Source: a virus
DNA: 36,352 bases
Virus record (IMG/VR): IMGVR_UViG_3300036881_000049
Coordinates: 1-36,352 of that record
Direction: 5' to 3' (one strand)
This document shows, piece by piece, positions 1 to 36,352 of this stretch. The notes beneath the pieces are model-generated. The model was not told the DNA's origin and did no database searches. It was given only the letters and a program-made list of their open reading frames with translations. Position 1 is the stretch's first letter, and every line of letters begins with the position of its first letter. Position numbers and translations under genes: made by a program.

Positions 1-87
1 TTATCCGTCGAAGCATCTGGCGCTACGTTGACTGATCGTCGTTCCATTACCTGCTTATGCTCCTATTCATTGCCCTTTGTCAATGCC

Positions 88-2109
88 TCACGGTAGCGGA
101 GTCGCGGTGATGTCCACCTGAATCCACTGGCCGTTGAACGGTTGCGTCACCTGTAGCGGGGGGTCGTGGGGGCCTACGGGCACCGTCACATTGTCACAGT
201 TGGAAATCTCGTAGTCCTCGACGCTATTCATTGCCAGCACAAGCAAGGTGCCTCCGGGAACTGATGGCCCGAGAAAGGTGTAATCACCTGTTCCGGGAAC
301 TGGTGGCCCGGCAAAGGTGTAATCCAGAGCGACCACTTGCTGCACGCCGCTGGTGCCCGCGTTCAGGTCGTAGGTTGCGCCGGTGTTCCCCACTCGGAGG
401 GTCCAGATGTTGTAGGGATCATTCGGGTCAACCACGCCGTTGAGCACGCAATGCGCGGCTATCGGCGTCAGGCTGCTGTACGACTTCAATTCGACTACGC
501 CCCGGACCCTGACGCTCAGCTTGTAATTCTTGCTCGCGTCTCCCGGCATGGTGGCATTGGTCCCCCCCGCCTCCTGGCAGAAACACGAGACCGGGCTGTT
601 CGCTGAGATACACGGCGACGTGAGGGCCATTACCAGATGGCAGTCCTGCACCGTCAACGTGTACTGCTTCTGCATGTAGTTGCCGTTGGTCGTGTCCGTA
701 ACCCGCAGCGTGAACGTGAACGTGCCAATCTCCGTGGGCGTGTCGGTGATCGTGAAGGACGGCCCGCCAAATCCTTCCGTCGCGCCAAGGCCCGCCGGCA
801 GGTCGCCCGCGATGATCTCCCAAAGGTTGAACGCACCCTGGTTCAAACCCGATGACGGGATGGTGATGTTGACGGCTGTGCCTTTGCACGCGGTCGTTTG
901 CGACATGGCCCCCAGGCAGATGCGGTTGGCCCTTGCCCTCTGGCAGGCGTAGGTGGTGGCTATTTGGTCGGCTTCAAACTGAGATGACCCCACGAAACGT
1001 CCTGCCGCAACGGTGAACCGGAAGGGCGAGCCGTCAGGACAGGTCGCATCACAATACGCCTCCTGATTCTCGTAGAACGGATACTGCGTACAGGGTGGGT
1101 TCGGGCAGTTCGTAGGATTGGGGTTGTTCGGGTTCTGCGGCGGCTGAACACAGGCCGGGTTCGCCATTCCCAGGAGTGTTGCCTGTATGCAGGCGTAATC
1201 GAACGCCAGCAAGTCAGCTTCATCCTGAGTCTCGGCGCTGAACGTGCCAGCCGGGCAAGTGCCGGTAAAACTCTGACCGCTGGCGCAAGTGTAGTTGCAG
1301 GTCTTCAGAACGTTGTGGAATCCGAAGGTGCAGTTGGCCGCGAGGCGGGCCATAAGCTGCGCGTAATCCTGCGCGAGCGTGTCAGCGTCTCCCTGAGTAA
1401 TGGCTTGGAAGGTATGCGCGGGGGTCGTATAGCCGCCCTGAGTGCCGTCGGGGCAGGTGAACACCGCGCTCTGAGCGTTGTTCCAGTAGAACACTGGATC
1501 GGCGGGCGGGGTCCATTGCTGTGCGGTCGCAACGAAGCTCCCCACGCCCGCGCACAGGTCCGCGTCGGCCTGGTCCAGGAGCGACGTGCAAATGCTGAAC
1601 TCCCCCAGAGAATCAAACTGGTATCCCAGCGGCGGCACCAGCGGCCAAGGTCCGAAGCTCAAGCCGATGAACTGAATCGGGTCGGGGGCCTCCGCGCTGT
1701 AATTGGCAACCGGACTGTCGGTGCCGGGGCAGTTGATGAACTCGTCACAGAGGAATCTTGCCAGCGACGTGGGTATCGCCGGTCCGGGGGGAACCGGAGG
1801 AAGAGGGGGAATCGGGACTGGGGGTGGCGGTGGCGGAGGTGGTGGGGGTGGAATTTCCACGATCAAGTAGGCGCTACCCGTTCGATCATATTGGCCAGTT
1901 CCATTTACCAGATACGCCGCGCTCTGAAGGTCGTATTGCCAAATTAGCCATGCATCGGATGTGAGGTCGTAATGCTTTGGATCAACCAGATAGGCGCTGG
2001 CCCCAAGGTTAATCTGGTCCGGTGCAACCAAGTAGGCACTCGCGTCCCGATCATACTGTTTCGGGTCAACCAAGTAGGCATCGCTGGTGAGGTCGTATTG
2101 GTTACTCAT
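88..2109 (-). CDS. Large repeat-rich virion protein, probable tail fibre or adhesin
   Basis: Function is inferred from architecture. The N-terminus (about residues 1-88) has six tandem repeats of 12-15 residues built on YDxxxxAYLVxP, followed by a polyproline stretch with 11 consecutive Pro. Three Cys-containing repeats follow (about residues 212-260, 265-320 and 350-400), with a CPDG/CPAG turn, an aGxFxaxtQxeAD segment and a closing Cys; they resemble DUF5977. A putative Ig-like (He_PIG type) domain spans about 407-490. The start was moved from 2124 to 2109 because that ATG forms an ATGA overlap with the upstream stop and follows a GGGGAGG ribosome site. The gene is last in a leftward tail operon. 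No signal peptide or enzyme motif was seen. Confidence 0.75.
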   Translation of the reverse strand: MSNQYDLTSDAYLVDPKQYDRDASAYLVAPDQINLGASAYLVDPKHYDLTSDAWLIWQYDLQSAAYLVNGTGQYDRTGSAYLIVEIPPPPPPPPPPPVPIPPLPPVPPGPAIPTSLARFLCDEFINCPGTDSPVANYSAEAPDPIQFIGLSFGPWPLVPPLGYQFDSLGEFSICTSLLDQADADLCAGVGSFVATAQQWTPPADPVFYWNNAQSAVFTCPDGTQGGYTTPAHTFQAITQGDADTLAQDYAQLMARLAANCTFGFHNVLKTCNYTCASGQSFTGTCPAGTFSAETQDEADLLAFDYACIQATLLGMANPACVQPPQNPNNPNPTNCPNPPCTQYPFYENQEAYCDATCPDGSPFRFTVAAGRFVGSSQFEADQIATTYACQRARANRICLGAMSQTTACKGTAVNITIPSSGLNQGAFNLWEIIAGDLPAGLGATEGFGGPSFTITDTPTEIGTFTFTLRVTDTTNGNYMQKQYTLTVQDCHLVMALTSPCISANSPVSCFCQEAGGTNATMPGDASKNYKLSVRVRGVVELKSYSSLTPIAAHCVLNGVVDPNDPYNIWTLRVGNTGATYDLNAGTSGVQQVVALDYTFAGPPVPGTGDYTFLGPSVPGGTLLVLAMNSVEDYEISNCDNVTVPVGPHDPPLQVTQPFNGQWIQVDITATPLP

Positions 2110-2483
2110 TCCAAACCTCCCCAATGAGCCGTGCCGTCGCTGTGAATCCGGTAGCCGTACCGCTTTCCGTTCGATTCAAGACCAAGGCCGTAGAAGTGCG
2201 TTTCGGCGTTGGGAGCACCGTCTGCCGTGTGGACGTTCAAGCTATTGCGCTGGAACCAAAGCAGGGAGCACGGTGGTTGAACTGACGCTGCCAGATGAGA
2301 GTCTGTGAAGATTGCTCCGATCTTGGGCTTTACGGTAATCGAGAATCCTCCGCACATCACGGAAAACTCGTCGAATCCGTCTTTGAGTGGCTTCAGGTCA
2401 GGTTCAAGAAGCCCTTGGCCTTGGCGGGTAATCGGACCCACCTTGGCTTGCCACACCGGCTGGAATGGTAGCGGAGTGGGCAC
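2106..2483 (-). CDS. Hypothetical virion-associated protein
   Basis: A 125-residue protein of unrecognised family. The C-terminal half is rich in His, Asn and aromatic residues and contains a GKRYGYRIHSDGTAHW segment, which looks like a small beta-rich, possibly surface-exposed module. It lies between two tail-type proteins and its stop overlaps the next start as ATGA, so it is probably co-translated with the repeat-rich adhesin. No transmembrane segment or signal peptide is visible. A minor structural or fibre-associated role is inferred from position only. Confidence 0.6.
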   Translation of the reverse strand: MPTPLPFQPVWQAKVGPITRQGQGLLEPDLKPLKDGFDEFSVMCGGFSITVKPKIGAIFTDSHLAASVQPPCSLLWFQRNSLNVHTADGAPNAETHFYGLGLESNGKRYGYRIHSDGTAHWGGLE

Positions 2484-2486
2484 GGC

Positions 2487-3152
2487 CTACGTCTCATCGT
2501 ACGTGAAGCTTATGGTGTAAGGGCCGAGGGGGCCTTGAACGCTGCCACTGCTGCCATCAACGTCCAGCAAAAGGAACACAAAATCAGAATATCCCTGAGC
2601 CTGACCGCCGCCTGTGCCGGGATTGGTCCCTACGGTTATCGCCGTCGAGCTTGAAGCGGAGCCGTTCACCGAAAGGTTGAATGTTCCGGGCAAGCTCGTG
2701 ATAATCGCGGCAGTGTACCAATTGGAAAAAGATTTTGCCACCACTGGTAAACAGGGAGTGTTGTACGGAGTCACAACAGCGCCACCACCGTTCCCCAATG
2801 AGCCTGTAGCATAGGCAACTATAGAATTGCCTCCAGGTCCGGGAAGTCCGGTTCCAGCAGTATCGTTCATGTTTGTTGCGATTCGTTCGGGTCCGGTATA
2901 AGCACCCGCCGACTTCCAGACCTTGAGATTGCTGATGCTGTGACCGTTGGCAGTGTTGACGTGGAATTGAAGCCACTTGCCCCAAGACCACGTACGCGCC
3001 GATGCACTCAGCACAATCGGATTCAAGAGCGCCGATACCGTGAGATTCGGAGCGTCTCCTGACCCAAAGTTGATGTTGCTGATGGCAGGCGTTACGGTCG
3101 GTGAACCGGCTGGCCCGTTGGTTTCTGTGATGTCAACTACTGCTGCTGGCAT
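2487..3152 (-). CDS. Hypothetical structural protein, Gly/Ser/Thr-rich beta protein
   Basis: A 221-residue protein with low Cys and Lys and abundant Gly, Ser, Thr, Asn and Pro, typical of beta-sandwich virion or fibre proteins. A WSWGKWLQFHVNTANGH segment sits in the first third and a Gly-rich stretch lies near residue 120. A purine-rich AAAGAGAAAG segment precedes the ATG and probably acts as ribosome site. It is separated by 3 bases from the following gene and by about 66 bases from the upstream one. No family was recognised. A tail or head-surface role is inferred from the neighbours. Confidence 0.6.
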   Translation of the reverse strand: MPAAVVDITETNGPAGSPTVTPAISNINFGSGDAPNLTVSALLNPIVLSASARTWSWGKWLQFHVNTANGHSISNLKVWKSAGAYTGPERIATNMNDTAGTGLPGPGGNSIVAYATGSLGNGGGAVVTPYNTPCLPVVAKSFSNWYTAAIITSLPGTFNLSVNGSASSSTAITVGTNPGTGGGQAQGYSDFVFLLLDVDGSSGSVQGPLGPYTISFTYDET

Positions 3153-3218
3153 AATTCTGCTTTCTCTTTAACCGTTATAGGGATACCTTACTCCTGTAAA
3201 ACGCAACTGGAAGCACAT

Positions 3219-5057
3219 CTAGCACACCAAACCTTGATACAATTTTCGGTCGCGCTTCATCATGTGAAGCAAGATCCCCCTGATCCGGCACCATCCTTTG
3301 ATTTCCAGGATCGGTTGAAATTGAAAACCTATATTTGAGGGCCTGCCCGTCGCCGTTACGCATACGGCAGGAGGCTTGGGCATCATCATCGTGGCGCGGT
3401 ACGACTCCCGGCCCGGCTCAAGTGGGTAGGCAACTGGATTCCTGACCGTCTCGGCAGAGTTTCGAGCAACGCACGCTTTCCACGTATGCCAAGGCCGCTC
3501 GCACGGATCGCTGTCCACCTTGTAGGTCAGGGTGAAAACGACTTCTCCGAAAACCTTGTCGCACCAGATTTCCGCTGCCATGAGTTCCTTGAGGTCGAAT
3601 TCCATGCCTGCGTTGTACGCCGGAAATTCGATCCTCCATGAAATTCTTTTGTCACCATCTTCAAACCTATCCGAGTCGGTCAACTCCCACAGGTCAATGC
3701 TGCCGGTCGCGCCGAGGACGAAAGCGAATGCCCGCTCCCTGCCTCCGAAGTCGCCGGCCAACATCTGAAAAATATTCAGCCCCTCGTAGTGGCCTTCCCA
3801 AATGGGACTCGCTCCGGTCCCGAACTCGGACATTGGCAGGAAGTCCAAAGGCAGGATTGCCTGATGAACGACGCCGCTTACGGTCTGCATTGGCAGGACC
3901 GCTTGCAGGAGGCGGTTGTCGAAGAGGGCGCCCGTCGCGTTGCTCATCAGGCTCCGGTCGTTGAATTGTAGAATGCGTTCCTCCGCGTTACTGACGGCGG
4001 GGTTCTGCCATTGCCCGAAGTATCTCAGCGCGGAGATGAGGCTTCTCACGCCCGGCTCAAGGCTTTGGAAGAACAAGTCGCCGTTCCAACTGACGATGCT
4101 CCGGTCATTGACGGGGCCGTTCCCGTTCTGGATTACGGTCTGCACGGGCTGGTTGGTCGAATTGGCCGCAATCCAGTCGGCGCGCGTCACCGGCACTTGC
4201 AGGGCGTAAATCTGCTTCGCGGTACAGGGGTAGAGGTTGGATTGGCCGAGGGTCGCGTCGAGCGTTGTGGAGTAAGCCAAGGCCCGGATATTCCCCGCGT
4301 TGGTCGGGACCGTGAATCCATCGCCGCCCGTCACAAGGGGATTCTCGGTCACGTTCAAGATGGCGTCTCGGAAATGGTTGGCGAGCGTGCCTGAGTTGCC
4401 GCCTACAATGTCGCCCGCCGAGTACTGCCGGAACTGCGCGTACCACATGCGGTTCTGGTAATAGACCATCGCCGTAGCGGCGGGGATTTCGTTCACACCA
4501 GGAGTCCCTGGCGCTACAGCGGTATTGGTGATGCCAAGGGACCGGCGCAGCGTGGTTCCATCCCAGAACAGCGGCAGTGTGTTGCCGCCCGGCTTGCCGT
4601 AGTCGCCCGCCTGAATGACGAGGTAGTTCTCCCCCTGCGCGAAGTAGAAGTACGGCTCGCTCCCCGGATGGTAGAGATTGAACTGCGCGGAGAGGTCAAT
4701 CGCGTTGGACGGGTTATTTGGGTCAATCTGGAGGATGTGCCCGCCGATGCCCGCGATGAAATACGGGTCGTCGTTGTCGGGCTGGTAGAGGTAAGCGCCC
4801 TGGTAGATGTAGGTGCCCGCCAGCGTCAGGATGGATTGGAGCGTGCCGGGGGTCATGTTCGTTCCGAGCGGCTGCCAGCCGGTGCGCTGCGTGATGCCGC
4901 CGTCCCTCACGGTCGCGTTGACCAGCCACGCCAGTTGATTGCGCGCAAGCCCGTTCGGATTCTGCTGCGAAGCCACGCTGGTAACTTTCAGGCTGTCCAC
5001 ACCGCCCGAAAAATCCAAGCTGCCGTCCACAATCAGGATGCTGTCACTTGCTGGCAT
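3219..5057 (-). CDS. Large virion protein, possibly tail or head-completion protein
   Basis: A 612-residue protein opening with an acidic and hydrophobic stretch and then a segment around NQLAWLVNATVRDGG with GGITQRTGWQPLG. That pattern recalls short-tailed phage proteins that assemble on the portal and stabilise packaged DNA (P22 gp10-like or beta-propeller tail hubs). The resemblance is from memory and unverified. No transmembrane segment or enzymatic motif was found. It starts 48 bases from the oppositely oriented terminase gene, so the two are divergent with little room for separate promoters. Portal-proximal tail protein is the best guess; a generic tail-fibre base is the alternative. 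Confidence 0.55.
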   Translation of the reverse strand: MPASDSILIVDGSLDFSGGVDSLKVTSVASQQNPNGLARNQLAWLVNATVRDGGITQRTGWQPLGTNMTPGTLQSILTLAGTYIYQGAYLYQPDNDDPYFIAGIGGHILQIDPNNPSNAIDLSAQFNLYHPGSEPYFYFAQGENYLVIQAGDYGKPGGNTLPLFWDGTTLRRSLGITNTAVAPGTPGVNEIPAATAMVYYQNRMWYAQFRQYSAGDIVGGNSGTLANHFRDAILNVTENPLVTGGDGFTVPTNAGNIRALAYSTTLDATLGQSNLYPCTAKQIYALQVPVTRADWIAANSTNQPVQTVIQNGNGPVNDRSIVSWNGDLFFQSLEPGVRSLISALRYFGQWQNPAVSNAEERILQFNDRSLMSNATGALFDNRLLQAVLPMQTVSGVVHQAILPLDFLPMSEFGTGASPIWEGHYEGLNIFQMLAGDFGGRERAFAFVLGATGSIDLWELTDSDRFEDGDKRISWRIEFPAYNAGMEFDLKELMAAEIWCDKVFGEVVFTLTYKVDSDPCERPWHTWKACVARNSAETVRNPVAYPLEPGRESYRATMMMPKPPAVCVTATGRPSNIGFQFQPILEIKGWCRIRGILLHMMKRDRKLYQGLVC

Positions 5058-5105
5058 CTACGATCCCGCTTGTAATCCCTGCCCGCCTTGGCGTAAAGGA
5101 GAATT

Positions 5106-6962
5106 GTGCCTGCCCCTGCCAAGTACAGCTACTACGGCTTGAAAGTCCCGGAGACTACTCACCCCGTCAGCCGCGAGTTTTACTGCATCCAACATGGCGG
5201 CAAGTGGCAGAACAGAGCGGGACTTGATTGTGGCAACGGACTGGCCTTCCACTACTCCCAAGCCATCAAGCTCATCTGGCCGGACATTGACCAGCACGCT
5301 TGGTTCACGAAGTTCCTCGAAACCTGGCTGCATTACAAATACATCGGCGTCATCGGGCCGAAGAACAGCGGAAAGAGTTTTTGCGCCTCCATCTGCCATC
5401 TGGCGGATTACTACGCTTTCCCCACCTGCACTACCGTCATGATCTGCTCCACGACCAAGGAGCGCCTTGAAGACCGAATCTGGGGGGAGATCAAGAAGTT
5501 CCACCGGCAGGCTCAACATCGGGTGAACTGGCTTCCGGGGCATCTGATTGAAGGTCGGCAGCGGCTCATCACCGATGACCGCGACGATGCTGAGGAGGGC
5601 CGGGACTTCAGGAATGGGATGCTGGGGGTGCCGTGCCGGCGCGGCAATCAGTTCGTCGGCATCTCGGACTTCCAAGGGTTGAAGAACAAACGCATCCGGC
5701 TCTGCGGCGACGAGCTTGCCGCCCTGCCAAAAGCCTTCATTGACGCCATTGTGACGTTGGACGTGCAGGGCGATGTGAAGGTGACAGGTATGGGCAACCC
5801 TGCCACAACGACCGATTCATTGGGAGTGCTGTGCGAGCCGCACCAGAGCCTTGGGGGTTGGGATGGGGGTATTGACCAGACTCCCATAACCAAGACGTGG
5901 CGCACGCGCTTTGAGGACGGCATCTGTCTGCAACTGCCGGGGCCGGATTCCCCGAACAAAGACCAGAAGCGCGGCGAGCCGGTTCCGTACCCCTACCTCA
6001 TCAACAATGAGCAAATCGAGAAGGACGCCCGCACCTGGGGCCGGGAAGATTGGCACTTCACCATGTTCGACCTGGGCCGGATGCCTCGCGGCCAAGGCAG
6101 CAACCGCGTGCTCACCCGGCAGCTTTGCCTCACGCACAAGGCGATGCAGGCTCCGGTGTGGCTCAATTCCACCCGAACGCACATAACCTGCCTCGATGCC
6201 GCCTACCGGGCCGTCGGCGGGGATCGCTGCGTGCTGATGCGGCTGGCCTTCGGTCCTGAGTCGGATTATCCCAGCGATGCCGATGCCGGGCTTGCCGAGG
6301 CCATCATCAACCAGAGCCCTGATTCTCCGGGGCACCGTCAGATTCTCACACTGGCCGAGACGGTCATCGTTCCCATCAAGGCGGGCGACTTCGGAGACCC
6401 GGAAGACCAGATCGTAATGTTCGTTAAGAAAAAGCATGAGGAATGGGGCCTTGGACCGGAGCACTTCTACTTTGACGCGGGCATGAGGACGAGCCTGGTA
6501 AGCGCCTTTTGCCGCCTATGGTCAACGCGCGTCAACACCCTGGACTTCGGGGGCAAACCCTCTGACCGCAAAGTGTCGGCGGATATTGACGTGCTGGCGA
6601 AGGATTACTACGGGAAGCGCGTCACCGAGATTTGGTACACCTGGCGGCTCGCGGTCGAGTCCTACCAGGTTCGCGGCCTGAGTGATGACGTTGTGGCCGA
6701 GGGATGCCTGCGCGAGTTCTACCAGATCGCCGGGAACAAGATCGATGTGGAGACCAAGAAGGAGATGAAGGAGAAATGCTCCCGGTCGCCCGACTTGGCG
6801 GATTGCTTCTGCATCGGGCTATGGGGAGCCATCGAGCAAGGCTTCGTCATTCGCCGACTGGCCGAGGTCGAAGAGGATTACCGCGGCAACGCTTGGAAAT
6901 CCGAATTGCTGAAAAAAGCTGCCAAGGCGCGCCAGATCGGAGTATTGAATGAGACAGCATGA
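5106..6962 (+). CDS. terL: Terminase large subunit (ATPase and nuclease)
   Basis: The DNA-packaging motor that docks on the portal, hydrolyses ATP and cuts concatemers. The ATPase domain has Walker A GPKNSGKS at residues 84-91, Walker B IRLCGDE ending in Asp202-Glu203, and a likely coupling motif TGMGNP at about 227-232. The RNase H-like nuclease domain has acidic residues at Asp364 (TCLDAAYR), Asp457 (FYFDAG) and Asp563 or Asp566 (SPDLADC). At 618 residues it is slightly long for the family. It starts with GTG at 5106, five bases after a strong AAAGGAG site. It is unusual in lying on the plus strand inside an otherwise leftward structural region. Its stop overlaps the next start as ATGA. Confidence 0.93.
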   Translation: MPAPAKYSYYGLKVPETTHPVSREFYCIQHGGKWQNRAGLDCGNGLAFHYSQAIKLIWPDIDQHAWFTKFLETWLHYKYIGVIGPKNSGKSFCASICHLADYYAFPTCTTVMICSTTKERLEDRIWGEIKKFHRQAQHRVNWLPGHLIEGRQRLITDDRDDAEEGRDFRNGMLGVPCRRGNQFVGISDFQGLKNKRIRLCGDELAALPKAFIDAIVTLDVQGDVKVTGMGNPATTTDSLGVLCEPHQSLGGWDGGIDQTPITKTWRTRFEDGICLQLPGPDSPNKDQKRGEPVPYPYLINNEQIEKDARTWGREDWHFTMFDLGRMPRGQGSNRVLTRQLCLTHKAMQAPVWLNSTRTHITCLDAAYRAVGGDRCVLMRLAFGPESDYPSDADAGLAEAIINQSPDSPGHRQILTLAETVIVPIKAGDFGDPEDQIVMFVKKKHEEWGLGPEHFYFDAGMRTSLVSAFCRLWSTRVNTLDFGGKPSDRKVSADIDVLAKDYYGKRVTEIWYTWRLAVESYQVRGLSDDVVAEGCLREFYQIAGNKIDVETKKEMKEKCSRSPDLADCFCIGLWGAIEQGFVIRRLAEVEEDYRGNAWKSELLKKAAKARQIGVLNETA

Positions 6963-7171
6963 AAGAGCCAATCCGAAATCGAGTCGCTTATTTGAAGATT
7001 AACTGCGGCCTGAGCATGAAGGAGATTGCCGCCGAGTTGGGATTGAACGGCAAGACCGCTGAATACCACTGGGCGATGGCCCAGCGCGTGATTAGACGAT
7101 TGCCCCTGAGTTACGCAGCTTCTCCCAGTATTCCCAAAGTCCGAAAAGCAACTTGTGGAATCCGTAGCTGA
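6959..7171 (+). CDS. Small helix-turn-helix protein coupled to terminase
   Basis: A 70-residue protein whose first 45 residues carry a LuxR/sigma region-4 type HTH: GLSMKEIAAELGLNGKTAEYH followed by a recognition-like helix. The ATG overlaps the terL stop as ATGA, so expression should be coupled to terminase. Its last 80 bases overlap the convergent phosphatase-like gene tail to tail. It could be a DNA-binding packaging partner (small-terminase-like) or a transcription regulator; the sequence does not decide. The C-terminal 20 residues look less constrained and may be read-through sequence. Confidence 0.7.
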   Translation: MKEPIRNRVAYLKINCGLSMKEIAAELGLNGKTAEYHWAMAQRVIRRLPLSYAASPSIPKVRKATCGIRS

Positions 7172-7586
7172 GCATTTCCTTTTCGGCTTCCCCGTAAGAC
7201 CAGCCACATTTGACCCGGTAGCAGGCGCAGACGAGTCCCGTACGATCTTGGCCGCCCTGATTTCCGAGTAGTTGGTCAATCTCGCTCTGAGTCCGGGCAT
7301 CACTGCCGCAGTGGATGAAAGTGTACGGCTGAATCGCAGCCACAGCGGCAGGCACCATCGAATCAAGGTCGCTGCCGGTGAGTTGGTCCCTGACGGTGAT
7401 CGGGAAGCTCCGTATCTGCATCCCCGGCGCGAGGTCGGTTGCCTCGTCAATGGTGTTGAGCTTTACGACGGTTTTGATGCCGAGTTGCTGAAGCTGCATC
7501 CAACCCTTCTGGTCGGGCTGTCCACCCCGCCAGATGTTGCCGCTGACCTCGTGCAGGTTCGGGATGTGCGGCAGGAAGGGCCACAT
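7092..7586 (-). CDS. Dual-specificity/tyrosine phosphatase-like protein with interrupted P-loop
   Basis: The fold is recognisable from GNIWRGGQPDQKGW near residue 16, a LGIKTVVKLNT strand, and the FIHC and QDRTGLVCACYR elements of Cys-based phosphatases. The canonical signature is HCxxGxDRTG with Cys and Arg five residues apart. Here Cys93 and Arg115 are separated by 21 residues, an in-frame insert of about 16. A closer Arg98 gives only CX4R. The enzyme may be inactive or may use an altered loop. A candidate general acid, Asp67 (VRDQ), is present. The gene lies between terminase and the lysis block and ends convergently with the HTH gene. No signal peptide. A host-signalling or structural role is unproven. 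Confidence 0.75.
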   Translation of the reverse strand: MWPFLPHIPNLHEVSGNIWRGGQPDQKGWMQLQQLGIKTVVKLNTIDEATDLAPGMQIRSFPITVRDQLTGSDLDSMVPAAVAAIQPYTFIHCGSDARTQSEIDQLLGNQGGQDRTGLVCACYRVKCGWSYGEAEKEMLSYGFHKLLFGLWEYWEKLRNSGAIV

Positions 7587-7588
7587 GG

Positions 7589-7882
7589 CTACTTGGTCGG
7601 CGAGTTGGTCTGCTGCGTCGCGGCGAGCGCCATGCCCGACTTTCCGAGGTCCACGACGGCGCCGGCCAGAATCGCGATGCTCTGCTGGTCGGGTGTGGTC
7701 TGGGTCGTTGTCAGGTAAAGCCCGTTGCTGGTGCCGTAGGTGCCCTGGTTGATGGTTTCAAGGAAGGCCCTGACGCTGATGCTGTCGGTTGTGTTGGTTC
7801 CGGTCGTGGTGCGAGAGGCGGTCACATTGATGCAGCCGCACAGCGCGGCGGCGGCGATTGAGGAGAGGATGATTCGTTTCAT
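7589..7882 (-). CDS. Small lipoprotein, possible outer-membrane lysis factor
   Basis: A 97-residue protein with a short basic N-terminus, a hydrophobic stretch and a lipobox-like ALCGC ending at Cys17, so a lipoprotein signal peptide is likely. The mature part is Thr/Ser-rich and contains no obvious coiled coil. Its ATG overlaps the stop of the holin-like gene as ATGA, and it follows two small membrane proteins, which suggests a lysis cassette. An outer-membrane spanin role is possible, but the Pro-rich character common in o-spanins is missing. A virion or host-surface lipoprotein is the alternative. Confidence 0.65.
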   Translation of the reverse strand: MKRIILSSIAAAALCGCINVTASRTTTGTNTTDSISVRAFLETINQGTYGTSNGLYLTTTQTTPDQQSIAILAGAVVDLGKSGMALAATQQTNSPTK

Positions 7883-8133
7883 GGTTTCTTTACAAACGTA
7901 GTGTCGGCTTCGGACTTTGACAAGCCCTGGCTGGCATCCCCCGCCGCGAGGCCGAGGTAAAGCACGGCGAGTCCTTCAAGGGCGTCGGCGGTCGTTTCGA
8001 TTGGGCTCTTGTATTGAGGGCACCAGGCTTCCGCGATGCGGCTGCCGACTTTGACGAAGGCGAAGGCGAGCGCGGCTACTGACGTGTGGGGGTTTTTGAG
8101 CGCGAGCGCGAGTTGAGCAAGGGGCAGATTCAT
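7879..8133 (-). CDS. Small holin-like membrane protein
   Basis: An 84-residue protein. The N-terminal half has the LKNPHTSVAALAFAFVKVG pattern seen in some small phage holin-like proteins. A second hydrophobic segment, LEGLAVLYLGLAAGDA, lies near the C-terminus, ahead of a charged tail. Both ends are joined to neighbours by ATGA overlaps, within a block of two small membrane proteins and a lipoprotein. A holin or antiholin role is inferred from size, hydrophobicity and position. Confidence 0.6.
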   Translation of the reverse strand: MNLPLAQLALALKNPHTSVAALAFAFVKVGSRIAEAWCPQYKSPIETTADALEGLAVLYLGLAAGDASQGLSKSEADTTFVKKP

Positions 8134-8387
8134 GGCCGTTTAAGAAGTGCGCCCAGATAGGACACCGCCGCCCCCATCAGTCCTCCCAGCAGGCTTGCGA
8201 CAGCCAGCATCACTTTCCACCCGCCTTTGCGTTGGGCCTCCATGTCTTCAAGGGCGCGAAGGCGGTTTTCTTTATCGGCATTCACCGCGCAGAGCGTGTC
8301 AAGTTTGGCCTCCATGCGGGCAAGCTGCCCAAGGCAATGCGGCCATCCGTCTCCGGGACAATGAGTGCTCTGAGTGTGATCGGCCAT
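8130..8387 (-). CDS. Holin-like protein (coiled coil plus one transmembrane segment)
   Basis: An 85-residue protein. Residues about 20-54 form an amphipathic charged helix (ARMEAKLDTL ... RLRALEDMEAQ), and residues about 57-80 form one strongly hydrophobic segment ending in LKRP. This matches XhlA-type holin architecture. Two Cys and a His lie in the first 20 residues, which is unusual for that family. It precedes another small membrane protein in an ATGA-coupled pair. There is no clear ribosome site, so translation may be coupled to the gene above. Confidence 0.6.
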   Translation of the reverse strand: MADHTQSTHCPGDGWPHCLGQLARMEAKLDTLCAVNADKENRLRALEDMEAQRKGGWKVMLAVASLLGGLMGAAVSYLGALLKRP

Positions 8388-8390
8388 AAA

Positions 8391-8726
8391 TCATCGTTCA
8401 AGAAATCGCCCTTTCGGGGCTGGCGCGGCGCCCACCAAAGCGGCGAACGGTCCCGTTGCCGCTCCTCCCGGTGGGCCAACATAATAAATCGCCCCAGCCC
8501 CACCATTGCCGCTTAACACCTGCCAAAAGTTACCTGGCGGGTCTTTGACGATCTGGAAGCCAGCACCGTCGTATTCGATCTCGGACACTCGACGATACTC
8601 TTGATTTACCGCCGTAGTCCCCGCCCTCCAAAGAACCACCGCCCGATATGGCTTCGGATGTCGGAATCCGGTCAAGGTCACTAATACGATTGAAGCAATG
8701 AGAGTGGCGGTGATTCGAGACTTCAT
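8391..8726 (-). CDS. Secreted or membrane-anchored paralogue of the next protein's C-terminal domain
   Basis: A 111-residue protein with an N-terminal signal-like helix (residues 1-20). Residues about 35-105 align closely with the C-terminal domain of the next upstream protein: both have G-T-x-AVNQxY, EYDGxGxQI, WQVLSG, YYxGxPG and TGPFAAxVGA. This is a within-genome duplication in which one copy has a signal peptide and the other a Cys module. Unrecognised family. A fibre-tip or surface role is inferred from the fibre-like gene nearby. Confidence 0.6.
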   Translation of the reverse strand: MKSRITATLIASIVLVTLTGFRHPKPYRAVVLWRAGTTAVNQEYRRVSEIEYDGAGFQIVKDPPGNFWQVLSGNGGAGAIYYVGPPGGAATGPFAALVGAAPAPKGRFLER

Positions 8727-8729
8727 AAA

Positions 8730-9116
8730 TCATGGGCAGGCGACGAAAGCGCCCGTGGGATCGGGAGACGCGCCAACAAATGCGGCGAACGGTCCAGTCG
8801 GCGCGTTTCCGGGAATACCGGTATAGTAAGGACTCCCAAAGCCTCCGCTACCGCTTAGGACTTGCCAAAGATTGTCCACGGAATCGAATGCGATCTGGTA
8901 TCCAACCCCGTCATACTCCGCTGCCGACACCGGCTGGTAAGTCTGGTTGACGGCTGCGGTTCCGGCTCCGGTCAGGGCGATGCAGTTCAAAGCTGGAGAC
9001 CCGCCACACCCGGCCCACTTCGCGAGCAGCATCGTCTTGACCGCAGGCACCATGCCGGGCGGGATACATGAGAAACAGCGCGCGGCGGCGCTCAGGCTGG
9101 AAGGCGTGCAGTCCAT
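8730..9116 (-). CDS. Cys-module protein with duplicated C-terminal domain
   Basis: A 128-residue protein. The start was moved from 9170 to 9116, where ATG shares one base with the upstream stop (TGATG). The first 45 residues carry the local Cys module: Cys-T-P-x-x-L, then C-F-x-C-IPPGM, then AVKTMLL. Residues about 48-125 are the domain shared with the next gene downstream (AVNQTY, EYDGVGYQI, WQVLSG, GPFAAFVGA). The module also occurs in two genes nearer the capsid gene. Function unknown. Paired Cys suggest disulfides or metal binding. Confidence 0.65.
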   Translation of the reverse strand: MDCTPSSLSAAARCFSCIPPGMVPAVKTMLLAKWAGCGGSPALNCIALTGAGTAAVNQTYQPVSAAEYDGVGYQIAFDSVDNLWQVLSGSGGFGSPYYTGIPGNAPTGPFAAFVGASPDPTGAFVACP

Positions 9117-10495
9117 CAAAACGGTTTCCAGGTCATCGTCGGCGCTAGGGAGTAGGTCGTTGTGACCCATTCCCCGGGCTGCAAGGGTATCGTGCTCAGG
9201 CCAGACAGCGTAAGTCCGGTGCCGAGCGCGGTCCCGTTCACATCCACTTCGGATACCGTGCCTCCCGCAATGAACACGAACACATTCTTGGTCAGGGTGT
9301 TGGTCCAGTTGAACGCGCTCGCGCCTACGGAGATGGTCGTCACTGCGAGCTTGTTGGAGCAGTAGGAGGCGACGCTGTTCGTGCCAATTATAAGGTCTCC
9401 ACTAATCAGGTTTGACACAATTAGACGAGCATAGTTGGTGGAATTATAGCCGTGAACCTGAAGTTCGTTCGCGTTTGGCGCGTTCATCGAAACGTGAGCT
9501 TGAAGGTGAACATTTCCACCAGCCGTTGCTGACACATAAACATCCCTCCCGGCTTGCAGGTCGTAGGTATATGTCGTTAAGGGCCTATTTCCGCTCGTCC
9601 CTATGGTCCATACTATGTCCTTGGAGAACGTTAAGTTCCCTGACATGGTGACGTTAGATACTCCGACATTTCCCGTCCACCCCGCCGAACTACCGTAGGC
9701 ATAGACCTGGTTTGTCGCCCCGCCCGACACGCTGGCTGCTGATACGCCTGTAATTCCTCCTCCGCCCCCTGTGAAACTGCCCGCAGAAACGGTGCTGCTG
9801 AACGTCGCGGTCAGACCCGTAATGCTCCCTCCCGAGATAAGAATGCTGCTATTGGCGTTGCTGAACAATTCTCCAATCGGGCTGATATATGCCCCGTTGG
9901 TGAGAACGGTGCTCCCGTAAATCTGGATCGGCCCGGTGAGCGTCAGGTTCGTGAGGTTGTGGTTCATCACAGATTCGGGCACGGTGCCTTGAAGATTCCC
10001 GGCCGAAAGGCTGCTGATGCTGGTTCCGTTTCCATAGAACCCTCCGCCAATCGTCGTGACATTCCCGTAAGCGGTCAGGTTAGTAAAGTCCCCGTCACCA
10101 TAAACGATGAGGTTGTGACCTCCAGGATTGGTCGCGTTCGTGATCGTCAGCACCCCGTTTTCCGTCCCGGTCCAGACGGTGAGATTGGTTGCGATGCCTC
10201 CAGGTGTGAGCACGTAGGCCGCTGGATTGGTGTACACAATGCTGGTGAAGCCGTTGGTTTGGACGATATTCCCACCTCCGGGGCCATTCGTCGGCACGTC
10301 AATCAGGTACGTGCGCGTCTGCCCAACCTGTGTGAAGGTCACAAAGACGTTGCTGCCCGCCGTGGTTTGATTCACCGGGGCCGTGTTGACGGTGAAAAAG
10401 TTGTGCTGGAATGGCAGCGGGAATCCGGCGCCCATGACGGCCAGAATCAGCCACATCAGGCCCGCAAATCCGAATACGCAGAGTGTTCTTTTCAT
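9116..10495 (-). CDS. Tail-fibre-like protein with N-terminal hydrophobic helix
   Basis: A 459-residue protein. Residues about 5-25 form a signal or anchor helix. The rest is dominated by Asn, Thr, Gly and Ser with short beta repeats such as NLTNLTLTGPIQIYG and FYGNGTSISSLSAGNLQGTVP. That last pattern is common in phage and Verrucomicrobiota fibre-like proteins (GTGSGLTGLNAxxLxSGTVP type). The C-terminus has an EVDVNGTALGTG module. A receptor-binding or fibre function is inferred. The hydrophobic N-terminus is odd for a fibre and could mean export or membrane tethering. It is linked to neighbours by short stop/start overlaps. Confidence 0.7.
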   Translation of the reverse strand: MKRTLCVFGFAGLMWLILAVMGAGFPLPFQHNFFTVNTAPVNQTTAGSNVFVTFTQVGQTRTYLIDVPTNGPGGGNIVQTNGFTSIVYTNPAAYVLTPGGIATNLTVWTGTENGVLTITNATNPGGHNLIVYGDGDFTNLTAYGNVTTIGGGFYGNGTSISSLSAGNLQGTVPESVMNHNLTNLTLTGPIQIYGSTVLTNGAYISPIGELFSNANSSILISGGSITGLTATFSSTVSAGSFTGGGGGITGVSAASVSGGATNQVYAYGSSAGWTGNVGVSNVTMSGNLTFSKDIVWTIGTSGNRPLTTYTYDLQAGRDVYVSATAGGNVHLQAHVSMNAPNANELQVHGYNSTNYARLIVSNLISGDLIIGTNSVASYCSNKLAVTTISVGASAFNWTNTLTKNVFVFIAGGTVSEVDVNGTALGTGLTLSGLSTIPLQPGEWVTTTYSLAPTMTWKPF

Positions 10496-10791
10496 TTCGA
10501 TAGTATCTCCCGGATCGTGCCTGGCTGAATGGGGGTGCCAAGGCGGTGTGTTTCATGGACGAATCCGAGCAAGACGCGGTTTCCCTTTTTGGCGACTTCC
10601 AACTGGTTTCTGAGGGTCTGATTATCCCTCTCAAGTGATTGGCATTCCGCAGCAGCCCTTTGGAAAGACTCCCTCGATACGTCCAAGGCACCGATCAGGG
10701 CGTCCACTTCATGGCACAGCGCCAAAACCGTTGGCCGCGTGAGCCAGAACCTCCAACCCTTCGCTCGCTCTCGAATCTCGACGGTGTTCAT
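10492..10791 (-). CDS. Small coiled-coil protein
   Basis: A 99-residue protein with a likely coiled coil from about residue 38 to 70 (SFQRAAAECQSLERDNQTLRN). The N-terminus is basic and aromatic (AKGWRFWLTRP). Both ends join neighbours by ATGA-type overlaps, so it belongs to the fibre/Cys-module operon. Unrecognised family. A fibre-assembly or minor structural role is possible but unsupported. Confidence 0.6.
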   Translation of the reverse strand: MNTVEIRERAKGWRFWLTRPTVLALCHEVDALIGALDVSRESFQRAAAECQSLERDNQTLRNQLEVAKKGNRVLLGFVHETHRLGTPIQPGTIREILSK

Positions 10792-11195
10792 AAGATGAAT
10801 GGTACCCAGGCATTACCAGTCTGGTCCCAAAACTTCCATTGGCCCGCCGTCGGGCTGGTGGAATCGTTGTCGTAACCAAGTCCAAAGGCGAATGCGCAAG
10901 GGTCAACTGGACCACCGGACTGAGCCACAAGGCAGGCGTTCACATTACCACCGCCGCCTGTGTGTAATATTTCACACAAAATCTGAGTCTGGATCAACTG
11001 AAGCTGCCCGCCCGGATAGCAGGACCAGCAAGCTCCCTCGGCGAGAAGGCTTTGCGCGTCACATGCGGCCATTGGATTTGCGGCCAGCAGGATTTGCCTC
11101 AGCAACTCGGTCTTGATGATGGCCAGTTCGCCAGCGCCTTTCCCGGTGAAGTCGCTGCACGCGGCCAGTATCGCGTTGGGGCTGCATTGGGACAT
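10788..11195 (-). CDS. Double Cys-module protein next to the capsid region
   Basis: A 135-residue protein with two copies of the local module. Copy 1 (residues about 4-37) begins CSPNAILAAC but lacks the CIPPG turn. Copy 2 (residues about 45-76) reads CDAQSLLAEGACWSC followed by YPGG and a TQILCEIL helix. The C-terminal 45 residues (CAFAFGLGYDND ... WDQTGNAWVPFI) look like a small beta module. The paralogous genes lie on both sides. Virion or host-surface role inferred from location. Function unknown. Confidence 0.65.
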   Translation of the reverse strand: MSQCSPNAILAACSDFTGKGAGELAIIKTELLRQILLAANPMAACDAQSLLAEGACWSCYPGGQLQLIQTQILCEILHTGGGGNVNACLVAQSGGPVDPCAFAFGLGYDNDSTSPTAGQWKFWDQTGNAWVPFIL

Positions 11196-11198
11196 GGT

Positions 11199-11438
11199 TC
11201 ACTTATTAGCGAGGGAGCAAAGGAGGTACGTGTCCACGATGGCATTCGTGCCTTGCAGCTTGTCGAACCCTGCCGCGATGGCCTCAGCCAGAAGCACCTT
11301 CGGGTCAGTGGTGCCGCCGTTCATTACCGCGATCAAGTAAGTCTGTACGGCGGCCTGCATCCCTGGTGGAATGCAGTCGTTGTAGCACGTGGCCGCCTGC
11401 ATCAAGGCGTTCGGGTCGCATGAAATGGCTGCCGGCAT
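11199..11438 (-). CDS. Single Cys-module protein
   Basis: A 79-residue protein consisting almost wholly of the Cys module: CDPNALMQAATC, then CIPPGMQAAVQTYLI, followed by a second helical half (LLAEAIAAGFDKLQG) with a late Cys. It is the clearest member of the family shared with the genes at 8730-9116 and 10788-11195. It lies 3-4 bases from both neighbours in the operon immediately after the capsid gene. Function unknown; the fixed Cys spacing suggests a disulfide-stapled helical hairpin. Confidence 0.65.
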   Translation of the reverse strand: MPAAISCDPNALMQAATCYNDCIPPGMQAAVQTYLIAVMNGGTTDPKVLLAEAIAAGFDKLQGTNAIVDTYLLCSLANK

Positions 11439-11441
11439 ACG

Positions 11442-11726
11442 TCATTGATACATGGGTGATTCGGGCATCGGGGCCTCGTCGGTCATCTCGCCCTCGCCGC
11501 CCTTGTCTTCGCCGCCGCCCTCGTCATAGGCGCAATGGTATTCCCCGGTGTCCATAACCTCGGTCACGCGCAGCGGCAGCTTGTCGCCGGGCTTGAGGCC
11601 GGGGCAAACCTCAGAATTGACCAGCACCATTTTCGATTCATCGGCCTCGCCCTTTTCGTCGGGAGCATTGTCCTTGGGCATGGGAGCTTGGTCTTCCGCC
11701 GTATCGTAGTAGTCCTGTACAGGCAT
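11442..11726 (-). CDS. Small acidic protein downstream of capsid
   Basis: A 94-residue, strongly acidic protein (EDQAPMPKDNAPDEKGEADES, then a Gly/Glu-rich C-terminus). A short middle segment, VCPGLKPGDKLPLRVTEVMD, looks like a small beta barrel strand pair. Proteins like this often sit next to phage capsid genes, but no family is recognised. It is separated from the capsid gene by a strong hairpin, so it may be expressed at a different level. Confidence 0.55.
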   Translation of the reverse strand: MPVQDYYDTAEDQAPMPKDNAPDEKGEADESKMVLVNSEVCPGLKPGDKLPLRVTEVMDTGEYHCAYDEGGGEDKGGEGEMTDEAPMPESPMYQ

Positions 11727-11766
11727 AACTCACGTCTAACGTCTTGCTGGTCGTTGTGCAAGGAGG

Positions 11767-11809
11767 TTCCCCGCCGCGCCACAACAACCACGAAGGACGC
11801 GGCGGGGAA
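11767..11809 (-). terminator. Strong hairpin after the capsid gene
   Basis: A perfect 12-bp stem (positions 11767-11778 with 11798-11809, mainly G/C) encloses a 19-base loop just past the capsid stop. No U-tract follows, so it may be a pause site, an RNA-stability element or a weak terminator instead of a classical one. In the leftward transcript its loop contains GTGGTTGTTGTG, the exact complement of a 12-mer near the starts of two genes at 15.8-16.1 kb. Confidence 0.6.
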
Positions 11810-11822
11810 TGGATACCGATGA

Positions 11823-13373
11823 TTACAGATCGGTCTGAGTCGTCTGCGACTCTTCAACCGGCGTCGGGCGCGGGCCGTCCTGGCGGCTGCCGGAAGCCTT
11901 AAGGCTGCCGTCGCTGCTGAAGTCGGTCGGAACACCAGTGCCGTAGGTCGCGTTATACGCGGCAGGCGGCGTGCAGCCGGGCAGTCCCGACTCGTAAATC
12001 TGGCTCGGATAGCCGGGATCGGGATTGCAGCACGGGATTTCGGGAATGCAGAACTGCTCGCGGCGGTGGAAGAAGACTTCCAGGAACTCCGTGTGCTTGG
12101 GCCGGACCCAATACTTGAAGTCCGCGATGAACTGCAACTTGTTCCGGCGCTTGTTCTCGATGACGTTGCCGGACTGGTCGGCGCCCAGGTTGTCCATGAC
12201 CGCCTGCCACTTGCCGCCGAAGTCCCGATGGCCGAAGGGCAGTTCGTTGTGCAGCGAAGCGCCGTCGGGCGTGAGAAGCTGCATCCCGGACTTGTGATGA
12301 ATCTGGCTAAGCGAAAACTGCGAACGGTCGTAATCGCTGTTGTAGTCGCTGCCGATGCCCGCCGCGCCGCCCGCGCCGGTCGTGATGCTGTTCTTGTAGG
12401 GCAGCACCACTTGGTAGCGGTAGCGGTTGGGAGCCGCGCCCGCGCCCAGGTCGGTGACGTAGTTGAACCGAAGCTGCATCGGGTCAACCCGGACCATGAA
12501 GTTGCCGATCTGGCCGGAGAAGCCGTAGCGCCAGTACTTGCCGGTCGCATCGAAGTCCTGAAAGCGCCAGTTGCCCAGAACGTTCGGGCTCGAACCTCCG
12601 CCGACGCCGGTCTGACCGCCGAGATGATCCAGTTCCCAAGTGGTGTCCATGTCGCTCACGAATTCGATGAACGGGCTGGTATCCTTGAACGGATTCTTGC
12701 CGGCGTAACCGCGCAGCATCAGCGGGTTGAACCGGCGCTGAAGCATCTGCGGGGCGAGCTTGAACACGCGCGAGGGCGAGGCGCTGCAATCGAAATACAT
12801 TTCCTCGTCGCCGTTCGGTCCTGCGGCGGTCCAGGTGTAGGTGAAAGCGCCGTCGGTCCCTGCGGCTCCGCTGTTGGCGTTGGCGACGTGATGCCGGTTT
12901 GACCAGAGCAAATGCCGCTTGCGCAGGAAGCCGCTGCTGATGGCGATGGTCGCGGGCTTGAGAATGTCGCTGATGATCTGGCTGATGTGCTCCTCGAAAT
13001 GCGTGATGTGCATGTTCGAGTCGTAGCAGATGAGGGGGGTGCCCCAGTTCTGCTGCTCGGCGTACCAAGTCAACCGATCTGCGCCCCAACCGATCTGATG
13101 TTCGGGAAGGTCGCAAGGATGGCCCTGACAGCCGGGGCCGTTGGCGTACACCCGGTTCCAAAGCTTGGTCACGTTGGGGTACACCACCCGGAAACGGTCT
13201 TGAACGACTTCAACCGGGGTGCCGGGCGGCAAGGTGCCGGTTTCTACGTTGTAAAGCCATCCGTCGTTCGGGCGGATGTCTTCCATGATGATTTCGTCAA
13301 ACTTGGGGGTCTGGTCGACGAGGAACTGAGGTTGATCACATGCTGCTATGATCCCGGATGTTGGACATGCCAT
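11823..13373 (-). CDS. Probable major capsid protein
   Basis: A 516-residue protein with no transmembrane segment and mixed beta and aromatic content, following a scaffold-like gene and a portal-like gene. That order is typical of a capsid operon, so the call rests mainly on context. The N-terminus CPTSGIIAAC weakly resembles the first Cys copy in the 10788-11195 protein. Several Cys cluster near the C-terminus (CIPEIPCC), which could give disulfides in the shell. The C-terminal 50 residues are Ser/Gly/Pro-rich and probably disordered. No clear ribosome site is seen before the ATG, and the gap upstream is full of hairpins. Confidence 0.65.
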   Translation of the reverse strand: MACPTSGIIAACDQPQFLVDQTPKFDEIIMEDIRPNDGWLYNVETGTLPPGTPVEVVQDRFRVVYPNVTKLWNRVYANGPGCQGHPCDLPEHQIGWGADRLTWYAEQQNWGTPLICYDSNMHITHFEEHISQIISDILKPATIAISSGFLRKRHLLWSNRHHVANANSGAAGTDGAFTYTWTAAGPNGDEEMYFDCSASPSRVFKLAPQMLQRRFNPLMLRGYAGKNPFKDTSPFIEFVSDMDTTWELDHLGGQTGVGGGSSPNVLGNWRFQDFDATGKYWRYGFSGQIGNFMVRVDPMQLRFNYVTDLGAGAAPNRYRYQVVLPYKNSITTGAGGAAGIGSDYNSDYDRSQFSLSQIHHKSGMQLLTPDGASLHNELPFGHRDFGGKWQAVMDNLGADQSGNVIENKRRNKLQFIADFKYWVRPKHTEFLEVFFHRREQFCIPEIPCCNPDPGYPSQIYESGLPGCTPPAAYNATYGTGVPTDFSSDGSLKASGSRQDGPRPTPVEESQTTQTDL

Positions 13374-13402
13374 AAATTCTAATCACATTTTCGTTTCTGT
13401 TT

Positions 13403-13567
13403 CCGAGAGTCGGATGCCTGCCGTGCAGACAATCTCTCGGTGTGTTAGAACCTGATGGCGGCTAGCTTGCGTCAGTTCTATTGAAGCCGCGCCGTTGGTA
13501 ACGGGTCGGTGGCCCGTCCGGTTTGAGTCCGGCAACTATCGGGCTTTTACGCCCTGTAGCGTAAAGG
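13403..13567 (-). promoter_or_regulatory. Hairpin-packed leader upstream of the capsid gene
   Basis: The 211-base gap between scaffold and capsid genes holds a series of inverted repeats: 13403-13440 (7-bp outer stem CCGAGAG/CTCTCGG with an inner CTGC/GCAG); 13446-13480 (about 11 pairs with single-base bulges); 13501-13517 (ACGGG/CCCGT); 13518-13532 (CCGG/CCGG, 7-base loop); and 13544-13567 (TTTACGC/GCGTAAA plus flanks). GTTG at 13494-13497 can pair with CAAC at 13533-13536 and enclose the third and fourth hairpins as a three-way junction. Candidate cis-acting RNA controlling capsid synthesis; no known riboswitch recognised. Confidence 0.5.
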
Positions 13568-13584
13568 TGTCAACAGGAATCTTT

Positions 13585-14889
13585 TCAGAGGGGTCGGACG
13601 ATCTTGGCCATCGCTTGCCGAAGGGCGTCCATTCCGTGGGCGGGTTGCTCTTGCGATGGTGCTTCTCTGCCGCCCGTAGAGGGGGTCGTTTTCTTGAACG
13701 CCGCCAGTTCTTTCGCGGTGGCCTCAAGCTCTTTGGTTACTCGTTTGAACTCTCGAAAAAGTGGCGTGTAGCCGATGGCCCGGTTGCGAATGGCCGCGTG
13801 CTGCCTGACAATCTCGGCGCGTTGCTCCGGGGTATGACGCGGGTCCAAAGCGTTCTGCTGATAAGCGCCCTCGACAAACTTGGTCGCTTTATCCAGAGCC
13901 TCATTCCAAGCGGTGTCGCCGTCCTTGGGCTTCAGCCAAGTGCCGATCTGAGGATTCTCCAAGGCTTCCTTGACGGCGCTCTCGTAGGTGGTCTTCACGA
14001 AGCTGGACACCTTGCCCATTTGCTCCTGGCGCTGAGCAAGACGCTGCTGGTCGCGCGTGGCGCCCGTCTTCTTCAACTCGACGAGCTTGGATTCTTGAGC
14101 GTCGAACAGGTCGCGGATGGTCTTGCGGTGGGCCATCACGTCATTGGCAAAACTTCCAAACACTTTTTCAGCCACTTCGCGGGCGGGTCGTAGGTCTAGG
14201 TTGACGAGTTCGAGCATGTCATCGGGAGTGAATCGGCGAGCGGGGGCGACGGGATTGTTCGGGTCGGAAACGGTCAGATCTCTGAACTCGTACATAGCCC
14301 GTCGAAATGACGCCTCGTACTCAGACTGGGCCTTTTGAATTTCGGGGTCGTATTTCTTGGCGTTGACGTAGCGCAATTCCTCCTGCATCTCGGCATTCTG
14401 TTTGCGGAGGGATTCTACTTCGGAGCTTGCGGCCTTGCGCTGGTCTTCGGGGATGATCTGCTTGCGAAGTTCCAAAGCTTCAGTTTCGGCCTTGAGAGCA
14501 CGAGCCTTGAACTGGTCCAGCAGTTTCCAATCTAGCTTGGTCTTGCCAGTCTTGGGACCCTCGGTCCCGGTCGGCGGCTGGTCCTCGGTAGAAGGAGCCG
14601 CACCCGACTTACTGGGAGGAGCAGTTTCGGGATCGGGTGCGGCTTCGGGAGGCTGCGGGGAAGGCGCAGCTTTGGAAGATGGTTCGTTACCGGGTCGTGC
14701 GGCGGGAGCGTCCTCGCCGCCGAACTTCTTACGCAAGGCATCGCTCAGACTTGCCTTGGCGCTGCCGGGTTTGGCGGGCTCGCGTGCGGCCAGAGATGGC
14801 TGCATCTGAGAGGCGATGATGACGGGCCTTGAATCGGTTGCGGGTGCCGCTGGCGGTGCGGGGGGGGCTGCGGGGGCTTCGACTGGCAT
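13585..14889 (-). CDS. Probable scaffolding protein
   Basis: A 434-residue protein. Residues 1-115 are Pro/Ala/Ser/Lys-rich and probably disordered. A long charged helical region follows (about 120-330, heptad-like; LRKQIIPEDQRKAASSEVES, then ELRYVNAKKYDPEIQKAQ), and a basic helical C-terminus (TKELEATAKELAAFKK). High Glu/Lys/Gln/Ala with almost no Cys or Trp, placed directly upstream of the capsid gene, is the usual scaffold pattern. The start at 14889 lies 3 bases past the preceding stop with no clear ribosome site, suggesting coupling. Confidence 0.65.
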   Translation of the reverse strand: MPVEAPAAPPAPPAAPATDSRPVIIASQMQPSLAAREPAKPGSAKASLSDALRKKFGGEDAPAARPGNEPSSKAAPSPQPPEAAPDPETAPPSKSGAAPSTEDQPPTGTEGPKTGKTKLDWKLLDQFKARALKAETEALELRKQIIPEDQRKAASSEVESLRKQNAEMQEELRYVNAKKYDPEIQKAQSEYEASFRRAMYEFRDLTVSDPNNPVAPARRFTPDDMLELVNLDLRPAREVAEKVFGSFANDVMAHRKTIRDLFDAQESKLVELKKTGATRDQQRLAQRQEQMGKVSSFVKTTYESAVKEALENPQIGTWLKPKDGDTAWNEALDKATKFVEGAYQQNALDPRHTPEQRAEIVRQHAAIRNRAIGYTPLFREFKRVTKELEATAKELAAFKKTTPSTGGREAPSQEQPAHGMDALRQAMAKIVRPL

Positions 14890-14892
14890 GGC

Positions 14893-15258
14893 TTATGTGG
14901 TGATGATGTTGAGGAGTTTGCCTGGAATCATTACTACCTTTTGGACGTTGCACATCGTCAACTGAAGGTGTCCGGTCATTGCCTGTCCGTTAAGCTGGAC
15001 AACCATCGGTCGGCTGTGTTTATAGGACCACGTTGCCTCAAGGTGTTCTGGCTCCAAACATTCAGGGTGATGGTGCCGGACGAAAATTTCTTTGTTCCGT
15101 TTGAGGATGGCAATGTCCCGCAGCAGAATACTGCGATGCCTTCTCAGGAGCCACATCAGCACCAACATGTACCCCAGACTCATCCTCGCCGTCACAGTGC
15201 TCCAAAACGGCCACCTGTCGTTGGGATCGTAATACCTGAAAGGTTGCGGTCCGCGCAT
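14893..15258 (-). CDS. Hypothetical basic protein with one possible membrane helix
   Basis: A 121-residue protein. Residues about 25-38 (MSLGYMLVLMWLL) form one short hydrophobic segment. A His-rich stretch (VRHHHPECLEPEHLEATW) follows, then a compact C-terminal half. A good AAGGAG site lies about 10 bases before the ATG. Unrecognised family. It lies between a small gene and the scaffold in the virion operon. Confidence 0.5.
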   Translation of the reverse strand: MRGPQPFRYYDPNDRWPFWSTVTARMSLGYMLVLMWLLRRHRSILLRDIAILKRNKEIFVRHHHPECLEPEHLEATWSYKHSRPMVVQLNGQAMTGHLQLTMCNVQKVVMIPGKLLNIITT

Positions 15259-15262
15259 ACCC

Positions 15263-15574
15263 TCAATTCTCCTTCAGGTTGTCGCTGGTCCGCTTCGGCG
15301 CGGGCGGCGGCACTTCGCCCAGCATCTTCACTTGAAGGAGGTATTCCATAGCCCCGGCCATCTTGTAACCCGCCGCGGCAGCCGCCTTGTCGTCGGGAAG
15401 GTTCTGCGTCAGGACAATGCAGTATTGCAACATGGCGAAGTCGGTCCCGCGCTCAAACTCGCGGCTGTCCACGAGGCTTCGGTGCTTGGTGAGATTGTCG
15501 GCGCTCTGCTGGAAACGCTGCTTCGGTAGGAGGTTTTGGATGACTCGCTGTGGTTGTTGTTCTGGTGTGCTCAT
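15263..15574 (-). CDS. Small hypothetical protein with MSxxxQQPQR N-terminus
   Basis: A 103-residue protein. The start was moved to 15574, which makes an ATGA overlap with the upstream stop and follows a GAAGAAG site. It begins MSTPEQQPQR, the same N-terminal pattern as the next two upstream genes. The body is mostly helical (DFAMLQYCIVLTQN; YKMAGAMEYLLQVK) with a Pro-rich tail. A scaffold or portal accessory role is only positional inference. Confidence 0.6.
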   Translation of the reverse strand: MSTPEQQPQRVIQNLLPKQRFQQSADNLTKHRSLVDSREFERGTDFAMLQYCIVLTQNLPDDKAAAAAGYKMAGAMEYLLQVKMLGEVPPPAPKRTSDNLKEN

Positions 15575-15780
15575 CGATCTTCTTCCACTTTGGTATGTAT
15601 GATCCAAAGTTTTGTAATTCTCACAAAGTTTCCACCGCCGTTTACGCTCATTGACCATTCGACAGCGCCCTCTGCTGTTGCTGTGAACCCCACTGGTCCT
15701 TCCTTCATCTCGCAAAGGAAGATTGGAATTCTTTTGAGAATGGTCGCTGTTCTTTGTGGTTGTTGTGCTTCGTTACTCAT
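15571..15780 (-). CDS. Small beta-type hypothetical protein with shared N-terminus
   Basis: A 69-residue protein starting MSNEAQQPQR, then a body of alternating hydrophobic residues (FVRITKLWIIHTKVEED) that suggests a small beta fold. Both ends use ATGA overlaps. The codons after the start contain CACAACAACCAC, which recurs in the neighbouring gene start and is complementary to a downstream hairpin loop. Function unknown. Confidence 0.55.
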   Translation of the reverse strand: MSNEAQQPQRTATILKRIPIFLCEMKEGPVGFTATAEGAVEWSMSVNGGGNFVRITKLWIIHTKVEEDR

Positions 15781-16058
15781 AGTCCTGTTTCGATTAGGTG
15801 CTTGTTCACGGCATATCTGAGATCGTCAATCGCGGCCAACCGTTCGCTTGGTTTCTGCATCGGTGTGCTGAACTTCCCTGTTTTGTGCAGCACACAACCG
15901 AAGTCATGCGCCGTGCTCATAAAATTGCATGGCTCTGGTGGTAACAATATTCTCATCGCCATGTCTGCGTTCATGCAGACCCCCAATCCGATGAAGTTGG
16001 GGCACGGGCTCCAATACTCACAGGTTCGGCAGAGTGGTTGTTGTGCTGTATCGCTCAT
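15777..16058 (-). CDS. Cys-rich small protein, possible zinc-binding
   Basis: A 93-residue protein starting MSDTAQQP. The first half has a CxxC (CRTCEYW) and further Cys at CPNFIGLGVC, CNF and FGCVLHK, resembling the small CxxCxxW proteins common in phages. The C-terminal third is helical (ERLAAIDDLRYAVNKHL). It shares the N-terminal MSxxxQQP and CACAACAACCAC features with the next genes. Zinc binding is inferred. Confidence 0.6.
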   Translation of the reverse strand: MSDTAQQPLCRTCEYWSPCPNFIGLGVCMNADMAMRILLPPEPCNFMSTAHDFGCVLHKTGKFSTPMQKPSERLAAIDDLRYAVNKHLIETGL

Positions 16059-16098
16059 AAACTGTTTCTCCCGTAATACGCCCTGCCCCTGAATGCGG

Positions 16099-16281
16099 TC
16101 AACACCAGAATTGCTTTTTCTTAATGTGAACGTCGCTGCTCTTCACTCCGAGGCGTGGGGCTTTGTGCATCTTGGTCGCCAGCTTCGTGACGGACTTGAG
16201 CGCCTTCAGGAGCGGCTTGGACTGGCTGTGCTCGGCTACGGGGATGCCGAGGGGTCGGTATTGAGGAAAGCTCTCGTTCAT
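16099..16281 (-). CDS. Small basic protein
   Basis: A 60-residue Lys-rich protein (KPLLKALKSVTKLATKMHK ... VHIKKKQFWC). The start was moved from 16356 to 16281, where ATG makes an ATGA overlap with the upstream stop; the longer reading overlaps the upstream zinc protein by about 79 bases. The amphipathic basic helix could bind nucleic acid or membranes. No family recognised. About 40 bases without features separate it from the next gene. Confidence 0.55.
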   Translation of the reverse strand: MNESFPQYRPLGIPVAEHSQSKPLLKALKSVTKLATKMHKAPRLGVKSSDVHIKKKQFWC

Positions 16282-16490
16282 TTGGCCTCGAAGTCTCCGC
16301 ACCAGTAGTCTTCCCGCGTGCCAGAATTTCCCTTCACCGGCGAGTATCGGTGGCAATTACCCAGTGCGTAAATCTGGTCCTTGTCCTTGGTAAGAACCCC
16401 CTGGCAGGTAATAGGCTCGTCTTCTCCACTGCCGTTTGCCCACATGGCGGGACTCCACCATTTACAGTTTTTGCATACGTTTTTGTTCAT
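16278..16490 (-). CDS. Small Cys-rich CxxCKWW protein
   Basis: A 70-residue protein with CKNCKWW near the N-terminus, two spaced Cys (ITCQG, GNCHRY) and a DYWCGDFE end. That arrangement is widespread in phages and looks like a minimal zinc site. It follows the 53-residue AT-hook-like gene by two bases and overlaps the basic gene as ATGA. Molecular function unknown. Confidence 0.65.
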   Translation of the reverse strand: MNKNVCKNCKWWSPAMWANGSGEDEPITCQGVLTKDKDQIYALGNCHRYSPVKGNSGTREDYWCGDFEAK

Positions 16491-16492
16491 AA

Positions 16493-16654
16493 TTACCTCA
16501 CCCAGTGCTGACGTGGTTTCTTGTTCGACGGCCTGCCGCGCTTCGGCTGCTTGTGGAAGAACTTGGTCAGGCTATTTTCAAATTTTGGGCGCTGGTCAGC
16601 CATTGCCTGCGCTGACTTGCCGCCGCTTGGGATGCTTGATTGTCCGCAACTCAT
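16493..16654 (-). CDS. 53-residue AT-hook-like protein
   Basis: A short gene whose ATG at 16654 overlaps the stop of the next upstream gene (ATGA) and whose TAA lies two bases before the CxxCKWW gene. It begins MSCGQSSIPSGG and ends with a basic tail containing KRGRPSNKKPR. The GRP core flanked by Lys and Arg is a classical AT-hook, so minor-groove DNA binding is plausible. Its first 18 bases are an exact direct repeat of a site 244 bases away. Confidence 0.6.
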   Translation of the reverse strand: MSCGQSSIPSGGKSAQAMADQRPKFENSLTKFFHKQPKRGRPSNKKPRQHWVR

Positions 16655-16860
16655 AGGTTTTCAGGAAGGTACTGACACTCGAAAGGAGCGTCCCGGTATT
16701 CGGGGTTGGTCACAACAGCCTCTCCCAATCGTATGAACGGGATAATGAGAATCCCACTCGGCAATGGCAGGCGGTTCCGAATGCAGTCCATGAACTTGTC
16801 AGCATCGCTTTTGGTTCTGAACCGTGGCGGCGTGATATTGAATGCGCGATGACCGATCAT
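16651..16860 (-). CDS. Small hypothetical protein
   Basis: A 69-residue protein starting MIGHRAFNITPP. The chosen ATG follows AAGGA by 4-5 bases; a longer reading from TTG at 16893 lacks a better site and overlaps the repeat. The body has KSDADKFMDCIRN then a LPSGILIIPFIR strand, suggesting a compact alpha/beta fold. Flanked by the 18-bp direct repeats. Unrecognised. Confidence 0.5.
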   Translation of the reverse strand: MIGHRAFNITPPRFRTKSDADKFMDCIRNRLPLPSGILIIPFIRLGEAVVTNPEYRDAPFECQYLPENL

Positions 16861-16898
16861 GTTTCCTTCAGGATGGTTTCTGATTGTCCGCAACTCAT
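16857..16898 (-). CDS. Possible 13-residue leader peptide from a repeat copy
   Basis: The second repeat copy opens a short frame, MSCGQSETILKET, whose TGA overlaps the ATG of the next small gene. It starts as the AT-hook gene does and then stops. It may be a coupling leader or the remnant of a gene interrupted by the intervening cassette. Very short, so low confidence. Confidence 0.25.
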   Translation of the reverse strand: MSCGQSETILKET

Positions 16899-17122
16899 TT
16901 CATGGTCCTCCGGTCAATGTCGGCACGCAAGGCGGTGGCCTCTTTCAACCCGCAGCATGGAGTGGGTGTTGGTCGTGATGCCAGTTGGTTGAGCTTAAGT
17001 GGTGCCAGTGCCCTCAGCATTGAATCCAGTTCGGCCACGATTGCCTTCGGATCGGTCATGCCCATTCCAACTCTGGCTCGGAGTCCAAGGATGCGTTGCT
17101 CGGCTGTTTCAAGTGGGTTCAT
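16895..17122 (-). CDS. Small helical hypothetical protein
   Basis: A 75-residue protein, mostly helical (ETAEQRILGLRARVG; AIVAELDSMLRALAPLKL), ending in a basic Cys-Cys region. Its start overlaps the ATP-grasp stop as ATGA, so it is co-translated with that enzyme. No family recognised. Confidence 0.55.
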   Translation of the reverse strand: MNPLETAEQRILGLRARVGMGMTDPKAIVAELDSMLRALAPLKLNQLASRPTPTPCCGLKEATALRADIDRRTMK

Positions 17123-18414
17123 GTTTCAATCAAAGCCTCTGGTTCTGGCAGAGGTTCATCGCTGAAAGGTATGCCCTGCTCCTCGGCTTTTTCAATCTCT
17201 TTGATGAGGTCGGCAAAGGATTCCACCTTCACGGTTACAGGGGCATCGCCAAGGGCTTCAACGCTCTCCTTGATGCTGTCAATGACTTCGGTGGGGGTGT
17301 CTCCAAGCCCGACGATGCAGCCGATGACCTCCTCATCTTCCGGGGGCCACCAGAAAGCGCCGTCCACAAAGGCTGAGCCGTAGATTTTCACCCGGCCCCG
17401 AAATTCCTCCGGGACAACCAAGCACTTCCACTCCTGCTTTTCTCCCTGCCAGTGCATGTAGGCTTCCCCGGCGAAACGGTAGGTGATTTCGGGTTGGACC
17501 AATTCTCCCTGAGCGCCACGCCAGAAGATGTCCCCCAGGTTTGCGAACAGGTCCAACATCTCCTCGCCGGCTGGTGAGGCGGTGCGGCAGGTCGGGTCAA
17601 TGAAATAGGGCACGTCATCTTTGACGCGAATCTCCGTGGAAAAGAATTGCCGGTATCGGTAGTCGGCCAGCACGGGCGAGAGGGCTTCGTTGACGCCAGT
17701 GTAAATCTTCGGGAGTTTGTCGAACGGCTTCACCACGGCAAGGTAGGTCTCGTTCTTTTTCTCGTAGCCCAATATCGCCTCGTTTGGCCATCTCCCGTCA
17801 ATGCAGTACGTGTCAATACCGCCTTCGATGTCGGTCTTGATTTCGTGCAGGACGTAAAACTTGATGCGCTCCTGGAAGGGTCCGAGCTTGCACGCCAGCA
17901 AATCCAGGTAGCTGAGGCTTTGCTGATAGGTCCGGTGCTTCCAAGTGTCCATCGTGCCACGGTAATTGGAGAATTTGACGAATACGTTTTCGTGCTCCTT
18001 CAGGTAGAGGCGCAAGTTGGTAAGGCCCCTGATCGTTTCGTGAGGCGGAACTTCGAGGCCGATCTCGTCCAGCATCTTGTAGAAGGTTCCCTTTTCGCGC
18101 TCCAACTCGTCGGCCTGACGGGCACCCCACACGGCTTTTCCCATGCTCTCATAGAGAAGCTGCTTGCCGCCGTAGAGGATGTACGGGAATACGAACAGGT
18201 CAATTTCCTCAAAGACCGATGGCTCCTCGTAGTCGTCAACCCGGATGATGTTTTCAACCCCGTAGCCCAAGCAGAAGTCGCCAATCTCCTGAAAGCCCTT
18301 TTCGGTGGGAGTCGAGTAATAGACCTTCTTGAAGTGCTCGGCCAATTTTTGAGCAACTGGCTGAAACATTCCGAAGTCGATCACGCAAGCTACCACGTCG
18401 GCTGTATCCTTCAT
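17119..18414 (-). CDS. ATP-grasp-like ligase (PurD-like) in the virion operon
   Basis: A 431-residue protein with the order of an ATP-grasp enzyme: an N-terminal Rossmann-like part (VVACVIDFGMFQPVAQKLAE), then YGGKQLLYESMGKAVWGAR and the DELEREKGTFYKMLDEIGLEVP boundary seen in PurD-type ligases. The nucleotide-binding region (NVFVKFSNYRGTMDTW) and a late acidic IDPTCRTASPAGEEML segment are consistent with metal-ATP sites. The C-terminal 50 residues are acidic. Known family members couple ATP to carboxylate-amine ligation; the substrate is unknown. It lies between the portal and scaffold genes, which is unusual for a purine enzyme. Confidence 0.65.
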   Translation of the reverse strand: MKDTADVVACVIDFGMFQPVAQKLAEHFKKVYYSTPTEKGFQEIGDFCLGYGVENIIRVDDYEEPSVFEEIDLFVFPYILYGGKQLLYESMGKAVWGARQADELEREKGTFYKMLDEIGLEVPPHETIRGLTNLRLYLKEHENVFVKFSNYRGTMDTWKHRTYQQSLSYLDLLACKLGPFQERIKFYVLHEIKTDIEGGIDTYCIDGRWPNEAILGYEKKNETYLAVVKPFDKLPKIYTGVNEALSPVLADYRYRQFFSTEIRVKDDVPYFIDPTCRTASPAGEEMLDLFANLGDIFWRGAQGELVQPEITYRFAGEAYMHWQGEKQEWKCLVVPEEFRGRVKIYGSAFVDGAFWWPPEDEEVIGCIVGLGDTPTEVIDSIKESVEALGDAPVTVKVESFADLIKEIEKAEEQGIPFSDEPLPEPEALIET

Positions 18415-18416
18415 AA

Positions 18417-18521
18417 TCAGTTGACAGGAATGTTCATTCCGGTTACAATAGCAATGTGACCAAACACCAGAAAGAGCCGGAACTGCTCCGAGCCGCGCTC
18501 GATTATCTCAAATAGTTTCAT
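18417..18521 (-). CDS. 34-residue hydrophobic small protein
   Basis: Starts MKLFEIIERGSEQFR then LFLVFGHIAIVTGMNIPVN, so its second half is largely hydrophobic. The ATG at 18521 overlaps the Lar-like stop as ATGA and the TGA lies two bases before the ATP-grasp start. A longer reading from 18698 overlaps the Lar-like gene and was rejected. Small, moderate confidence. Confidence 0.45.
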   Translation of the reverse strand: MKLFEIIERGSEQFRLFLVFGHIAIVTGMNIPVN

Positions 18522-18718
18522 GCTGGTCCGTCGGTGAATCGTGGCCGGTTCCAAATCTCGGCAGCGTCCTTGAACGTCCTGCCTTCGACGATCTTGCATC
18601 CGGTCCTTGAGCAACCAATGCTCACGTCGCCGGTGGTTGAACTCTCCACAACGGATGCGGGCGCTCCGCATGAGCAATTCCGCAACTCGCCTTCCCATTG
18701 GGGTTTAGTCGTCTTCAT
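18518..18718 (-). CDS. Lar-like zinc-ribbon protein
   Basis: A 66-residue protein resembling Lar-type restriction-alleviation zinc ribbons: LRNCSCGAPASVV, a GCSRTGCK second knuckle, and the ending EGRTFKDAAEIWNRPRF that matches the typical AixxWNxR tail. Start at 18718 follows GAGGAAG closely; an alternative at 18760 adds 14 basic residues. In known phages such proteins modulate type I restriction, but small Lar-like ribbons are widespread and often of unknown function. Confidence 0.65.
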   Translation of the reverse strand: MKTTKPQWEGELRNCSCGAPASVVESSTTGDVSIGCSRTGCKIVEGRTFKDAAEIWNRPRFTDGPA

Positions 18719-18782
18719 CTTCCTCGTCGTTGCCGCAGTCTTCTGGTGGGTCTTCATCATCCCAATACCAACCTTCAGGCAC
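18705..18782 (-). CDS. 25-residue acidic mini-protein
   Basis: A GTG-started frame overlaps the portal TAG by one base and reads VPEGWYWDDEDPPEDC with an Asp/Glu-rich tail. It ends inside the start region of the Lar-like gene. Composition differs strongly from the alternative frame, and small acidic proteins like this occur next to phage portals. Supported only by composition and tight spacing. Confidence 0.35.
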   Translation of the reverse strand: MPEGWYWDDEDPPEDCGNDEEDEDD

Positions 18783-21091
18783 TATTCTTCCTCCATACTA
18801 AGCCTGCTGCGTCGGATCGTACCGGCAGCCTGAGCGTCGAGCGCGGCAATATCGGCTTGGTGCTTTTCCTGGTCCTGACGTTGCTGCTGCTCGAATTGAA
18901 TCTGCCGCTGGGCCGTCCGTTGTGCGTGGGACTCCTTGGCGTTCTGCGTCTTCACCTGAGCCTGCATCTGCATGGCCTTGACCTTCGCGGCGTCTTTCGG
19001 GTCCCCTTGCTGCCCATTGCCGTTCTGCTTAGCGGCCTTTTCCATCTGCTGCTGAATCCTCTGGGCGAAACCTTTGAGCAGGTTCATCAGCTTGGTCAGC
19101 AAGTCCTGATACTGCTTCACGCGCTGCTTCTCTTTCTCGTCCATGCCCAAGACCTTGATGTGCTCGCCAATGTGCTGCGCGATGTTGCCAAGGCCCTGAA
19201 GCTCCTGCGGCTGCATCATGTTCCCCTGCTTCTGAGCCGTCTGAATCTTGTCGGCCATGATGGAGAGCAGGGTTTCGATGGTCTCCGGGTGGTTGACTCC
19301 TTCCAGGAGCTTCACCTTGATTCCGGCCAACAGGTCGGAGGCGGTGTGCTCGGCGTCGTGAGTGGCGCTGGTGACGGTGACGGGGCTGTGCGGCACCATG
19401 CGCAGAGCTTTGCCGGCGTCGTCGGTGAGAGCCAAAGTCGCATCTCTGAGGATGTCGCGCTGCGCCTCCGGGTCGTACTTCTCCCGCCACTCCATAAGCT
19501 GGCCGGCGATGGTCATTTCGAGGGTCTTGTTGCCCGCGCCCATAACACGCTCGGCTTCGATGTCCCAAGCCGACGGGTCATGCAGATACTTCTCCGGGAT
19601 GCCGAACTTGATGCACTCAGATTGAAAGGCACGCACGTCAGGGTCGCTTGAACGCGGCTTGCAGAAGCGCCGAAATATCTCTCGTAATTCCGGGTTCTGG
19701 TACATGTAGGCTTGGTTCAGGGAGGCGCTGACCAGTTGCGTCATCTGCTGAAGCTCGGCCATGTATTGGAACCGGGTCTTCTCAGTCTTGTCGCTGCCGG
19801 TCGGTTGAGGCACCCAGGCGGCGGACTGCTTGCCGGTGACGCTGGCGTTGTCGTTCAGACCAAGCTCAATGAGGTTCGCGTTGACTTGCCAACGCTCGGC
19901 GGCGGGCACCGGCTTGATGCTGTCGTCAATGAGGCCCCGATTGATGAGGTTCACCTTGAGGGCGTTGGCGGCATCGTCGGCGCTCTTGACCTTGTAAAGC
20001 TGCATGAGCGATTCAAACACCGCCTCGTAGAACTTGCACCGGAGACGGTTGCCCAGGTGGCAAGAGGCGTAGGTAATCCAGCCAAGGCTTCTGACCGAAT
20101 TATACCGGGCCGGGAATACCGCGCTCAGGTCCGCGAATTGGAAGCTCGAAAACTGCTGCCAGTCGAGCGCCACAATGTCATCGCCGCTGGTGAAGACGAA
20201 ATCCTCCTTGTTGAACTTGTCAATCGGCCTCTTGTTCTTGCGGGTGACATCCGGCTTGTTGTTGACCGTGCCGGTGTTCCATGAGTCGAGGATGATGCGC
20301 CGGACCCAGCCCGCCTCTTTGCCGTCGTCCACGTAACCGTAGATGTCGAACATGTCCAGCGCGGGGGCCTGGTCGCCCAGGAAATAGCCGCCGTCCTCTT
20401 TCACCCGTTCCTGAACCTTTTCGGGCGCCCACACTTCCGGCCAGTTCAATGAGCGCAACTGGGTCATCTCTTCTCCCAGGTAATCCACGCATCGCTGCAC
20501 CACGTCCATATTCCAGCCGGGGTCGCGCTTGGCCGCGTGGGTGAGCTTCTGCAATTCGATGCCCGTGAAGCTGCGCCGGATGACGAGGAAAGGCAGGTTC
20601 TCGAATCCCAAGAGCGTCTTGCTCGGCACAAGGCAATCCTCAATCCCAATGGGCTTCGGACACCATTTGTCGGCATTCTCCCAGACGGCGGGTGAGATGC
20701 CGTGAAGGACCAGCATTCCAAACTCAGCCCGCAACCGCTCGTAATAGGGCAGGCTGCGCTTGAGATACTTGTTCCAAGCCTTGGTGACGAAGGCTGAACG
20801 CTCGCCCCGGCGATGGACGGCCCCGGCGTCGGTCGTGGCTTTGGCGAAGAATCCGGTCTTGAGGAAGGCGTTGTAGAACTGGCTTCTGGCATCGTGCAAG
20901 AGCCGGGTGTGAGTCAGGTCGTTTACGTTTATGACTACCCCGTTTTCCTGCACTTCCTCATCGCTGTAAGGCGCGGACCCATTGGCAAGGCTCTGGATGC
21001 GAGCGCGATTCTGGCCGCGGTAGAAGTCTGATAGGATCAAGTCCTGGCAGAGTGCATCGAGTTGGCGGCAGTCGTCGAAACTGAAACTCAT
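18782..21091 (-). CDS. Probable portal protein
   Basis: A 769-residue protein matching large podovirus-type portals in length and layout: a mixed N-terminal two-thirds (FYRGQNRARIQSLANGSAPY; LRAEFGMLVLHGISPAVWEN) and a highly charged helical C-terminus rich in Gln, Lys and Ala (AKVKAMQMQAQVKTQNAKES). It forms the 12-fold ring through which DNA enters and to which terminase docks. It is upstream of scaffold and capsid in the same operon. The upstream gap is 31 bases and no strong ribosome site is visible. Confidence 0.8.
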   Translation of the reverse strand: MSFSFDDCRQLDALCQDLILSDFYRGQNRARIQSLANGSAPYSDEEVQENGVVINVNDLTHTRLLHDARSQFYNAFLKTGFFAKATTDAGAVHRRGERSAFVTKAWNKYLKRSLPYYERLRAEFGMLVLHGISPAVWENADKWCPKPIGIEDCLVPSKTLLGFENLPFLVIRRSFTGIELQKLTHAAKRDPGWNMDVVQRCVDYLGEEMTQLRSLNWPEVWAPEKVQERVKEDGGYFLGDQAPALDMFDIYGYVDDGKEAGWVRRIILDSWNTGTVNNKPDVTRKNKRPIDKFNKEDFVFTSGDDIVALDWQQFSSFQFADLSAVFPARYNSVRSLGWITYASCHLGNRLRCKFYEAVFESLMQLYKVKSADDAANALKVNLINRGLIDDSIKPVPAAERWQVNANLIELGLNDNASVTGKQSAAWVPQPTGSDKTEKTRFQYMAELQQMTQLVSASLNQAYMYQNPELREIFRRFCKPRSSDPDVRAFQSECIKFGIPEKYLHDPSAWDIEAERVMGAGNKTLEMTIAGQLMEWREKYDPEAQRDILRDATLALTDDAGKALRMVPHSPVTVTSATHDAEHTASDLLAGIKVKLLEGVNHPETIETLLSIMADKIQTAQKQGNMMQPQELQGLGNIAQHIGEHIKVLGMDEKEKQRVKQYQDLLTKLMNLLKGFAQRIQQQMEKAAKQNGNGQQGDPKDAAKVKAMQMQAQVKTQNAKESHAQRTAQRQIQFEQQQRQDQEKHQADIAALDAQAAGTIRRSRLSMEEE

Positions 21092-21122
21092 ACCCGCGCT
21101 TTACGCTGCGGGCACGGCGATG

Positions 21123-21311
21123 TCAACGATTTTGAGCCGTCCCCAACTTCTCCCTGACAAACTCTCTCCACGTCGCCCACTCAAGTCCGGCCAGAACTTT
21201 GGCGCTCACGGTCTTGCGATGCTGCGCGGCGAAGGGTCGCCAGTAACGGCGGAACTCTCGGCGGGCAGCGTCAACCTGTTCCTCCCGATGGATGAGGTAG
21301 AGCTTAGTCAT
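21123..21311 (-). CDS. Small basic hypothetical protein
   Basis: A 62-residue Arg-rich helical protein (EEQVDAARREFRRYWRPFAAQ). Its start overlaps the stop of the gene above. It could bind nucleic acid, and its place just before the portal would also suit a small packaging factor. No HTH motif is clear and no family was recognised. Confidence 0.5.
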   Translation of the reverse strand: MTKLYLIHREEQVDAARREFRRYWRPFAAQHRKTVSAKVLAGLEWATWREFVREKLGTAQNR

Positions 21312-21610
21312 TTTACCAACGTCGGACCATTGTAGCTCCGAACGAGACTTTCTGCGCCCTCCGTTCCATCTGCCCGAATGTTATTCACTACCCACATTGG
21401 ATTGCCGAAGCCCCATTCACGCAACTCAATCACACGGCCCTTCTTTTTACCCCACGCGATAATATCTCCCGTCTTGAAAGGCGATTTGAGGGCCAACATT
21501 TCAGCGTGAAGCCTTCTCTCTTCGGACTGTAAATCCGATGTGATGTTGTTGATCGTTTCACGAATCTCCGCCATTCGAGATTCGATTTCCTTGATGCGTT
21601 TCTCGTTCAT
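21308..21610 (-). CDS. Coiled-coil plus small barrel hypothetical protein
   Basis: A 100-residue protein. Residues about 3-42 are a heptad-rich helix (EIESRMAEIRETINNITSDL). Residues about 46-80 (FKTGDIIAWGKKKGRVIEL ... WVVNNI) look like a small KOW or SH3-like barrel. It follows the helicase gene in the same operon. A nucleic-acid-binding accessory role is inferred. Confidence 0.55.
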   Translation of the reverse strand: MNEKRIKEIESRMAEIRETINNITSDLQSEERRLHAEMLALKSPFKTGDIIAWGKKKGRVIELREWGFGNPMWVVNNIRADGTEGAESLVRSYNGPTLVK

Positions 21611-21613
21611 AAA

Positions 21614-22984
21614 TCAGTCATGGTAAGGCAGGGATTGCTCGGCAGCCGCCGATTCCGACGGCTTGGCCGCAGTCTCGAAACGGGTGAACTCCTTCAGGAA
21701 AACCAAGTCCACCTTGCCGGTCGGGCCGTTGCGTTGTTTCAGGATTTCCAGCAGGATCGGCACTCCCGCCGTTGCCGGTGACTCCTCGCCCTTCTTGTTG
21801 ATCTTCAACCTCCACACGCAGTCAGCCTCGTGGCCGATGGTGCGGGCGCCGAACAGCTTGCCCTGGTCGTTAAGCTGGCTCACGACGATAATCGGTATCC
21901 CAAGCTCGCGGGCGAGGTTCTTCATGGAATTGGCCACGTAGGTCAGTTCCTCCTGACGGGACTCGATCCTGAATCCGCAGCCTCGCGCGTTCACATGGCC
22001 AATGTCGTCAACCACGATGAGCTTTACGGAGTCCTGCTGGACCATGCGGCGGCCCTTGGCGCGAAGCTCCATGATGCTCAGGCCCGGAGTCTCATCGAAG
22101 TGGATTCGGCCCCGAGACACCTTCAACCCGGACTCGCTGAGCTTTCCGCAGTCCTCCGGGCTGATGTAGCCCTGCCGGACGTGCCGCAGATTCACCCGCG
22201 CATGGCTGCAAATAGTGCGCTTCACCAGTTGCAGGGCTGTCATCTCCAACGTGAACACGCCCGCCTCGGTGCCGTGGTTGAGGACGGCGTGCTCGACCAT
22301 GTTCATAACCAAGCTCGATTTCCCTTGGCTCGTGAAACCTGCCACAACGATAAGCTCCCCGCCGTGGACGCCTCCGGTCATCTCGTCCAAATCCTTGAAG
22401 CCGGTCGGGATGCCGTCAACCACGTCTTTCCTGGTCATCGCGGCCTCGAAGTCATTCAGGGCATCGCTGACGAGTTCCTTCACGCCGCGCTGCGCCGGTT
22501 GCTGGCCGAACTGGCGTATCGAGAGCATCTGCTTCTCGGCCCAGTCCACCAGTTCTGAAACCTCTCCGCTGTGCTCGTACACGCTCTGCGATATTTGTCC
22601 GCATACCGCCAGCATCCTCCGCATCAGATATTTCTCATGCAGGATGTCGAGGTAGTAGCTAAGGTTTGCCGCCGACGGCACGGTGTCGGGAAGCTGACTC
22701 AGGTAAACGATTCCGCCCACTTGCTCAAGATGGCTGTTAAGCTCCTGCTGAAGCGTTATCACATCGCAAGGCACGCTCTTGTTGAACAGCCGCACCATCG
22801 CCTTGAAAATCTCAGTGTGCCGTAAGTCGTAAAACAGGTCGTTGGATACCGAACCGAAACGGCTCACCCACTCGGTAAGGCATTCGTTGGGCGACAAGAG
22901 GACGCACCCCAATGCGCCGGCCTCGGCTTCGGGGCTGTGAGGCGGGAGGCGTGTGATGCTTGAATGATCAGCGATGTGGTTCAT
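21614..22984 (-). CDS. dnaB: Replicative DNA helicase, DnaB family
   Basis: A 456-residue hexameric helicase unwinding DNA at the fork. The N-terminal domain (about 15-125) starts PPHSPEAEAGALGCVLLSPN as in host DnaB. Linker and RecA-like core follow: GIPTGFKDLDEMTGGVHGGE, Walker A GFTSQGKS (216-223, where host DnaB has GxPSxGKT), an LEMT segment, and Walker B KLIVVDDIGHV (Asp326-Asp327; host usually DYLQL). The SRQEELTYVANSMKNLARE helix and PIIVVSQLN motif are typical. No primase was found in the window, so host primase may be used. Confidence 0.92.
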   Translation of the reverse strand: MNHIADHSSITRLPPHSPEAEAGALGCVLLSPNECLTEWVSRFGSVSNDLFYDLRHTEIFKAMVRLFNKSVPCDVITLQQELNSHLEQVGGIVYLSQLPDTVPSAANLSYYLDILHEKYLMRRMLAVCGQISQSVYEHSGEVSELVDWAEKQMLSIRQFGQQPAQRGVKELVSDALNDFEAAMTRKDVVDGIPTGFKDLDEMTGGVHGGELIVVAGFTSQGKSSLVMNMVEHAVLNHGTEAGVFTLEMTALQLVKRTICSHARVNLRHVRQGYISPEDCGKLSESGLKVSRGRIHFDETPGLSIMELRAKGRRMVQQDSVKLIVVDDIGHVNARGCGFRIESRQEELTYVANSMKNLARELGIPIIVVSQLNDQGKLFGARTIGHEADCVWRLKINKKGEESPATAGVPILLEILKQRNGPTGKVDLVFLKEFTRFETAAKPSESAAAEQSLPYHD

Positions 22985-23241
22985 GGTTTCGATTTAGCCC
23001 TCCGCATTTCTTCGATAAACGTGAGCGTGCTCCGGGCCATTCGACGCGCCATGCTATTCCGAGGCTCGGTCGAAATCATCACCAGTGAATCGTAAGCGAG
23101 AGCGTTTATACGGAAGTCCTCCAATTCTTCAAGTTTTCGGGCGATTAGATAGCAGTCCTTCACGGCTCTTGGTCGGCCTTCCACCTTGAAATATCTGGCC
23201 ATGCCTTCGAGACTAGTTACAAATTCGGGTACGGTTTTCAC
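22981..23241 (-). CDS. Small helical protein upstream of helicase
   Basis: An 86-residue, mainly helical, basic protein (GMARYFKVEGRPRAVKDCY; RRMARSTLTFIEEMRRAK). It is joined by short overlaps to genes on both sides. A helicase-loading or accessory role is possible from position, but no family is recognised. Confidence 0.5.
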   Translation of the reverse strand: MKTVPEFVTSLEGMARYFKVEGRPRAVKDCYLIARKLEELEDFRINALAYDSLVMISTEPRNSMARRMARSTLTFIEEMRRAKSKP

Positions 23242-23510
23242 AAATTCCCCTCCCTTTCAAAAGCGTAGTTCTCCGGGTTCCCGTCCTTCGGCTGGCGTTC
23301 CTGCCAATTCAGCCGCCACACCTGCAACGCGCTTTTCCATCGCTTCATCTTGACCTTGCCCATCATCCAGCCGCGCGCGCAATGGAAATGGTAGAACTTC
23401 TCGGCCTCTATCTGGGGAAGCCCGATGGCCTTTGCCTCGTCGAACACGTCTCCCAACGTAGGCTCTATGAACGCCGTGCTCATCAACAACTGCTCAGAAC
23501 GCTTTGCCAT
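23238..23510 (-). CDS. Replication accessory protein fragment-like, DnaD/initiator C-terminal motif
   Basis: A 90-residue protein. The start was moved from 23528 to 23510, which follows a GGAGG site by about 7 bases. Residues from about 17 on read PTLGDVFDEAKAIGL ... EKFYHFHCARGW, then KMKRWKSALQVWRLNW, matching the C-terminal tail of phage replisome-organiser and DnaD-like proteins (PTLeeV ... FydyyxxxGW ... WkaalrnW). Here it stands alone without the winged-helix part. It probably contacts the adjacent helicase or ssDNA. Confidence 0.6.
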   Translation of the reverse strand: MAKRSEQLLMSTAFIEPTLGDVFDEAKAIGLPQIEAEKFYHFHCARGWMMGKVKMKRWKSALQVWRLNWQERQPKDGNPENYAFEREGNL

Positions 23511-23512
23511 AA

Positions 23513-23866
23513 TCAATCCTCCGTCCACTTCCCGATGGTGCGCAGCAGGGCTTCGGCGCGTTGGGCGGCGGTGGCGTCTGCCGTCATTCCAGATTTGGAG
23601 TCATCCGCTGAATTTGCTATGGCCACAATGGTTTCCAACGCACGGTGAGCAATGGCATATTGCAAACGATCCTTACTTCGAAACAAAATGAATGCCTCAC
23701 GTATCGCGTTGAGGTCGTTGAGGTAGTCGGGCAGGGATTCTGTCCTGACACAACCGGACCCATTCCCGTGCATGGACCAGAGCCGTATTCCCCCGTCAGC
23801 ATACCTATCATAGACCTTCCATCCCTCAAACTTCGCTATCGCTATCCGCTGTGATTCTGGACTCAT
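23513..23866 (-). CDS. Phage ABA-sandwich-like protein
   Basis: A 117-residue protein with features of the small phage ABA-sandwich family: RIAIAKFEGWKVYDR near the start, SLPDYLNDLNAIREA in the middle and the closing ATAAQRAEALLRTIGKWTED. The family is frequent in phages and of unknown function. Overlaps the next gene by ATGA. Confidence 0.7.
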   Translation of the reverse strand: MSPESQRIAIAKFEGWKVYDRYADGGIRLWSMHGNGSGCVRTESLPDYLNDLNAIREAFILFRSKDRLQYAIAHRALETIVAIANSADDSKSGMTADATAAQRAEALLRTIGKWTED

Positions 23867-24093
23867 GCGGCCTCCTCAGCTTGTTCAGTGGATTTCAGTT
23901 GGACCAGGAAGTCGGCAATGTCCGTCAGGCAGTCGGCGCTGAACACGGACCCCGGATTGACCGCCGACAGCACCCATTGCCGCCAAGGCGCGTAATACTC
24001 CAAAGCGGCTATCGGAACACCGCTCTTGATGTTTCGGATCACCCATAGGTCTTTGACCTTGGTGAAGTCTATGAACTTGTATTTGGTCTTCAT
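23863..24093 (-). CDS. Small phage protein, first of the replication operon
   Basis: A 76-residue protein with LWVIRNIKSGVPIAALEYY and a closing FSADCLTDIADFLVQLKS helix, an arrangement met in small phage proteins of unknown function. It is the first gene after the control region. Its leader is G-rich and only weakly purine-rich near the ATG, so the ribosome site is unclear. Confidence 0.55.
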   Translation of the reverse strand: MKTKYKFIDFTKVKDLWVIRNIKSGVPIAALEYYAPWRQWVLSAVNPGSVFSADCLTDIADFLVQLKSTEQAEEAA

Positions 24094-24314
24094 ACGTAAC
24101 TCTCAGACTCTCTGCACACCCCCCTCTTCCCCCCTCCTACCGATTCCGTAAGAGGGAGTCCGCTTGAAACGGCGAAGGGAGAACCCCGCCAGAACTATTT
24201 GATGAGTCGCCGTCGTGGCTCTGCCTCTGGCATTGACCTCGCGTTACTCGCGGGCGACATGGGAACGGCCTTGATTTTGGTGAACCGGACCAAGGGCATA
24301 CATCCGGGGTTTGG
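24094..24314 (-). other. Non-coding leader with G-rich tract
   Basis: No convincing gene. On the leftward strand, 24117-24140 has two runs of six and seven G separated by AAGA, just upstream of the replication-operon ATG. CCCTCTT at 24122-24128 can pair with AAGAGGG at 24150-24156. No promoter hexamers were identified. It could be a structured leader for the 24093 operon. The rest of the stretch shows nothing recognisable. Confidence 0.4.
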
Positions 24315-24350
24315 AAAATAAAAAGCCCCCCGGTTGTTCAGGCCGAGGGG
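24315..24350 (-). terminator. Intrinsic terminator, leftward
   Basis: In the leftward transcript a G/C stem (24343-24350 with 24327-24333, one bulged A, 9-base loop) runs directly into CTTTTTATTTT. This is a textbook rho-independent terminator. It lies about 80-110 bases after a leftward promoter candidate, so it may end a short RNA or act as an attenuator for the 24093 operon. It would also stop transcripts arriving from the glycosyltransferase cassette. Confidence 0.85.
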
Positions 24351-24434
24351 ACATGCTGCTAAGTCCTCTTGCGAGGCTTCAGGGATTCCGAGGGAACCCC
24401 CAAATCTTGAACTTAAACTTAACAGCATGATCGG

Positions 24435-24463
24435 AAATTAGCAGGCTTGTTTCAGGTGTGCAA
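24435..24463 (-). promoter_or_regulatory. Leftward promoter candidate
   Basis: TTGCAC (-35, plus-strand 24458-24463) and TAATTT (-10, 24435-24440) are separated by 17 bases. The predicted start is near 24428, followed by a CCTC-GCAA-GAGG tetraloop hairpin (24361-24379) and the intrinsic terminator. Sigma-70-like match is moderate. Confidence 0.5.
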
Positions 24464-24480
24464 CTACTTTTTTCAAGAAT

Positions 24481-24510
24481 TTGACAACCCCCCGATTTTG
24501 GGCCTAATTT
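24481..24510 (+). promoter_or_regulatory. Rightward promoter candidate
   Basis: A perfect TTGACA at 24481-24486 is followed by 18 bases and TAATTT at 24505-24510, the same -10 as the leftward candidate. The predicted start is near 24517. Only about 55 bases separate it from the rightward intrinsic terminator, so the product would be a very short RNA. Confidence 0.5.
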
Positions 24511-24537
24511 GTTGGCGTTTCATAGGGATAGGGTTGG

Positions 24538-24576
24538 CCGGCTCGGTCTGCACAACAGCCGAGCCGGTTTTCATTT
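24538..24576 (+). terminator. Intrinsic terminator, rightward
   Basis: A perfect 9-bp stem (24538-24546 with 24559-24567, CCGGCTCGG/CCGAGCCGG) with a 12-base loop is followed by TTTTCATTT. No rightward gene precedes it, so it may end a short RNA from the promoter at 24481. Leftward it also falls just after the stop of the 42-residue membrane gene, but without a U-tract. Confidence 0.75.
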
Positions 24577-24699
24577 GCGGTGCTTGGAACGCCATTCCCG
24601 CACAATCTGCCGCGTGACTAGCGCCGCCGCACCGAGGACCGGCGAGAAGAAGATCACCATGCCGATCACCAGCAGCACCATGCAGAATCGGTCAGACAT
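24571..24699 (-). CDS. 42-residue single-pass membrane protein
   Basis: Starts MSDRFCMVLLVIGMVIFFSP and ends with a basic tail (QIVREWRSKHRK), giving one transmembrane helix with positive charge at the C-terminus. GGAGG lies about 9 bases before the ATG. Its start overlaps the preceding stop by a few bases, and the stop sits at the edge of a hairpin that may end the cassette. Function unknown; a membrane partner for the glycosyltransferases is speculative. Confidence 0.6.
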   Translation of the reverse strand: MSDRFCMVLLVIGMVIFFSPVLGAAALVTRQIVREWRSKHRK

Positions 24700-24901
24700 G
24701 CTTCAGGGCCTCCTCGATGGCATCCCGGTAATCGTTGTAGTGAATCCGCATGACGTGGCACATGGTCAAAGCAACCCGCAATGCGTTGTCGTCAGCAACC
24801 TCTGGCGGCTGGCCGATGGCGACGAAGTGCTCGTAGCAGGCGGCTTGGGTTTGCACGATGAAGGCATAGTTGTTCTGGGGCCTACGTCGGAATGGCCACA
24901 T
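24692..24901 (-). CDS. Small hypothetical protein
   Basis: A 69-residue protein starting MWPFRRRPQNNYAF, then a helical body with several His and Cys (ALTMCHVMRIHYNDY). It overlaps the glycosyltransferase stop and the membrane gene start. Unrecognised; position suggests it belongs to the surface-modification cassette. Confidence 0.5.
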   Translation of the reverse strand: MWPFRRRPQNNYAFIVQTQAACYEHFVAIGQPPEVADDNALRVALTMCHVMRIHYNDYRDAIEEALKHV

Positions 24902-25562
24902 GGCGCAGCTTCTCCTTGAGCAACGGTATCTTCTCCTCCTGGCTCAGACCGGGGCAGTGGAAGATGAAGTCCCCCGGCTGCCACTTGCCATCGTTGCCGT
25001 CAGCGTCAATCCCCTTGGCGTAGTTCGGATTGCCGTAGTAGCGGAAGAGGCTCGAATAGTCGTAAGCGTTCATCACGCGCTGGGGCAGAACTTCAATGGT
25101 CCTCGGGTACTTCGGGAATATGGACCTCATGGCGCTCTGGTCCAGCTCCGGGGCGCGGGAGAATTGCGGTCTTGAATCCGCAATGTCGGCCATCAGGTTC
25201 AGGCATTCCGAATCGCTTTTGACAAGGATCACGTCGCTGTTGAATCCGTTGGCGTCTTTGCAGATGAGGAAGGGCTTTCGGCCTTCGACAATGCTCTCGA
25301 TGGTGATGTTGGGGTTGGTGATGAGCACGTCCACGCCACAGCACAAGAGCCAGTCGAACTTGGGCAGCATCTCCCCGAACCAACGCCATCGTTCAAAAAT
25401 CAGATGGTGGAAGCCGCTCTCCGGGGAGTCGGTCAGGAAGTCGCCCAGCTTGGTCAGGTACTCGTAGCCGTGCAGACCGCAGTAGAAACCCTTGTTGGGG
25501 TGAGTGAGCTTGCCGAGTTCGGCCAATTCGGGGGAGCACAGCGTTGCGAGGGCGATTTTCAT
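24882..25562 (-). CDS. Glycosyltransferase, GT34-like
   Basis: A 226-residue single-domain enzyme. Signatures include an N-terminal MKIALATLCSPE strand, DWLLCCGVDVLITNPN (the position of the DxD motif, here VDV), GFNSDVILVKSDSE and the closing GDFIFHCPGLS, resembling the GMA12/MNN10 (GT34) family. It would transfer a hexose from a nucleotide sugar. The imperfect DxD leaves metal use uncertain. ATGA overlap with the next enzyme. Target could be a host glycan, the virion or DNA. Confidence 0.65.
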   Translation of the reverse strand: MKIALATLCSPELAELGKLTHPNKGFYCGLHGYEYLTKLGDFLTDSPESGFHHLIFERWRWFGEMLPKFDWLLCCGVDVLITNPNITIESIVEGRKPFLICKDANGFNSDVILVKSDSECLNLMADIADSRPQFSRAPELDQSAMRSIFPKYPRTIEVLPQRVMNAYDYSSLFRYYGNPNYAKGIDADGNDGKWQPGDFIFHCPGLSQEEKIPLLKEKLRHVAIPT

Positions 25563-26275
25563 TTGGGGCCGAAAGTTTTCTCCTCGCGCTCGCGCTTCAT
25601 CTCAGGGCTACAGTTAAAATAATCCTCGGTCCACTTGTCCATCACCAGCACATTGCTCTGGTCCCCCTTGCGGTAGATGTTCTCCGGCTTTCGCCAATCC
25701 TTGCTGTTCTGAACGCCGACGAAAGTAACCTGCTTGGCTACCCCGCCGTTGGCCTCCACGAAGTCAGTCAGGCAATGGTTCTTGTACTCCAGCCGGTGGC
25801 CGTCGTCGGGCACGAGCACCTGAAAGGGCACCGCCCGAAAGAGCTTCGCGTCAATCCCGAACGCGCACGCCCGAATGTGGCGCTTGGCCTCAAAACTGCC
25901 GGTGCCGTAGATGCCGGGGCCGTGTGCTGCGCGCGCAGCCATCATCTTCGCCAACCAACCTTCGCGGTGGAAGTAACAACGGCTGCTCATGCTCACGATG
26001 AAGTCGTCATCGAAGCAGATCGCCATCGCCGCCTGAGCCGAGCCCATATTCCAGCCGGTGCCGTTGTAAACCCAGAACCTCACCGGCAGGCCCGCGAACA
26101 GGTCTTCCAGATGCTTGCTCTGGGTGCCGTTGTTCAACACGGCGATTAGCTCGTAGGGATAGCCGGGGTCGTACTTCCGCAGCGTTTCAACGAAGCGAAG
26201 GACGAACGGCTCGAAGGTGCGCCAATTATCCTGTGGCACCGGGTAGATGACTTTGACTGGCATTTTCGTTTTCAT
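25559..26275 (-). CDS. Glycosyltransferase-like protein, GT-A type
   Basis: A 238-residue protein with start chosen at 26275; an upstream ATG at 26305 extends further into the neighbour. KVIYPVPQDNWRTFEPFVLR, PYELIAVLNNG, NMGSAQAAMAICFDDDFIVSM and a SSRCYFHREGWLAKMM segment fit a GT-A fold with an Asp-rich metal site (DDDF). It overlaps the neighbour by about 50 bases, which is unusually long for this operon. Acceptor unknown. Confidence 0.55.
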   Translation of the reverse strand: MKTKMPVKVIYPVPQDNWRTFEPFVLRFVETLRKYDPGYPYELIAVLNNGTQSKHLEDLFAGLPVRFWVYNGTGWNMGSAQAAMAICFDDDFIVSMSSRCYFHREGWLAKMMAARAAHGPGIYGTGSFEAKRHIRACAFGIDAKLFRAVPFQVLVPDDGHRLEYKNHCLTDFVEANGGVAKQVTFVGVQNSKDWRKPENIYRKGDQSNVLVMDKWTEDYFNCSPEMKREREEKTFGPK

Positions 26276-26978
26276 GTCTCGTTCGGAATGTTTCGAGTTT
26301 TCCACCCCAGCGCAAGAGCGCCCAGGACATCACCTGCACGCAATACTCGGCGTTGGTTGGAATTGATTGGGTCCATTCAGGATAGCGGTCACCAACGCGG
26401 TGCTTGCGCACTTCAGTCCAGTCCATGCCGGACTCGAAACCCTTGTCGCGCCGTCTCTCGTCAGAGGCGAAGTCGGCAAGCGCCTGGAACTTGTCCTTGC
26501 CAAAGATGCAGATCGAGCTTTCGGGGATGCCGTGAGCCGGGCACCAGTAAGCCGTCGCTCCGGTCGTGGTCTTGCCGATCTCGAAAAGCATGTCCGGCCC
26601 CATGATGAGGGTGTCGGCTTCGATGAGGATCATCCGGTCGAAGTCCTGCTGCTGGCAGACCTCGACGGCCTTGAAGACGTTGCGCCAGAATCCTCGGCGG
26701 TGAAGGTTTGGGGGATCGCCAAAGCCAATGTGATCCGGCCAGTACACCAGATTCAGGCAGTTCTCGCTAAACGGATCGTAGGAGGCAGGGGAATTCGCAT
26801 TCTGCATCCTGACGAAAAGCTCGACCGGAAGATTCTTGTCGCCGTCATTGAACGCCGCGAAGTGCGTAACGTCCATCGCCTCACGATGCACGCGGTAGTA
26901 GTTCCACCAGCGAAAGACGATGGACTGGCCGTGAGTCGGCAGACCCATCGCCGCGCCGGTCCAGAGAAGGGTTTTCAT
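26226..26978 (-). CDS. Glycosyltransferase-like protein with EADT motif
   Basis: A 250-residue protein. Start moved from 27029 to 26978, where ATG makes an ATGA overlap with the preceding stop and CAGGAG lies about 8 bases upstream. FDRMILIEADTLIMGPDML resembles the nucleotide-sugar site of GT-A enzymes, and the enzyme opens with MKTLLWTGAAMGLPTHGQS. Co-translated with the two-domain GT upstream. Substrate unknown. Confidence 0.55.
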   Translation of the reverse strand: MKTLLWTGAAMGLPTHGQSIVFRWWNYYRVHREAMDVTHFAAFNDGDKNLPVELFVRMQNANSPASYDPFSENCLNLVYWPDHIGFGDPPNLHRRGFWRNVFKAVEVCQQQDFDRMILIEADTLIMGPDMLFEIGKTTTGATAYWCPAHGIPESSICIFGKDKFQALADFASDERRRDKGFESGMDWTEVRKHRVGDRYPEWTQSIPTNAEYCVQVMSWALLRWGGKLETFRTRHENENASQSHLPGATG

Positions 26979-28630
26979 GGGAATACTCCTGGCACGGTGT
27001 TGATGTTCTGCGTTATCCACCAACCCCACTTGCGGTCAAAGGCTGTGTTGCCCTGGATCACCCAATCCCGCATTCGCTGGTCGCCGCGCCCGGTCGCCGC
27101 CTCTTCGTGGATGGCCTTCGCGTGCGGGGTGAACATCACCTTGTAGCCCGCCTGCTTCATCGAAAGGCACATCGCGTCATCCACGGCGTACATGTGGAAA
27201 GATTCGTCGTTCCCGTCAATCTCGTAGAACGCCTGACGGTTGACCAGTATCGAGGCTCCGGTGACGTTCTCCATCTCGACCGGATGCTGGATTGAGGGCG
27301 TCGTCTTGCGCTGGTCAATGTGGCCCCAGCCTCGCATACCGGGCTGCCGGAACTTGCCGCCGTGCTGGATCGAGCCGTCGGGGTAGAATAGCAGGTGCCC
27401 GATCAACCCTACGCCGGGCCTGGCGCATTCCATCAGCCGGGCGGCGGCATCCGGCTCGACGTAGCAATCGTCGTTCACAATCCAAATCCAATGGCCGTTG
27501 CTCTGCCGCGCGCCAAAGTTGACGTTGCGGCCGTACCCGATGTCCCGCAACCGGCTCCTGACGTATCGAATCTTGGGGTGCTTCAGGACGTTGGCGGGGA
27601 TGATCGCGCCCGCCTCACAGGTGACGATGATCTCCTGCACCTGTGGCAGCAAGGCTGTGAGGCAGCGATTGAGGCGTTCTGCCGGGGGCCGGTAGGTCGG
27701 GACAACCGCCGATATGCTCTGAGGGTCCAGCATCCGCAACCGGGCATTGGCCCATTGCGCGATGAACTCAGGATTGAATTGCTGGCAGGGCGGCTGCGCG
27801 GCGTTGATCGGGCAAAGGTTGTGCTGGCAATTCAGGCAGGTCAGGTTCGGCTGAATCGTCAGGAAGTCCACCTGATCGGACAGGTGCAAGTCCGGGCTGC
27901 TGGACTGGCCAAGAGCGAGAATCGGAATCCCCATCGCTGCGGCAAGGTGCAGCGGCCCGGTGTCCACGCTGATGAGCAGGTCGCCAGCGGACAACCACAT
28001 CATCAGATTGTCCAAGTGTTGGCATTTCAGGTCCACGATGCCAGCCGGCGCCGGGTGCCTGCCCAGCCAGAACTTGGTCCCGCGAATCCTCTTGGCCGCC
28101 TCCTGCCAGATGCCGTCGGGCACTTGCCGGCAAGCGTAGGTGTCGCTGCGCGGGCAGATGAACACCCAGGGCTTCTCATACTGCATGAGCCTGGCCCTGC
28201 CGATGCAACGTTCGGCATAGGTCATTCGGATGCGCGGGCGGCAGTTCAAAGGCTCGCCCAGGTTGATCCCGTATCGGACAAGCTGCTGGTTGGCCTTTTC
28301 CAGAAATATCTCGGAGAAGTGGCGCACTCGCCGGACTGGGTCTTTCTCGTACGCGCCGTCAAGATCAACGTCGGCGTGGGCGAACTCGGTTACGGATTCG
28401 ATGTGAGGATGCCGCCTGATGATGCAATGAATCATCGGGTGGGTGATCCAGCGGCATTGGTAGCCGCGCTCGGAGAGCTTGTCGGCCACGATGGTTGCGG
28501 CGAGGCTGTCGCCAATCGCTGCGAATCTGCGGACGGCGATGGCCTGCGCGGAGATGACGTTGCCGCCGCCGTTGCCGCCGAAGCCCACAAGGGGCGGGTG
28601 CTGGTCGCTGAGAAGATAGCAGCGGGTCAT
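26975..28630 (-). CDS. Two-domain glycosyltransferase fusion (GT9-like plus GT2-like)
   Basis: A 551-residue protein. Residues about 33-300 resemble heptosyltransferase-type GT9: RRFAAIGDSLAATIVADKL, then SVDTGPLHLAAAMGIPI at 221-237, and a four-Cys segment (CLNC, CPIN, PPC) near 265-282. Residues about 305-551 are GT2-like: SAVVPTYRPPAERLNRCL, GYGRNVNFGARQSNGHW and VNDDCYVEP (Asp387-Asp388). The two domains could add successive sugars. The N-terminal extension of about 30 residues is atypical. ATGA overlap with the upstream hydrolase-like gene. Confidence 0.75.
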   Translation of the reverse strand: MTRCYLLSDQHPPLVGFGGNGGGNVISAQAIAVRRFAAIGDSLAATIVADKLSERGYQCRWITHPMIHCIIRRHPHIESVTEFAHADVDLDGAYEKDPVRRVRHFSEIFLEKANQQLVRYGINLGEPLNCRPRIRMTYAERCIGRARLMQYEKPWVFICPRSDTYACRQVPDGIWQEAAKRIRGTKFWLGRHPAPAGIVDLKCQHLDNLMMWLSAGDLLISVDTGPLHLAAAMGIPILALGQSSSPDLHLSDQVDFLTIQPNLTCLNCQHNLCPINAAQPPCQQFNPEFIAQWANARLRMLDPQSISAVVPTYRPPAERLNRCLTALLPQVQEIIVTCEAGAIIPANVLKHPKIRYVRSRLRDIGYGRNVNFGARQSNGHWIWIVNDDCYVEPDAAARLMECARPGVGLIGHLLFYPDGSIQHGGKFRQPGMRGWGHIDQRKTTPSIQHPVEMENVTGASILVNRQAFYEIDGNDESFHMYAVDDAMCLSMKQAGYKVMFTPHAKAIHEEAATGRGDQRMRDWVIQGNTAFDRKWGWWITQNINTVPGVFP

Positions 28631-28923
28631 GCGGGTTGAGGTTCTTCTGCGGGGTATTCCACGGAGTTTGCGCCGATGGCCTCCATGAAGTCAGCAAGGG
28701 ACATTGGTTCTTCTTGCCAAAGGTCGTGGATAATGCCGTTTAGTTCCATCGCGGCGTGATAGCGCCAGTTCGCGTTGAAAGGCGTCTCGAAATAGGCGAG
28801 GCGAGCGCCGGGGGTGGTATCGGCCAACTCTCCAGCGAAATCAATGCAGGCCCCGTCGTATTCTTCGCGGGTGCCCGGAAGGCATTTGCCTTGGTCAGAA
28901 ACCCATTTGTGAGCGAGGTTCAT
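28627..28923 (-). CDS. Possible small Cys-His hydrolase or transglutaminase-like protein
   Basis: A 98-residue protein. DGACIDFAGELADTTPGA looks like a catalytic Cys at the start of a helix, and NWRYHAAMELNGIIHDLW supplies His followed by Asp, the usual Cys-His-Asp order of papain and transglutaminase-like folds. It is small for an enzyme and lacks a signal peptide. Overlaps the GT fusion as ATGA. It could act on host or capsid proteins; unproven. Confidence 0.4.
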   Translation of the reverse strand: MNLAHKWVSDQGKCLPGTREEYDGACIDFAGELADTTPGARLAYFETPFNANWRYHAAMELNGIIHDLWQEEPMSLADFMEAIGANSVEYPAEEPQPA

Positions 28924-28926
28924 ACC

Positions 28927-29220
28927 CTACGCCGGTCGTGATGCTTGGCTCTCGGGCTGAATACAGGTCGGGTCTTGCGGATCGTAAGTCCATGTATTCC
29001 CCCTAAGTCCGCACCATTGGCACCAGTGGTCGCGCTTGCCGTAAAGTGGTCTCATCGGGCTTGGTGGAGCATAGTGCAAATTGAATCGGTGTAGGAGCCG
29101 CATCGTTGGCCGATAGAGATGCCGACACCAAAGGTTCAGAAAAATCCACCGTCGGAATCGCGGCTCTCGACGAGGAGATGATCCGGGACCAGAGCCAAGC
29201 TGTTCACATGAATCGTTCAT
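28927..29220 (-). CDS. Small basic zinc-ribbon-like protein
   Basis: A 97-residue protein with an Arg-rich N-terminal half and a CQWCGLRG knuckle followed by a further Cys. A GGAAGGAG ribosome site precedes the ATG by about 8 bases, supporting this start over an internal one at residue 40. Possible nucleic-acid binding, inferred from charge and Cys. Confidence 0.5.
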   Translation of the reverse strand: MNDSCEQLGSGPGSSPRREPRFRRWIFLNLWCRHLYRPTMRLLHRFNLHYAPPSPMRPLYGKRDHWCQWCGLRGNTWTYDPQDPTCIQPESQASRPA

Positions 29221-29223
29221 AAA

Positions 29224-29895
29224 TTAACTCTCCTTCCGTATCCAGCAATCCGGGTGCAACGCCGCTTTGGATTCTTCGGGCAGGTGTTTGAGGATATGGT
29301 CGAGCCTCGCCCAAACCTTCGTTTTGCAAGGGCACCCGCACGCATCGCACAGCATCAAGGCGGCGTCATGGGGGGTTTCGAGGTTGGCATCCTTAATCAG
29401 ACCGAGCATCGCCCGTATCGCGTTGCTGGCGGGCACGGTAAAGAACCTCGTCCAGTCGCCCTTGAGATTGAGCGGGCACTTGGCGCACACCGCCGCGCGC
29501 GATTCGGCCAGCGCCTTGTCCACCGGACCAGCCGGCCCGAACATCTCAGCCAGCGTTTTTGCTCCCGCAACAAGCCTTGAGCTTTGGCCGCGTAGCGTCA
29601 GCCCTTGACTGGGTTGGTTGAAAGGGGTGGTTCCCGCGCCTCCGGTGATGTAGTCCTTCCAGCCCATCGCCTCGCACAGCTTCGCGTTGTAGGCGTCAAC
29701 GTCGTTGGCTACGCCATCATGATCGGTCGCCCAGCCGAACTGCCGAACCTTGTCGGGGTTGGATGTGCGCGCGGCCATCAATCCCTGAACCACGGTTTCA
29801 AAAGTGGCGTAGTTGGGAGCCACCCAGCGAATTTCAGGCTGCACGAATTTGAATCCGTTGGGGATCGATTTCTGTCGGCTAACGAGTCGCGGCAT
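29224..29895 (-). CDS. Cys-rich protein with DHDGVANDV motif
   Basis: A 223-residue protein; start moved from 30261 to 29895 because the longer reading covers the divergent regulator and promoter. It opens MPRLVSRQKSIPNGFKFVQPE, then ATDHDGVANDVDAYN and a CAKCPLNLKGDWTRFF segment. The C-terminal third has six more Cys (LCDACGCPCKTKVW, LHPDCWI), suggesting a metal cluster or disulfides. First gene of the leftward cassette and divergent from the regulator. Possible -35 TTGCAG and -10 TAAAGC lie in the shared gap, spaced 17. Function unknown. Confidence 0.55.
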   Translation of the reverse strand: MPRLVSRQKSIPNGFKFVQPEIRWVAPNYATFETVVQGLMAARTSNPDKVRQFGWATDHDGVANDVDAYNAKLCEAMGWKDYITGGAGTTPFNQPSQGLTLRGQSSRLVAGAKTLAEMFGPAGPVDKALAESRAAVCAKCPLNLKGDWTRFFTVPASNAIRAMLGLIKDANLETPHDAALMLCDACGCPCKTKVWARLDHILKHLPEESKAALHPDCWIRKES

Positions 29896-29945
29896 AAGCG
29901 TTGGATACGCTTTACTCCCCCCGCAAAAAAACTGCAAATAAATTC

Positions 29946-29973
29946 TTGCACTTTGTTTCACGTATGATACACT
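29946..29973 (+). promoter_or_regulatory. Rightward promoter candidate for the regulator operon
   Basis: TTGCAC at 29946-29951 and TACACT at 29968-29973 are spaced by 16 bases; an overlapping TATGAT at 29963-29968 is a better -10 by sequence. Either choice puts the start within about 2-6 bases of the ATG at 29980, so the regulator message may be nearly leaderless, as lambda cI is from PRM. Confidence 0.5.
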
Positions 29974-29979
29974 CCCTCC

Positions 29980-30201
29980 ATGAAGCTCGGTAGAGTCCTC
30001 AAGAATGACCGCGAGGCAATGGGCCTTTCCATACGGCATAGAGCCTCTGAAATCGGCATTCCTCACACCGCCTTGTGGCGTTTGGAACGCGACATACCCG
30101 TGGACGAAAAGCAATGGGTCAGGGTGATGATGTGGATGATCTCCGAGCAGAACGACAACAACCACCACGAAAGGAAAAACAATGCCAGCAAAGCAAACTG
30201 A
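29980..30201 (+). CDS. Cro/CI-like helix-turn-helix regulator
   Basis: A 73-residue protein with KLGRVLKNDREAMGLSIRHR, then SEIGIPHTALWRLERDIPV, the layout of Cro/CI HTH_3 domains, and a charged His/Asn-rich tail. First gene of the rightward early operon, divergent from the 29224-29895 gene. It probably regulates that shared gap. No dimerisation domain is visible, so it is Cro-like in size. No clear ribosome site. Confidence 0.75.
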   Translation: MKLGRVLKNDREAMGLSIRHRASEIGIPHTALWRLERDIPVDEKQWVRVMMWMISEQNDNNHHERKNNASKAN

Positions 30202-30478
30202 GATACCGGGCACCGAACGTCCCACCATCCAAGACATTGAAACCGCCGCCTCGGCGTACACCTCAATGCGGGAGAAGTGGCAGGCAGCCGGGGAGAAACT
30301 GACGGCCCTGAAAACCGAACTGATTCAGGTCGTCATGTCCCACGAAAAGGAACTCATCAAGGACAAGGACGGGAACCGGGTCTATCGCTTCGATGACCTG
30401 CTGGTGATCCTGAAACCGGGCAAGCCGGGGGTCAAGGTCAAGAACGTCCACGAAGAGGAGTCGGAAGACGAGGACTGA
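30182..30478 (+). CDS. Hypothetical early protein with coiled coil
   Basis: A 98-residue protein with a helical middle (AASAYTSMREKWQAAGEKLTA) and an acidic C-terminus (EEESEDED). AAAGGA precedes the ATG by about 7 bases, and the gene overlaps the regulator by 20 bases. It couples to the GroES-like gene by an ATGA overlap. Unknown function. Confidence 0.6.
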   Translation: MPAKQTEIPGTERPTIQDIETAASAYTSMREKWQAAGEKLTALKTELIQVVMSHEKELIKDKDGNRVYRFDDLLVILKPGKPGVKVKNVHEEESEDED

Positions 30479-30747
30479 TGACCCTCAAACCCATAGGCAG
30501 CGACGTTCTGGTAGGCCCCCTGCCAAAGCCCGCAGTCTCGGAAGGCGGCATCGCAATCCCGCAGAATTATCAGGATGATCGGAAGACCTACCGCATTCTC
30601 GCCATCGGGGAATCTCCTACGGTGGATTCGGAGATTGTCGTAGGCCGTCGCTGCCTGCTGGACCCCGGAATACTCGGCGTTCGGCACCTTGAGGACGGCA
30701 CGGGCAGGCTGATCGTGAAGGCTGATCGGATACTCGCGGTCTGGTAA
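30478..30747 (+). CDS. GroES-like co-chaperonin
   Basis: An 89-residue protein close to the Cpn10 fold: LKPIGSDVLVGPLPK, the mobile-loop-like SEGGIAIPQN, RILAIGESPTV and VGRRCLLDPG, ending in an IVKADRILAVW strand. Phages encode GroES homologues to fold large capsid proteins with host GroEL. It lies in the early operon, away from the capsid gene. Slightly shorter than host GroES. Loop length should suffice to bind GroEL, but that is inferred. Confidence 0.75.
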   Translation: MTLKPIGSDVLVGPLPKPAVSEGGIAIPQNYQDDRKTYRILAIGESPTVDSEIVVGRRCLLDPGILGVRHLEDGTGRLIVKADRILAVW

Positions 30748-30754
30748 TACCATT

Positions 30755-31060
30755 ATGATCACAAGACAAAGGACTCTCTTTTATTTCGTCGGAGACCATG
30801 CGTTCAAAGACCTTGTTGAAGCGCAACAGTTCGACCTCGCCAACCTCATGCCAGATGACCTGTTTTCAATCTCCCCGCCGATGAGCGCCGAGGAAAAGCA
30901 GGCTTTGGCCAAGTGGATGTTGACCCGTGCGACGGAGCTGGTGGACATTCTCACAACCACACCCAAGAGTCGCGCGCGTGCTCGAAAGAGCAACGGCGCG
31001 ACTCGTAAACGGAAGACCCCCAAATTGACCCCTGCTGTCTACTTAAGCGCGTATGTATGA
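30755..31060 (+). CDS. Hypothetical early protein with basic tail
   Basis: A 101-residue protein. The first half is acidic-hydrophobic (LVEAQQFDLANLMPDD), followed by an amphipathic helix and a Lys/Arg-rich tail (SRARARKSNGATRKRKTPK) that suggests nucleic-acid binding. No ribosome site is obvious. Overlaps the next gene by ATGA. Confidence 0.5.
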   Translation: MITRQRTLFYFVGDHAFKDLVEAQQFDLANLMPDDLFSISPPMSAEEKQALAKWMLTRATELVDILTTTPKSRARARKSNGATRKRKTPKLTPAVYLSAYV

Positions 31061-31257
31061 GAACCCTCTACGAAGTCCAAAAGCATCCGCTCGACGCGAC
31101 GAGCTTCATCGTCAACCCCCTCGAAACTCACCCCTTCGTCATTGACCAGAAGGACGATTACCGCTGCGCCATCTGCCACAGGCCGCGTGCGCTGCACGCC
31201 AGTCCGGGGGATTACATCGCGCATCGGGGCAACGTTCATCAGCCGCGCAAGCCATGA
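31057..31257 (+). CDS. Small CxxC/His zinc-finger-like protein
   Basis: A 66-residue protein; YRCAICHRPRALH and AHRGNVH supply CxxC and spaced His ligands of a possible zinc site. Start overlaps the preceding stop as ATGA and its own stop overlaps the next gene. First of a run of six small proteins with Cys ligands. Function unknown. Confidence 0.5.
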   Translation: MRTLYEVQKHPLDATSFIVNPLETHPFVIDQKDDYRCAICHRPRALHASPGDYIAHRGNVHQPRKP

Positions 31258-31913
31258 ATACGCTACTGCTGATGCTCAGCATCATGGTGCCGCCGCCAAC
31301 ACAAAGCGTCATCCTCGCCTGGGACCCCAGCCCCGACCCCACGGTCGTCGGTTACAACGCCTACTACGGTTCGGACAGCGGCGTGTACACTAACAGGATC
31401 GATGTCGGCAACGTGACCAGCGTAGTCATCTCCAACCTCTCCCAAGGCATTACCTACTATTTCGCCGTAACGGCTTACAACGGTGCCGGACTCGAATCCG
31501 ACCCCTCAGCCGAAGTCAGCTACACCGTTCCGGGACCCTGCTTCACTAATCAAGTCGCTGGACTAACCATCCTGACTAACGTGGGCGCCGCGATGTGGAG
31601 CACCAACGTTCTGCATGGCCCCTGGACATCCACGAACTGGATAGGCACGCTCTGGATTACTAACAGGTCTAACAGCATCTATTGGAAATACGCCACTGTT
31701 ACCAACCTGACCCTGACTTGCTACGGCTATCAGCCGCCCGCAAGCAACTACCAGGTGCTAACCGTGACCGGCTCCAACCTCCAATCCTCGGCAGACTTGA
31801 TGGTGTGGTTCGCAGAGCCGTCGCCGTTCATTGTGACCAATCCTCCGCCTTGGGGATTCTTCCGGGGCGATAGCAAGCCCACCATTACTAGCCGTAGTTA
31901 CCAGTCACCATGA
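31254..31913 (+). CDS. Fibronectin type III domain protein
   Basis: A 219-residue protein. Residues about 1-15 are hydrophobic and may be a short signal sequence. Residues about 18-92 match FnIII: SVILAWDPSPDPTVVGYNAYYG, then ISNLSQGITYYFAVTAYN and AGLESDPSAEVSYT. The C-terminal 120 residues are Trp/Thr/Asn-rich (SSADLMVWFAEPSPFIV), typical of Verrucomicrobiota surface proteins. It could be secreted or virion-associated. Its presence in the early operon is unusual. Confidence 0.7.
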   Translation: MNTLLLMLSIMVPPPTQSVILAWDPSPDPTVVGYNAYYGSDSGVYTNRIDVGNVTSVVISNLSQGITYYFAVTAYNGAGLESDPSAEVSYTVPGPCFTNQVAGLTILTNVGAAMWSTNVLHGPWTSTNWIGTLWITNRSNSIYWKYATVTNLTLTCYGYQPPASNYQVLTVTGSNLQSSADLMVWFAEPSPFIVTNPPPWGFFRGDSKPTITSRSYQSP

Positions 31914-31953
31914 ATACGATTACGGACACGGCGCGGCTCGACAACCCCAAAGC

Positions 31954-32148
31954 ATGAATACACCTGAAACGCAACCCGGCGGTTCGCTGAAGCCGGTTGG
32001 TTGGGCTGCTGTGACTCCACGAGGTAGGGTCGCAGAACTCAAACTGCGAAGACACAGCTTGCGTCCGCTACCGAGAGAGAGGATCATCCGCATATACGCA
32101 GTTCTGCCCAACGCGGCGGGTGAGCGACCGCGACAACCCAGGACGTGA
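31954..32148 (+). CDS. Small basic hypothetical protein
   Basis: A 64-residue Arg/Pro-rich protein with ELKLRRHSLRPLPRERII in the centre. A CGACAACCC box lies 6 bases before the ATG, with no ribosome site; another box lies in the last codons. Overlaps the next gene by GTGA. Codons are plausible but the product is unrecognised. Confidence 0.45.
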   Translation: MNTPETQPGGSLKPVGWAAVTPRGRVAELKLRRHSLRPLPRERIIRIYAVLPNAAGERPRQPRT

Positions 32149-32405
32149 CTATGACCCAGACCAAACCAAAACCCCAGATGCCGGTTCGCTCGACCCGCTT
32201 ATTGGCCTGTCCCTGGTGTGGGGAAACCCCGGCAGTAGTTGGGCCATACGCAGCGCCAAGCTTCGTCAGGATTCTCTGCCGCTGCGGAGACTGCACGGTG
32301 AACCCATCGGTGAGCGGATACACGTATGAAAGCGCCGTCTCGAAGTGGAATAAACGTAAGGCCAACGAAAAAGTGAGCGAATCGGCGCGACAACCCAGAG
32401 CGTAA
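32145..32405 (+). CDS. Lar-like zinc-ribbon protein
   Basis: An 86-residue protein with ACPWCGETPAVVG and a second ILCRCGDCTVN knuckle, followed by YTYESAVSKWNKR, the typical Lar-family ending. Starts at GTG 32145 (GTGA overlap) or ATG 32151. A second Lar-like gene lies beside the portal. The family includes restriction-alleviation proteins, but that activity is not shown here. Confidence 0.6.
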   Translation: MTMTQTKPKPQMPVRSTRLLACPWCGETPAVVGPYAAPSFVRILCRCGDCTVNPSVSGYTYESAVSKWNKRKANEKVSESARQPRA

Positions 32406-32408
32406 AAT

Positions 32409-32753
32409 ATGGAAACCAACACACAAACACCTGCGGCTCCGCCGATTCGCTCGACTGCCGGGTTCGGAGACATCGAGCACGCGGACTGGCGCTACTCGGT
32501 GAAGTGCTGCAAAAAGGACAGGTCGGAGACCATAGTGGCCACCGGACTATCATTGGCCGATGCCCGTGGCCTCGCCGCACGCCTGGACGCTGAATACCGG
32601 AGACGGATCGAGGCAACCGGCCAACACTACTCCTCATGGACCGCCGACCTGCACGAGTGCCAACTGGAGTCACCGAACAACGAACTCAGCAGCGGCGGGC
32701 CTGCTGATAACCGACAACAAACAGAGCAGGCTGCCCGCCGTCTTCTGGAGTGA
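32409..32753 (+). CDS. Hypothetical early protein
   Basis: A 114-residue protein with a WRYSVKCCKKDRSETIV strand segment, an LSLADARGLAARLDAEYRRR helix and a Gln-rich tail. The CGACAACCC box precedes the ATG by 12 bases; no ribosome site seen. Unrecognised. Confidence 0.5.
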   Translation: METNTQTPAAPPIRSTAGFGDIEHADWRYSVKCCKKDRSETIVATGLSLADARGLAARLDAEYRRRIEATGQHYSSWTADLHECQLESPNNELSSGGPADNRQQTEQAARRLLE

Positions 32754-32766
32754 TTGGTTAGCGATT

Positions 32767-32973
32767 ATGGACACAAGAACAGGAATGATAATGCCAGAGG
32801 AACATATCCCTGCTGGCCAGGCGAAATACTTCGTGCCAGTAACCCGAGACCTGAGCGCACGCGAAAAGAGCGACGCTCAAATCAGACTCTACGCGCCTTG
32901 CGGATGCGGGAGCGGAAAGAAATTCAAGTTCTGCTGCCACGGTAAGGTCGCTAACGAGAAAGGTCAGCCATGA
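32767..32973 (+). CDS. SEC-C motif protein
   Basis: A 68-residue protein with start set at 32767; a longer reading from 32560 overlaps the previous gene in another frame. YAPCGCGSGKKFKFCCHGK is a clear SEC-C zinc motif, which binds zinc and sometimes tethers proteins to the secretion ATPase or ribosome. The N-terminal part is short and variable. Overlaps the next gene as ATGA. Partner unknown. Confidence 0.75.
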   Translation: MDTRTGMIMPEEHIPAGQAKYFVPVTRDLSAREKSDAQIRLYAPCGCGSGKKFKFCCHGKVANEKGQP

Positions 32974-33224
32974 GCGGAGAACTCAAAGTAAACTGGAAAA
33001 CAGTAACGTGGCGTGAACTCATAGCGGCCATCCGAGAGCAAAAGGCGGAAAGCTCATTGGCTGCACCGTCTGATTATGCGCCGGACGTTGACGACATGCT
33101 TCCCGATCAAGACAGGGCCGACGAACTTGTGACGTGCTGGGAATGCAACGGCGACGGCATAGACCCGGCCAACGGTGACACCTGCTGGCGCTGCCGAGGA
33201 AACGGAGAAACACGACAACCATGA
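32970..33224 (+). CDS. DnaJ-type zinc-finger small protein
   Basis: An 84-residue protein; TCWECNGDGIDPANGDTC followed by WRCRGNG gives two CxxCxGxG-type repeats as in the DnaJ Cys-rich domain. The N-terminal half is acidic. ATGA overlap on both sides; a CGACAACC box directly abuts the next ATG. No J-domain is present. Confidence 0.7.
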   Translation: MSGELKVNWKTVTWRELIAAIREQKAESSLAAPSDYAPDVDDMLPDQDRADELVTCWECNGDGIDPANGDTCWRCRGNGETRQP

Positions 33225-33385
33225 AACGCAAAAACAAATGGAAGGCGACCTGCAAATGCGGGCATCGCATGACAACGAACCGAAGATACTGGACGTGGCT
33301 CGAAGATGGCCCAGGCGACACAACCGCGTGCTGGGGGAGGCAATGCCCAAAGTGCGAACGCTGGGTGTATCTGCGAGGCGCATAA
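33221..33385 (+). CDS. 54-residue zinc-ribbon protein
   Basis: ATG at 33221 overlaps the preceding TGA (ATGA) and reads MKRKNKWKATCKCGHRM, ending CPKCERWVYLRGA. Two Cys pairs (CKC and CPKC) bracket a Trp-rich middle, as in small zinc ribbons. The intervening RRYWTWLEDG segment is well formed. Shorter than 60 residues, so easily missed. Function unknown. Confidence 0.6.
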   Translation: MKRKNKWKATCKCGHRMTTNRRYWTWLEDGPGDTTACWGRQCPKCERWVYLRGA

Positions 33386-33415
33386 CGATCAAGCTCACAC
33401 ATGAGGGCCGCTAAC

Positions 33416-33664
33416 ATGACATCCGAATCGCCTGCGAGTATGACGCGGCCCTCATTGTGTGCAGCGCCTGGTTCGGATTTCCGGTGCCCGAGATGCAATG
33501 GCCGAGCGAAGTTCATACGGACCCGCTACTTCGAGCGCGGCACTGCGGACGTGTACACGTGCAGGAACAAGAAATGCACCTACTACATGCTGTACTTCTA
33601 CAACGATCATCCGAACGACAAGCTGAGCCACGGCCACCCGACAACCCAAAAGGATACGATATGA
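33416..33664 (+). CDS. Ogr/Delta-like zinc finger protein
   Basis: An 82-residue protein. RCPRCNGRAKFIRTRYFERG then VYTCRNKKCTYYMLYFY closely follows the Ogr/Delta transactivator layout (CPxCxxxAxxxRTSRY...YxxCxNxxC). Those proteins switch on late phage genes with host RNA polymerase. The start at 33416 is preferred because GAGGG lies about 8 bases upstream; an ATG at 33401 is the alternative. A CGACAACCC box lies near its 3 prime end. A late-gene activator role is inferred. Confidence 0.65.
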   Translation: MTSESPASMTRPSLCAAPGSDFRCPRCNGRAKFIRTRYFERGTADVYTCRNKKCTYYMLYFYNDHPNDKLSHGHPTTQKDTI

Positions 33665-34068
33665 TCTCGACTCCCGATAACTCCCAAGCTGCGGCGGTTG
33701 CCTCCAGCGACCTGGTGCGGCAATTACGCGCCCAGGCGGAAGACCTGCGATGCGCGCAGAGCCTGAAAGTGTATGCCGACCGCTGCGACGCGGCCGCCAA
33801 CGAACTCGAAGCGTATCGGGAGGGTGGCATTCCCAGCGCGCCCGGCGGTTCGTCTCCATCGGTGGAAAAGCTCCGGCAACTCGCAACCTCCGCGTGGATT
33901 GAGGCTGAATCAGTCGGCGTGGATGCAGAGCGAAGCGGCAAAGTGCCAAAAGAGATGATGGTCCTCAAAGCCCGCGACCTGCTTAGAGACGTGCTGCATG
34001 TGCTCAACACCACTCCACCGAACGATCAAGCTGGGCCGCAGCCGCCAATAACCAAGGACAAACGATGA
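33661..34068 (+). CDS. Helical hypothetical early protein
   Basis: A 135-residue protein with start at 33661 (ATGA overlap), AAAAGGA about 7 bases upstream. Long helices at 16-55 (LRAQAEDLRCAQSLKVYADR) and 75-120, with an acidic and Pro-rich end. Unrecognised; possible coiled-coil adaptor. Confidence 0.55.
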   Translation: MISTPDNSQAAAVASSDLVRQLRAQAEDLRCAQSLKVYADRCDAAANELEAYREGGIPSAPGGSSPSVEKLRQLATSAWIEAESVGVDAERSGKVPKEMMVLKARDLLRDVLHVLNTTPPNDQAGPQPPITKDKR

Positions 34069-34115
34069 GCACAATTGCCAAACCGCCATGCGTCTGCTAC
34101 GTTGCTGCTGGATGA
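34065..34115 (+). CDS. 16-residue coupling peptide candidate
   Basis: A short ATG frame, MSTIAKPPCVCYVAAG, overlaps the stops and starts of both neighbours (ATGA on each side). It may be a leader or merely coupling. Very short, so low confidence. Confidence 0.25.
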   Translation: MSTIAKPPCVCYVAAG

Positions 34116-34408
34116 AAAAACATGACCATGACGAGGAACACGAGCACTTGCTCAAGGAACTCATCAAGGCCGTCCACGAAAATAACCGTTTACTCAAAGA
34201 AAATATGATCGCACAAGCCACCCTCGATGCCTCGCTCGCCGCGCTGACATCCTCCGTTGACAACGCCGTTGCCGCTTTGGCCACCATCGGCACGTCCACT
34301 TCCACACCCGACGCGGCAGTTGCCGCGTATCAGGCTGGGGTTGACGCGCAGACCGTGAGACTGGCCACTGCCACACCGCCCGTGACTCCGGCCCCCGCCG
34401 CCAAGTAA
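34112..34408 (+). CDS. Coiled-coil early protein with Ala/Thr repeats
   Basis: A 98-residue protein; start moved from 34088 to 34112 for the ATGA overlap. The first half is a charged helix (HDHDEEHEHLLKELIKAVHE), then a repetitive Ala/Thr region (DASLAALTSSVDNAVAALA) with a Pro-rich end. Similar small helical-repeat proteins are common in phages. Function unknown. Confidence 0.55.
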   Translation: MKKHDHDEEHEHLLKELIKAVHENNRLLKENMIAQATLDASLAALTSSVDNAVAALATIGTSTSTPDAAVAAYQAGVDAQTVRLATATPPVTPAPAAK

Positions 34409-34410
34409 CC

Positions 34411-34469
34411 TTTCCCCACGTTGGGGAAACCCCGGCTGGAAGTTCCTCACAACAGACCTCCAGCCGGGG
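34411..34469. other. Two adjacent perfect hairpins before the membrane gene
   Basis: 34411-34429 has an 8-bp stem (TTTCCCCA/TGGGGAAA) with a 3-base loop. It is directly followed by 34430-34469 with an 11-bp stem (CCCCGGCTGGA/TCCAGCCGGGG). GGGGAAACC follows each left and right part (34423-34431, 34466-34474). No U-tract, so not a standard terminator; could stabilise or attenuate the message or act on translation of the next gene. Confidence 0.6.
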
Positions 34470-34486
34470 AAACCGAAATCATCATT

Positions 34487-34717
34487 ATGTCACTCGCAAT
34501 GTTAGCGGACCTCACCATGTCCTCCGGTGGACTTGGCCAAAGCCTCGTCATTCTGGTCGTCGCCATTATCGTCCTGGGCTTCCTCTGGTGGGTCATCCAG
34601 AACTACATCCCTGAGCCGATGCGGAAGATGGCTGTGCTGGTCGTCGTCCTGCTCTGCGTGCTTGTCCTCATCAATTTCGTCATGGGCATGACCGGCCACG
34701 GATTCATCCATTGGTGA
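34487..34717 (+). CDS. Small two-helix membrane protein, Thivi_2564-like
   Basis: A 76-residue protein with two hydrophobic helices (LGQSLVILVVAIIVLGFLWW and MAVLVVVLLCVLVLINFV) joined by QNYIPEPMRK. That YIP-type turn between helices resembles the small Thivi_2564 membrane family of unknown function. Start set at 34487 over 34421, because the longer reading runs through the hairpins. It could also act as a holin. Convergent with the next gene. Confidence 0.6.
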   Translation: MSLAMLADLTMSSGGLGQSLVILVVAIIVLGFLWWVIQNYIPEPMRKMAVLVVVLLCVLVLINFVMGMTGHGFIHW

Positions 34718-34725
34718 CGTGATTG

Positions 34726-35217
34726 TTATTCCAGCGACTCGCTGACTTCCTCCGGTTCAGGTTCAGTATCCGGTTCAATCTGAGCCTCGGCCAGCCCGTC
34801 TTTAATCGCCTCCTGGGCGCCCTCGCACCCCGCCTCTCTCTTCAAACTCTTGCGCCGGCGCCGGTACTCCGCCTGCTTCTCGCGCATATACTCCCGCCGC
34901 TCATCCGCGCTGAGCATCGCCCGATACTTGGCATGGTTCAGAAGCTCCCAACCACCGTCCACTGCGCGTATCCTCCTCCCAGCACATTCCTTGGTCCTCG
35001 ACCATTCATCCGGGGCCAGAAACGTCTTCAGAGCCTCCTCGCACTCCTTAAGGTCAACTCCCGCCCTTTTCGCCAACCCAGGCACACTCGCCCATATCCG
35101 GCCATCCCGGTCGGCCATCGCCAACATCGTGATCCAAACCACCTTCGTAGGCAACTTCTCCTGCCAAACCGTCGAGTCCAAAATGCTCTGAAAAAGCTTC
35201 GTGTAGGTATTGCTCAT
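34726..35217 (-). CDS. Replication initiator or replisome-organiser-like protein
   Basis: A 163-residue protein starting MSNTYTKLFQSILDSTVW. The KVVWITMLAMADRDGRIWAS and VPGLAKRAGVDLKECEEALK segments form a winged-helix-like initiator domain, followed by VDGGWELLNHAKYRAM and a highly charged helical tail. This pattern is common in phage replication proteins that recruit the helicase. Tandem repeats overlap its start, consistent with self-regulation or origin binding. No ribosome site; possibly leaderless. Confidence 0.65.
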   Translation of the reverse strand: MSNTYTKLFQSILDSTVWQEKLPTKVVWITMLAMADRDGRIWASVPGLAKRAGVDLKECEEALKTFLAPDEWSRTKECAGRRIRAVDGGWELLNHAKYRAMLSADERREYMREKQAEYRRRRKSLKREAGCEGAQEAIKDGLAEAQIEPDTEPEPEEVSESLE

Positions 35218-35273
35218 GTCAACATTGTTTCAACAAATGTCCCCACATGTCAACATGCGTTGCAAATGTCCCC
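35215..35273 (-). promoter_or_regulatory. Tandem operator- or iteron-like repeats with promoter
   Basis: Two copies, 35215-35244 and 35246-35273, begin CATGTCAACAT and end CAAATGTCCCC, starting 31 bases apart (about three helical turns). Copy 2 contains the inverted repeat CATGTCAACATG; copy 1 contains TTGTTTCAACAA. Leftward, TTGACA within copy 2 followed by 18 bases and AACAAT gives a promoter candidate; the start codon lies in copy 1. Repressor operator or origin iteron are both possible. Confidence 0.65.
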
Positions 35274-35393
35274 GGAAATCACACATTCAGAGGCAGACTC
35301 ATAGGGGGTACAGGGGGAATCGAGTGCTTTTGCGGGGGAAAACGAAGCTTCGCATACCCGTGATGCACGTATGATCGGGCCTCTTCATCTCAC

Positions 35394-35447
35394 CCACCCC
35401 CCATCCCTTCCGCCCCCGCCCCCCACCCCATCCCCACCCCTGCCGCG
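35394..35447 (-). other. G-run tract on the leftward strand
   Basis: On the leftward strand this stretch has at least six separated runs of three or more G (GGGG, GGGG, GGGG, GGGGGG, GGGGG, GGG and more), enough for one or two G-quadruplexes, with a matching C-rich strand. It lies between the 35450-35956 gene stop and the operator repeats. It could stall polymerases or mark an origin or packaging region. Confidence 0.6.
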
Positions 35448-35449
35448 CG

Positions 35450-35956
35450 TCAAAGAGATTCCTTTGCCTCTCCCGTGCCGGCTGCCGGCCTTGCTTCGAT
35501 CACTGGCTTCTCCGCCGGCTGCCTGGCGCCGATACCCTCCTCCTCGATGCCCTGATGGACCTGGCTTCCCACTTCGATGAGCCCCTGCTTGCGACGCTGC
35601 TTCAGCCGCTTCGCATACTTGATGGGATCCATGTCGGGCTGAAGGCGTCCAGGGTCGGGGATGCCGCGGAGGATGCGGAGACGTTCGGCGGCGGTATCCA
35701 TCGCAAGAACGGCGTCACGGATAGCACGAGCAATTTGCCGACGCTCATCGCGCGCGGAGACAGACTGACGGGAGGAAAGGAAAGCTATGTCAATCTTCAG
35801 TTTTCTGAGGCAATCGAAGCCAAGCTGTTGAGCATCAAGGTATTGGGTATATTCGGGAGTTCGCTTCTTAAGGGCGTTTCCAGGGTTTCCCGCTACTATC
35901 GGGCAACCGTTGCGCTTTTGTGGGGCGTCAATGGTGGTCTGGTGGTCGTTGTCCAT
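35450..35956 (-). CDS. Hypothetical protein, possible small terminase-like
   Basis: A 168-residue protein. Basic and helical, with IVAGNPGNALKKRTPEY near the start, DERRQIARAIRDAVLAMDT in the middle, KYAKRLKQRRKQGL later and an acidic, Pro-rich C-terminus. No clear HTH. Size and charge could fit a small terminase or replication factor, and the conserved-looking N-terminal segment is the best handle. Divergent from the plus-strand gene beside it. Unproven. Confidence 0.45.
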   Translation of the reverse strand: MDNDHQTTIDAPQKRNGCPIVAGNPGNALKKRTPEYTQYLDAQQLGFDCLRKLKIDIAFLSSRQSVSARDERRQIARAIRDAVLAMDTAAERLRILRGIPDPGRLQPDMDPIKYAKRLKQRRKQGLIEVGSQVHQGIEEEGIGARQPAEKPVIEARPAAGTGEAKESL

Positions 35957-35972
35957 GTGGAGGGTTTACGCT

Positions 35973-36254
35973 TTGAAGACGCGGCTCGTCAAGGTCAATG
36001 GCACGCGTTCTGCGGTGGTTGGCCACATGATCAACAAATCAGTGAGTGCGGTGGATGTGTCCAGGGTAATGTCGGTGATTGGCCGTGCGGGCGGCAGCGT
36101 GCGGAGCGCGGCTAAGGCTGAGGCTGCGCGTCGCCGGGCTATTGCGATGTGGGGACCTGGAGGCAGTCGTGAAGGGTCAAGAAAGTGTAAAACTGTAAAG
36201 GGGCTTAACACTCCCGCTCAAGCCATTGATGATAAGCGGGTTAATGAGGGTTAA
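35973..36254 (+). CDS. Possible small DNA-binding-like protein near the end
   Basis: A 93-residue frame from TTG at 35973, with GGAGGG about 9 bases upstream (35958-35963). GGSVRSAAKAEAARRRAIAMWG recalls the C-terminal region of short phage regulators (GSVxSxxKAxAARxNG type), and the tail reads NTPAQAIDDKRVN. It overlaps an unconvincing minus-strand frame at 35966-36211. Coding evidence is moderate; start uncertain. Confidence 0.4.
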   Translation: MKTRLVKVNGTRSAVVGHMINKSVSAVDVSRVMSVIGRAGGSVRSAAKAEAARRRAIAMWGPGGSREGSRKCKTVKGLNTPAQAIDDKRVNEG

Positions 36255-36352
36255 CGGGATTTGATGTTAAGCATCTTTACACGTGTACCGTTATGGGACA
36301 GGGGTTTATGTGGGTAATCCTTTGATAACCAGCTTGGCATATAAGCTGCTTA
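36255..36352. other. Window end, no clear gene
   Basis: No gene recognised. GGGTTAA recurs just before and at the start (36238-36254 area). CAGCTT ... AAGCTG near 36330-36350 can form a 6-bp hairpin. No overlap with the window start was seen, so terminal redundancy or circularity is not shown. Confidence 0.5.

Follow-up and report, generated by a model that had tools for sequence, protein, structure and literature searches.

A module-encoding gene cluster downstream of a putative capsid gene

The window analyzed here is the whole 36,352-base stretch of an IMG/VR virus record. It encodes a terminase large subunit (PHROG, E = 3.1e-7) and a DnaB helicase; most of the other genes tested gave no match, and a tRNA search of the window found none. 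The genes considered below lie on the minus strand, where a conserved capsid-like gene is followed, in the order of Table 1, by an acidic gene, a tandem module protein, a two-module protein, a coiled-coil-like gene, a fiber-like gene, a module fusion, and a small protein free of the module. From position 11442 downward, adjacent genes either overlap by a few bases or are separated by about 3 bases, which looks like the arrangement of a single operon. The module fusion likely starts at an internal ATG (9116) that overlaps the upstream gene's stop.

Table 1 Genes of the minus-strand cluster and the module copies they contain.
Feature	Position	Strand	Remarks
Capsid-like gene, 516 aa	11823–13373	-	Putative capsid; conserved gene upstream of the module array; 47 related loci in one search
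Acidic gene, 94 aa	11442–11726	-	Between the capsid-like gene and the modules
Stand-alone tandem module protein, 79 aa	11199–11438	-	Copy 1 at about 11322–11426; inferred degenerate copy 2 at about 11202–11309
Two-module W-tail protein, 135 aa	10788–11195	-	Copy 1 at 11082–11195, copy 2 at 10953–11072; Gly linker; W-rich C-terminal tail
Coiled-coil-like gene, 99 aa	10492–10791	-	Precedes the fiber gene
Fiber-like protein, 459 aa	9116–10495	-	Signal-peptide-like N-terminus
Module fusion, 128 aa from the likely start	8730–9116 (ORF to 9170)	-	Module at 9000–9116; partner domain at 8733–9008
111-aa protein without module	8391–8726	-	Signal-peptide-like N-terminus followed by the partner domain of the module fusion

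The capsid-like protein has no family or PDB sequence match, and its AF2 model reached a pLDDT of 31. Searches of GenBank phages with tblastn found no relative of it, nor of two divergent capsid-like proteins. The gene upstream (13585–14889) weakly matches a head-scaffold PHROG (E = 0.0027), and the capsid label is putative, resting on conservation, size, and this weakly scaffold-like neighbor.

Judged by eye, a similar-looking gene occupies the place of the acidic gene in the relatives listed, and the coiled-coil-like protein resembles the N-termini of long fibers at loci L062, L066, and L069 as well as one L075 gene. Counterparts of the two-module W-tail protein are found at L062–L069, L074, and L075. 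The fiber-like protein of the window has no family match.

The module in the window

All 438 window ORFs of at least 30 aa were scanned with a profile based on every module copy outside the window. This window-free profile recovered the four copies in three genes that a preliminary description of the sequence had reported: both copies of 10788–11195 (iE 4.5e-6 for copy 1 and 3.4e-17 for copy 2), copy 1 of 11199–11438 (1.6e-15), and the single copy of 8730–9170 (1.4e-15), compared with a best iE of 0.02 among 20 shuffled ORF sets. The second half of 11199–11438 contains a cysteine-poor fifth copy that gives partial matches alone (0.46 and 4.2) and sits where the tandem proteins of relatives have their second copy; from this position we infer that it is a degenerate module. 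The earlier count of one gene with two copies thus holds for the W-tail protein, but becomes two such genes when the degenerate copy is included.

As previously noted, one module is fused to a domain that also exists separately behind a signal peptide. The partner domain of the 8730–9170 fusion, about 90 aa long, is shared with the 111-aa protein (60% identity over 80 aa, E = 2e-24) and also aligns with C-termini at L009, L010, and L053. A weak resemblance of the capsid N-terminus to the first half of the module, also proposed earlier, was not borne out: the best module-profile match among 55 capsid-like proteins had an iE of 3.5, and the idea of a capsid-borne half-module was dropped.

Family and structure searches

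The preliminary description had left room for the module to be a known family or to have matches at chance level only; profile searches instead revealed a wide family. Over the module itself, Pfam and PHROG yielded no significant named family, the match to Pfam zf-Tim10_DDP being subthreshold (E = 0.04; it scored 13.9 bits where 22.3 are required), and PDB sequences gave nothing up to E = 10 against the module profile. In GenBank phage records, tblastn found no relative of the 79-aa protein; of the module proteins of three relatives, one had no match and two had chance-level matches only. No relatives were found in GTDB genome contigs, and hence no host was found.

The AF2 model of the 128-aa fusion, built with 20 sequences, has helices at residues 5–12 and 23–34 followed by strands. 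In this model, the mean pLDDT of which is 60, the module is predicted to be a helical hairpin. A fold search with this weak model returned no neighbors at E ≤ 0.001 in PDB or BFVD. Judging from the family, structure, and open-licence literature searches, the module copies form a single undescribed family of about 36 residues.

Linkage to the capsid-like gene

Searches with the window capsid-like protein, and then with a ten-sequence alignment, identified 49 distinct IMG/VR contigs (L031, L057, and L058 were left uncounted, each being a second piece of a contig in this set). Although these contigs were found through the capsid-like gene alone, the module profile detected a module cluster downstream on the same strand in 46 of them. 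The remaining three (L008, L044, and L045) carry, at the corresponding place, a tandem protein without the motif cysteines that was matched by hhalign to a 26-row alignment consisting mostly of relatives' tandems (Prob 97.2, E = 4.2e-11). These contigs link the module to the capsid-like gene, a putative major capsid gene. Searching from the module side with alignments A5, A12, and A13 added 16 contigs outside the first set, and 14 of these have a capsid-like homolog upstream, in some cases only 25–35% identical to that of the window. As for the other two, the L025 contig starts 275 bases before the module ORF, and L075 has no capsid-like gene in the 4.2 kb upstream, its module protein preceding a coiled-coil gene and a long fiber gene.

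For 64 contig-unique sources, the window included, the median distance from the capsid-like gene to the start of the nearest module ORF is 392 bases (range 283–1535), and the farthest module ORF starts at 4,392; no module ORFs away from the cluster were found in the DNA examined at the 64 loci. In this spacing count 56 sources were positive; L017, L036, L040, L049, and L067, otherwise positive, were dropped for having identical proteins, and the other three are the cysteine-free loci. An early 18-row profile run on 32 whole records produced matches that read as one cluster per record, with one antisense match inside a cluster treated as spurious and five records lacking a match at E ≤ 1. Every locus bearing the capsid-like gene belongs to one capsid-like lineage, so the linkage is partly explained by shared ancestry and may reflect inherited gene order alone.

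Chain architecture

Removal of identical proteins left 58 loci with 128 module chains and 212 copies, weak extra copies (iE up to 5) being admitted in ORFs that already had a module. One copy is present in 60 chains, two in 55, three in 11, four in one, and five in one. Stand-alone multi-module proteins occur at 37 of the 58 loci, fusions with more than 20 residues past the last module at 55, and both together at 34. In a typical array, two or three modules form a stand-alone tandem, and others are fused to C-terminal domains of various kinds.

The 76 C-termini of at least 40 residues fall into 32 clusters, the largest with 14 members (blastp, E ≤ 1e-4), and include FN3, BspA-LRR, LamG, Ig, and YadA-head domains as well as W-rich tails. 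Most of the 55 fusions scanned matched no named family in Pfam or PHROG. Pfam identified LRR_5 in four, fn3 in two, Laminin_G_3 in two, YadA_head and FlgD_ig in one each, and five other families once each; PHROG matches were to one virion structural protein and to tail proteins. By these matches, the partners that can be named are adhesion- and fiber-type domains. Related genomes strongly confirm, for the neighborhood of the capsid-like gene, the module shuffling noted in the preliminary description.

Cysteine pattern

Four cysteine columns, positioned from 153 and 212 copies, mark the module: C1 before helix 1, C2 and C3 at the turn, and C4 at the end of helix 2, with the spacing C-x10-C-x(2,3)-C-x14 or so-C. 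Both C2 and C3 are present in 183 of the 212 copies, neither in 21, and one in 8. The outer columns follow a bracket rule, in which a C1/C4 pair encloses a whole unit of one, two, or four hairpins; 125 of the 128 chains are balanced in this sense. Among the 60 single-module chains, 30 have C1 and C4, 29 have neither, and one has C1 only. In the two-module chains, C1 is confined to the first copy and C4 to the last in 13, both cysteines occur in both copies in 17, and neither is present in 23, with 2 exceptions. Nine of the 11 three-module chains lack C1 and C4, and the other two consist of a closed copy followed by a split pair. The four-module chain (L041) carries C1 in its first copy and C4 in its last, and the five-module chain has none.

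Considering only chains with any C1 or C4, 63 of 66 are balanced, whereas 2000 shuffles that ignore kinship balanced 39.0 on average and never more than 49. A tree of 29 capsid-like proteins requires four or more changes of the tandem state; C1 and C4 vary together in all four independent contrasts, a number too small for significance (p = 0.125). The exceptions to the rule are L059 13354–13746 and two proteins of the window, 8730–9170 and 10788–11195, copy 1 of the latter lacking C3 and C4. Within the window, only the 79-aa tandem keeps the rule, with C1 in copy 1 and C4 in copy 2. The pattern suggests C2–C3 and C1–C4 disulfides, the latter stapling together however many hairpins the unit holds, as in a four-helix bundle.

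In CHCH and alpha-hairpinin folds, two helices run antiparallel and carry two cysteine pairs, one inner and one outer. Compared by description, the two predicted helices of the module and its inner and outer pairs are similar. However, the module lacks the twin CX9C or CX3C motif of CHCH/Tim10/DDP proteins (153 and 212 copies), and, unlike in CHCH and alpha-hairpinin folds, its C2 and C3 occupy the turn, and its C1 and C4 may belong to separate repeats.

Possible functions of the module

A constant anchor joined to many unrelated exposed-type domains, present in several proteins per genome and encoded beside structural genes, fits docking at the virion surface. We give slightly better than an even chance to the reading that the module is a helical hairpin of about 36 residues that attaches proteins to the phage particle, with the head shell as the likeliest site. 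Each genome would then encode, just after the capsid-like gene, a cluster of module proteins that usually includes a bare tandem and has at least one further chain in which modules are followed by a linker, often Gly-rich, and a C-terminal domain that can be exchanged. A single type of plug would in this way mount several binding tips on the virion, and the bare tandem could fill tip-less sites or form a base. Once the virion leaves the reducing cytoplasm, the cysteines at the turn and those at the outer ends could form disulfides, C1–C4 closing the unit around one, two, or more hairpins. Weighing against this reading are the L075 module protein with no capsid-like gene in the 4.2 kb upstream, the single lineage behind the linkage, the two window proteins among the three exceptions to the cysteine rule, the small number of independent contrasts, and the fusions, most of which match no named family. 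The decoration or fiber-attachment role put forward in the preliminary description remains the best reading, in line with the adhesion- and fiber-type partners, but its capsid N-terminal component has fallen away.

The gene order would fit a fiber hub as well as head docking. Hairpins of several chains might co-assemble into a neck or tail hub that holds the long fibers encoded downstream, a possible reading that we nevertheless consider doubtful. The two-module W-tail protein directly precedes the coiled-coil and fiber genes in the window and at L062, L066, L069, L074, and L075, an order that favors a fiber role for at least that member; at L005 and L039, modules, a hydrophobic segment, and a fiber-like part are combined in one ORF, and the PHROG tail matches in fusions point the same way. 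Such an adaptor agrees less well with a cluster that starts so close behind the capsid-like gene (median 392 bases) and with the many fusions that are small domains rather than fibers. We regard as improbable a function outside the virion, with the proteins acting inside the infected cell or at its surface, say as adhesins or receptor blockers against superinfection: one partner domain does also occur with a signal peptide, and exported-looking proteins crowd the region, but module chains open with the module and, by eye, lack a signal peptide themselves, the C-termini of fusions have matches among virion structural and tail families, and the cluster is tied to structural genes. The CxxC or CxxxC at the turn and the subthreshold zf-Tim10_DDP match could indicate a zinc-binding or regulatory finger; this is very improbable, given that L008, L044, and L045 retain the sequence signature without the motif cysteines, that many copies have only two cysteines, and that C1 and C4 can fall in different copies of a chain.

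Comparison with known phage surface proteins

The docking reading likens the module to phage T5 pb10, which, in the portion of the published account considered, has a helical N-terminal capsid-binding anchor, a linker, and an exposed adhesion-type C-terminal domain (PMC5292684). Module chains similarly join a small helical N-terminal anchor, a linker, and an exposed-type C-terminal domain, and may work like pb10, capsid binding being predicted here. The differences are clear: the pb10 described there has a single five-helix anchor and one Ig-like domain (PMC5292684), whereas the module is a hairpin of about 36 residues, single or tandem, with cysteines, and is found in several genes per genome with many unrelated partners. 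As to kinship between the module and pb10, there was no PDB sequence match and, with the weak model (pLDDT 60), no PDB fold match at E ≤ 0.001.

In the sections considered of the crAss001 report, head fibers gp21 and gp29 and disulfide-bonded virion parts are described (PMC10172136), providing precedents for several different fiber proteins on one capsid and for disulfides in a tailed-phage virion; those sections describe no common short anchor module. T4 Hoc and the BACON proteins of gut phages are presented, in the excerpts concerned, as modular Ig-like surface adhesins (PMC13370021, PMC7602432). With the module chains, whose place on the particle is predicted, they share the principle of interchangeable surface domains on phage particles; their modularity, as portrayed there, lies in the displayed domains, whereas here the anchor would be the constant part.

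The repeat is real and is undescribed in the libraries and open-licence literature searched, and an anchor family is a good and coherent hypothesis for it. If true, this hypothesis would define a natural plug-in display system in which one short anchor is common to many binding domains, in a phage group without a convincing match in the GenBank phage records searched, and would explain how these phages swap surface tips. Display work would also gain a compact anchor stapled by cysteines, and the motif would help to annotate surface proteins of virions from uncultured phages.

Signal-peptide-like neighbors

Fiber-like proteins encoded near the modules often appear to start with Sec-type signal peptides, which was unexpected. 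By our own hydrophobicity rule, and with near-identical loci all counted, 75 of 224 non-module ORFs of at least 150 aa within 9 kb after the capsid-like gene have signal-peptide-like N-termini, compared with 10 of 448 in the other parts of these loci; at least one such ORF lies in this 9 kb at 48 of 64 loci. Besides the pair in the window (8733–9170 and 8391–8726), tip domains are common to a module fusion and a signal-peptide-like protein in L026 13386–15617 and L043 12264–12743, and in L003 15120–16520 and L033 2930–5485; a weaker match links L038 11470–13851 and L012 12334–13149 (E = 6e-4). These pairs suggest that one kind of tip may be delivered by two routes.

Tailed-phage fibers are usually viewed as being made and attached only in the cytoplasm. 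The shared tip domains raise a two-compartment reading, which we put forward as unlikely but worth stating. In the cytoplasm, module proteins would attach to the particle as a standard socket, the closing disulfide of which could span any number of hairpins. Fiber and tip proteins would leave via Sec, fold and oxidize in the periplasm, and either be added to virions at lysis or close off receptors to other phages. One and the same tip domain could then travel by either route, by the module in 8730–9170 and by the signal peptide in 8391–8726. Signal-peptide fibers, if real, would challenge the cytoplasm-only view. Among 40 chosen signal-peptide-like proteins, some match tail fiber, collagen-like minor tail, LamG, and beta-helix families.

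Predicted signal peptides on fibre-like proteins

Predicted Sec-type signal peptides are frequent at the N-termini of the fibre-like proteins encoded downstream of the module array. By our hydrophobicity rule, with near-identical loci kept, signal-peptide-like starts were found in 75 of 224 non-module ORFs of at least 150 aa within 9 kb after the capsid-like gene, compared with 10 of 448 elsewhere. Predicted export signals on fibre-like proteins are odd for tailed phages, in which fibre attachment normally takes place in the cytoplasm. In two related loci, modules and a fibre-like part lie in a single ORF, which is either a true fusion or two same-frame genes with an internal start.

Neighboring genes

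In the window, an acidic gene separates the capsid-like gene from the modules, and the relatives listed have a gene that looks similar by eye at this position. The terminase large subunit gene lies on the strand opposite to the capsid-like gene and module array. The 97-aa product, judged by eye, is perhaps a spanin-type lysis protein. The 678-aa protein had no match in PHROG; its N-terminus repeats a short YL(V/I)xP-Q/KxY(D/N)L-like unit.

Features of the window and related IMG/VR loci (L numbers)
Locus	Position	Strand	Feature
Window	91-2124	-	678-aa protein, N-terminal short repeat
Window	5106-6962	+	Terminase large subunit
Window	7589-7882	-	97-aa protein, lipoprotein-like N-terminus (by eye)
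Window	8391-8726		Predicted signal peptide, downstream of module array
Window	9116-10495		Fibre-like, predicted signal peptide
Window	11442-11726	-	Acidic, ~90 aa
L004	13550-16876		Fibre-like, predicted signal peptide
L005	4491-6350		Modules, W-rich tail, hydrophobic segment, fibre-like part
L026	9554-15617		Fibre-like, predicted signal peptide
L039	11977-13869		Modules, W-rich tail, hydrophobic segment, fibre-like part
L069	11235-13484		Fibre-like, predicted signal peptide
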